Shown here piece after piece: positions 1-44,770 of a DNA stretch of 44,770 nt. The position numbers and the translations under genes were made by a program. The DNA comes from Ilumatobacteraceae bacterium. GTDB taxonomy: Bacteria; Actinomycetota; Acidimicrobiia; Acidimicrobiales; Ilumatobacteraceae. The stretch's first letter is position 1. Every line of letters begins with the position of its first letter. The DNA lies in NCBI GenBank assembly GCA_021298195.1, contig JAJTEQ010000008.1, forward strand, positions 1-44,770, in the 5' to 3' direction. Below the pieces are notes generated by a model. That model saw only the letters and a list, made by a program, of their open reading frames with translations. It had not been told where the DNA came from and did no database searches.

Positions 1-1
1 C

Positions 2-961
2 ACGTCGCCCAACCCGTGGGTGGGGTGCGTCATCGAGTGCGCCGACGGACGTGTCTTCGTGGGCGCCACCGAACCGCCGGGCGGTCGCCACGCCGAGATC
101 GTCGCGCTTCATGCGGCGCGCGACGCCGGAGCCGACACCCGCAACGCCACCGTCTTCACCACGTTGGAGCCCTGCAGTCACCACGGTCGCACCGGTCCGT
201 GCGCCGAAGCCCTGATCGAGGCCGGAGTGACGCGCGTGGTGACCGCGTTGGAGGATCCCGACACCAACGTCGCCGGACGTGGTCACGCCATGTTGCGCGC
301 GGCCGGCGTGTCGGTGGACGTCGGTTGTCTGGCCGACGTGGCACACGAACAACTGCTGCCGTATCTGCACCACCGCCGCACCGGTCGGCCCTTCGTGGTG
401 TCGAAGATGGCCGCCACCATCGATGGTCGCACCGCGGCCGCCGACGGCAGCAGTCGCTGGATCACCGGTGACGCCGCCCGCACCGCGGTGCACGCGTTGC
501 GCGCCGACAGCGACGCCATCGTGGTGGGGGCCGGCACCGTGCGTGCCGACGATCCCGAACTGACCACCCGTCTGGTGGAGGGACCGTCGCCGCGTCGCGT
601 GGTCTTGGGCACCGCACCCGCCGACGCCCGCGTGCGTCCGTGCCTGGAGTGGACCGACTCGCTGGAGTCCTTGCTCGATCACCTCGGCGCCGAGGGCGTG
701 CTGCAGTTGCTGGTCGAAGGTGGTGCCACCGTCGCCTCGTCGTTCCACGAGGCCGGACTGGTGGATCGCCACGTCATTCACCTCGCACCCGCGTTTCTCG
801 GCGCGAGCGGCCGACCCATGTTCGCCGGACCCGGCGCCGCCACCATCGACGACATTCGTCGCGGTCGTCTGGTGTCCACCCGCGTTCTCGGCGACGACGT
901 CGAGGTCGTCATCGATCCCGTCACCACCGACAACTTCCCCACCACCAAGGAGCCAGCATGA
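2..961 (+). CDS. ribD: Bifunctional riboflavin deaminase/reductase RibD (5' end cut by window)
   Basis: Converts the pyrimidine product of GTP cyclohydrolase II to 5-amino-6-ribitylaminouracil phosphate by deamination and NADPH-dependent reduction. The frame is open from base 2 and reads [10 protein letters not shown], the conserved RibD N-terminal motif, so the GTG at 20 is internal and roughly the first 10-20 residues lie outside the window. The deaminase zinc site is visible: His in GGRHAE (codon 89-91) and two Cys in [11 protein letters not shown] (codons 173-175 and 200-202). The reductase half follows, with [15 protein letters not shown] near base 400 and [13 protein letters not shown] near base 710. 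The stop overlaps the ribBA start (ATGA), so the two are translationally coupled. Confidence 0.96.
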
Positions 962-2187
962 GCAGCGAATTTTCCTTCGCCCCGATCGAGGACGTCGTGG
1001 CGGCCATCGGCCGCGGCGAGATCGTGGTCATGGTCGACGACGAGGATCGCGAGAACGAGGGCGATCTCATCATGGCGGCGCAGTTCGCCACGCCCGAGAA
1101 GATCGCCTTCATCGTGCGCCACACGTCCGGTGTGGTGGTGGCGCCGCTCACCGGAGAACGCTGCGACGACCTGCGCCTGCCGTTGATGGTGGAACACAAC
1201 ACCGAGAGCCATCGCACCGCGTTCACGGTGTCGGTGGACCTGATCGAGGGCACCAGCACCGGCATCTCGGCGGCCGATCGCGCGGCCACGTTGTGCGCGT
1301 TGGCCGATCCCGCGGTGGGCTTCGCCGCGTTCGCCCGTCCCGGACACATCTTCCCGTTGCGCGCCCGCGAGGGCGGCGTGTTGAAGCGCGCCGGCCACAC
1401 CGAGGCCGCCGTGGACCTGGCGCGCATGGCCGGGCTCGAGCCCGCCGGCATCATCTGCGAGATCGTCAACGAGGACGGTTCCATGTCGCGCCTGCCGCAG
1501 CTGATCGAGTTCAGCCGTCGACACGGACTGTTGCTGTCGAGCATCGCCGAGCTCATCAAGTACCGCCGTCGTCACGAGAAGCTGGTGACGCGCATCGGTC
1601 AGGCCCAGGTGCCCACCGATTGGGGCACGTTCACCTGCACCGCGTACCGCAGTCATCTCGACGACACCGAGCATCTGGCCTTCAGCATGGGAGACGTCGA
1701 CGACGGCAACCCCTCGTTGGTGCGCGTGCACAGCGAGTGCCTCACCGGTGACGTGTTCAGCAGCCGTCGTTGCGACTGTGGCCCGCAGTTGAACTCGGCC
1801 ATGGCCCTCATCGCCAAGGAGGGTCGCGGCGTGGTGGTGTACCTGCGCGGGCACGAGGGACGCGGCATCGGCATCGGCCACAAGATCCGCGCGTACTCAC
1901 TGCAGGACGGCGGCCTCGACACCGTGGACGCCAACACCGAACTGGGTCTGCCCGTGGACAGTCGCGAATACGGGATCGGCGCCCAGATCCTGGCCGACCT
2001 GGGTGCGAACAAGTTGCGCCTCATCACCAACAACCCCGCCAAGTACGGCGGTCTCGAGGGTTACGGTCTGGAGATCACCGAGCGCGTGGCCCTGAACCCG
2101 TTGCCCACCGAGGAGAACCTGAAGTACCTGCAGACCAAGCGCGACCGCATGGGACACCTGTTGGACCTTCCCGAAACGTCCGCCTGA
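958..2187 (+). CDS. ribBA: Bifunctional DHBP synthase / GTP cyclohydrolase II RibBA
   Basis: Supplies both riboflavin precursors: 3,4-dihydroxy-2-butanone 4-phosphate from ribulose 5-phosphate (N-terminal half) and 2,5-diamino-6-ribosylamino-pyrimidinone phosphate from GTP (C-terminal half). It has 409 aa. The DHBP synthase metal/substrate motif [11 protein letters not shown] is at residues 27-37. The GTP cyclohydrolase zinc ligands are C261, C272 and C274 (ECLTGD and RRCDCG), followed by [11 protein letters not shown] and the DTVDAN region. The ATG at 958 was chosen because it follows AAGGAG (947-952) by five bases and overlaps the ribD stop; the frame stays open much further upstream, but that stretch is antisense-like shadow of ribD. 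No ribE (riboflavin synthase) lies between ribD and this gene. Confidence 0.97.
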
Positions 2188-2213
2188 TCTGCCCCCGTAT
2201 CACCCGCACTCGA

Positions 2214-2238
2214 ATCACCAGCACGACATCACCAGCAC
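2214..2238 (+). repeat. Short tandem direct repeat in ribBA-ribH spacer
   Basis: The 11-base unit ATCACCAGCAC occurs at 2214-2224 and again at 2228-2238, a 14-base period, and a third partial ATCAC follows at 2242. It occupies most of the 69-base gap between ribBA and ribH, upstream of the ribH ribosome binding site CGGAG (2246-2250). No function is apparent; it does not form a recognisable riboswitch or terminator. Confidence 0.5.
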
Positions 2239-2256
2239 CTGATCACGGAGATCATC

Positions 2257-2757
2257 ATGACCAGAATCCAAAGTAGCCAGACCATGCCCGAGTCCTTCGA
2301 CGGATCGGCGCTGTCCGTCGGAATCGTGTGCGCGCGGTTCAACGATCACATCGTCACCGAGTTGTTGGCGGGCGCACGTCGCGGCCTCGACCGCTGTCGG
2401 GTGAAGGACGCCAACATCGACGTGGTGTGGGTGCCCGGCGCGTTCGAGATTCCGTTGGCCGCCATCACCATGGCCGGCTCGGGCAACTACGACGCCATCA
2501 TCACCCTGGGTGCCGTCATCCGTGGCGACACCGCGCACTTCGAGTTCGTGGCTGGCGAATGCGCGCGCGGCATTCAGAACGCGCAGTTGGAGACCGGCAT
2601 CCCGGTGATGTTCGGAGTGCTCACCGTGGACACCAACCAGCAGGCGATCGATCGCTCGGGCCCCGGCATCGACAACAAGGGCGACGAGGCGGCCGTGGGC
2701 GCGGTGGAGATGGGGTTGTTGATCAACGCCATCGAGGCCACCTATCCCCCGGCCTGA
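2257..2757 (+). CDS. ribH: 6,7-dimethyl-8-ribityllumazine synthase RibH
   Basis: Condenses the ribitylaminouracil with DHBP to give lumazine, the step before riboflavin synthase, and usually assembles into pentamers or 60-mer capsids. It has 166 aa. Family motifs are all present: VPGAFEIPLA at residues 59-68, GAVIRGDTAHFEFVA with the catalytic His at 94, and FGVLTVDTNQQAIDRSG followed by NKGDEAA. The ATG at 2257 is preceded by CGGAG with a six-base gap. Third gene of the riboflavin cluster, probably co-transcribed with ribD-ribBA. Confidence 0.97.
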   Translation: MTRIQSSQTMPESFDGSALSVGIVCARFNDHIVTELLAGARRGLDRCRVKDANIDVVWVPGAFEIPLAAITMAGSGNYDAIITLGAVIRGDTAHFEFVAGECARGIQNAQLETGIPVMFGVLTVDTNQQAIDRSGPGIDNKGDEAAVGAVEMGLLINAIEATYPPA

Positions 2758-2843
2758 CCGCGCTCGCCCGACGCGCTCCCACCCCGAATCGGTGTGACGC
2801 TCGATCGCCATGCCCGTGGAGTCGATGAAATACTGAGGAGATC

Positions 2844-3356
2844 ATGGGTCCGATACTGGCCTTCCTCGTCGCGGTTGCGAGTTCCCTGACCGCCCCTTCC
2901 GTCGCGGTGAACGACCCCGCCACCACCGCCGGACGCGTGGAGGTGCTGATGTTCCAGACACCATTGACCAGTTTCGTGAGCACCTCGCGCTCTCCGCGCG
3001 GTGTCGAGGAATCCCTCGACTGGAGCACCGACCAGTGCTCGGCGCCCCTCGTCGGCAGCACCGGTCGTTCGTTCGACTTCACCGCCGCGTGCCTGCGCCA
3101 CGACTTCGGGTATCGCAACTACAAGTTGCTCGACCAACGCTTCAACTGTCCGAACCGACCTACCAACGGCACGTGCGCCGGCGGCACCTGGACCTACGGA
3201 CGTTGGTGGAACGCCTCGAACCGCGCGCGTCTCGACGCGCAGTTCAAGAAGGACCTGTTCGGACATTGCGCGTCGCGACCGGCGTGGGATCGCCCCACGT
3301 GTCGGGCCTGGGCCACCACGTTCCACACCGCGGTGCGCACCTTCGGCGGCCCGTGA
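2844..3356 (+). CDS. Secreted prokaryotic phospholipase A2-like protein
   Basis: Predicted extracellular phospholipase A2 of the bacterial/fungal family typified by the Streptomyces violaceoruber enzyme. It has 170 aa with a hydrophobic N-terminal signal (residues 2-21, ending SVAVNDPA). The calcium/catalytic motif CLRHDFGYRNY is at 83-93, so H86 is the likely catalytic His and D87 a calcium ligand; D131 in NRARLDAQF matches the family's second catalytic Asp. Six cysteines (65, 83, 102, 111, 142, 153) suggest three disulfides. Between the His helix and the Asp helix there is an insert of about 24 residues carrying two of the Cys. The start follows GAGGAG (2835-2840). The gene is convergent with the next one; only six bases separate them. 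Confidence 0.85.
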   Translation: MGPILAFLVAVASSLTAPSVAVNDPATTAGRVEVLMFQTPLTSFVSTSRSPRGVEESLDWSTDQCSAPLVGSTGRSFDFTAACLRHDFGYRNYKLLDQRFNCPNRPTNGTCAGGTWTYGRWWNASNRARLDAQFKKDLFGHCASRPAWDRPTCRAWATTFHTAVRTFGGP

Positions 3357-3362
3357 CGGGCT

Positions 3363-3848
3363 TCACCGTGTCGACACCCGCCGGTACAGGATCGCGTCCG
3401 TCGGTTCCTCGCCGTCGCGACACCCGCACTCGATGCGCTCCGCCTCCACGAAACCGGCGCGCTCGGCGGTGCGACGCGAGGCCGTGTTGCCCTCGGCGAT
3501 GCGCGCGGTGAGCGCACGAACGGATGAGTCCGTGGCGAGCAACTCGGCCACCAGTGACACGGCCGACGCCATCACCCGCATGCCTCGTCCTCTCGGTGCC
3601 AGCCAGTAACCGATCTCGGCATCACCGTTCTCGTTCACGCCGTGCACGCCGATGACCCCGATCGGATCGCCGTCGTGTTCGATCACCCAGCGTTGCCGTT
3701 CGAGTTCCGGGTGCTCCACGAAATGCCGCGCGTGATCGCGCGTGTACGGGCGCGGCACCAGGGTCCACCGCTGAATGTCGGGATCCTGACAGGCCTCGGT
3801 GATCCAGTCGATGTCGGATTCGAGAAAGGTCTCGCGCAGCACCACCAT
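3363..3848 (-). CDS. GNAT family N-acetyltransferase (RimJ/RimL-like)
   Basis: Predicted acetyl-CoA-dependent N-acetyltransferase of 161 aa; the acceptor is unknown. It reads as a RimJ/RimL-type GNAT: an N-terminal LRETFLESDIDWITEACQD segment, the beta4 strand EIGYWLAPRGRGMR that forms the acetyl-CoA pyrophosphate loop, then TARIAEGNTASRRTAERAGF, the typical Asn-containing C-terminal helix. The frame is open to 3944, but that would overlap the Nudix gene, so the ATG at 3848 (MVVLRE) was taken, 14 bases after the Nudix stop. It is probably the last gene of the transcript that also carries the Nudix gene and the 59-aa gene. Confidence 0.85.
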   Translation of the reverse strand: MVVLRETFLESDIDWITEACQDPDIQRWTLVPRPYTRDHARHFVEHPELERQRWVIEHDGDPIGVIGVHGVNENGDAEIGYWLAPRGRGMRVMASAVSLVAELLATDSSVRALTARIAEGNTASRRTAERAGFVEAERIECGCRDGEEPTDAILYRRVSTR

Positions 3849-3862
3849 GCGTGAATGGTGCC

Positions 3863-4555
3863 TCACCAGTTGGGCAGATCCAAGTGATTTACGCCGTGCA
3901 CGCGGCACAGCAATTCGTGCAGGATGCGCGCCGTGGCGCCCCACACCGTTTCGTCGTCCAGATGGAAGAAGAACATGGGGCGTTCACCGTCGTTACTCGT
4001 GGGCACCGACCACCACTCCCACGAGAACGTGTCGGGTCGCACGAGTTCGCGCAACGGCACCCAGAACGCGCGCTCCACCTCGTCGTTGCTGATGGTCAGT
4101 GACGGGCGCTCGCCCACCGTTCCCACCACCGGCACGATGTAACTGCGACTCACGAAGGTCGACAGGGGCGACAGGGTTCCGTGCACCTCCACCACGTCGG
4201 GGTGCACGCCCACCTCCTCGTGCGTTTCGCGGCGCGCGGCCTCGATGATGCTCTCGCCCGCGTCCACCCGACCACCGGGAAAGCTGATCTCGCCGCGATG
4301 GTTGGTGAGATTCGACGAGCGTCGGGTCAGCAGGATCTCGGCTCCGGACTCCGACTCGGCCAGCAACATCAACACCGCCGACACCTTCTCGTCGGGTCGC
4401 GGTTCCTTGGTCGACGACGCGCCCTCGCGCAACGCGCGCAGCACCGCCGTCAACGAGAAATCGGCGTCACGATCGCGCCACAACGGTTCACCCGCGGGTC
4501 GCGAGGCCGGAGGAACGGGGATCGACTGCGGACCACCGGGTCGACGCGCGGTCAC
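3863..4555 (-). CDS. Nudix hydrolase, CoA pyrophosphatase (NudL) type
   Basis: Likely hydrolyses CoA or acyl-CoA to 4'-phosphopantetheine (or acyl derivative) and 3',5'-ADP. The Nudix box is intact: GRVDAGE, seven residues, then RETHEEVGV. It is preceded by LLTRRSSNLTNHRGEISFPGG (key residues R, S, L, H, G, FPGG), the extra signature that separates CoA-type Nudix enzymes from others. Start assignment is uncertain: I chose the GTG at 4555 (230 aa), 29 bases after the stop of the upstream 59-aa gene; a longer frame to 4711 would overlap that gene. No clear ribosome binding site supports either, so translation may be coupled to the upstream gene. Confidence 0.87.
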   Translation of the reverse strand: MTARRPGGPQSIPVPPASRPAGEPLWRDRDADFSLTAVLRALREGASSTKEPRPDEKVSAVLMLLAESESGAEILLTRRSSNLTNHRGEISFPGGRVDAGESIIEAARRETHEEVGVHPDVVEVHGTLSPLSTFVSRSYIVPVVGTVGERPSLTISNDEVERAFWVPLRELVRPDTFSWEWWSVPTSNDGERPMFFFHLDDETVWGATARILHELLCRVHGVNHLDLPNW

Positions 4556-4584
4556 GATGATCGACGCATCACGACGACGAGAGG

Positions 4585-4764
4585 TCAGGCGACCGTCGTG
4601 GGCTTCCAGCCCGACGCCTGCAGTTGCTGCAACACCTCGGCCAAACCGGCGGTCTTCATGGAGGTGAGCACCTTGCCCGGCGTCTGCTCGCCGCGCTCCC
4701 ACTCTTCCCACGCCGCGATGATCTTGGCCAGGTCGGGGGCGGGTCGTTCGAAGTCGGATGCCAT
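4585..4764 (-). CDS. 59-aa conserved-looking hypothetical protein
   Basis: A small open frame, MASDFERPAPDLAKIIAAWE at the N-terminus, then EEWERGEQTPGKVLTSMKTAG and LAEVLQQLQA in helical segments, ending SGWKPTTVA. It is rich in Trp and acidic residues, with no signal peptide or membrane segment. I do not recognise the family. Support for it being real: a clean start with TAGACT exactly six bases upstream (leaderless arrangement), a non-repetitive amphipathic composition unlike a shadow frame, and a neat fit between the membrane-protein gene and the Nudix gene on the same strand. Confidence 0.7.
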   Translation of the reverse strand: MASDFERPAPDLAKIIAAWEEWERGEQTPGKVLTSMKTAGLAEVLQQLQASGWKPTTVA

Positions 4765-4770
4765 GGGATC

Positions 4771-4776
4771 AGTCTA
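4771..4776 (-). promoter_or_regulatory. Leaderless -10 element for the 59-aa gene
   Basis: On the minus strand TAGACT is followed by six bases and then the ATG at 4764, which would place transcription start on the A of ATG. No ribosome binding site precedes the ATG and no good -35 is visible. Confidence 0.55.
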
Positions 4777-4797
4777 CGAGCGCGACGTCGAGGTGGC

Positions 4798-5274
4798 TCA
4801 GGCGGAGTCGTCGTCCGATTGCTTCATCCGGGCGCGCGCACGACCGGCCAACGTGCCCACGGTGCGTCCGGCCAGTCGACCGATCTCGTCGGCGCGACCA
4901 TCGGGTCGCTGTGACGAGTCGGTGACACCCCTCTTGGACGGCGCGCTGTAATCCGTGCGGGCCACCACCACCACGAACACCACCACCACGAGGATCTGCA
5001 CGAGTCGGGTGTTGGTCTCGAGGTCGGGTAACGCGCAGGCCGCCAACGCGATGACGACGAGGATGTAATCGAGGATGCGGTGCGTGCGACGACCCACCTT
5101 GCGGAACGCGGCCAGGGGCGCGTCGGCCACCGCGGCATTGATGACGATGAGAGCACCCAACGCCGTGGGAACCACCGGGTCGATGCTCTGCAGACCACTG
5201 GCCACCAACGCGCCACCCACCACGTATTCGGCGGCTTGGTGCAACCAGAACGCGCGCTTGCCCTCGGCCACCAT
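4798..5274 (-). CDS. Small integral membrane protein of unknown function
   Basis: 158 aa with four probable membrane segments: about residues 13-28, 34-51, 66-83 and 91-106 (the last is almost pure Val/Ile/Leu). The C-terminal third (108-158) is polar and basic, with RADEIGRLAGRTVGTLAGRA, presumably cytoplasmic. A basic HRILDY patch precedes the third segment. I do not recognise a family and assign no function. It is separated from groEL upstream by a strong terminator and has its own leaderless-type -10 element, so it is likely a separate transcription unit that may read on into the 59-aa gene 33 bases later. Confidence 0.8.
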   Translation of the reverse strand: MVAEGKRAFWLHQAAEYVVGGALVASGLQSIDPVVPTALGALIVINAAVADAPLAAFRKVGRRTHRILDYILVVIALAACALPDLETNTRLVQILVVVVFVVVVARTDYSAPSKRGVTDSSQRPDGRADEIGRLAGRTVGTLAGRARARMKQSDDDSA

Positions 5275-5281
5275 GACGCGA

Positions 5282-5287
5282 ACACTA
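5282..5287 (-). promoter_or_regulatory. Leaderless -10 element for the membrane-protein gene
   Basis: Minus-strand TAGTGT lies seven bases before the ATG at 5274, and no Shine-Dalgarno sequence is present. This places the transcript 5' end at or within one base of the start codon. Confidence 0.5.
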
Positions 5288-5331
5288 ACGAGACGCGAGC
5301 CGTGCGCGAGGGCGCATGCGCGGGGAAAGCA

Positions 5332-5359
5332 AAGGCCCCGGGGCGAACCCCGGGGCCTT
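5332..5359 (-). terminator. Intrinsic terminator after groEL
   Basis: Perfect 12-bp GC-rich stem (5332-5343 with 5348-5359) and a four-base loop that reads UUCG on the minus-strand RNA. It lies 35 bases beyond the groEL stop. The minus-strand RNA continues with a short U-containing run (UUUGCUUU). It separates groESL from the membrane-protein gene downstream. Confidence 0.85.
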
Positions 5360-5394
5360 CGATCACTCCTGTGGAAAGTGGTTCACACCACTCG

Positions 5395-7044
<1,650 letters not shown>

Positions 7045-7052
7045 TCAGTTCC

Positions 7053-7346
7053 TCACTTGACCACGATGGCGAGGACGTCACGGCTGGTGAGGATGAGCAG
7101 ATCCTCGCCGCCCGCGGTGATCTCGGTGCCGCCGTACTTGCTGTACAGGACGGTGTCTCCGACCTTCACGTCGAGAGCGAAGTGCTTGCCTTCGTCGTCG
7201 CTCCAGCGGCCGGGGCCCACGGCCAGGACTTCACCCTGCTGGGGCTTTTCCTTGGCGGTGTCGGGGATGACGAGGCCGGAAGCGGTGCGCTCCTCGGCTG
7301 CGTTGGGCCGGACCACGATTCGGTCATCGAGGGGCTTCAGGTTCAT
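7053..7346 (-). CDS. groES: Co-chaperonin GroES (Hsp10)
   Basis: Heptameric lid of the GroEL chamber, 97 aa. It begins [14 protein letters not shown]; the mobile loop is [21 protein letters not shown] (residues 18-38) and the roof/dome region follows with [14 protein letters not shown]. The ATG is preceded by AAAGG. First gene of the groES-groEL operon; the promoter and two CIRCE operators lie 59-134 bases upstream. Confidence 0.99.
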
Positions 7347-7404
7347 GGTGTCGAGCCTTTCGTTGGCGTGTGTTGTTTCTGGTCATGTCGACCGCCGGGA
7401 GGCG

Positions 7405-7431
7405 TTAGCACTCCCGTCGGTCGAGTGCCAA
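7405..7431. promoter_or_regulatory. CIRCE operator 1 (HrcA binding site)
   Basis: TTAGCACTC (7405-7413), nine bases, GAGTGCCAA (7423-7431). The consensus is TTAGCACTC-N9-GAGTGCTAA; there is a single mismatch. It abuts the -10 element of the groES promoter and would cover the transcription start, the usual place for HrcA repression. Confidence 0.92.
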
Positions 7432-7460
7432 GGATAGAGGTGGGGCTCGGGCGTTAGCAA
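7431..7460 (-). promoter_or_regulatory. groESL promoter
   Basis: On the minus strand the -35 is TTGCTA (7455-7460) and the -10 is TATCCT (7431-7436), 18 bases apart. The -35 lies inside the left half of CIRCE 2 and the -10 touches CIRCE 1, so both operators overlap RNA polymerase contacts. The expected start near 7424 gives a leader of about 78 bases. Confidence 0.7.
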
Positions 7461-7480
7461 CCGGAAGCCGAGAGTGCTAA
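7454..7480. promoter_or_regulatory. CIRCE operator 2, one half degenerate
   Basis: TTAGCAACC (7454-7462), nine bases, GAGTGCTAA (7472-7480). The right half is perfect and the left half has two mismatches. Those changes give TTGCTA on the minus strand, which serves as the promoter -35. Its centre is 49 bases from that of CIRCE 1. Confidence 0.85.
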
Positions 7481-7487
7481 CCCCCGG

Positions 7488-7539
7488 CGATCTGGGTCGC
7501 GAAAGTGACCGGTTTCGGTCACTTTCGCGACCCAGATCG
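7488..7539. repeat. Perfect 24-bp inverted repeat with 4-base loop
   Basis: The arms 7488-7511 and 7516-7539 are exact reverse complements around the loop GTTT (7512-7515). It starts 11 bases past the maf stop codon on the minus strand and ends just upstream of CIRCE 2. It could act as a terminator or insulator for maf, but there is no U-run on either side. It could also be a copy of a dispersed palindromic repeat. No second copy occurs in this window. Confidence 0.9.
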
Positions 7540-7550
7540 GGAGAGTGAGG

Positions 7551-8162
<612 letters not shown>

Positions 8163-8166
8163 GTCG

Positions 8167-9330
8167 TCAGCCTCCGGACAGCGCCATCACGTCGTCGTCG
8201 CAGGGGACGGTGAGGTCGTCGAGATGATCGAGATATCCGTCGGGCAACGCCACTCGAATGGGCCCGCTGGTCTTGCCGCGTCGGATGCGTTCACCACCAT
8301 CGACCACCGCGAGTTCCGATCCGTGAACGTCCGACATCTCGTCGAGCAGTCGATCCACCTCGTCCACGGTGGAGGTGGTGGCCAGACGGTGCCGAATGTC
8401 GCCACCCACCGGGAAACCGGTGAGGTACCACGACACGTGTTTGCGGAAGTCGCGCACCCCGCGTGGACTTCCGGACGCATCGGCTCCGAAATGTTCGTCG
8501 AGGGCCCGCACGTGCCTCTTCATCACGTCGACCACGAAACCCAGACGACGCGGAGGTGCCACCTCGCGACCGGCGAAGGCGTCCACCAGATCACCGAACA
8601 ACCACGGACGCCCGAGGCACCCGCGACCCACCACCACGCCGTCGCAACCGGTGTGTTCCACCATGCGCAACGCGTCCTCGGCGGTCCAGATGTCACCGTT
8701 GCCGAGCACCGGAATGGAGTGCACCGCCTGCTTCAAAGCGGCGATGGCGTCCCAGTCGGCTTCACCGCTGTAGTGCTGTTGCGCCGTGCGCGCGTGCAGG
8801 GCCACCGCGGCGATACCGGTGTCCATGGCGATGCGTCCGGTGTCGAGATACGTGATGAGGTCGTCGTCGATTCCCTTGCGGAACTTGGCGGTGACCGGAA
8901 TTCCGAACGGGGTCGCCGCTTCGACGGCCGCGGTCATGATGGCCCGCAACAAGTTGGGCTTGGCCGGCACCGCGGCGCCACCGCCCTTGCGGGTGACCTT
9001 GGCCGCGGGGCAACCGAAGTTCATGTCGATGTGGTCGACCGCACCGGCACCACCGAGTCGCTTGATCGCCTCGCTCAACATGCGCGGATCGCTTCCGTAC
9101 AACTGCAGGCTGCGCGGCGACTCACCGGGGGCGAAGGTGACCATGCGTTCGGTCTTGGCGCTGCCGTGCACCAGCGCGGTGGCCATCACCATCTCGTTCA
9201 CGTACAAGAGGCCCGGTGCGAACTCACGGCACAACGAACGGAACGGTGCGTTGGTGACCCCGGCCATGGGAGCCAACACCACCGGTGACGGCAAGGTCAA
9301 CGGTCCGATGCGCAACGCCGACGTCACCAC
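8167..9330 (-). CDS. dusB: tRNA-dihydrouridine synthase (DusB-like)
   Basis: FMN-dependent enzyme that reduces uridines in the tRNA D-loop. 387 aa: an N-terminal TIM barrel beginning LTLPSPVVLAPMAGVTN, the active-site motif IDMNFGCPAAKVTRKGGG with catalytic C107, then VTAKFRKG, ALHARTAQQHYSG and VVVGRGCLGRPWLFGD (FMN phosphate site). The C-terminal helical domain contains RDFRKHVSWYLTGFP. The GTG start (9330) overlaps the tsaD stop by seven bases, indicating coupled translation. Confidence 0.94.
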   Translation of the reverse strand: MVTSALRIGPLTLPSPVVLAPMAGVTNAPFRSLCREFAPGLLYVNEMVMATALVHGSAKTERMVTFAPGESPRSLQLYGSDPRMLSEAIKRLGGAGAVDHIDMNFGCPAAKVTRKGGGAAVPAKPNLLRAIMTAAVEAATPFGIPVTAKFRKGIDDDLITYLDTGRIAMDTGIAAVALHARTAQQHYSGEADWDAIAALKQAVHSIPVLGNGDIWTAEDALRMVEHTGCDGVVVGRGCLGRPWLFGDLVDAFAGREVAPPRRLGFVVDVMKRHVRALDEHFGADASGSPRGVRDFRKHVSWYLTGFPVGGDIRHRLATTSTVDEVDRLLDEMSDVHGSELAVVDGGERIRRGKTSGPIRVALPDGYLDHLDDLTVPCDDDVMALSGG

Positions 9331-10373
9331 GAGCCGTCCATCAGGGGCAGTCGGAGGTTGGGGAACGCCCCGGTGTCGAGCGCGGTCGGTCCGTCACTGC
9401 GCAAGCGGTACCACGCGGCGGCGCCGATCATGGCGGCGTTGTCGGTGCACATCGCCCGACTCGGCACCAGGCAGTCGCGCCCGTCCTCGGCGCACATCGC
9501 GGCGAAACGCTCGCGCAACAAGGAGTTGGCCGCCACTCCCCCGCCGAGCACCACGCCCTTGGCGCCCACCTGTTCGGCGGCTCGGCGCGCCTTGTGCACC
9601 AACACGTCGACCACGGCGGTTTGGAACGAGGCGGCCACGTCGGCGGTGCGCACCGCGGGGTTCTTGCGCACGAAATTGATGACCGAGGTCTTCAGGCCGC
9701 TGAAGCTGAAATCGAGACCGTCGTTGCGCATGGCACGCGGGAAGTCGATGGCGTTCGCGTCACCCTCGCGAGCGATGGCGTCGACGGCCGGACCACCGGG
9801 ATAACCCAGATCGAGAAAACGTGCCACCTTGTCGAAGGCCTCGCCGGCGGCGTCGTCGATGGTACGACCGAGCAATCGGTACTCACCGTGGTTCCGCATC
9901 TCGATCAACATCGTGTGGCCGCCCGACACCAACAACACCACCAACGGCAGTTCCAGTTCGGGCTTCTCCAACAAACCGGCGTACAGGTGGGCCTCGAGGT
10001 GATTCACACCGACGTACGGAACGTCCCACGTGAGCGCCAGCGACTTGGCCGCCGACACTCCCACCAGCAAAGCGCCGATGAGGCCGGGACCGTGCGTGGC
10101 GGCGACGGCGTCGATGCGCGTCTCGTCCACTCCCGACTCCACGATGGCGCGCGCCACCACCGGGTTCAACAGGTCGAGATGAGCACGACCGGCGATCTCG
10201 GGGACGACACCGCCGTATTGCGCGTGAAGATCGATCTGCGAGCTGACCACACTCGACAGAACGTCGACTCCACCCATCACCAACGACGCGGCGGTCTCGT
10301 CGCAACTGGTCTCGATGGCCAACACGACGGTGGAGGCGTCGACGGGACGCAGGTGCTTGCCGGTCGTGCTCAT
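9324..10373 (-). CDS. tsaD: tRNA t6A synthase subunit TsaD
   Basis: Transfers threonylcarbamoyl from TC-AMP to A37 of ANN-decoding tRNAs, acting with TsaB and TsaE. 349 aa with LAIETSCDETAASLV (18-32), metal-binding H125 and H129 in VNHLEAHL, SGGHT, DDAAGEAFDKVAR, GGGVAANSLLR and CTDNAAMIG. The frame is open far upstream, but the ATG at 10373 overlaps the rimI stop as ATGA and gives the standard N-terminus, so the longer frame is rejected. All four genes tsaE-tsaB-rimI-tsaD are consecutive and overlapping. Confidence 0.97.
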   Translation of the reverse strand: MSTTGKHLRPVDASTVVLAIETSCDETAASLVMGGVDVLSSVVSSQIDLHAQYGGVVPEIAGRAHLDLLNPVVARAIVESGVDETRIDAVAATHGPGLIGALLVGVSAAKSLALTWDVPYVGVNHLEAHLYAGLLEKPELELPLVVLLVSGGHTMLIEMRNHGEYRLLGRTIDDAAGEAFDKVARFLDLGYPGGPAVDAIAREGDANAIDFPRAMRNDGLDFSFSGLKTSVINFVRKNPAVRTADVAASFQTAVVDVLVHKARRAAEQVGAKGVVLGGGVAANSLLRERFAAMCAEDGRDCLVPSRAMCTDNAAMIGAAAWYRLRSDGPTALDTGAFPNLRLPLMDGSW

Positions 10374-10915
10374 CGGTCGTCCTCGGCGATCGCGTTCAAA
10401 CGCGCTCGGTACTCGGGCGAATCGATGTCGTGGACCCACATCACCAGTGCGTCCTCCGTGTTCTCGTAGTAGCGCTGCCGGATGCCCGCGGGGGCGAAGC
10501 CGAACTGCCGGTACATCGCCTGCGCCGCGGTGTTGCTGACGCGCACCTCGAGCGTGAGGGCGGTGAAGCCTCGTTCGACGGCGACGTTCGCCAACCGCAG
10601 CAACATCCGGCGCGCGAACCCCCGACGTTGCACTTCGGGAGCCACCGCGATGTTGGTGACGTGGGCCTCGTCCACCGCGAACATCAGGCCGCCGTACGCC
10701 ACGACCTCGGAACCCAATGTCCCGACGACGTAATGACGTTCGCCGCGTCGGGCCAGGTCGATCTCGCTGTTGAACACTCCGGCTGTCCATGGCTTCGGGT
10801 GGATGCGTTCCTCGATGGTGAGGATCGACTTCACGTGACGACGCCGCATGGGCACGATCTCGAACGACTCCGAGGCTTCCGCCGACGGATTCAGGAGGCG
10901 CGACACGATGCTCAC
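10370..10915 (-). CDS. rimI: Ribosomal protein S18 alanine N-acetyltransferase RimI
   Basis: GNAT acetyltransferase expected to acetylate the N-terminal Ala of S18. 181 aa: an N-terminal IVPMRRRHVKSILTIEERIHPKPW, then the acetyl-CoA loop VTNIAVAPEVQRRGFARRML, then LEVRVSNTAAQAMYRQFGF, and RQRYYENTEDALVMW, a typical RimI C-terminus. The GTG at 10915 overlaps the tsaB stop (GTGA); a second GTG nine bases on is possible. An N-terminal lead of about 17 residues is longer than in E. coli RimI. Confidence 0.93.
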   Translation of the reverse strand: MSIVSRLLNPSAEASESFEIVPMRRRHVKSILTIEERIHPKPWTAGVFNSEIDLARRGERHYVVGTLGSEVVAYGGLMFAVDEAHVTNIAVAPEVQRRGFARRMLLRLANVAVERGFTALTLEVRVSNTAAQAMYRQFGFAPAGIRQRYYENTEDALVMWVHDIDSPEYRARLNAIAEDDR

Positions 10916-11619
10916 GACCCGGCTCCGTCGTTGCGGGTGGACCAGTTGATCTCGGCGTCGGGCTTGCGCAGGTACAACGCCTCGACCTCCCACGGGTTCA
11001 CCCACTCCTCGCGCAGTGCCTTGGCGTGCGCCAGTTGAACCAGTGGCGCCGAGCTGGGGTACGCGAAGAACTGCTCGGCGATCTCCACGCGATGTCCGGC
11101 GGCGATCTCTTCGTGGTAACGAACGGCACCGTCGCCCACGCACACCACCTCCTGGCCCCGTGCCAACAGGTCCGCGACGAGATCGTCCACGCGACCGGCG
11201 GTTGGTTCGCTGACGCGTTGGATTCCGCCGGGAACCTGTCGGTACAGCGCGTAGAAGATCTCGCCCTTGCGCGCGTCGATGACCGCGGCGATCACCTTGT
11301 CGGTGCGTCGCAACGGATACGCCAGCAGGTCGAGACTGGAGATGGCGATCATCGGAACGCGCAACGCCTGAGCGATCGCCTTGGCCGACGCCAAGCCGAC
11401 CCGCATGCCGGTGAACAGGCCCGGCCCCATGTCGACGGCCACCACCGAGATCTCGTCCAGGGTCACGTCGGCCTGACGACACACGAAGTCGATGGCCGGG
11501 GTCAGGGTCTCGGCATGACGCCGACCGCGCGTCACTTCGAACATGCCGAGCACGCCCTCGTGCCCGCCGATGGCCACGCTCACCCGCTCGGTGGCGGTCT
11601 CGATGCCGAGGATCAACAC
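10912..11619 (-). CDS. tsaB: tRNA t6A synthesis scaffold protein TsaB
   Basis: Catalytically silent ASKHA-fold partner of TsaD in t6A synthesis. 235 aa: LGIETATERVSVAI at the N-terminus, VDMGPGLFTGMRVGLASAKAIA (about 71-92) and VIDARKGEIFYALYR. The GTG at 11619 was selected because it overlaps the tsaE stop by seven bases and puts the ATPase-fold first strand at the N-terminus; the frame continues upstream only through tsaE. The C-terminus LREEWVNPWEVEALYLRKPDA matches the usual TsaB ending. Confidence 0.94.
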   Translation of the reverse strand: MLILGIETATERVSVAIGGHEGVLGMFEVTRGRRHAETLTPAIDFVCRQADVTLDEISVVAVDMGPGLFTGMRVGLASAKAIAQALRVPMIAISSLDLLAYPLRRTDKVIAAVIDARKGEIFYALYRQVPGGIQRVSEPTAGRVDDLVADLLARGQEVVCVGDGAVRYHEEIAAGHRVEIAEQFFAYPSSAPLVQLAHAKALREEWVNPWEVEALYLRKPDAEINWSTRNDGAGS

Positions 11620-12110
11620 GACGGGTCGTCCACTCGCCACGTCGCGATGGCGGCTTCCACACGTTCCCAACGGGCGGCCCACGTCCGTCCGACACCGCGC
11701 ACCGTGACGAAACGCGCGTCGTCGTCGATGTCGTCGTGTCGCATACGTACCTCGAGGTGGTCACCCAGCAGCGGGGCCGCCGGGTCGCCCCATTCGACCA
11801 ACAAGATGCCGTCACCCTCGACCAGCTCGGCCAGGGCCAGGTCGGCCACCTCGCTCATGCGATCCAATCGATAGAGGTCGGCGTGGTGCAGGTTCACGCG
11901 GCCGGTGTCGTAGGTGTGCACCAACGTGAAGGTCGGACTGGTGACCGGCTCGTCGACGCCGAGCGCTTCGGCGAAACCTTGGGCGAACGCCGTCTTACCC
12001 GAACCCATGTCCCCCGAGAGGATCAGCACGTCGCCGGTGCGCGCCAACTGCGCCAGTGACGACGCGACGCCGTGCGTGTCGGCGACCGAGCGGCAATGCA
12101 GGGAGATCAC
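11613..12110 (-). CDS. tsaE: tRNA t6A synthesis ATPase TsaE
   Basis: P-loop ATPase that drives turnover of the TsaB-TsaD complex. 165 aa, with Walker A GDMGSGKT at 33-40, VTSPTFTLVHTYDTG switch region, and HADLYRL and LLVEWGD motifs. The start is a GTG at 12110 with no Shine-Dalgarno; minus-strand TAGGCT lies exactly six bases upstream, so this looks like a leaderless transcript and supports the GTG choice. It is divergent from the LLM enzyme gene and heads the tsaE-tsaB-rimI-tsaD-dusB-maf operon. Confidence 0.94.
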   Translation of the reverse strand: MISLHCRSVADTHGVASSLAQLARTGDVLILSGDMGSGKTAFAQGFAEALGVDEPVTSPTFTLVHTYDTGRVNLHHADLYRLDRMSEVADLALAELVEGDGILLVEWGDPAAPLLGDHLEVRMRHDDIDDDARFVTVRGVGRTWAARWERVEAAIATWRVDDPSC

Positions 12111-12116
12111 GCGTGG

Positions 12117-12122
12117 AGCCTA
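12117..12122 (-). promoter_or_regulatory. Leaderless -10 element for tsaE
   Basis: Minus-strand TAGGCT, six bases before the tsaE GTG. This would put transcription start on the G of GTG. No convincing -35 was seen. Confidence 0.55.
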
Positions 12123-12203
12123 CCGACGGTCCGCTGGGCGACGAGTCGGCGACTGACTAGGGTCTCGTTGTCGTCCGTGTCGTTCGCGCCCGAGGAGGTG
12201 ACC

Positions 12204-13103
12204 ATGAGATTCGTCTTCCAATATCCCGACTTCCACGGTCTCGACGGCGACATGCTCGACGCCGGAGACGTCGGCGAACTCGCCGTGCGGGCCGAGTCGG
12301 CGGGCTGGCACGCGTTCGCGTTCACCGAGCATCCCGCGCCGTCGGCAAAGTGGCTCGCGGCCGGCGGACATCAGAGTCTCGACCCGTTCGTCGCCCTGGC
12401 CCACGTCGGTGCGGTGACCGAGCGATTGCAACTCATCACCTACATCTCGGTGCTTCCGTACCGCAACCCGATGATCACGGCCAAGGCCGCCGCCACCGTC
12501 GACAAGTTGTCGAACGGGCGATTCGTGCTCGGTGTCGGCACCGGATACCTGAAGGCCGAGTACTTCGCCGTCGGTGTCGACTTCGACGAGCGCAACGAGA
12601 TCTTCGACGAGGCTCTCACCGTGATGCCGCTCCACTGGTCCGGTGAGCCGTTCGATTTCACGGGCAAGCACTTCGACTGCCGGGGCATCATCGGTCGCCC
12701 CCGACCCGTTCAGCAACCGATCCCGATCTGGATCGGAGGGAACTCGACGCTCACCCTGCGACGCATCGCCGCCACCGGTCAAGGTTGGATGCCGCTCGTG
12801 AGTGACGCCCCCATCTCGCCGACCGTGCGCTCGCCCGTGCTCAGCACACCCGAACAGGTGGCCGAGCGGCTCGGGGTGTTGCGCGACCTGGCCGGTGAGC
12901 GTTACGAGTCGTTGTCGGTCATGATCCCCTACTCCGATCATTCCATTCACGATCTCGATCGCGACGTCGAGCGCCATCGGGATCTGCTCGGACGCATCGC
13001 CGCCATCGGCACCACGCACGTGGCCATCGCCGGACCATCGGCTTCGCACCCGGCCTCGGCGGAATTCATCCAGGGATTCGCCGAGACGTACATGACGTCA
13101 TGA
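12204..13103 (+). CDS. F420-type luciferase-like monooxygenase/oxidoreductase
   Basis: Luciferase-like (LLM) TIM-barrel flavin-dependent oxidoreductase, 299 aa, probably using F420 or FMN; the substrate is unknown. Typical elements: WHAFAFTEHPAPS (about 32-44), LQLITYISVLPYRNPMITAKAAATVDKLS and GRFVLGVGTGYLKAEYFAVGVDFDERNEIFDEAL (signature block with GVGTG), then RPVQQPIPIWIGGNS, the usual strand before the cofactor phosphate site. The ATG follows a near-perfect GAGGAGGT (12192-12199); TAGGGT at 12158-12163 is a possible -10 element. The stop overlaps the next start (ATGA), and the next two genes are coupled in the same way. Confidence 0.88.
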   Translation: MRFVFQYPDFHGLDGDMLDAGDVGELAVRAESAGWHAFAFTEHPAPSAKWLAAGGHQSLDPFVALAHVGAVTERLQLITYISVLPYRNPMITAKAAATVDKLSNGRFVLGVGTGYLKAEYFAVGVDFDERNEIFDEALTVMPLHWSGEPFDFTGKHFDCRGIIGRPRPVQQPIPIWIGGNSTLTLRRIAATGQGWMPLVSDAPISPTVRSPVLSTPEQVAERLGVLRDLAGERYESLSVMIPYSDHSIHDLDRDVERHRDLLGRIAAIGTTHVAIAGPSASHPASAEFIQGFAETYMTS

Positions 13104-13462
13104 CGGACGAACGTGGCATCATGACGGTCGATCGCGAGTTCTTCCGACGGTATCTCGCCGCGTGGGGTGCCGGTGACGTGGACGCGTTGATGACCTTCTT
13201 CACCGACGACATCGTCTTTCGCGACATGACCATGGGACACGGCGCGTCCGGCGGGGCGAAGATGCGACGCTTCGCGGAATACTCCTTCGACTCGTTCCCC
13301 GGTGCGGGGTTCGAACTGGTTTCCCACGTGTGCGACGGCCGTTCGTTCGCGATGGAGTGGTTGATGCGACCCGGAGACATCCCGGGCGTGTCGTTCGGCA
13401 GCCTGGTCGGCGATCGCATCTGCGAACAACGCGATTACTGGGACGGGCGACGCCTGTCATGA
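13100..13462 (+). CDS. SnoaL/NTF2-like protein
   Basis: 120 aa with the NTF2-like cone fold signature: FFRRYLAAWGAGDVDALMTFFTDDIVFRDM, then MRRFAEYSFDSFPGAGFELV and FAMEWLMRPGDIPGV, WDGRRLS. Such proteins include polyketide cyclases, steroid isomerase-like enzymes and non-enzymatic binding proteins, so the role is not fixed by sequence. It overlaps the LLM gene (ATGA at 13100) and the TetR gene (ATGA at 13459), which suggests the three are made together. An internal ATG at 13121 is an alternative start. Confidence 0.8.
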   Translation: MTDERGIMTVDREFFRRYLAAWGAGDVDALMTFFTDDIVFRDMTMGHGASGGAKMRRFAEYSFDSFPGAGFELVSHVCDGRSFAMEWLMRPGDIPGVSFGSLVGDRICEQRDYWDGRRLS

Positions 13463-14094
13463 GTCGTCGTTCCAAGTCGCTCGACGCCGGCTTCCCAACC
13501 AATGTTCCCATTCGCCGCGGCGACGACCTCGGCCCGAAGGCGCAACGCACGGTCGAACGGATCATCGAGAGCGCCCGGGGCGTGTTCCTCACCAACGGAT
13601 ACGCCGGAACCACCATCGACGAGATCGCCCGCGTGGCCGAACTCTCGCGGGGTTCGATCTACACCTACTTCCCCACGAAACGCGACGTGTTGGTGGCCGT
13701 CGGTGCCGACAGCGTGCGCGCCACCGAATCCCTCATCGTCGATCTGGGTCGTCTCGGTCGTACCCGCAAGGGACTGAACGAGTGGGTGGCGGCGTACTTC
13801 GCCTTTCTCGACGTGCACGGTGCGTTCGCTTTCGCCTGGACCGAGGCGGCTCAGAACGACGAGGAGATTCGGGTCGCCGGCATGAAGGGCCACCTGCGCG
13901 TGTGTCGGGATTTCTCGCGCCGACTGGCCGAGGCGACGGGTCGACCCATCGACGACCCCGAGACGTTCGGCCTCACCATGATCAGCATGCTCGAGCGGTT
14001 GTGGTCCTACGGCAGCCTCTACAGCGGTCGCACCCGTCGCGACGTGGTGGTCGATCGCGCCGCGCTCACCATTTGGTCGGCGGTTCGGGGCTGA
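13459..14094 (+). CDS. TetR family transcriptional regulator
   Basis: 211 aa. The N-terminal helix-turn-helix spans about residues 31-78 (RTVERIIESARGVF, TTIDEIARVAELSRGSIYTYF, KRDVLVAV), a textbook TetR DNA-binding domain. The C-terminal ligand-binding part is helical, with FAFAWTEAAQNDEEIR. The start overlaps the SnoaL-like gene stop. It is likely a local repressor of this block; an inverted repeat in the amidohydrolase promoter (15749-15764) is one possible target, but no direct link can be shown. Confidence 0.93.
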   Translation: MSRRSKSLDAGFPTNVPIRRGDDLGPKAQRTVERIIESARGVFLTNGYAGTTIDEIARVAELSRGSIYTYFPTKRDVLVAVGADSVRATESLIVDLGRLGRTRKGLNEWVAAYFAFLDVHGAFAFAWTEAAQNDEEIRVAGMKGHLRVCRDFSRRLAEATGRPIDDPETFGLTMISMLERLWSYGSLYSGRTRRDVVVDRAALTIWSAVRG

Positions 14095-14108
14095 GCATTC
14101 ACACCCTC

Positions 14109-14114
14109 TAAGGT
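14109..14114 (+). promoter_or_regulatory. Leaderless -10 element for the SDR gene
   Basis: TAAGGT followed by six bases and the ATG at 14121. There is no Shine-Dalgarno sequence in the 26 bases between the TetR stop and this start, which fits a leaderless mRNA. Confidence 0.6.
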
Positions 14115-14120
14115 TCGACC

Positions 14121-15020
14121 ATGACGAAGAACAAGATGTGTGAGGGTCGAATTTGCGCCGTGACCGGCGCCGGACGAGGAATCGGTCGCGAGTACGCGCT
14201 GTTGCTGGCCGCCGAGGGCGCCAAGGTCGTGGTGAACGACTTCGGTGGCGCGCGCGACGGTTCGGCCGGCGGTGGCAGCAATCCCGCCCAGGACGTGGTG
14301 GACGAGATCAAGGCCGCCGGCGGCGAGGCGGTGGCGCACCTCGGTGACGCCAGCTCGTACGCCGACGCACAAGCGATGGTGAAGTTGGCGATCGACACCT
14401 TCGGTGGCATCGACGTCGTCGTGAACAATGCCGGCATCCTGCGCGACCGCATGTTGTTCTCCATGTCGGAGGAGGAATGGGACTCGGTCATCAAGGTGCA
14501 CCTGAAGGGCACGTGGGCCTCCAGCCGCGTCGTCGCCGAGTACTGGCGTAACCGTGCCAAGGAGGGCCTGAAGAACGACGGTCGCATCATCAACACCACC
14601 TCGGTGTCGGGTCTGTACGGCAACCCCGGTCAGAGCAACTACGGCGCGGCCAAGGCCGGTATCGCCACCTTCACGCTCATCGCCGCCGAGGAATTGGCGC
14701 GTTACGGCGTCACCTGCAACGCGGTGGCCCCCGGGGCACTCACCCGTCTGACCGAGGACCTGGGTCTGCCGCCCGAGATGCTCGAGCGCTTCGGACCGGA
14801 ATGGGTCGCCCCGGTCATCACGTGGTTGGCCTCGTCGCAATCGGCCGACGTCACCGGACAAGTGATCGAGTCCAACGGCAGCTTGCTCGGTATCGCGCAG
14901 GGCTGGATCCGTGGACCGCACGTCACCAACCCGCCGCTCGACCCGCACGAGATGGACGCGGTGATCCGCGGTTTGCTCGCCAAGGCGACGCCGCGGACCA
15001 AGATGTCCGACATCAACTGA
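14121..15020 (+). CDS. Short-chain dehydrogenase, MFE-2-like 3-hydroxyacyl-CoA dehydrogenase
   Basis: NAD(P)-dependent SDR of 299 aa. TGAGRGIG (15-22) binds the cofactor, NNAG is at 102-105, and the catalytic set is S161/S163, Y174 and K178 in NYGAAKAG. Several details match the dehydrogenase domain of peroxisomal multifunctional enzyme type 2 rather than FabG: the FGGxxDGSxxGxxxPAxxVVDEI loop, VHLKGTW, SGLYGNPGQSNYGAAK and EWVAPVITWLAS. This makes a (3R)-hydroxyacyl-CoA substrate likely. The C-terminal 40 residues (HVTNPPLDPHEMDAVIRGLL) are unlike MFE-2. It lies with the LLM and TetR genes in the accessory block. Confidence 0.85.
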   Translation: MTKNKMCEGRICAVTGAGRGIGREYALLLAAEGAKVVVNDFGGARDGSAGGGSNPAQDVVDEIKAAGGEAVAHLGDASSYADAQAMVKLAIDTFGGIDVVVNNAGILRDRMLFSMSEEEWDSVIKVHLKGTWASSRVVAEYWRNRAKEGLKNDGRIINTTSVSGLYGNPGQSNYGAAKAGIATFTLIAAEELARYGVTCNAVAPGALTRLTEDLGLPPEMLERFGPEWVAPVITWLASSQSADVTGQVIESNGSLLGIAQGWIRGPHVTNPPLDPHEMDAVIRGLLAKATPRTKMSDIN

Positions 15021-15043
15021 TACCGGACCTCACGAACACGACG

Positions 15044-15688
15044 TCAGGACCAGGCGGCGATCAACTCGTCGGCATCGACGATGGTGGCGATCATCGACAA
15101 CGAGTTCTCCAACACGGCGTCGGCGTACTCCTTCGGAATGCCGCACACCGCGTCGCGAACGATCACGACCTGATAGCCCAGATCGCAGGCACTCAGCGCC
15201 GTACCGAGCACGCCCAGGTTCACGCTGACGCCCATGATCACCACCGTGCGACCGCCGAGGTTGCGCACCACGGCGTCCAATTCGGTGCCGGTGAACGCGG
15301 TCATGCCGTGGATACGACTCATCTTGATGTCGACCGGCTGAACGTCGAGCTCGTCCACGATCTCGGCTCCGGGACGACCGGCGTCGATCGGGCCGTACCC
15401 GACCTCGGCGCGTCGCTTGGCCCCGAGAGCGAAGATGCGACAGTTCAGAGACTGACCGGCCCCGTCGAAGCGTTCCTCGACGACGGCGTGAAGGACGCGG
15501 ACGCCCCGGGCCCGAGCGGCGGCACAGACCCGGCCGGCCACGGGCAGGATGCCCGCCTCGCGAACCGCCACCGGCAACGCGGCCAGAATGGCCTCGTCGC
15601 CCACGATGCCCTTTTGCAACTCGTTGGTGATCACCACCGTGTGGGCCGGGTCCACCGTCACTCGCAACCGTTCCAGGGCTTTCGACAT
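15044..15688 (-). CDS. Isochorismatase-fold protein lacking the catalytic cysteine
   Basis: 214 aa with the cysteine-hydrolase (isochorismatase) fold: a first strand HTVVITNELQKGIVG, then RGVRVLHAVVEERFDG, KMSRIHGMTAFTGTELDAVVRNLG and GVSVNLGVLGTALSACDLGYQVVIVRDAVCG. The usual triad is Asp-Lys-Cys. Here the first-strand Asp is replaced (N22/E23), Lys is kept (K122) and the Cys position is Gly (G159). So it is either a pseudoenzyme or has a changed mechanism. The start M at 15688 was preferred to the upstream Met because TACCGT lies exactly six bases before it. It is divergent from the amidohydrolase. Confidence 0.85.
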   Translation of the reverse strand: MSKALERLRVTVDPAHTVVITNELQKGIVGDEAILAALPVAVREAGILPVAGRVCAAARARGVRVLHAVVEERFDGAGQSLNCRIFALGAKRRAEVGYGPIDAGRPGAEIVDELDVQPVDIKMSRIHGMTAFTGTELDAVVRNLGGRTVVIMGVSVNLGVLGTALSACDLGYQVVIVRDAVCGIPKEYADAVLENSLSMIATIVDADELIAAWS

Positions 15689-15694
15689 GCCCCG

Positions 15695-15700
15695 ACGGTA
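15695..15700 (-). promoter_or_regulatory. Leaderless -10 element for the isochorismatase-fold gene
   Basis: Minus-strand TACCGT, six bases before the ATG at 15688; no ribosome binding site is present. Confidence 0.5.
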
Positions 15701-15732
15701 CCCGAGCGGACGGATGCTCCGGAATCTCCGCA

Positions 15733-15764
15733 TGGACAGGGGACAGAATTGACGGTAGTGTCAA
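15733..15764 (+). promoter_or_regulatory. Amidohydrolase promoter with overlapping inverted repeat
   Basis: TGGACA (15733-15738), 17 bases, TAGTGT (15756-15761): a good primary-sigma promoter. Transcription would start near 15768, giving a leader of about 15 bases that carries GAGGAGG. TTGAC (15749-15753) and GTCAA (15760-15764) form an inverted repeat with a six-base spacer across the -10, a plausible repressor operator. Confidence 0.6.
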
Positions 15765-15782
15765 GTCGTCCGAGGAGGAACC

Positions 15783-16994
15783 ATGACCGCTCTTGAATCC
15801 CCGCTGCGCCCCGCCGACGCCGACATCGACTACGCGCTCTGCGACGCCGACCAGCACTACTACGAGGCCAAGGATTGCCTCACCCGACATCTCGACAAGA
15901 AGTTCAAGAACGTCGTGAAGTGGATCGACGTCGAGGGTCGCACCTCGGTGATGATCAATGCCAAGCAGCTCACCGTCGTTCCGAACCCCACCTACAACCC
16001 GGTCGGCGCTCCGGGCACCCTCGAGACCTACTTCCGCGCCGAGAATCACAGCGGCATGGAATTGCGCGACATGATCACCATGCAGCCCATCCAGCCCGAG
16101 TACCAGAATCGCGAGGCCCGCATCGCGCGGCTCGACGAGCAAGGCGTGCAACTGGCGTGGCTGATTCCCAGCCTCGGACTGGGCATCGAGGAGATGCTGC
16201 AAGAAGATCCCGAGTCGGGCATGGCGGTCTTCACCGCGTACAACAAGTGGTTGCAGGACGACTGGGGCTACGACCGTGACGGTCGCATTCTCACCGGTCC
16301 GATGATCTCGCTGATGGACGCCGACCTCGCCGAGAAGGAACTCGACCGCGTCATGGAGATCGGCACCAAGATGATCATCATGCGCGCCGGCCCGGTGGGT
16401 AACCCGTACGGTCGTCCGCCGTCACCGGCTGACGTTCGCTTCGATCGCATCTGGGCCAAGATCGCCGAGGCCGGCATCATCGTGGCCATTCACGCCGGCG
16501 ACGCCGGATACAACAAGTATCTCGGTGACTGGGGCGAGCCCACCAAGTACATGGGCATGAAGTCGTCCCCGCTCACCGAGGTGTTGGCCGTGGGCACCGA
16601 GCGACCGATCTTCGACATGATGGCCGCCATGATCTGTCACGGTTTGTTCGATCGCCACCCGAAGTTGAAGGTGGCCACGCTCGAACTCGGCTCGGCCTGG
16701 GTGCCCGAATTGCACCGTCGCCTGCGCGTCGCTTTCGGCAAGACCCCGCAATTGTTCAAGCGCAATCCCAACGAGTCGTTCCGTGAGCACGTGTGGGTGG
16801 CCCCGTTCTACGAGGACAACATCAGCCACCTGCGCGACGTGCACGGTGCCGACCGCATCCTGCTGGGCTCCGACTGGCCGCATCCCGAGGGACTGTCCAC
16901 GCCGGGCAAATGGGTGGGCGACTTCCTCGACCTCGGTCCGGTCGACATGCGCAAAGCGCTGCGCGACAACCAACTCGAGCTCTGCGGTTACTGA
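15783..16994 (+). CDS. Amidohydrolase family protein (Amidohydro_2 type)
   Basis: Metal-dependent TIM-barrel hydrolase/decarboxylase of the 2-amino-3-carboxymuconate-semialdehyde decarboxylase-like group, 403 aa. The metal site is visible: D23 and H25 in DADQH at the N-terminal strand, His in IIVAIHAGD (about 235-243), His in MICHGLFDRHPKLKVATLELG and the terminal Asp in ILLGSDWPHPEG. The ATG follows GAGGAGGAA (15772-15780). In actinobacteria this family often appears in aromatic or steroid degradation; the neighbouring SDR and LLM genes fit a catabolic role, but the substrate is unknown. Its end overlaps the alr end by seven bases, convergently. Confidence 0.88.
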   Translation: MTALESPLRPADADIDYALCDADQHYYEAKDCLTRHLDKKFKNVVKWIDVEGRTSVMINAKQLTVVPNPTYNPVGAPGTLETYFRAENHSGMELRDMITMQPIQPEYQNREARIARLDEQGVQLAWLIPSLGLGIEEMLQEDPESGMAVFTAYNKWLQDDWGYDRDGRILTGPMISLMDADLAEKELDRVMEIGTKMIIMRAGPVGNPYGRPPSPADVRFDRIWAKIAEAGIIVAIHAGDAGYNKYLGDWGEPTKYMGMKSSPLTEVLAVGTERPIFDMMAAMICHGLFDRHPKLKVATLELGSAWVPELHRRLRVAFGKTPQLFKRNPNESFREHVWVAPFYEDNISHLRDVHGADRILLGSDWPHPEGLSTPGKWVGDFLDLGPVDMRKALRDNQLELCGY

Positions 16995-18133
16995 GAGTCG
17001 CTCGGGGTCTCGCCAGAGTAGTCACGCGGTAATCGCGCCGACAGCGCGCACACGATCTCGTACCCGATCGTGCCCAAGGCCGTCCCCCAGTCGTTCGCGG
17101 TGACGACCTCGTCACCCTGACGGCCGATCAACACCACCTCGTCACCGATCGCGCATCGGTCGTCACCCATGTCGACCATCAGTTGATCCATGGTGACGAC
17201 ACCGACGATCGGGCGACGCCGTCCGCCGATCAACACCTCTCCCCCGACCGCCGACAGACGGCGCGGAACGCCATCGGCGTAACCGATGGGAACCGTGGCC
17301 ACGTCCGTGGTTCGGTCGAAACGATGCCGATGTCCGTACGAGATCGATTCGCCGGCGTTCACCGTCTTCACGAACGACACCCTGGACACCAAACCGAGAG
17401 CGGGACGAAGAGTCGCGCACATCGCGTCCATCGAAGGATCGGGTGCGATGCCGTACATCGCGATGCCGACACGCACCATGTCCCGGCGCGCGTCCGAGTG
17501 CGCGATGGCCCCCGCCGAGTTCGCGAGATGCAGCCAGCCCGGATCGACACCGGCATGGCGGAGGTCGTCGATGACGGCGTCGAAACGACGGATCTGATCC
17601 GCCGTGACCGGAGAGGCGACGTCGTCGGCGCACGCGAGATGGGTGAACACCCCTCCGAGCGACAGTTGTGGCGAGCGCGCGAGCACCCGACCACCCAATT
17701 CGACGACCGCATCGGGCCGCGCGCCCACCCGGTTCATCCCGGTGTCCACCTTCAGATGGACCTCCTGGCCCACCACGTCACGGCGTCGCGCTTCGTCGGC
17801 CAAGGCGTCGATGAACGCCACCGTGTACGCGGTGGCGATGAGGCCATGGGCCACCAGTTCGCCCACCTGATCGCGCGGTTGCTCGGACAACACGAGGATC
17901 GGCGCCTCGATTCCCGCGCGACGCAGTTCCACGCCTTCTTGCACGAGCGCCACACACAGCCCGTGCGCGCCGGCTTCGAGAGCCGCCTCGGCCACCCTCA
18001 CGGCTCCGTGGCCGTATCCGTTCGCCTTCACCACCACCATCACCCGAGCCGGGGAGGAGGTCTCGATCAGTCGCCGAACGTTGTGACGAATCGCGTCGAG
18101 ATCGACAACGACGCGGGAGACGCGACCGCTCAC
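16988..18133 (-). CDS. alr: Alanine racemase
   Basis: PLP enzyme supplying D-alanine for peptidoglycan. 381 aa. PLP-binding K36 is in VVVKANGYGHG, the second catalytic residue Y266 is in GESISYGHRHR, and KVDTGMNRVG, HLANSAGA and TVPIGYADG are all present. The GTG start overlaps the nnr stop (GTGA). Position after nnr and acpS is the common actinobacterial order; the next expected gene, tsaE, lies nearly 5 kb away behind the accessory block. Confidence 0.97.
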   Translation of the reverse strand: MSGRVSRVVVDLDAIRHNVRRLIETSSPARVMVVVKANGYGHGAVRVAEAALEAGAHGLCVALVQEGVELRRAGIEAPILVLSEQPRDQVGELVAHGLIATAYTVAFIDALADEARRRDVVGQEVHLKVDTGMNRVGARPDAVVELGGRVLARSPQLSLGGVFTHLACADDVASPVTADQIRRFDAVIDDLRHAGVDPGWLHLANSAGAIAHSDARRDMVRVGIAMYGIAPDPSMDAMCATLRPALGLVSRVSFVKTVNAGESISYGHRHRFDRTTDVATVPIGYADGVPRRLSAVGGEVLIGGRRRPIVGVVTMDQLMVDMGDDRCAIGDEVVLIGRQGDEVVTANDWGTALGTIGYEIVCALSARLPRDYSGETPSDSQ

Positions 18134-19527
18134 GTCATCCGCACTTCGGTGATGGCCCGGGGCAGCAGGTCCAAGAGGTCGGAAGCGACCATGCCCTCGT
18201 CGGCGGGGAACAACGAGGCCGCACGCGCGTGCAGGAATGCCCCACTGGCGGCGGCGCGGAACGGGTGCATCCCTTGGGCGAGCAGGGCGCCGATGATTCC
18301 CGCCAGCACGTCACCGGTGCCGGCGGTGGCGAGACGTTGATCGCCGTTGGAGACGATGAGCACCTGTCCGGACGGTTCGGCCACCACCGTGGTCGTGCCC
18401 TTCAACAGGCACACGCAATTGGTGTCGGTCGCCAATCGACGGGCGCTGGCGACGCGATCGTGCGACGGTGGGTAACCGAGAAGGTTGGTGAACTCGCCGT
18501 CGTGCGGCGTCAACACGGTCCCGGCACCGCGCGACCGCACGATGTCACGCGCACCGTCTCCACCCCAGGCCACGGCGAAGAGACCGTCACCATCGATCAC
18601 CATCGGCACGTTCGACCCGGAGATGACCTTGCGGGTCTCGGCGACCGTGCCGTCGTCGCGGCCGAGACCGGGGCCGACGACCATCGACTTGAAGCGAGCG
18701 TTCTCTCCGTTGACGTCGGCGAGGATGTCGCTCGACCAATCCAACATGGGCAACGACTTGCGCACGACCTCGATGGGGGTCGTGCGATCGCTCACGATGC
18801 CCGGCGAGGCCGCGTGCACGATTCCCGCTCCCGACCGCATGGCCGCCGAAGCACAAAGATTCGCCGCTCCCATCATTCCGGCACTTCCCGCCAACGAGAA
18901 GACCGCGGACTTCCACTTGTGGGAATCCGGTGCGCGGCGGGGCAACCAGCATCCGACATCGGACGCCTCCACCTCGTTGATGTCGACGTTGCCCATTCCG
19001 AGCACGATGCCGATGTCGGCCAGTTCCACCTCGCCACTCAGCGCCGGTCCCGATCCGAGCAACAGGCCCGGCTTCAGCGCCACGAAGGTCACGGTGCGAT
19101 CGGCGTGCCACGCACCGGGTGACGACAGGCCCGTGAGACCATCGAGACCACTGGGCACGTCGACGGCCAGTACCGGAACACCGTTGTTCGACGGAGGATT
19201 CCAGTCGCCCCGAAAGCCCGTTCCGTACGCGGCGTCGATGATCAGATCGCACACCGGCAGACGGGGAGGCATGCGATCGGCATCGAGCACGATCACCCGC
19301 ACGCCCTGATCGGCCAGAAGCCGCCCCGTCACGCGACCGTCGGCGCCGTTGTTCCCCTTGCCGGTGACGACCACCACGGTGCGCCCGTACAGTCCGCCCA
19401 TCATGCGCTTGGCGGCGCGAGCCACCGCCGCGCCGGCCCGAGCGATCAAGGTGTCCATCGAGGTGCCGTCGATGACGGCCTCGGCATCGAGCACGCGCAT
19501 CTGCTTCGGGGTGAGCACGGGCCGCAT
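18130..19527 (-). CDS. nnr: Bifunctional NAD(P)HX epimerase/dehydratase
   Basis: Repairs hydrated NAD(P)H: the N-terminal YjeF domain epimerises NAD(P)HX and the C-terminal ribokinase-like domain dehydrates it. 465 aa. The YjeF motif is GKGNNGADG at 56-64 (GGDG is more usual; here Ala replaces one Gly), followed by IDAAYGTGF and VDVPSGLDG. The dehydratase domain has SLAGSAGMMGAANLCASAA, VVGPGLGRD, VLTPHDGEF, LKGTTTVV and the nucleotide site ATAGTGDVLAG (GTGD at 403-406). A leaderless-type TACGAT six bases upstream of the ATG suggests it can be transcribed separately from acpS. Confidence 0.95.
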   Translation of the reverse strand: MRPVLTPKQMRVLDAEAVIDGTSMDTLIARAGAAVARAAKRMMGGLYGRTVVVVTGKGNNGADGRVTGRLLADQGVRVIVLDADRMPPRLPVCDLIIDAAYGTGFRGDWNPPSNNGVPVLAVDVPSGLDGLTGLSSPGAWHADRTVTFVALKPGLLLGSGPALSGEVELADIGIVLGMGNVDINEVEASDVGCWLPRRAPDSHKWKSAVFSLAGSAGMMGAANLCASAAMRSGAGIVHAASPGIVSDRTTPIEVVRKSLPMLDWSSDILADVNGENARFKSMVVGPGLGRDDGTVAETRKVISGSNVPMVIDGDGLFAVAWGGDGARDIVRSRGAGTVLTPHDGEFTNLLGYPPSHDRVASARRLATDTNCVCLLKGTTTVVAEPSGQVLIVSNGDQRLATAGTGDVLAGIIGALLAQGMHPFRAAASGAFLHARAASLFPADEGMVASDLLDLLPRAITEVRMT

Positions 19528-19533
19528 GGCTGA

Positions 19534-19539
19534 ATCGTA
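19534..19539 (-). promoter_or_regulatory. Leaderless -10 element for nnr
   Basis: Minus-strand TACGAT (four of six matches to TATAAT) lies exactly six bases before the nnr ATG, in the 21-base gap after acpS. No ribosome binding site is seen. Confidence 0.55.
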
Positions 19540-19548
19540 CGCTTCGCG

Positions 19549-19920
19549 TCAGTCCGTTGCGATGACGTAGGCGATCGCCGTGGAGTCGGTGTGGGTGAGG
19601 GACAGATGCCACGCACCGATCCCCCGACCTTGCGCCAATTCCAACGCGGTCCCCGCCACCCGCAGGATCGGGGATCCCGACGGTTCGCGCTCGACCCACA
19701 CGTCGTGGAATCCGAAAGCTCCCAATCCGACACCCATCGCCTTCATGGTCGCCTCGCGGGCGGCGAAACGCGCGGCCAACGACGGAACATGGTCCGCCCG
19801 TTCGGCCAACTGCGACAACTCGATGGTCGTGAAAAGTCGATCCCGCATGGATGGCGTGCGGGTCAATGCGGTTCGGAAGCGTTCGACGTCGACGGCATCG
19901 ACGCCGATGCCGCGGATCAT
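19549..19920 (-). CDS. acpS: Holo-[acyl-carrier-protein] synthase AcpS
   Basis: Transfers 4'-phosphopantetheine from CoA to acyl carrier protein. 123 aa with GIGVDAVDVERF at the N-terminus (metal-binding Asp), FAAREATMKAMGVGLG (catalytic Glu/Lys region) and HLSLTHTDSTAIAYVIA at the C-terminus. The ATG at 19920 overlaps the glmS-like stop (ATGA). An upstream in-frame ATG at 19935 lies inside the preceding gene and is less likely. Confidence 0.96.
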   Translation of the reverse strand: MIRGIGVDAVDVERFRTALTRTPSMRDRLFTTIELSQLAERADHVPSLAARFAAREATMKAMGVGLGAFGFHDVWVEREPSGSPILRVAGTALELAQGRGIGAWHLSLTHTDSTAIAYVIATD

Positions 19921-22900
19921 GCCGGTCGTCGCCAACGATCGGCCATGTCGCTGATGGGCACGATCAGAAGATCGGCGACGGGAATCTCCGCGAGCAGGTC
20001 GTCGCGCATCTCGCCCTCGGTCTCACTCACCCAGTCCACCAATCGGTCGTAGCGTCGGTCGTACCCCTGGAGCACCGTGCGCATGACGGGAGCCGACAAG
20101 CGATCGTGGAAACGCACGTGCACGAGGGTGATGCCCACCGTCTGACCGGACTTCACCTCCGGGACGAAGATCACGGTCCGTCCGTCACCGCGTCCCCGGG
20201 CCACCAGGACCTCGCGCTCGTTCGCCACCCGACGCTTGGTTCCCACCAGTGACGGATTGCGATCGACACGGCTCGGAACGTCGCGCGACAAACCACCCCG
20301 GTCGACGACGGCGATCGACGCGTTCGAGGTGCTCGGATCTCCCTCGATCGAATAGCGGGTGAAACCAACCACCGCTTCCACGGCCGGATCGAGATCGGCC
20401 AGAACCTTCAGGGTGCGATACGACAACACGTCGCGACCGGCACCGGTGGCCAGCACCTCGCGCACGAGAGCCCGATCCATGATGCCCTCGTCGCTGCGAC
20501 TGATACCGACCGTCACCGTCTTGGCCTGATGCTTGATGGCGTCCACCGGACGCGTGAGTTCCTCGATGGCGCGCGTGAGCGCCATGGTCAGGTCGTCGAT
20601 GAGCGCCGACGGTGAACCCACTTTCCCGGTCTCGTTCTGGTGCGCTTCCACCGGAGACGCGTCGAGGATCACGCGCAGCATGGTGGCGACGCGAACCGCG
20701 GTGCTGGCTTCCAGATGACCGTCGTAGGAGCCCGAACGCAACACGTCCTGGAAGCGCTCGGCCATCGGGCGCACACCGGACCGAACCGCCGCCACGACCT
20801 GTTCGGCCTCGGCACGCGACACCACTGCGTGTTCCACGATCTCACGGGCCTCGCGCAGCGGACGCGCCAACTCGTCGATGGCCAAAGCCGCCTCATAACC
20901 GAACAAGTGGCCCGCCATGGCGCTGAGAATGAAGGCCAGGCTGGGATCGATGTCGGGCACGGTGATCACCGCGTGGGCCGCGTCGAAACGCGACTCGGAC
21001 TCGTTGGCCACCACGATGGGAGTGGCCTTGTGCGCCCGGTAGATCGCGATCTCCTTGGCCACGTCGTCGGCGGTGCTGCCGACCAGACCCGAGGCGCACA
21101 CCAGGATCAACGGCTCGCAGGACAGGTCGATGTGCTTCTTGTCCTCGGTGACGTCGCAGGAGATGCTCTTGTAACAGAGTTCGCTCAACTTGATGCGCAC
21201 CTCGTTGGCCGCGATGGCGTTGGGCCCGTTACCGACGACGGCCCAATAACGCTTCGACGGCGCGTATCGTCGCGCGATGTCGGCGACGGCTCCACGACGA
21301 GCGATGACCGCTCGCATCGCGTCGGGCACGGTGCGCAGGGCCGCCAACAAATCGTGACGTCGTTGGTCGGAACCGACACCGGCGGCCTCACTGATGGCGC
21401 ACGCCAAGAGGACTCCGGCGGCGACCTGGGCGTAGAACGCCTTGGTGGAGGCCACGCTCATCTCGACGTCGCGTCCGTCGCTGGTGAACAGCACCCCGTC
21501 GGACTTCTCGCACAGATCGCTCCCCCGACGGTTCACGATGGCGATCACCGCGGCCCCACGGCCCCGCGCGAGATCGACGGTGCGATTGGTGTCGGTGGTG
21601 GTGCCACTCTGGCTCACGGCCACGATCAGAGTGTCCGACATGTCGAGGCGCAGATTGAATCCGCTCAGTTCGGTGGCGGTGATCGGGTCGACGTCGAGTT
21701 CGCCCCCGCACAGTTCGTCCAGGACCGAGGCACAGCTGCGGCCGGCGATGGCCGCCGTTCCTTGGCCGATGACGCGAACCTTGTCGATGGTCCCGTCGGC
21801 CAAGCGCCGGCGGATGTCGTCGGGTAGCGAGCGAGCACCGACGGTGGCGACCAGTCGACCATCGACCTCGACGATCTTGCCACGCAAGGTCTTGCGGAAG
21901 CTCTCGGGCGCCTCGCCGATCTCCTTCAACAGGAAGTGCGGCGAGTCGCCACGATCGATGTCGCGCGTGGTCACTTCGGCGGTGATCAAGGTCCGATCGT
22001 CGACCGGAATCATGGAACCGTCGTAACCGATTCGTTCCACACCATCGAGTTCCCCGGCTCGTCGTCCGTCGAGAACGACGATCTGGCCGGCGCCGGCCCC
22101 TTCACCATCGAGCCTGAAATAGCGATTGGTTTCCTCCACCACTCCGTACGGCTCACTGGCCACGATGAAGAGGTCCTCGGCCAGACCGACGAACAATCCC
22201 TGTCCGCTTCCGTGGAGGGCCAACAACAATCGCTCGGGATCGTCGGTGGCCGCGGCCGCGATGGCCACCGAGCCTTCGAAGGAGGCCACGGTGCGCCGGA
22301 ACGCTTCGGGCGTGTCGCCACAATCCTGACGATGCTTGGTGACCAAGGCCGGGATCACCTTGGCATCGGTGGTGATCTGGCCCGGGAAGGAAAGACCGTG
22401 CATGATGCGAAGATCGGCGTGGTTGTCGACGTCACCATTCAGCGCGGCGATGACGTACGGCCGTTCGGCGTCGGCGAGTGATCGTTCGCTGTTCACCGGA
22501 TGGGCGTTCGGTTCGCTGATGATGCCCACGCTCGCCCACCGTGTGTGACCCACCAAGGACGTTCGGGCGCCCGGGTGTGACAACGCCCGGCGCAACAGAT
22601 CGTCGGTGCGCACCGCGTCACGCATCACCTTCGTGTTGTCGCCGAGCTCGCCGATCTCGGCGGCCGCTTTGTACACGAACGACAACACGCCGTCGATCCA
22701 ACGCACCGAACCACTCTGGAAGAGCGGGTCGGTGGCCCGCGCGTCGAGTGCCGTGCGCAGATCGGATTCACCGAGACCGTGGCCCCACACGAAGACGTGG
22801 ATGCCCGCGGAGTCGCGTCCGCGAACCTCCATGCGGTCGATGGCGGCGAAGGCCTGCTGGATCATCAGGTAGCCGGACAACGTGGCCACCCCGGCGTCGC

Positions 22901-23291
22901 GACCGGCCAGGTCGGCCACGGCGCGAGCGGTGCGCAGGCGGTCACGTCCGATCGACCACACGGCGTCGCGGGCCGCGATCAGTTCGGCCGCGGCGGCCTC
23001 CAGCCGCTCGGGGTCCAGACTCGCGGTCTCGAGAGCGGTGTCGGCGGTGGCGATCGTGGCGTCGAGACGGGCCAGTCGGGACTCGATGCCCGAGATCAAC
23101 TCCCGGTTCCCGGCCAGGGCCATCACCCCGGGGACCCCCTTGAGCAACTCGTTCACGGCCGCCACCTGCGTGGTCGCCGCGACGATGTCGGATCCACAGT
23201 TCACGGCGGCGTCGAGGCGCGCCAGGATGTCGGTGGCACTCGGGACCGGCCTGGTGAAGGGTCGGGCGCTCAACGCGATGATGCCGCACAT
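19917..23291 (-). CDS. glmS: Giant GlmS-like glutamine--fructose-6-phosphate aminotransferase (1124 aa)
   Basis: Occupies the normal glmS place between glmM and acpS, so it probably makes glucosamine 6-phosphate, but it is 1124 aa against about 610 for typical GlmS. Seen: MCGII with nucleophile C2; RGRDSAGI (157-164); GHTRWASVG (248-256); NAHPVNS (262-268); LNGDVDN (284-290). First SIS domain with SQSGTTTDT (560-568) and SVASTKAFYAQ (612-622). Second SIS domain with E697, K701, E704 and H720, spaced exactly as E. coli E481, K485, E488 and H504. Extra parts: about 10-138, a helical insert right after the nucleophile strand; about 812-915, helical; about 930-1124, a mixed tail of no known family. 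AIKHQAKTVTVG (918-929) resembles the end of ordinary GlmS. One frame throughout, no sign of frameshift. A leaderless-type -10 precedes the ATG. Confidence 0.88.
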   Translation of the reverse strand: MCGIIALSARPFTRPVPSATDILARLDAAVNCGSDIVAATTQVAAVNELLKGVPGVMALAGNRELISGIESRLARLDATIATADTALETASLDPERLEAAAAELIAARDAVWSIGRDRLRTARAVADLAGRDAGVATLSGYLMIQQAFAAIDRMEVRGRDSAGIHVFVWGHGLGESDLRTALDARATDPLFQSGSVRWIDGVLSFVYKAAAEIGELGDNTKVMRDAVRTDDLLRRALSHPGARTSLVGHTRWASVGIISEPNAHPVNSERSLADAERPYVIAALNGDVDNHADLRIMHGLSFPGQITTDAKVIPALVTKHRQDCGDTPEAFRRTVASFEGSVAIAAAATDDPERLLLALHGSGQGLFVGLAEDLFIVASEPYGVVEETNRYFRLDGEGAGAGQIVVLDGRRAGELDGVERIGYDGSMIPVDDRTLITAEVTTRDIDRGDSPHFLLKEIGEAPESFRKTLRGKIVEVDGRLVATVGARSLPDDIRRRLADGTIDKVRVIGQGTAAIAGRSCASVLDELCGGELDVDPITATELSGFNLRLDMSDTLIVAVSQSGTTTDTNRTVDLARGRGAAVIAIVNRRGSDLCEKSDGVLFTSDGRDVEMSVASTKAFYAQVAAGVLLACAISEAAGVGSDQRRHDLLAALRTVPDAMRAVIARRGAVADIARRYAPSKRYWAVVGNGPNAIAANEVRIKLSELCYKSISCDVTEDKKHIDLSCEPLILVCASGLVGSTADDVAKEIAIYRAHKATPIVVANESESRFDAAHAVITVPDIDPSLAFILSAMAGHLFGYEAALAIDELARPLREAREIVEHAVVSRAEAEQVVAAVRSGVRPMAERFQDVLRSGSYDGHLEASTAVRVATMLRVILDASPVEAHQNETGKVGSPSALIDDLTMALTRAIEELTRPVDAIKHQAKTVTVGISRSDEGIMDRALVREVLATGAGRDVLSYRTLKVLADLDPAVEAVVGFTRYSIEGDPSTSNASIAVVDRGGLSRDVPSRVDRNPSLVGTKRRVANEREVLVARGRGDGRTVIFVPEVKSGQTVGITLVHVRFHDRLSAPVMRTVLQGYDRRYDRLVDWVSETEGEMRDDLLAEIPVADLLIVPISDMADRWRRPA

Positions 23292-23298
23292 GACGGTC

Positions 23299-23304
23299 AG
23301 GTTA
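23299..23304 (-). promoter_or_regulatory. Leaderless -10 element for the glmS-like gene
   Basis: Minus-strand TAACCT, seven bases before the ATG at 23291, within the 54-base gap after glmM. No Shine-Dalgarno sequence is visible before the ATG, so independent leaderless transcription is plausible. Confidence 0.45.
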
Positions 23305-23345
23305 CCGAGGTGTCCGAACCGCCGGGAGGCACGCTCGACCGCGCG

Positions 23346-24713
23346 TCAACGGCACTTGTCGAGAGCCGCCGCCACCAGGCGCTCGGCCACGGCGTCGGCC
23401 AGTTCCGGGGTTCCGGCCTCCACCATCACGCGTACCACCGGCTCGGTTCCCGATGACCGCACCAGCACTCGTCCGTTGACGCCCAACTGTGCCTCTTCGG
23501 CGGCGATCTCGGCGGACAGCAACCCGGCCACGTCATCGGGACGGCGCGCCACCCGCACGTTCTTCAGGACCTGGGGCAAGCTGTGCATCACCGACGAGGC
23601 GACGTTCGAGAACCGCCCACCACGGCGACGCATCATGCGGGCCAACACCACCGCCGCCAGCAAACCGTCGCCGGTCGTGGCGAGATCACGATGAATGATG
23701 TGTCCGCTCTGCTCGCCACCCAGCACGAAGCCACCGGTCTCCATGGCGTCGAGCACCAATCGATCACCGACGCCGGTGGTGACCACCGTGACACCCGCCC
23801 CGCTCATGGCTCGGTGGAAGCCCAGGTTCGACATCACGGTGACGACCACGGTGTCGCCCGCGAGCGTGCCGGCATCGCGCCGGTCGAGCGCCGACAACGC
23901 GATCAATCGATCACCGTCGACGACCCGACCGTTCTCGTCGACGGCGATCAGCCGATCTCCGTCGCCGTCGAACGCGAAACCCATGTCGACCGAGATTCCC
24001 GTTCCGGTTCCGCTGATGAAGTCGCACAACGCCTGCGGCGCCGTGGCCCCGCACTTGTCGTTGATGTTCGTGCCGTCGGGCGCGTCGTTCATGGTGATCA
24101 CGTCGGCGCCGAGACGTTGCAACAGCAACGGTGCGACCTTGCTCATCGCTCCGTTCGCCGTGTCGATGACCACCCGCAATCCGGCGAGTGATCCCTCTCC
24201 GAAGATCTCGACGAGATGATCGACGTACATGGTGACGCCGTCACTACGTCGCATGACCACGCCCACTTCAAGATCGCGCGGAATCGGGCCGGTCCCCTCG
24301 TCGAGGATGCGCCACGTCTCGGCTTCGATGGCGCGTTCCTGATGATCGAGCAATTTGCGACCACCAGCGGCGAAGACCTTCACACCGTTGTCGGTGTACT
24401 TGTTGTGCGAGGCCGTGATGACGACGGCCGGCACCTCCTCGCGTTGCGAGATCATGGCCAGCGCCGGCGTGGGCAGGACACCGAATTCCTCGACCCTCAC
24501 GCCCTCGGCGGAGGCACCTGCGGAGAACGCGGCTTCCAGAATGGGCCCGGAAACACGGGGATCTCGACCGAGGACGACCCGAGTCGGTCGAAGAACGCGA
24601 GCCACGGCACGGCCGAGAGCCATCACGTATTCAGGTGACACCTCGACGATCGCCTGACCCCGCACACCGTCGGTGCCGAAGCCGGGATGGGGCGACTTGC
24701 TGACGCCCGACAT
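23346..24713 (-). CDS. glmM: Phosphoglucosamine mutase GlmM
   Basis: Isomerises glucosamine 6-phosphate to 1-phosphate on the way to UDP-GlcNAc. 455 aa. N-terminal FGTDGVRG; active-site phosphoserine S102 in VVITASHNKYTDNG; magnesium loop FDGDGDR; sugar-binding GGEQSGH; C-terminal phosphate site VRSSGTEPVVRVM. The gene lies 12 bases after rpsI, linking cell-wall precursor synthesis to ribosomal protein transcription, a common actinobacterial arrangement. Confidence 0.98.
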   Translation of the reverse strand: MSGVSKSPHPGFGTDGVRGQAIVEVSPEYVMALGRAVARVLRPTRVVLGRDPRVSGPILEAAFSAGASAEGVRVEEFGVLPTPALAMISQREEVPAVVITASHNKYTDNGVKVFAAGGRKLLDHQERAIEAETWRILDEGTGPIPRDLEVGVVMRRSDGVTMYVDHLVEIFGEGSLAGLRVVIDTANGAMSKVAPLLLQRLGADVITMNDAPDGTNINDKCGATAPQALCDFISGTGTGISVDMGFAFDGDGDRLIAVDENGRVVDGDRLIALSALDRRDAGTLAGDTVVVTVMSNLGFHRAMSGAGVTVVTTGVGDRLVLDAMETGGFVLGGEQSGHIIHRDLATTGDGLLAAVVLARMMRRRGGRFSNVASSVMHSLPQVLKNVRVARRPDDVAGLLSAEIAAEEAQLGVNGRVLVRSSGTEPVVRVMVEAGTPELADAVAERLVAAALDKCR

Positions 24714-24725
24714 CTGATTCCGCGA

Positions 24726-25118
24726 TCAGCGCTTCGTGTACTGCGGCGCCTTACGAGCCTTCTTGAGGCCGTACTTCTTGCTCTCCTTGCGACGCGAGTC
24801 ACGAGTGAGAAGACCGGCCTTCTTCAGGGCCGGGCGCGATTCCGGATCGATCTCGACGAGCGAACGGGCCAAGCCCATGCGCATCGCGCCGGACTGACCG
24901 GTGACTCCGCCGCCATGAATGGTGGCGTCCACGTCGTACTGCTCGAGGGTGTTGGTGACGCGGAGCGCTTCGATCGCCGAGTTCTGCTGGGTCGCGGTGC
25001 AGAAGTAGACGTCGAGCGGCTTGCCGTTCACGGTGAACTTGCCGGTGCCGGGGCGCACGCGAACGCGAGCCACCGACTCCTTGCGACGGCCGGTGGTCTG
25101 GGTGAGAGGCTTGCTCAT
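24726..25118 (-). CDS. rpsI: Ribosomal protein uS9
   Basis: 30S head protein whose C-terminal tail reaches the P-site tRNA. 130 aa: TGRRKESVARVRVRPG near the N-terminus, GGGVTGQSGAMRMGLARSL in the middle, and the basic C-terminus KKYGLKKARKAPQYTKR with the conserved final Lys-Arg. It follows rplM by 23 bases in the usual rplM-rpsI pair. Confidence 0.99.
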   Translation of the reverse strand: MSKPLTQTTGRRKESVARVRVRPGTGKFTVNGKPLDVYFCTATQQNSAIEALRVTNTLEQYDVDATIHGGGVTGQSGAMRMGLARSLVEIDPESRPALKKAGLLTRDSRRKESKKYGLKKARKAPQYTKR

Positions 25119-25141
25119 TGCGATGTCTTCCTTGAACTCGT

Positions 25142-25588
25142 TCAGCGGGCTTTGGCGTGGTCGATGTTGCGGACGGTCGGATTCTGCGCACCGTGCGGGT
25201 GCTCGGCTCCGGTGTAGACCTTCAACTTCTTGATCATCTGACGGCCGAGCGGGCCCTTGGGCAGCATGCCGCGCACGGCACCACGGATGGCTTCGTCGGG
25301 ACGACGCGCGAGCAAGTTTCCGAAGGTCTCGCTCTTCAGGCCACCGGGGTAACCCGAGTAGTTGTAGACCATGCGGGTGTCGGCCTTGCCCGAGGTGAGC
25401 ACGACCTTGTCCACGTTGATGATGATCACGTGATCACCGGTGTCGATGTGCGGAGCGAACGTCGGCTTGTGCTTGCCGCGCAGCAAACGGGCGGCCTCGG
25501 TGCACAGACGACCGAGGATCATGCCCTCGGCATCGAGGATGTGCCACTCGCGGGTGATCTCACTGGCCTTTGGCGAATAGGTGCTCAT
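25142..25588 (-). CDS. rplM: Ribosomal protein uL13
   Basis: Early-assembly 50S protein, 148 aa. Characteristic [27 protein letters not shown] at the N-terminus, then [16 protein letters not shown], and [22 protein letters not shown]. The ATG at 25588 gives the family-typical start; the frame runs on upstream into truA but would add nearly 120 foreign residues. First gene of the rplM-rpsI-glmM transcript. Confidence 0.99.
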
Positions 25589-25621
25589 TGGTGCTTCTTT
25601 CACGAACGTTTCCCCGGACGA

Positions 25622-25649
25622 CCGGTCCGATGGGGACCGGAGAAGGATA
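25622..25649 (-). promoter_or_regulatory. Possible rplM -10 element and adjoining hairpin
   Basis: In the 100-base gap upstream of rplM the minus strand has TATCCT (25644-25649) as a candidate -10, without a convincing -35. Just beyond lies a hairpin with seven-base arms CCGGTCC (25622-25628) and GGACCGG (25634-25640). Some bacteria regulate rplM through a structured leader, but the expected start near 25637 would cut this stem, so either the promoter or the hairpin role is doubtful. Confidence 0.3.
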
Positions 25650-25688
25650 CGGGCAAACAGGGGAAAAACGACCGTTCGCCACGGGTTG

Positions 25689-26531
25689 TCACCCCTCGGT
25701 CGTGGTCGATTTCGGGGCCGGGCCGTCGGGGTACCCCACCTCCCAGAGGGTGAGTCCTTGCGGGGGTGCCACCGTGCCCGCGGCCGAGCGTTCCTTGGAA
25801 CGCAGAACCCCCGAAATGCCGCCCGGCGACATCTTCCCCGTGCCCACGTCGACCAGGGTGCCCACGATGGAACGGACCATCTGATGGCAGAACGCGTTGG
25901 CCTGAATCTCGAACCGCAACAGTCGCGCCCCATGGTCGCTCGCATGCTCGGACCATCGGGCCACGGTCACCCGTCGGAACATGCTCGGGCCAGGGTCTCC
26001 CCGCTCCACCTGATCCCGGCTCAACTTGGGTTTGCGACAAAACGCCGAGAAATCGTGCTCCCCCATCAACGGATCGCACCCCAAACGCATGAGGTCGAGG
26101 TTCAGCGGCGTGGCCACGTGCCACACCGTGGGGGCGAGAAAGGGGTCCGGCGTGGGATCGTTCAGGATCGTGTAGCGGTAGCGACGCCACAACGCCGAGA
26201 ACCGGGCATCGAACTCGGGGTCGTGCGCCCATGCCGCGGCGCGCACCACGATGCCGGGAGCACACATCTTGGTGAGACGGCGCGGCAACGCGTCGATGTC
26301 GAGGTCGCCGGGCAGATCGCAACTGACCACCTGATCCCAGGCGTGCACGCCGGCGTCGGTGCGGCCGGCTCCGGTGATCTCGACCGGTCGACGCACGATG
26401 AGCGCCAGCGCGTCGGTCAACGCACCAGCCACGGTTCGCACACCGTCGTTCATGGCGAACCCGTGGAACTGCGATCCGTCGTAGGCCACCGACAAACGAG
26501 CCCGCCGGTTGGCGGGCTCGTTCACGTTCAT
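25689..26531 (-). CDS. truA: tRNA pseudouridine(38-40) synthase TruA
   Basis: Makes pseudouridine at tRNA positions 38-40. 280 aa: [13 protein letters not shown] at the N-terminus, the catalytic D59 in [30 protein letters not shown], and [24 protein letters not shown] near the C-terminus. The ATG at 26531 follows GAGGAC by eight bases; the frame upstream overlaps the rplQ end and is rejected. It follows rplQ, as in many actinobacteria, and ends about 100 bases before rplM. Confidence 0.97.
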
Positions 26532-26580
26532 TCGGTTGTCCTCGGTGGGTTCGGGCGACGAACGGGTCGTCGGCGACCGA

Positions 26581-26952
26581 TCAGACGAGTTCGATGCGCG
26601 CCATGGGCGCGTTGTCGCCCTGACGCGGTCCGAGCTTGAGGATGCGCAGGTAACCACCGTTGCGCTCGAGGTAACGCGGCGCGACCTCGGACACCAACTT
26701 GTGGGTCATCTCCTTGTCACCGAGGTAACCCTGGATCTGACGGATGCGGTGGATGCTGGTGGCGTCACCATCCTGAGCCTTCTTGGCCTTGGTGATGAGC
26801 TTCTCGGCGATGGGGCGCAGTGCCTTGGCCTTGGCCTCGGTCGTCTCGATGGCCTCGGCGGCGATGAGCGAGGCGGCCAGGTTGGCCATCATCAACTTCT
26901 GGTGAGCGGAGCTGCCACCGAACTTGCGGGCGCGGCGAGGTGTTGCGGGCAT
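26581..26952 (-). CDS. rplQ: Ribosomal protein bL17
   Basis: 50S exit-tunnel-side protein of 123 aa. The N-terminal RRARKFGGSSAHQKLMMANLAASLI differs slightly from the usual KLGRxxxHRxAmLrNL but keeps the His and the helix; ETTEAKAKALRPIAEKLITKAKK is well conserved. Lies 32 bases after rpoA, the standard order. Confidence 0.97.
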   Translation of the reverse strand: MPATPRRARKFGGSSAHQKLMMANLAASLIAAEAIETTEAKAKALRPIAEKLITKAKKAQDGDATSIHRIRQIQGYLGDKEMTHKLVSEVAPRYLERNGGYLRILKLGPRQGDNAPMARIELV

Positions 26953-26984
26953 GGTGATGTTCTTTCGTCTGTGATTCGTGAATG

Positions 26985-27917
26985 TCAGCCGCGCAGGGAC
27001 AAGCCGCGCTCATCGAGCTTCTGCTTGACCTCGTCGAGGCTCTTCTGGCCGAAGTTGGTGATGTTGAGGAGGTCGTCCTCGGTCTTGCTGAGCAACTCGC
27101 CGATGGTGTTCACCTGGGCGCGCTTCAGGCAGTTGCGGGGGCGCTCGGACAGGTCGAGGTCCTCGATGGCGATGTCGAGATCCGGGCTGGTCGCACCGGC
27201 CTGGATGACCTCGCCCAACTCGAGACCCTTGGGCTCGTCGGACAGATTGGCCACCAGATCCACCAACGAGCGCAACGTGGCGCCGGCCGAGGCCAGGGCC
27301 TCGCGCGGGGTGATCGTGCCGTCGGTCTCGATGTCGATCACGAGCTTGTCGTAGTTGGTGCTCTGCTCGACGCGCGTCGGCTGCACGTCGAACATGACGC
27401 GACGCACGGGCGAGAAGATGGCGTCGATCGGGATGACGCCGATGGTGCCGTTGCCCGAACCACGATCGCTGCTGAGATAGCCGCGACCCTGCTCGACCGT
27501 GAGGTCCACGGCCAAGCGGCCCTTGTCGTTCACCGTGGCGATGACGAGGTCCTTGTTCAGGATCTCGACCTCGGCGGGGCAACGGATGTCACCGGCCGTG
27601 ATGACCGCGGGACCACGCACGTCGACGCGAATGGTGACCGGCTCGTCGGCGGCCGAGGTGAGCACGACGTCCTTGAGATTCAAGATGATGTCGGTGACGT
27701 CCTCGGTGACACCGGGGATGGTGTCGAACTCGTGCAGGGCCTCGTCGAACTTCACCATGGTGATCGCGGCGCCCGGGATGGACGACAGCAGAACTCGACG
27801 CAGCGAGTTGCCGATGGTGTGGCCGAAGCCGGGCTCGAGCGGGCCGACGGAGAACGACTGCCGATTGCTCGACTCCTCGTTCTCGGTTTCGACTGTGGGG
27901 CGCTGGATGACGAGCAT
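26985..27917 (-). CDS. rpoA: RNA polymerase alpha subunit
   Basis: 310 aa. The N-terminal assembly domain has FSVGPLEPGFGHTIGNSLRRVLLSSIPGAAI (about 22-52). The C-terminal DNA- and activator-binding domain holds RPRNCLKRAQVNTIGELLSKTEDDLLNITNFGQKSLDEVKQKL. A flexible linker near residues 225-245 separates the two. Encoded between rpsD and rplQ, the standard alpha-operon order. Confidence 0.99.
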   Translation of the reverse strand: MLVIQRPTVETENEESSNRQSFSVGPLEPGFGHTIGNSLRRVLLSSIPGAAITMVKFDEALHEFDTIPGVTEDVTDIILNLKDVVLTSAADEPVTIRVDVRGPAVITAGDIRCPAEVEILNKDLVIATVNDKGRLAVDLTVEQGRGYLSSDRGSGNGTIGVIPIDAIFSPVRRVMFDVQPTRVEQSTNYDKLVIDIETDGTITPREALASAGATLRSLVDLVANLSDEPKGLELGEVIQAGATSPDLDIAIEDLDLSERPRNCLKRAQVNTIGELLSKTEDDLLNITNFGQKSLDEVKQKLDERGLSLRG

Positions 27918-27961
27918 GTGTCTCTTCCGTTCGTCGGGTGTTGGGGACTGGCTGGGTTGGA

Positions 27962-28579
27962 TTACTTCGAGTAGAGCTCGACGATGAGCTGTTCGCGCAC
28001 GGGCACGTCGATGTGCTCGCGCGCCGGCTCGGTGCGAACCGTGACCTGCTTGCCGCCGTCGCCACCTTCGAGCCAGCCCACGATGGAGCGGTCGAGCGTG
28101 TCGACGTTGTGCTGAATGACGATCATGTCGCGAGCCTTGGTCGACAAGCTGATGACATCGCCCTTCTTGACGCGGGCGCTCGGGATGTTCAGGCGCTTGC
28201 CGTTGACCAGGATGAGGCCATGGCTGACGAATTGACGAGCCTGCGGACGCGTGCTGGCGAAGCCGGCGCGGTACACCACGTTGTCGAGACGCAGCTCGAG
28301 CAGACGCAGAAGATTCTCACCGGTCGGACCGGCGAGACGGTTGGCCTCTTCGTAGGTCTTGCGGAACTGCCGCTCGAGGACGCCGTAGATGTACTTGGCC
28401 TTCTGCTTTTCCTGGAGCTGAGCGAGGTACTCGCTGCCCGCCGAACGACGACGGGTGCGACCGTGCTGGCCCGGCGGGAAAGGACGGCGCTCGAGGGCCT
28501 TGCGACCCTTCTCGTTGTCGAACAAGTTGGTGTTCAAGCGGCGCGACAGGCGCACCTTGGGACCGGTGTAACGGGCCAT
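27962..28579 (-). CDS. rpsD: Ribosomal protein uS4 (zinc-free form)
   Basis: Primary 16S rRNA-binding assembly protein, 205 aa. The N-terminus MARYTGPKVRLSRRLNTNLF has no cysteines, so this is the C-minus (zinc-independent) type. The S4 RNA-binding domain is LRLDNVVYRAGFASTRPQARQFVSHGLILVNG. Separated from rpsK by three bases. Confidence 0.99.
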   Translation of the reverse strand: MARYTGPKVRLSRRLNTNLFDNEKGRKALERRPFPPGQHGRTRRRSAGSEYLAQLQEKQKAKYIYGVLERQFRKTYEEANRLAGPTGENLLRLLELRLDNVVYRAGFASTRPQARQFVSHGLILVNGKRLNIPSARVKKGDVISLSTKARDMIVIQHNVDTLDRSIVGWLEGGDGGKQVTVRTEPAREHIDVPVREQLIVELYSK

Positions 28580-28582
28580 CTC

Positions 28583-28981
28583 TTAGTTCCTCTTCCGCTT
28601 GGGCAACTTGCAACCGTTGTGGGGCACGGGGGTGACGTCCTTGATGCCGGTCACTTCGATGCCGGTGTTCTGCAACGAACGAATGGCGGTGTCACGGCCC
28701 GAGCCGGGGCCCTTGGCGTGCACTTCGACCCGACGCATGCCCTGCTCGAAGGCGAGCTTGGCGGCCTTCTCGGCGGCGAGCTGCGCGGCGAACGGGGTGC
28801 TCTTGCGCGAACCCTTGAATCCGACTCCACCACCCGAGGCCCACGACAGGACGTTGCCCTCGGTGTCGGTGATGCTGACGATGGTGTTGTTGAACGAGCA
28901 CTTGATGTGGCACACACCAACGGCAACGTTCTTGCGTTCGCGCTTACGGGGGCGGCGTCCGCCCGGCTTCGGCTTCGCCAT
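28583..28981 (-). CDS. rpsK: Ribosomal protein uS11
   Basis: 30S platform protein, 132 aa, with [41 protein letters not shown] and the C-terminal [18 protein letters not shown]. The ATG at 28981 lies two bases after the rpsM stop; the frame continues upstream but only through rpsM. Confidence 0.99.
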
Positions 28982-28983
28982 GA

Positions 28984-29364
28984 TTACTTCCTCACTGCCT
29001 TCTTCTTGTTGGCGACGGTCTTCTTCGGGCCCTTGCGGGTACGAGCATTGGTGTGGGTTCGCTGGCCGCGCACCGGCAGGCCCTTGCGATGGCGGACGCC
29101 CTGCAGGCAGCCGATCTCGATCTTGCGCTTGATGTCGGTCTGCACTTCGCGGCGCAGGTCGCCCTCGACGGTGATGTTCTGATCGACCCAACCGCGGAGC
29201 TTGTTCACTTCGTCATCGGTGAGATCACGAACGCGGGTGTTGGGGTCGATGCCGAGATCGGCGCACATGCGCTGAGCCGTGGGCTTGCCGATGCCGAAGA
29301 TGTACGTGAGCGAAATCTCCAACCGCTTCTCGCGGGGGATGTCAACGCCGGAAATACGGGCCAT
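28984..29364 (-). CDS. rpsM: Ribosomal protein uS13
   Basis: 30S head protein contacting the 50S (bridge B1) and P-site tRNA. 126 aa: [26 protein letters not shown], the helical middle, and the basic C-terminus [17 protein letters not shown]. In the infA-rpmJ-rpsM-rpsK-rpsD-rpoA run. Confidence 0.99.
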
Positions 29365-29385
29365 GAACGTTTCCTTGCTTCCTTC

Positions 29386-29499
29386 TCAGCCTTGACGCTG
29401 CTTGTGACGCGGGTTCTCGCAGATGACCATCACACGACCGTGACGACGGATCACCTTGCACTTCTCGCAGATCTTCTTGACACTGGGCTTGACCTTCAT
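29386..29499 (-). CDS. rpmJ: Ribosomal protein bL36 (zinc-binding form)
   Basis: 37-aa protein, [19 protein letters not shown] then [18 protein letters not shown]. Zinc ligands C11, C14, C27 and H32 are intact, so it is the C-plus type. It lies between infA and rpsM, the normal place. Confidence 0.98.
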
Positions 29500-29521
29500 G
29501 GCCGTCTCACACTCTTGTTTC

Positions 29522-29746
29522 TCACTTGTAGCGATACGTGATGCGACCTCGGGTGAGGTCGTACGGAGTGAGTTCCACTTGCACCTTGTCGCCGGGAAGA
29601 ATTCGGATGTAGTTCATCCGCATCTTTCCGGAGATGTGCGCCAACACCTTGTGGCCGTTCTCCAACTCCACCCGAAACATCGCGTTCGGCAGGGATTCGA
29701 GGATGGTGCCTTCCAGCAAGATGGCGTCGTCTTTGGGCTTGGGCAG
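29522..29746 (-). CDS. infA: Translation initiation factor IF-1, apparent CTG start
   Basis: S1/OB-fold factor blocking the ribosomal A site during initiation. 74 aa if started at the CTG at 29746: (M)[20 protein letters not shown], then [31 protein letters not shown] and [18 protein letters not shown], the standard IF-1 length and ends. No ATG, GTG or TTG occurs in frame near this point. AAGGAGG (29752-29758) sits five bases before the CTG, an optimal distance, so initiation at CUG is likely. An alternative is a sequence error (ATG read as CTG). The next in-frame ATG upstream, at 29980, would add about 78 unrelated residues. Confidence 0.93.
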
Positions 29747-29828
29747 AACTGCCTCCTTGTAGGCGGGGTTGACGAACTGCGACGAGACACGAGGACGCGC
29801 GCAGCACCGGCCGTTGGGCCGAGGGGCA

Positions 29829-29857
29829 ATGCTACCGGCGCGACCGACACTCCCCAA
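29829..29857 (-). promoter_or_regulatory. Promoter upstream of infA
   Basis: Minus-strand TTGGGG (29852-29857), 17 bases, TAGCAT (29829-29834), then the GC-rich GCCCCTCG. The same layout, including the downstream GCCCCTCG, occurs at the rplC promoter. Transcription would begin near 29822, giving a leader of about 75 bases to infA. A GC-rich discriminator is typical of growth-rate or stringently controlled promoters. The rest of the 230-base adk-infA gap holds a DnaA box (29961-29969) and nothing else I recognise. Confidence 0.55.
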
Positions 29858-29960
29858 TCGGCCGATCGGGGAAACTTCGCGGTCCGCCGGGGCGACCGGG
29901 ACCGTCGGAGCCGACGACCGAACCCGGGCCTTCCCGGTGCATGACCCGAGCCGAACGCGG

Positions 29961-29969
29961 TTATCCACA
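29961..29969 (+). promoter_or_regulatory. Perfect DnaA box between adk and infA
   Basis: TTATCCACA, identical to the strongest E. coli DnaA box, lies 8 bases beyond the adk stop and about 100 bases upstream of the infA -35. Such an AT-rich nonamer is rare in this GC-rich DNA; the only others in the window are the pair at 41720-41740. Confidence 0.6.
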
Positions 29970-29976
29970 GGGGCGA

Positions 29977-30642
29977 TCACGAGGGGCGCCGGGCGGCGTC
30001 GACGGCCGACGTGAGACGGGCGAAGACCTCATCGGGAGAGGCCGAGCCGTCGACGACGGTCAGGCGACCCTGGCGACCGTAATAGTCGAGCAAGGGACTG
30101 GTCTGGCTCTCGTACAGATCCAGACGTTGGTTGATGGCGCTCGGGGTGTCGTCGGCGCGCTGCACCACGTCTCCCCCGCACGAATCGCAGATCCACGGGC
30201 TGTGCTCGTCACCCTTGGCCGTGTAGTTGGCGCCGCAGTCACGACAGGTGCGTCGCGACGAGATGCGCGCGATCACCATGTCGCGCGGCACGTCGATGTC
30301 GATGACGGCGTCGATGGGGCGATCCACCGAGATGCGGTCGAGGGCCTCGGCTTGGGCCACCGTTCGGGGGAATCCGTCGAGGATGTAACCGCGACTGCGG
30401 GCGTCGTCTTGCTGCAGGCGCTGGTCCACCAACCCGATCATGATCTCGTCGCCCACCAATTGTCCGGCCTCGATGACCTGCCGCGCCATGCGACCGAGTT
30501 CGGTGCCCTCACGGACGGCGGCCCGCAACATGTCACCGGTGGAGATGTGGGGCACCACGAAGTGGCGGGACATACGCAGACATTGCGTTCCCTTGCCGGC
30601 ACCCTGACGGCCGATGATGATCAGGCGGACACCCGTGATCAT
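29977..30642 (-). CDS. adk: Adenylate kinase (zinc-LID type)
   Basis: Interconverts ATP, ADP and AMP. 221 aa: P-loop GRQGAGKGT (11-19; most Adk have GPPGAGKGT), AMP-site [15 protein letters not shown] (89-93), and a LID with C133, C136, C152 and C155 that should bind zinc. Most actinobacterial Adk have a short or zinc-free LID. It follows secY by four bases. No map (methionine aminopeptidase) gene follows, although one often does. Confidence 0.97.
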
Positions 30643-30646
30643 CGGA

Positions 30647-31969
30647 TTACTTCAAGAATCCCTCGTAATTGCGCAGCATCAACTGACTGTCGACCTGACG
30701 CATCAACTCGAGTGCGACACCGACGGCGATCAGCACGGTGGTGCCCGCGAAGGGGAACGACTGCACGTCACCCACCCACAACACGATGTAGGGCAGGATC
30801 GCGATGAAGGCCACGAACAACGCACCGGGAAGCGTGATGCGATTCACGGTCTTGGCCAGATAGCGCTCGGTCTGCGGTCCGGGACGAATGCCCGGGATGA
30901 ACCCACCCTGACGACGGATCTGATCGGCCTGACGGACGGGATCGAAAGCGATCGAGTTGTAGAAATAGGCGAAAGCGATGATCAGGATCGCGAACGAGAC
31001 GATGTACAGGAGCCCTTGCGACGAGACCAGGTTGCGGTCGACCCACTCGGTAACCGTGCGACGCCATCCGCTGTCGCTACCGATCACGTTGGTCACGAGC
31101 ACCGGCAACAACATGACGGAGCTGGCGAAGATGATCGGGACCACGCCGGCCTGGTTGACCTTCAACGGGATGTACGTGCTCTGACCGCCGTACATGCGAC
31201 GACCGACCACCCGCTTGGCGAACTGCACCGGGATACGGCGTTGACCCAGTTCGACGCGCACCACCGCGATGAGGATTCCGATGGAGATGGCCACCAGGAT
31301 TCCGAAGACGACCCACTTCTTGCTCTGCAGGATGGAGTAGTAGCTGAACGGAAGAGAACTGACCACCGAGGCGAAGATCAGGATGCTCATTCCGTTGCCG
31401 ATGCCACGCTGGCTGATGAGTTCGCCCATCCACATCAAGAGGGCCGTTCCGGCCACCAAGCTGATGATCACCAACAAGCCCCGGGGCCACATGCCATCGG
31501 GCAACAACACGATGTCGGGGGCATTCGCCGAGGCCGTGAAGAACGCCGAGCCCCGACCTTGTCCGAAGATGAAAGTGAGACCAGCGGCCTGCAGCAAGGC
31601 GATGGCGATGGCCACGTAGCGCGTCCACTGCGTGATCTTGCGCTGGCCGACCGCACCTTCTTGTTGCCACTGCTCCAACTTCGGGATGACCACCGTGAGC
31701 ACCTGCATGATGATGCTGGAGGTGATGTAGGGCATGATGCCGAGCGCGAAGATGGCGAACGACGAGAACGCTCCGCCCGAGAACAAGTTGAGAAAGCCGA
31801 GCGCACCCTGCTGACGCGCCGACTCACGCAACTGACGAACCGCTTGATCGTCGATACCCGGAACTCGGACGTGCGCGCCGACGCGATACAGCACGACCAT
31901 CATGACCGTGAACAAGATCTTGTTCCGCAGGTCCGGCACCTTGAAGATGTTCTTCAGGTTCGACAGCAC
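30647..31969 (-). CDS. secY: Protein translocase subunit SecY
   Basis: Channel-forming subunit of the SecYEG translocon. 440 aa with ten membrane segments: IFKVPDLRNKILFTVMMVVLYRVGAHVRVPG at the start, FSGGAFSSFAIFALGIMPYITSSIIMQ (segment 2 and plug region), GISILIF-like GNGMSILIFASVVSSLP, PIIFASSVMLLP, and FIPGIRPGPQTERYL in the cytosolic loop before segments 9-10. The start is a GTG preceded by GAGGAG with a five-base gap. It lies between rplO and adk, the usual spc-operon order. Confidence 0.99.
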   Translation of the reverse strand: MLSNLKNIFKVPDLRNKILFTVMMVVLYRVGAHVRVPGIDDQAVRQLRESARQQGALGFLNLFSGGAFSSFAIFALGIMPYITSSIIMQVLTVVIPKLEQWQQEGAVGQRKITQWTRYVAIAIALLQAAGLTFIFGQGRGSAFFTASANAPDIVLLPDGMWPRGLLVIISLVAGTALLMWMGELISQRGIGNGMSILIFASVVSSLPFSYYSILQSKKWVVFGILVAISIGILIAVVRVELGQRRIPVQFAKRVVGRRMYGGQSTYIPLKVNQAGVVPIIFASSVMLLPVLVTNVIGSDSGWRRTVTEWVDRNLVSSQGLLYIVSFAILIIAFAYFYNSIAFDPVRQADQIRRQGGFIPGIRPGPQTERYLAKTVNRITLPGALFVAFIAILPYIVLWVGDVQSFPFAGTTVLIAVGVALELMRQVDSQLMLRNYEGFLK

Positions 31970-32017
31970 GTGTACTCCTCGGGTCTAGCGGTGGTCGTCG
32001 ATCGGGGGCCGACCGGA

Positions 32018-32509
32018 TCAGCGGTTGGTGAACTGGTTGCCGTTGGCAGCCGGGCGCACCTTGTACGGGAGCGGAATGATCGTGACCGAACCACCGGCCG
32101 CTTCGATGGCGGACTGGGCCGCCTTCGACACGGCGTGCGCCGACACGTCGACCTTGCGGGTGACTTGTCCGCGAGCGAGCACCTTCACGAACACGTCCTT
32201 GTGCAGGACACCACGAGCCGACAGCACCTCGGGGGTGACGACGGCCTCGTCGAGTTCGTTGATGGTGTCGAGGTTGACGGCCTGGTACTCGATGCGGAAC
32301 GGGTTGTTGAAGCCCTTCAACTTCGGCACGCGCTGCTTCAGCGGCATCTGGCCACCTTCGAAGCCGCGAGCGACCTTTCCGCGACCACGCGAGTGCTGAC
32401 CCTTGGTTCCACGGCCGGCGGTCTTGCCGCCCTTGCCGCCGATACCGCGGGCGAGCCGCTTCTTGCGATGGGTCGAGCCCGGTGCCGGTGCTAGTTCGTC
32501 GACGCGCAT
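32018..32509 (-). CDS. rplO: Ribosomal protein uL15
   Basis: 50S protein, 163 aa. Glycine-rich basic N-terminus LARGIGGKGGKTAGRGTKGQHSRGRGKVARGFEGGQMPL, then QRVPKLKGFNNPFRIEYQAVNL and the C-terminal RKVDVSAHAVSKAAQSAIEAAGGSVTIIPL. Three bases after rpmD. Confidence 0.99.
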   Translation of the reverse strand: MRVDELAPAPGSTHRKKRLARGIGGKGGKTAGRGTKGQHSRGRGKVARGFEGGQMPLKQRVPKLKGFNNPFRIEYQAVNLDTINELDEAVVTPEVLSARGVLHKDVFVKVLARGQVTRKVDVSAHAVSKAAQSAIEAAGGSVTIIPLPYKVRPAANGNQFTNR

Positions 32510-32512
32510 GGG

Positions 32513-32737
32513 TCAGCTCTCCTTGGACGTGGCCGGGGAAACCTCGACCAGATGGGGGACGCGGGCGATCATGCCGCGGATCTCGGGGCGATCGGGAAGC
32601 ACGTTGGACTTTCCGATGCGACCGAGTCCGAGCGCACGAAGGGTGCCACGACTCTTGGGCTTGGCGTGAGTGGACGACTTCACCTGGGTGACGGTGATCA
32701 TCGGTCCGGTGTGCACGACGGTCTTGTACGTAGCCAT
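32513..32737 (-). CDS. rpmD: Ribosomal protein uL30
   Basis: 74 aa, with ITVTQVKSSTHAKPKSRGTLRALGLGRIGKSNVLPDRPEIRGMIARVPHLVEV. Slightly longer than the usual 58-60 aa; the extra is an N-terminal MATYKTVVHTGP and a C-terminal SPATSKES. Between rpsE and rplO. Confidence 0.98.
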   Translation of the reverse strand: MATYKTVVHTGPMITVTQVKSSTHAKPKSRGTLRALGLGRIGKSNVLPDRPEIRGMIARVPHLVEVSPATSKES

Positions 32738-32739
32738 GA

Positions 32740-33381
32740 TCAGTGAGCCTCTCCGGCCGCGATCGACTTCTTGGTGTCGGTGTAGGCCTTCAACAGTCCC
32801 TTGGGGACGAACGAATCGGCGGGGATCCCGCGACGCGCGGCCACTTCGTCGGGACGCTGCAGACTCTGCAGTCCGTTGATGGTGGCGCGAGCGACGTTGA
32901 TCGCGTTCGACGAGCCGAGCGACTTGGCGAGCACGTCGTGGATGCCGGCTTCCTCGAGGATGATGCGAGCGGCACCACCGGCGATGACGCCGGTACCGGG
33001 CGCGGCGGGCTTCAGCATGACGCGACCGGCTCCGAGGATGCCGATGATCGGGTGGGTGATGGTCGCTCCGGCCATCGGGACCGAGAACATGTTGCGCTTG
33101 GCGTCCTCGGTGCCCTTTTGGATGGCCAAGGGAACTTCCTTGGCCTTGCCGTAGCCGAGACCGACGCGACCGTTGCCATCGCCGACCACGACGAGCGCGG
33201 TGAACGAGAAGCGACGACCGCCCTTGACCACCTTGGCCACGCGGTTGATGTGGATCACGCGCGACTCGCGTCCGCCGTCGGGCGTGTTGCCCTGACCGGG
33301 GCCGGGACGATCGCCTTGGCGCGGGTTGCCCGGGCCACGATCACCCTGACGCGGGTTCGGATTGTTCGGGTTGTTCGTCAT
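32740..33381 (-). CDS. rpsE: Ribosomal protein uS5 with low-complexity N-terminus
   Basis: 30S accuracy protein, 213 aa. The double-stranded RNA-binding core starts near residue 43 ([36 protein letters not shown]). The first 40 residues are Asn/Gly/Pro/Arg-rich with two copies of PRQGDR-like repeats ([10 protein letters not shown] and [10 protein letters not shown]), likely unstructured. The start overlaps the rplR stop by one base (TGATG). Confidence 0.99.
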
Positions 33382-33746
33382 CAGAACTCCAGTCCGGCTT
33401 CACGAGCGGCTTCGGCGACCGCGGCAACGCGACCGTGATAGAGGTAACCACCGCGGTCGAACACGACTTTGCTCACGCCGGCGGCCTTGGCCCGCTCGGC
33501 CACGGTCTTGCCCAGCGCCTTGGCGGCGTCGACGGTGCTACCACCGGCGGGGCGCAAGGTCGGCTCGTTCGACGAGGCCGACGCGATGGTGACGCCGAGG
33601 TCGTCGTCGATCACCTGCAACATGATGTGCTTGTTCGAGCGATACAGCGACAAGCGCGGACGCTCGGCGGTGCCGTGGATCTTCTTGCGCACGCGGTTGT
33701 GCCGGATGAGCCGGCTCTCGCGACGTTCTTTGCTGATCTTGGTCAT
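33381..33746 (-). CDS. rplR: Ribosomal protein uL18
   Basis: 5S rRNA-binding 50S protein, 121 aa: [41 protein letters not shown], and the C-terminal [28 protein letters not shown], the family signature. The ATG at 33746 lies 31 bases after the rplF stop. Confidence 0.99.
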
Positions 33747-33777
33747 TTCGTGTTCCTATTGATCTTTCGGACGCCGG

Positions 33778-34320
33778 TCACTTCTTGCCGGCCTTACCGG
33801 CCTTGCGGAGGATGCGCTCGTTGAGGTAGCGGACTCCCTTGCCCTTGTAGGGCTCGGGCTTGCGGATCGAACGGATGTTGGCGGCCACCTGACCCACCGC
33901 TTCCTTGTCGATGCCCTTGATGATGATGCGGGTCTGGACCGGAACCTCGAAGGTGACGCCCTCGGGGGCGGCCACGTCGACCGGGTGCGAGAAACCGAGG
34001 TTGAGGCGGATCGCCGACGGTCCCTTCAGCTCGGCGCGGTAACCGACGCCGACGATCTCGAGTTCCTTGGCGAAGCCTTCGGTGACCCCGACGACCATGT
34101 TGTTCACCAAGGCTCGCGACAGACCGTGCAAGCTACGCGACTGACGCTCGTCGTTGGGGCGCTCGACCAGGAGGGTGTTCTCCTCCTGGCGGACCGAGAT
34201 ACCGCCGACCAACTCGCGAGTGAGGGTGCCCTTGGGACCCTTCACCGTGATGGAGTTGCCCGACGCCTTGATCTCGACTCCGGCGGGAACCGTGATGGGT
34301 GCTTTACCGATACGTGACAT
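33778..34320 (-). CDS. rplF: Ribosomal protein uL6
   Basis: 50S protein near the GTPase centre, 180 aa, two repeated domains: [17 protein letters not shown] with the VKGPKGTL loop, then [14 protein letters not shown] and the C-terminal [31 protein letters not shown]. Confidence 0.99.
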
Positions 34321-34335
34321 GTTGGTCTCCTCGAC

Positions 34336-34737
34336 TCACCACACGTAGCACAGGACTTCGCCGCCCACTTTGCGCTTGCGCGCTTCGCGGTCGGTCATGA
34401 GTCCCTGACTGGTGGACAGGACGGCGACTCCGAGGCCACCGAGCACGCGGGGCACGGTGTCGGACTTGCGGTACACGCGAAGACCGGGAGTCGAGATGCG
34501 CTTGATGCCGGCGATGGTGCGACGGCGCTCAGCGGAGTACTTCATGGAGATGGTGAGCACCTCGCCGGGACCCTTGGTGTTGGGGGCCACCGCGAAACCC
34601 GCGATGTAACCCTCCTGTTCCAGGATCTTGGCCAGGGCGACCTTCTGCTTGGATGATGGCATCTTCACCTCGTCGTGCATCGCCGTGTTGGCGTTGCGGA
34701 TGCGGGTGAGCATGTCGGCAATGGGATCAGTCAGCAT
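34336..34737 (-). CDS. rpsH: Ribosomal protein uS8
   Basis: 16S rRNA-binding protein, 133 aa: [32 protein letters not shown] at the N-terminus, and the C-terminal block [26 protein letters not shown]. In other bacteria S8 represses its own operon; no leader structure for that was identified here. Confidence 0.99.
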
Positions 34738-34744
34738 TGGTACC

Positions 34745-34930
34745 TCACCAGCTCGACTTCGTCAGACCGGGGATTTCGCCGGCGTGGGCCATATCACGAA
34801 GGCACACGCGGCACAGTCCGAACTTGCGGTATACGGAACGGGCGCGACCGCACTTGCGGCAGCGCGTGTAGCCACGCACCTTGAACTTGGGCTTGGCTGC
34901 AGCCTTGTTGATCAGAGATTTCTTCGCCAT
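34745..34930 (-). CDS. rpsN: Ribosomal protein uS14, type Z (zinc-binding)
   Basis: 61 aa with a zinc ribbon, [23 protein letters not shown], four Cys in two CxxC pairs. It lies between rplE and rpsH, the normal spc-operon position for the zinc form. Confidence 0.99.
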
Positions 34931-34947
34931 GAGTCAGTACCTCTCGC

Positions 34948-35577
34948 TCACTTCTTCTTCTTGGCTGCGAACTGCGGGCCGCGACGGGTGGACTTCTTCT
35001 TCGGAGCGGCGGCGGCATCGGCGCCTCGCTTGAACGGGAAACCGAACGCGTCGAGCAGGGCCCGACCGGCGGCATCGGTCGTCGCGGTGGTGACGATGGT
35101 GATGTCCATGCCACGAGGCGCGTCGATCTTGTCGTAATCGATCTCCGGGAACACGGTCTGGTCGGCGAGACCGAACGTGTAGTTGCCGCGGCCGTCCCAC
35201 GAGTGGACCGGCAGACCACGGAAGTCGCGGATACGCGGGATCGCCACGGCGATCAGACGGTCGAGGAACTCCCACATGCGATCGCCGCGCAAGGTGACCT
35301 TGCAGCCGATGGCCTGGTTCTCGCGCAACTTGAAGTTGGCGATGGAGTCACGTGACTTGGTGACCTTGGGCTTCTGGCCCGCGATGCGGGTCATGTCGGC
35401 GACGGCACCCTCGAGCAGCGACGGCTGCTGCGTGGCGCGACCGACACCCATGTTGATGACGATCTTCTCGATGCGGGGCACCTGCATGACGTTGGAGACG
35501 CCGAGAGTGGCCTTGAGCGCGTCGCGAATCTCGGCCTCGTACTTGGCCTTCAGACGCGGTGATGTTGCGGTGGTCAT
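34948..35577 (-). CDS. rplE: Ribosomal protein uL5 with C-terminal extension
   Basis: 5S rRNA-binding 50S protein, 209 aa. Core motifs: [71 protein letters not shown]. The core normally ends near residue 187; here a tail of about 25 residues ([22 protein letters not shown]) is added. Start overlaps the rplX stop by one base. Confidence 0.99.
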
Positions 35578-35879
35578 CAGACTTCCTCACCCGTGGTCCG
35601 GGCGACGCGCACCTTCGTGCCGTCGCTGTTCGTCTTGAACCCGACGCGCGTGGGCTTGCCCTTGTGGACGAGCATCACGTTCGAGGCGTCGAGCGGCATG
35701 TCGCGGTCGATGATGCCGCCCTGCTGGTTCGCGCCCTTGGGCTTCTGGTGCTTCTTGGCGACGTTGATTCCGTCGACGATCACCTGGTTGGTGCGGGGCA
35801 TGACACGCGAGACGGTGCCTTCCTTGCCCTTGTCCTTACCCGAGATCACCACGACGGTGTCACCCTTCTTGATCTTCAT
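35577..35879 (-). CDS. rplX: Ribosomal protein uL24
   Basis: 50S assembly-initiator protein, 100 aa with the KOW motif [21 protein letters not shown] and [13 protein letters not shown]. The ATG at 35879 is one base beyond the rplN stop; the longer open frame would run through rplN and is rejected. Confidence 0.99.
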
Positions 35880-35880
35880 C

Positions 35881-36249
35881 TCAGAGCACCTCCGGGGCCA
35901 GCGAGACGATTCGCATGAACTTCTTGTCGCGCAGTTCGCGGCCGACCGGTCCGAAGATGCGCGTTCCACGGGGAGTGAGGTCGTCCTTGATGATGACGGC
36001 GGCGTTCTCGTCGAAACGGATGTAGCTGCCGTCGGGACGGCGCTTCTCCTTCTTGACGCGAACGACGACGCACTTCACGACGTCACCCTTCTTGACTCCG
36101 GCGCCGGGGATGGCGTCCTTCACGGTGGCCACGAAGATGTCCCCGATCGAGGCGTAACGGCGACGGGTGCCACCGAGAACCTTGATGCAGAGCACTTCCT
36201 TGGCGCCGCTGTTGTCCGCCACGCGAAGGCGGCTTTCCTGCTGGATCAT
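35881..36249 (-). CDS. rplN: Ribosomal protein uL14
   Basis: 122 aa: [46 protein letters not shown], the highly conserved L14 N-terminal block, and [24 protein letters not shown] at the C-terminus. The ATG at 36249 follows GGAGG; the upstream part of the open frame overlaps rpsQ. Confidence 0.99.
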
Positions 36250-36277
36250 TGTGATTCCTCCGTCGTTCCCTGGCCGC

Positions 36278-36553
36278 TCACTTGGCCCGCTCGAGGATCT
36301 CGACGACGCGCCAACGCTTGGTCTTGGACAACGGACGCGTCTCCATGACGCGCACCTTGTCGCCGATGTTGGCGTCGTTGGCCTCGTCATGGGCGTACAG
36401 CTTCTTGGTGCGCATGACGAACTTGTTGTACTTGGGGTGGCGAACGCGCTCGACGACCTCGACGACGATCGTGCGGTCCATCTTGTTGGACGACACGATG
36501 CCCTCGCGGACCTTACGGTTCGGGCGCTCGGCTGTTTCGGTGTTCTCGGACAT
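36278..36553 (-). CDS. rpsQ: Ribosomal protein uS17
   Basis: 16S-binding OB-fold protein, 91 aa: [44 protein letters not shown] and [20 protein letters not shown] chose the ATG at 36553, eight bases after GGAGAG; an in-frame GTG at 36562 (three residues earlier) overlaps the rpmC stop but would leave only one base to that ribosome binding site. Confidence 0.98.
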
Positions 36554-36558
36554 CTGGT

Positions 36559-36786
36559 TCACTCTCCGGCCTCGGCCGCCGCGATCTCGCGCTGACGGAT
36601 GAGGGTGTTGATACGGGCGATACGGCGACGCACGCGACGCAGTTCGCTGTGGTTATCGAGCTGACCGGTCGCGCTGCGGAAACGCAGGTTCAGCGCCTCC
36701 TGCTTGGCGGCACGCAAACGGTCGACCAACGACGCGAGGTCGAGTTCGCTCAGTTCCGTGCGGTCCTTGCTGGCCTTGGTTGCCAT
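36559..36786 (-). CDS. rpmC: Ribosomal protein uL29
   Basis: Tunnel-exit protein contacting SRP and trigger factor, 75 aa. Two helices: [33 protein letters not shown] and [23 protein letters not shown]. The ATG at 36786 lies two bases from the rplP stop. Confidence 0.98.
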
Positions 36787-36788
36787 GA

Positions 36789-37205
36789 TCAGATCGCCTC
36801 CTCGCGGGTGATGATGCGCGCCTTGATCGGAAGCTTCTGGATGGCCTTGTTCAAGGCCTCCAGCGCCTGATCGCGCACGGGGAAGGACAGTTCGAACAGA
36901 ACGCGACCCGGCTTGACGACGGCCACCCAGAACTCCGGGTTGCCCTTGCCCGAACCCATGCGGGTCTCGGCCGGCTTCTTCGTGACCGGCTTGTCGGGGA
37001 ACACGTTGATCCAGACCTTGCCACCACGCTTGATGTGACGGGTCATGGCGATACGGGCCGCTTCGATCTGACGTGCGGTCAACCAGCACGGCTCGAGGGC
37101 TTGGATTCCGTACTGACCGAAGGCCAGTTCGCTTCCGCCCTTGGCCATACCGCCGGTGCGGCCACGGTGGTGCTTACGGTGTGCGACTTTGCGAGGCATC
37201 AACAT
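36789..37205 (-). CDS. rplP: Ribosomal protein uL16
   Basis: 50S protein at the A-site tRNA, 138 aa: [69 protein letters not shown] and [26 protein letters not shown] at 37205 or at 37199 (two residues on) are both possible starts. Confidence 0.99.
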
Positions 37206-37210
37206 GGTGA

Positions 37211-38095
37211 TCAGTCCTGTCCGCGGAAGTGCGGGGTCTCGTGGCCCTCGTGGGTACGACGGGCAATCTCTTCTTCCTCATCGAGCAACTTCTCGAGTTC
37301 GGGATCGGCTTCCTTCACGAGCGGGCTGGCGGCCGCCTCGGCGGCCTCCTCGGCCTTGCGACGGCCACTCGACGACACGACCTTGCGGGCACCGGGGGCA
37401 CCCGAGGTCTCGCCGACGGCCATGGCCGCCTCGCGAACGATCTTGTCCTCGGTCTGAGGCTTGTACGGCAGGATGTCGCCGCGGTAGATCCAGACCTTCA
37501 CGCCGACGCGACCGCTCGAGGTGCGCGCCTCGCGGAAGCCGTAGTCGATGTCGGCGCGCAACGTGTGCAACGGCACGCGACCCTCGCGGTACCACTCGGT
37601 GCGACTCATTTCGGCGCCACCGAGACGACCCGAGCACTGCACGCGGATGCCGAGAGCACCGGCCTTCTGGGCGTTCTGCACCGCGCGCTTCATGGCACGA
37701 CGGAAGGCGATACGACCGACCAGCTGATCGGCGACACCCTGGGCGATGAGCGCGGCGTCGAGTTCGGGAGACTTGATCTCGACGATGTTCAACTGCACCT
37801 TGAGGTTGCCGGTGAGCTTCGTGAGTCCGGCGCGCAGTTCGTCGGCCTTGGCTCCCTTGCGACCGATCACGATGCCGGGACGAGCGGTGTGGATGTCGAC
37901 CTTCAGGGTCTCACCACGCTTGCGCTCGACCTCGACGCGCGAGATGGCGGCGTCGGGCAACGAGTCGTTGATGAAGGCGCGGATCTTCCAGTCCTCGGTG
38001 AGGTACTCCTTGTACTGGCGCTCGCTGAACCAACGGCTCTTCCATTCGGTGGTCACGCCGAGGCGGAAGCCGTAGGGGTTGATCTTCTGGCCCAT
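37211..38095 (-). CDS. rpsC: Ribosomal protein uS3 with acidic C-terminal tail
   Basis: 30S mRNA-entry protein with helicase role, 294 aa. [23 protein letters not shown] at the start; KH domain with [23 protein letters not shown]-terminal S3 domain with [33 protein letters not shown] and KVWIYRGD. The core ends near residue 215; the last 75 residues are variable and include an acidic stretch ([16 protein letters not shown]), longer than in most bacteria. Confidence 0.99.
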
Positions 38096-38709
38096 CAGTT
38101 GGTCTCCTCGGCATCGGGCGTGTCGGTGGTTTCGTTCTCGGCAACGGGAGTGTCGACCGCGGTCGCCTCGATGTCGTCGTTCTGGGTGGTCTCGTCGGAC
38201 TTGGTGGTGCGAGCCTCACGGCTCTTGGTGACGCGGGCACGACGATCGGCCACGCCTCCGGTGCGACCGGCGCGACGGCCGGTGACGGCGCGCTCGCGAC
38301 GGGCCTGCACGACCGCCAGCAGATCGGCTTCGATCACGTCGAGGACGATGGTGATGTGGCAGGTGCGCTTGTTGATGCGCGTGGCGCGACCGCGGGCGCG
38401 GGGCTTGAAGCGACGCAGGGTCGGACCCTCGTCGGCGTAGCACGCCTTCACGTAGAGGGTCTCGGCCTCGAGTGAATCGTTGTTCACGGCGTTGGCGACC
38501 GCCGAGGCGAGAACCTTGCGCACGACGCGAGCGGCCTCGCGCTCGGTGAACTGCAGAATCTGATCGGCCGACACGACGTCACGACCACGGATGAGGTCGA
38601 GCACGACGCGAGCCTTGGAGGCCGACATGCGCGAGCCACGCACGCTGGCGCGGATGCCGGTGCGCTCGCCGGCGACGAACGAACGCTCGTTCAACTTGGG
38701 ACCGGTCAT
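38095..38709 (-). CDS. rplV: Ribosomal protein uL22 with long C-terminal extension
   Basis: 50S protein lining the exit tunnel. 204 aa against about 110-130 in most bacteria. Core at about 18-126: [33 protein letters not shown], and the tunnel hairpin [24 protein letters not shown]. Residues 136-170 are Arg/Lys-rich and 171-204 are Asp/Glu/Thr-rich, both probably disordered. A further 17 or so residues precede the core. Start overlaps rpsS stop by one base and the stop overlaps the rpsC start. Confidence 0.98.
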
Positions 38710-38993
38710 TACTTCTTACCCTTCGTGTTCTTTTCCTGGCCGGCGTGGTACTTGAAGGTGCGGGTCGGTGAGAACTCGCCCAACTTGTGACCGACCATGG
38801 CTTCGGTGACGTACACCGGGACGTGCTTGCGTCCGTCGTGCACCGCGATGGTGTGCCCGACCATGTCGGGGATGATGGTGGAGCGACGGCTCCAGGTCTT
38901 GATGACCTTCTTCTCGTTGGCGGCGTTCAGCGCGTCGACCTTCTTCACCAAGTGGTCATCGACGAACGGGCCCTTCTTCAGGCTGCGAGACAT
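38709..38993 (-). CDS. rpsS: Ribosomal protein uS19
   Basis: 30S head protein, 94 aa: [71 protein letters not shown], a textbook S19. Confidence 0.99.
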
Positions 38994-39009
38994 GTGTTAC
39001 CCCAATCCT

Positions 39010-39846
<837 letters not shown>

Positions 39847-39857
39847 GACGTGATGCC

Positions 39858-40151
39858 TCAGTTGTTCTCGAACAGCGGGATCTCGCTGCCGGGGGCCAGG
39901 GTGACGATGGCGCGCTTGAACGCAGCACGACGGCCGGGGCGATTGGTGCCCCGGGTGCGCTGGATCTTGCCCGCACGGTTGAGCGTGTTCACCTTCAGAA
40001 CCTTCACGCCCCAGATGGCTTCCACGGCGTCGTGGATCTCGGGCTTGGAGGCGTCGACGTGAACCTGGAATGTGTAGACACCGGTCTCGATGAGCGCGTA
40101 GCTCTTCTCGGACACGACCGGCGCGAGGATGATGTCGCGGGGATCCTTCAT
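39858..40151 (-). CDS. rplW: Ribosomal protein uL23
   Basis: Exit-tunnel docking protein for trigger factor and SRP, 97 aa: [57 protein letters not shown] and [26 protein letters not shown] at 40151 overlaps the rplD stop by one base. Confidence 0.99.
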
Positions 40152-40774
40152 CACTGACCGTCCTTGCTCGCTCCGGGCAACGAGGCCTTGGAGAACACGA
40201 TGTAGTCGTTGCACAACACGTCGTACGCGTTGAGTTCGCCGATCTCGATCAACTGCACCTCGGGGAGGTTGCGGAACGAGCGGATGGCGTTGATCTCGTC
40301 GCGACGCACGACCACGAGCACGCGACCCTCGAGGTTCAGCGCGGCGAGGGCGGCCTGAGCGGCCGAGGTCTTCGGGGTCTCGAAGTTCCACGAGTCCACG
40401 ACGACGACCTTGCCCTCGTTCGCACGATCCGACAGCGCGGACTGCAACGCGATCTTGATCATCTTCTTGGGGGTCTTCTGCGAGTACTTGCGCGGCTTGG
40501 GTCCGAGAGCGACGCCACCACCGGAGAACTGCGGCGAGCGGGTCGAGCCCTGACGCGCGTTACCGGTGCCCTTCTGCTTGTAGGGCTTCTTGCCGCCACC
40601 GGAGACTTCGGCGCGGGTCTTGGTGCTCTGCGTGCCGGCGCGACGATGCGCGAGTTGCGCGGTGACGACCTGGTGCATCACGGGCACGTTGGGCTGACGG
40701 CCGAAATCGTCGTCGCTCAGATCGAGCGAGCCGACGTCCTTGCCGGTCTGGTTCTTGAGCTTCACGGAGGGCAT
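40151..40774 (-). CDS. rplD: Ribosomal protein uL4
   Basis: 50S tunnel protein, 207 aa, in many bacteria also the autogenous repressor of the S10 operon. Tunnel loop [56 protein letters not shown]-terminal domain with [13 protein letters not shown] and [16 protein letters not shown]. Four bases after rplC. Confidence 0.99.
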
Positions 40775-40778
40775 GTGG

Positions 40779-41417
40779 TCACTTCCCCTTCACCGCGTTG
40801 CGAACGATCACAACGCCACCGTTCGGGCCCGGAACCGAGCCACGCACCAACAACAGGCCGCGCTCGGCGTCGGCCTCGACAACCTCGAGATTGAGAGTGG
40901 TCACTTGCTCGTGACCCATGTGACCGGCCATGCGCAGACCCTTGAACACGCGACCGGGGAACGAGCACGAACCGATCGAGCCCGGAGCACGGTGGTGCTT
41001 GTGGTTACCGTGGCTCGCGCCCTGGCCGTTGAAGTTGTGACGCTTCATGCCACCGGCGAAACCCTTGCCGCGGCTGATCGCGGTGACGTCGACCTTCTGA
41101 CCCTTGGCGAGAACGTCGACGGCGATCTCCTGACCCACTTCGAATCCGTCGACGCTGTCGAGACGCAACTCGACGAGTCGACGACCGGCATCGACACCGG
41201 CCTTGGCGAAGTGTCCGGCCTCGGGCTTGGACAACTTCTTCGCGTCCTTCGAGCCGTACGTGACCTGAACGGCGGCGTAGCCGTCGCGCTCGGAGGTCTT
41301 GATTTGAACGATGCGAGCGGGCTCGACACGAAGCACGGTGACGGGGACGACGCGATTGTCGTCCGCCCACACCTGTGTCATGCCGACCTTTTCGCCGACG
41401 ATCGCTTGCTTTGCCAT
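40779..41417 (-). CDS. rplC: Ribosomal protein uL3
   Basis: 50S assembly-initiator, 212 aa: [68 protein letters not shown] (with the GQ loop at the peptidyl-transferase centre) and [16 protein letters not shown]. Here it is the first gene of the long superoperon because rpsJ is separated from it by 2.9 kb. The 340-base upstream region holds a promoter, a hairpin and a DnaA-box palindrome. Confidence 0.99.
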
Positions 41418-41504
41418 GAGGCAGCCTCTTCATCCATCCGCATCGCTGCGGTCCTTGCGACTTGACTGTTTCGCGCTTCCAGCGGAGAACCGCCGTTCAC
41501 GCAA

Positions 41505-41535
41505 ATGCTCCACGGGTCATCGACCGGTGGAGCAT
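41505..41535 (-). promoter_or_regulatory. Hairpin in rplC leader
   Basis: Arms ATGCTCCAC (41505-41513) and GTGGAGCAT (41527-41535) pair over nine bases, and inner GGTC/GACC adds four more after one mismatch, leaving a three-base loop. It lies 87 bases before the rplC ATG in the middle of a predicted leader of about 207 bases. An autoregulatory ribosomal-protein site is possible but unproven. Confidence 0.5.
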
Positions 41536-41630
41536 CCGTTTCGGTTGTTGCCATGTGGTCCCCGGCGGACCGGGCTCACAGAGACATCGATTGCTGTGAT
41601 CCGGGCGAACCCGTTTCACACGAGGGGCGA

Positions 41631-41659
41631 ACGCTACCTGCGAGAACGGTCTCCCCCAA
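41631..41659 (-). promoter_or_regulatory. Promoter of the rplC superoperon
   Basis: Minus-strand TTGGGG (41654-41659), 17 bases, TAGCGT (41631-41636), then GCCCCTCG. It is a near copy of the infA promoter, which is the main reason for believing both. The expected start is near 41624. Confidence 0.6.
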
Positions 41660-41715
41660 CCCGCCCGCACCCGGGTTTCTTCGGACCCCGCCGCGATCGT
41701 CCAGACACTCACGAC

Positions 41716-41744
41716 CTAGTTATCCACAGGCTGTGGATAACTAG
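41716..41744. promoter_or_regulatory. Palindrome with two inverted DnaA boxes
   Basis: A 29-base perfect palindrome: 14-base arms (41716-41729 and 41731-41744) around a single G. Each arm contains a perfect DnaA box: TTATCCACA at 41720-41728 and TGTGGATAA at 41732-41740, both facing inward. It lies 56 bases upstream of the rplC -35 and 14 bases beyond the hydrolase stop. The arms are AT-rich with no U-run, so it does not look like an intrinsic terminator. Confidence 0.75.
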
Positions 41745-41758
41745 ATTTCCGGGGGGCT

Positions 41759-42952
41759 TCAGGGGTAGCGGGCGGCCAGCCACTGCGCGGCGTGGGCGAG
41801 CGCTTCGCGGCGATGGCCTTCCAGATAATGAGGGGCCCCGGTCATCTCGATGTAGGTCCGGTCGGTCGCTCCGCTGGCTTCCACGATCTCTTTGGCCTGC
41901 CAGATACGTATTTCCGTGTCGGCCGTGGGATGGATGAGCAGCGTCGGGACCCGGACCTGCGGCATGGTGTCGGCCAATTTGGCGTGGCTCGACAGACCAC
42001 TCCAGGTGCTCAACCAACCCCGAGCCGTCATGGTACGGGCCAGTCCCCCGCGCCCGTAGTTGGCATCGAAGGGGTCCGGGAAGGCGAACAACGACCCCAT
42101 CGGTCGCTGATCGGGGTCGATGGACAGGTCCAAGTACGCCGGGTCGGCCAGGGTCCGGTAGATGGTGAGGTACTTGGTGAACACCGCGCGACGTCGTTGT
42201 TCTCGCCACGACCCCGGATCGGACGACTTGTCGATGCCCCGCAACTGGCCCATGGCGGCGGTCGATTCCTCGATGCTGGCCCTGGCGATGGCGTCGATGC
42301 GCGCCACTCGGGCCACCTGGGCCGCGCGGTATCGCGCGAGCCACGCCGGGTCGTAGGAACACGGCTGGGGCCACGGACGCCACCCGTTGTCGGGGTTGTA
42401 CATGTCGAGTTCGGGATCGGTGGAGAACGGATCGTTCTCGTCGATGACGCTGGGGTCGATCACCTGCAACATGAACACACCCTCGCCCGGGTGCGCGGCC
42501 ATGCCGATCCAACCGTCGCCGATGCCGCGCTCGGCGTGGGCCATCGCCATCAGCGATCCGCCACCGGAGTTGCCGAGCAACACCACTGCTTCGGCGCCGC
42601 GACGCTTCATCTCGTCGTGCGCGGTCTCCACGTCGACGATGCACGACTCGTGCAGACAGTCCGTGTCGTTGTTGATGTAGCGCGTGCTGAAACCGAGCAC
42701 CGCGTAGCCGGCGGCGGCCAGCAGGGGCGCCGCGTAGTGCACACTGAAGTCGCCGCGCGGATGCGACAAGATGACCGCGGTCCTCCACGGCCGACCGTTC
42801 GGTGGAGTCCACAAAAGACCACGCACCAACGCGCCGTCGGGGCTGACCAATCGAATCGACTCACGTGGAATGTCGACACCCGGATCGTCCTCGGGCAAGG
42901 GCCAATAATTCAGACCGAACGGACGAGATCCCCCCAGATGCGCATCCAACAT
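41759..42952 (-). CDS. Alpha/beta hydrolase of unknown substrate
   Basis: 397 aa with the alpha/beta hydrolase triad: nucleophile S129 in the elbow LLGNSGGGS, Asp in [12 protein letters not shown] and His in [15 protein letters not shown] near the C-terminus. An oxyanion-side HPRG motif is near 64-67 (LSHPRGDFS). A long lid/insert spans about 160-300. No signal peptide. The family is probably a carboxylic ester hydrolase or acyltransferase; the substrate cannot be named. The ATG has TACGGT exactly six bases upstream. It lies between the htrA-like gene and the rplC promoter, inside what is normally the S10 operon. Confidence 0.85.
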
Positions 42953-42958
42953 GGGCGC

Positions 42959-42964
42959 ACCGTA
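42959..42964 (-). promoter_or_regulatory. Leaderless -10 element for the alpha/beta hydrolase gene
   Basis: Minus-strand TACGGT, six bases before the ATG at 42952, within the 52-base gap after the htrA-like gene. No ribosome binding site is seen. Confidence 0.5.
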
Positions 42965-43004
42965 ACACTCGGGCGTGCCGACGCACGCCGGTGCACTCGG
43001 TTCG

Positions 43005-44195
43005 TCACTCGGTGGGGCGTTCGACGAGTGTCGCCGTCAACGTCAGACGTTCACCGTCGCGCAGAACCACGATCTCGATGGTGTCGCCGGGAGACTGATC
43101 GCGAATCGCCGCGACCAAGGCGCCTTGCCCGTCGACCGGGGTGCCACCGGCCGACACCACGATGTCGCCGGCCAACACTCCGGCGATCGAGGCCGGCGAA
43201 TCCGGAGCGACCTCGGTGATCTCCGCACCGCGGCCGCCGTCGACACGACTCTGCAAGCCAACGCCGAGGTAACCCTCGACGCGTGTGGCGCCGTTGGAAA
43301 TGGCGCGCAGTTCGTCGATGACCGGTAACGCTTCTCCCACCGAGATGGAGAATCCGACGTTGTTGGCCGCGGTGCCCGCCGTGCTGGTGAACACCGCGGT
43401 GTTGATGCCGACCACCTGTCCGCGCGCGTTCACGAGCGGTCCGCCCGAATTGCCCGACGAGATGGCGGCATCGGTCTGGATCAAACCGTCGAGCGCACCG
43501 TCACCGTTCTCGATGGTTCGGTTCAACGCCGAGATGATCCCTCGCGTCACGGTGGGCCCGCCATCGAGGTCGAGCGCGAACCCCACGGCCACCACTTCGT
43601 CACCGACGTCGATGGAATCCGGATCGGCGAACACCGCCGGCGTCAGGTCGGTGGCGTCGATCTTCAACAACGCCAGGTCGTTGCCCGCGTCCATCGCCAA
43701 CACGGTGGCCGCGATCGGGTCGATGCTGTCGCCGAACAGGACGCTGACCTTGGTGGCTCCGTCGACCACGTGGGCGTTGGTCAGGATCTCACCGTCGGCA
43801 GAAATGACCACTCCGGTGCCGGTGCCCTGACCGGCTCCGAAACCCTCGTCGATCTCCGACACCACCGTCACCACGCTCGGTTCGATGATGCCGACCACGG
43901 TGGCCACGTCGAGCGCCGGCAGCTCACCGTCCGAGGCGGGCGCGGTGATCACCGGCGTCGCGTTCGATCCGGTCTCGGTGGGAGCGAGCGATTCGTCCGA
44001 CGACGCGACAGTGGTGGGCACGGAACCGTCGGTCGACGAATCGTCGCCGGATTGCGCGATCTGGGCGCCCATGAAGCCGCCGAAGACCGCGGCCGTCACC
44101 ACCAAGGACACGACGATCCAACGTCGACGCGACGAATGGGTCGCCGGGGCCGAGCGATCGTGCGGGGACGGGGGCGGGAACATGTCGGTCACCAC
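43005..44195 (-). CDS. Membrane-anchored HtrA/DegP-like serine protease with PDZ domain
   Basis: Extracytoplasmic quality-control protease. 396 aa: cytoplasmic N-terminus 1-25 ending SRRRW, one membrane segment about 26-44, a Ser/Thr/Asp-rich linker (about 48-92), trypsin-like domain with H142 (LTNAHVVDG), D173 (GNDLALLK) and S250 (SSGNSGGPL), then a PDZ domain at about 305-392 ([28 protein letters not shown]). The GTG at 44195 is given; a second GTG three bases on has CACAAT exactly six bases upstream, and an ATG at 44183 is also possible. Placed between rpsJ and rplC, an unusual site for it. Confidence 0.92.
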
Positions 44196-44266
44196 CAGAT
44201 TGTGCCTCGTCGACGGGTCGGATGTCTCGTCGTCTCGGGTGTGAAATCGGTGAGAACCGGGGAACG

Positions 44267-44314
44267 AAAAAGCCCGGGGGCGACCGCGCGAAACGCGACG
44301 GTCACCACCCGGGC
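44267..44314 (-). terminator. Strong intrinsic terminator after rpsJ
   Basis: Long stem: GCCCGGG/CCCGGGC (44272-44278 with 44308-44314), an eight-pair middle part and CGCG/CGCG around an AAA loop (44291-44293), with single-base bulges at 44298 and 44307. On the minus strand it ends in UUUUU (44267-44271). One middle pair is G-U on the minus-strand RNA but C-A on the plus strand, so the structure works for the minus strand. It begins 13 bases after the rpsJ stop. Confidence 0.92.
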
Positions 44315-44327
44315 CAGTCTCGTCGGA

Positions 44328-44642
44328 TCAGGCGTTCTGGACCTTGATCTCCACTTCGACGCCGGCGGGCAGGTCGATGCGCTGAAGGCTGTCGATGGTC
44401 TGCTGCTTGGGGTCGACGATGTCGATGAGCCGCTTGTGGATGCGCATCTCGAAGTGCTCGCGGGAGTCCTTGTCGATGTGCGGTCCGCGGATGACCGTGT
44501 AGCGGTGCTTGTCGGTCGGCAACGGGATGGGGCCGCGCACGGTGGCGTTGGTACGAGCGACGGTCTCGACGATCTTGCGCGTCGACTGGTCGATGATCTC
44601 GTGATCGAACGCCTTGAGGCGGATGCGGATGATTTGAGCCAT
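44328..44642 (-). CDS. rpsJ: Ribosomal protein uS10
   Basis: 30S protein and antitermination factor NusE, 104 aa: [72 protein letters not shown], all standard. It is normally the first gene of the S10 operon; here a terminator follows it and rplC is nearly 3 kb away. It lies 14 bases after tuf. Confidence 0.99.
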
Positions 44643-44656
44643 GATGTGTCAGCCGA

Positions 44657-44770
44657 TCACTTGATGATCTTGGTGACGCGGCCGGCGCCCACGGTACGGC
44701 CACCCTCACGGATGGCGAAACGCAGACCCTCGTCCATGGCGATCGGCTTACCGAGCTCCACGGTCATGGT
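44657..44770 (-). CDS. tuf: Elongation factor Tu, C-terminal fragment (cut by window)
   Basis: Only the last 37 residues are in the window, [20 protein letters not shown] then [17 protein letters not shown], the characteristic EF-Tu C-terminus (domain 3). The rest lies beyond the window end. It marks the end of the str operon and is joined to rpsJ. Confidence 0.97.

Follow-up and report, generated by a model that had tools for sequence, protein, structure and literature searches.

A 1,124-residue GlmS-type protein encoded on the minus strand (19917..23291) of the window, the 44,770-nucleotide stretch of DNA analysed here, represents a separate, deeply branching GlmS subfamily. The best explanation of our data, which we hold at somewhat better than even, is that this ancient subfamily supplies the cell's glucosamine 6-phosphate (GlcN6P) synthase, has traded one operon slot with ordinary GlmS, and couples its two active sites in a gated manner. 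GlmS is the gate into the amino sugars of peptidoglycan, and the long form carries three extra segments around an otherwise conventional catalytic core.

In the ORF list, the gene is a single unbroken frame, as the earlier note had read it, running from an ATG start to the stop codon at 19917-19919. The note had also placed a GlmS-like enzyme in the glmS slot adjoining glmM, and this holds: the gene immediately upstream of the long one, in the same orientation, is glmM (23346..24713, minus strand; identified by eye and from its position), and the one immediately downstream is acpS (19549..19935, minus strand; identified by eye from the translation). Because acpS begins before the long gene ends, the two share 19 nt (19917-19935), which suggests translational coupling. 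We found no sign of a misassembly joining two genes, a concern raised beforehand. Many assemblies contain full-length relatives, among them the single-contig genomes G002, G003, G027, G110, G157 and G190 and the complete isolate genome of Aquihabitans sp. G128 (NZ_CP077604.1, locus L126), and the long gene is therefore not an assembly artefact.

Pfam recognized one SIS domain and one GATase_6 domain in the window protein, and its top PDB sequence matches were E. coli GlmS and human GFAT-1. It scored below the curated cut-offs of both GlmS models, NF001484 (E 3.8e-76; 256.7 bits, cut-off 381) and the equivalog TIGR01135 (E 1.2e-67; 228.8 bits, cut-off 418.05). The second glmS that the earlier note had considered was not found: the long gene is the only GlmS match in the window's genome (91% complete), in which we detected no NagB and no other SIS match. 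A GlmU-like gene is present (G000:C12:34211-35293), scoring 346.8 bits against a cut-off of 366.85; the match in its 449-aa frame extends only over positions 3-345 of the 452-position model, and the acetyltransferase half may be divergent.

To compare active sites, the window protein and 49 relatives were aligned with E. coli K-12 GlmS (609 aa; mature numbering) and 16 ordinary GlmS sequences from the class, giving 50 long and 17 ordinary sequences. Twenty ordinary loci had been fetched, but a motif filter missed four of them (L055, L061, L062 and L066), which were left out. The N-terminal glutaminase nucleophile Cys2 (23286..23288, minus strand) aligned to E. coli Cys1 in all 50 long proteins. 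The rest of the glutaminase (Ntn amidotransferase) and the linker occupy residues 147-430 (22002..22853, minus strand; with R157, R251, W252, N285, G286 and D309), followed by an isomerase of two SIS-fold subdomains at residues 431-805 (20877..22001, minus strand). The catalytic set E697, K701, E704 and H720 (21132..21203, minus strand) corresponds, with identical spacing, to E. coli E481, K485, E488 and H504, and is kept in 50/50 long and 17/17 ordinary proteins.

Conservation extends well beyond this set. The E. coli residue is found in every long protein at positions C1, R26, R73, W74, H86, N98, G99 and D123, at G301, S347, Q348, S349, G350, T352, V399, S401, T402 and K403, and at E481, K485, E488, K503, H504, A602 and K603; S401 is not uniform among the 17 ordinary proteins. 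T302 is kept in 49 of the 50, and S303 is alanine in all of them, as it is in 3/17 ordinary proteins. Of the positions compared, C1, R73, W74, N98, G99 and D123 serve the glutaminase, E481, K485, E488, H504 and K603 the isomerase, and T302, S347, Q348, S349, T352 and A602 are sugar ligands. Other positions have changed throughout the long form. The SQSGET motif has become SQSGTT and the (G)ELKHGP loop EDKKHID, two changes that had been noted by eye and that alignment to E. coli GlmS bore out. Y28 is replaced family-wide by R, T76 by S, E351 by T, E608 by G and G505-P506 by I-D; C300 is Q in 49/50, H77 is V in 43/50 and H97 is L in 45/50. R539, a residue of importance in E. coli GlmS, is H in 50/50. 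R331 is retained in 4/50 and otherwise varied, mostly G (19) or H (10). In the window protein, C300 to Q510, E351 to T564 and ELKHGP to EDKKHID neighbour the sugar site. According to the available part of PMC8041777, both active sites include residues of the C-tail, which is also the principal moving part between the domains and is restrained in E. coli by an R331-E608 salt bridge. For human GFAT-1, the available part of PMC7000685 describes movement of R33 and Y35, which by alignment match E. coli R26 and Y28. As judged from these comparisons, the catalytic residues are of the usual kind but the coupling apparatus is unconventional, having lost most of the contacts described for E. coli.

The three extra segments described in the earlier note were right to within several residues (about 8-146, 806-916 and 930-1124) and occur as a set across the long family. 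Strand 1 and helix 1 are separated by 138-174 residues in the long form (n = 50) compared with 10 in ordinary proteins (n = 17), and the last isomerase helix and the C-tail by 110-129 compared with 11. Beyond the C-tail, the long form continues for a median of 194 residues and ordinary proteins for 0, the lowest long-form value (130) coming from one protein cut by a contig end. Insert 1 (residues 8-146; 22854..23270, minus strand) is predicted to be helical and separates strand 1 of the glutaminase from the first core helix; its predicted helices span 19-31, 36-49 and 52-59, with a long pair at 63-89 and 94-129. It gave only sub-threshold matches to Pfam and PDB sequences. Insert 2 (residues 806-916; 20544..20876, minus strand) is likewise predicted to be helical, comprising the rest of helix 787-825 and helices 829-853, 862-876, 880-888 and 894-913. 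Both inserts are well predicted in the whole-chain model (pLDDT 87.3, pTM 0.77), whose only long stretch of low confidence is the C-tail (residues 915-935). The C-tail motif itself (residues 917-929, DAIKHQAKTVTVG; 20505..20543, minus strand) compares with the E. coli terminus PRNLAKSVTVE, A923 and K924 being equivalent to A602 and K603. Mean pairwise identity across 68 aligned proteins was lowest in insert 1 (36%), followed by insert 2 (51%), the tail (57%), the rest of the glutaminase (61%) and the isomerase (67%), and was highest in the C-tail (98%). The tail, with 23/195 positions invariant, is thus conserved nearly as well as the catalytic glutaminase.

The available part of PMC2918618 places the binding site of Tn7 TnsD at the end of the glmS coding region, with Tn7 inserting just downstream. 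The corresponding C-tail motif of the long form (20505-20543) lies approximately 590 bases before the stop codon, and Tn7-type insertion would therefore hit the long gene.

The tail domain (residues 930-1124; 19920..20504, minus strand) is predicted to adopt a mixed alpha/beta, sensor-like fold of the PAS/GAF/Cache type. All nine matches listed in a predicted-fold search were sensor-type, the match being marginal. Scanned against Pfam, 34 tail members matched neither PAS nor GAF families at E <= 1, PDB sequences gave no PAS or GAF family match, and profile-profile comparison lent no support to the fold match. No strong tail match was found outside long GlmS genes, whole or in pieces. The idea that the tail could act as a sensor draws some, weak, support from the modelled fold. 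Sensing of UDP-GlcNAc, the ligand suggested beforehand, is not supported at the known eukaryotic site, the residues of which are not kept; a new site for it in the tail may exist. The available part of PMC7000685 names the residues of the eukaryotic site in human GFAT-1 (R343, T447, G461 and H463) and presents feedback inhibition by UDP-GlcNAc as the chief trait that distinguishes eukaryotic from prokaryotic GFAT. In a hand-mapped alignment, Arg343, Thr447, Gly461 and His463 correspond to Lys472 (a mild change), Val586, Val600 and Phe602 of the window protein.

The GlmS core tree divides 26 long from 32 ordinary rows at a single branch with full support. The two halves of this branch carry 3.2 and 2.5 changes per column, about 5.7 between the clades, and E. 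coli falls among the ordinary actinobacterial rows. Describing the protein as a rearranged form, as had been suggested, understates its distinctness: it belongs to a separate deep subfamily and is not a local rearrangement. This subfamily shares its genomic position with ordinary GlmS. Among 80 named long loci, 73 had GlmM immediately upstream in the same orientation and 64 had AcpS immediately downstream; the 7 without GlmM include 4 with <310 bases upstream and 3 with 1.2-2.1 kb, and the 16 without AcpS include 5 ending within 26 bases and 11 with 1.8-5 kb lacking a match. For 20 hand-chosen ordinary loci of the class, the corresponding counts were 17/20 and 19/20, with >3 kb of upstream sequence present at the 3 loci without GlmM.

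The history of the slot was read from GlmM, for which 102/133 loci gave >380 aligned residues (103 rows with the window). This tree showed seven changes between long and ordinary labels, at least five of them forced by well supported branches. A more careful tree of 37 rows, picked after the first tree was seen, required nine changes, and the grouping of all long-form neighbours into one clade was rejected (p-AU 4.8e-48). Next to glmM, the long and ordinary enzymes have thus taken each other's place several times, unless it was glmM that moved.

A protein search of 296 genomes of the class, drawn evenly from a larger group and with up to two candidates scored per genome, matched 280, of which 119 (hand count; about 40% of the sample) held the long form or pieces of it. 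A TIGR01135 screen with up to four candidates per genome found the standard GlmS over the cut-off in 157/292 class genomes and in 0 of the 117 long-form genomes screened (of the 119). Outside the class, searching 396 genomes of the phylum identified the long form in nine genomes spread over four families: f61 (G329, G301), f68 (G335), f88 (G468) and f91 (G526, G409, G448, G536, G390). In the class of G448, the tail was found in 6/24 genomes, and both states occur within f88 (1/2) and f91 (5/6). Of these nine genomes, G335 alone combined a standard GlmS with the long form, the only double found; it has 5% contamination, and two relatives in f68 lack the tail. Seven outside-class loci were fetched whole. 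L154 keeps the slot, whereas L153 and L155-L159 showed no GlmM, AcpS, Nnr or Alr in flanks of up to 3.5 kb (upstream, 1.1 kb for L155 and 0.3 kb for L158). Two pieces of G468 (L160 and L161) carry GlmM on one side and Nnr with Alr on the other. At L153 (G335:C313:17400-27800), the long gene adjoins a large frame (7340-10312, minus strand) that by eye resembles family 38 glycoside hydrolases; given the contamination, this locus may or may not belong to the G335 genome. The five f91 genomes (L155-L159) have no standard GlmS over the cut-off.

These bacteria very probably use the long protein as their GlcN6P synthase. The sequences show intact catalytic residues, replaced coupling residues, conserved extra domains and, in the genome as assembled, a single copy. 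Cys2 would release ammonia from glutamine as in E. coli, the ammonia would pass through a channel walled by the C-tail, and E697, K701, E704, H720 and K924 would convert fructose 6-phosphate into glucosamine 6-phosphate. Coupling between the sites would differ, as most contacts that hold the C-tail and hinge in place in E. coli are lost. Here the C-tail is internal instead of a free end, flanked by the predicted helical bundle of insert 2 and the tail domain with its sensor-like predicted fold, and insert 1 rises from the nucleophile strand. The extra parts most likely order the C-tail, and we infer that effector gating is their most likely purpose: a small molecule or partner on the tail domain may open or close the channel and sugar site. 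The fullest version of this proposal, a deep second GlcN6P synthase subfamily in which a helical bundle and an integral metabolite sensor flank the ammonia-channel C-tail and give bacteria direct allosteric control of entry into cell-wall synthesis, and which has repeatedly exchanged a single operon slot with ordinary GlmS across Actinomycetota, is a serious possibility that falls somewhat short of an even chance.

The same enzyme and reaction might instead have extra parts that are purely structural, setting the oligomeric state or stabilizing the C-tail without an effector. Well-predicted helical inserts, the poor conservation of insert 1 expected of a packing element, the need for a structural substitute for lost C-tail contacts and the marginal tail-fold match all fit this account; a tail almost as conserved as the glutaminase, with listed structural matches that are exclusively sensor-type, does not, and we consider it unlikely, if the strongest competitor. 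Considerably less probable is a GlmS regulated by a partner protein rather than a metabolite, with the helical insert or the tail docking the partner. Insert 1 has a long helical pair, and PAS/GAF-type folds also act as docking modules. GlmR, described in Bacillus subtilis, offered one comparison: TIGR01826 (GlmR/YvcK-type) passed its cut-off in 33/57 long-form and 46/91 other genomes, a weak test, as the model gave no match in the B. subtilis control genome. Its presence does not follow the long form, which speaks against such a partner and argues that the long form is not a stand-in for a GlmR/YvcK-type protein. TIGR01826 was under the cut-off in 12/12 searched genomes of the window's family, and many related families pass.

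Least probable, with a slim chance, is a GlmS-derived amidotransferase acting on another sugar phosphate, with GlcN6P coming from elsewhere. The deep divergence, the altered residues beside the sugar site and the missed model cut-offs would agree with it. Against it stand catalytic residues kept in 50/50 proteins, sugar ligands kept too save T302 (49/50) and S303, the exchange with ordinary GlmS beside glmM, and a 91% complete genome with a GlmU-like gene and no alternative GlmS, SIS or NagB match. We retain gated coupling in a GlcN6P synthase as the preferred reading. A bacterial form with conserved extra domains flanking the C-tail would offer a natural test of active-site coupling, most of the known coupling contacts having gone and the catalytic residues having stayed.

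We found no description of a long GlmS form in the literature searched. GlmS and GFAT proteins are expected to have 600-690 residues and a C-terminal C-tail, in contrast to the 1,124 residues and C-tail at 917-929 seen here. The Mycobacterium smegmatis glutamate dehydrogenase L-GDH180 (7jsr), which has a PAS-type domain, is a different enzyme, with no sequence homology to the tail detected (hhalign probability 0.3%, against a small reference alignment of the N-terminal 760 residues of seven frames, at least one possibly wrong). Human GFAT-1 has the same core and is among the best full-length structural matches of the model, but its extended loops lie, according to the available part of PMC7000685, in the glutaminase domain and not around the C-tail. 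With E. coli GlmS, the long form shares the Ntn glutaminase, two SIS subdomains, the C-tail and all catalytic residues tested, and it occupies the operon slot beside glmM as ordinary class members do. The window protein differs from E. coli GlmS in being 515 residues longer, with three extra segments, an internal C-tail, replacements at Y28, R539 and E608, and 159/602 aligned residues identical.
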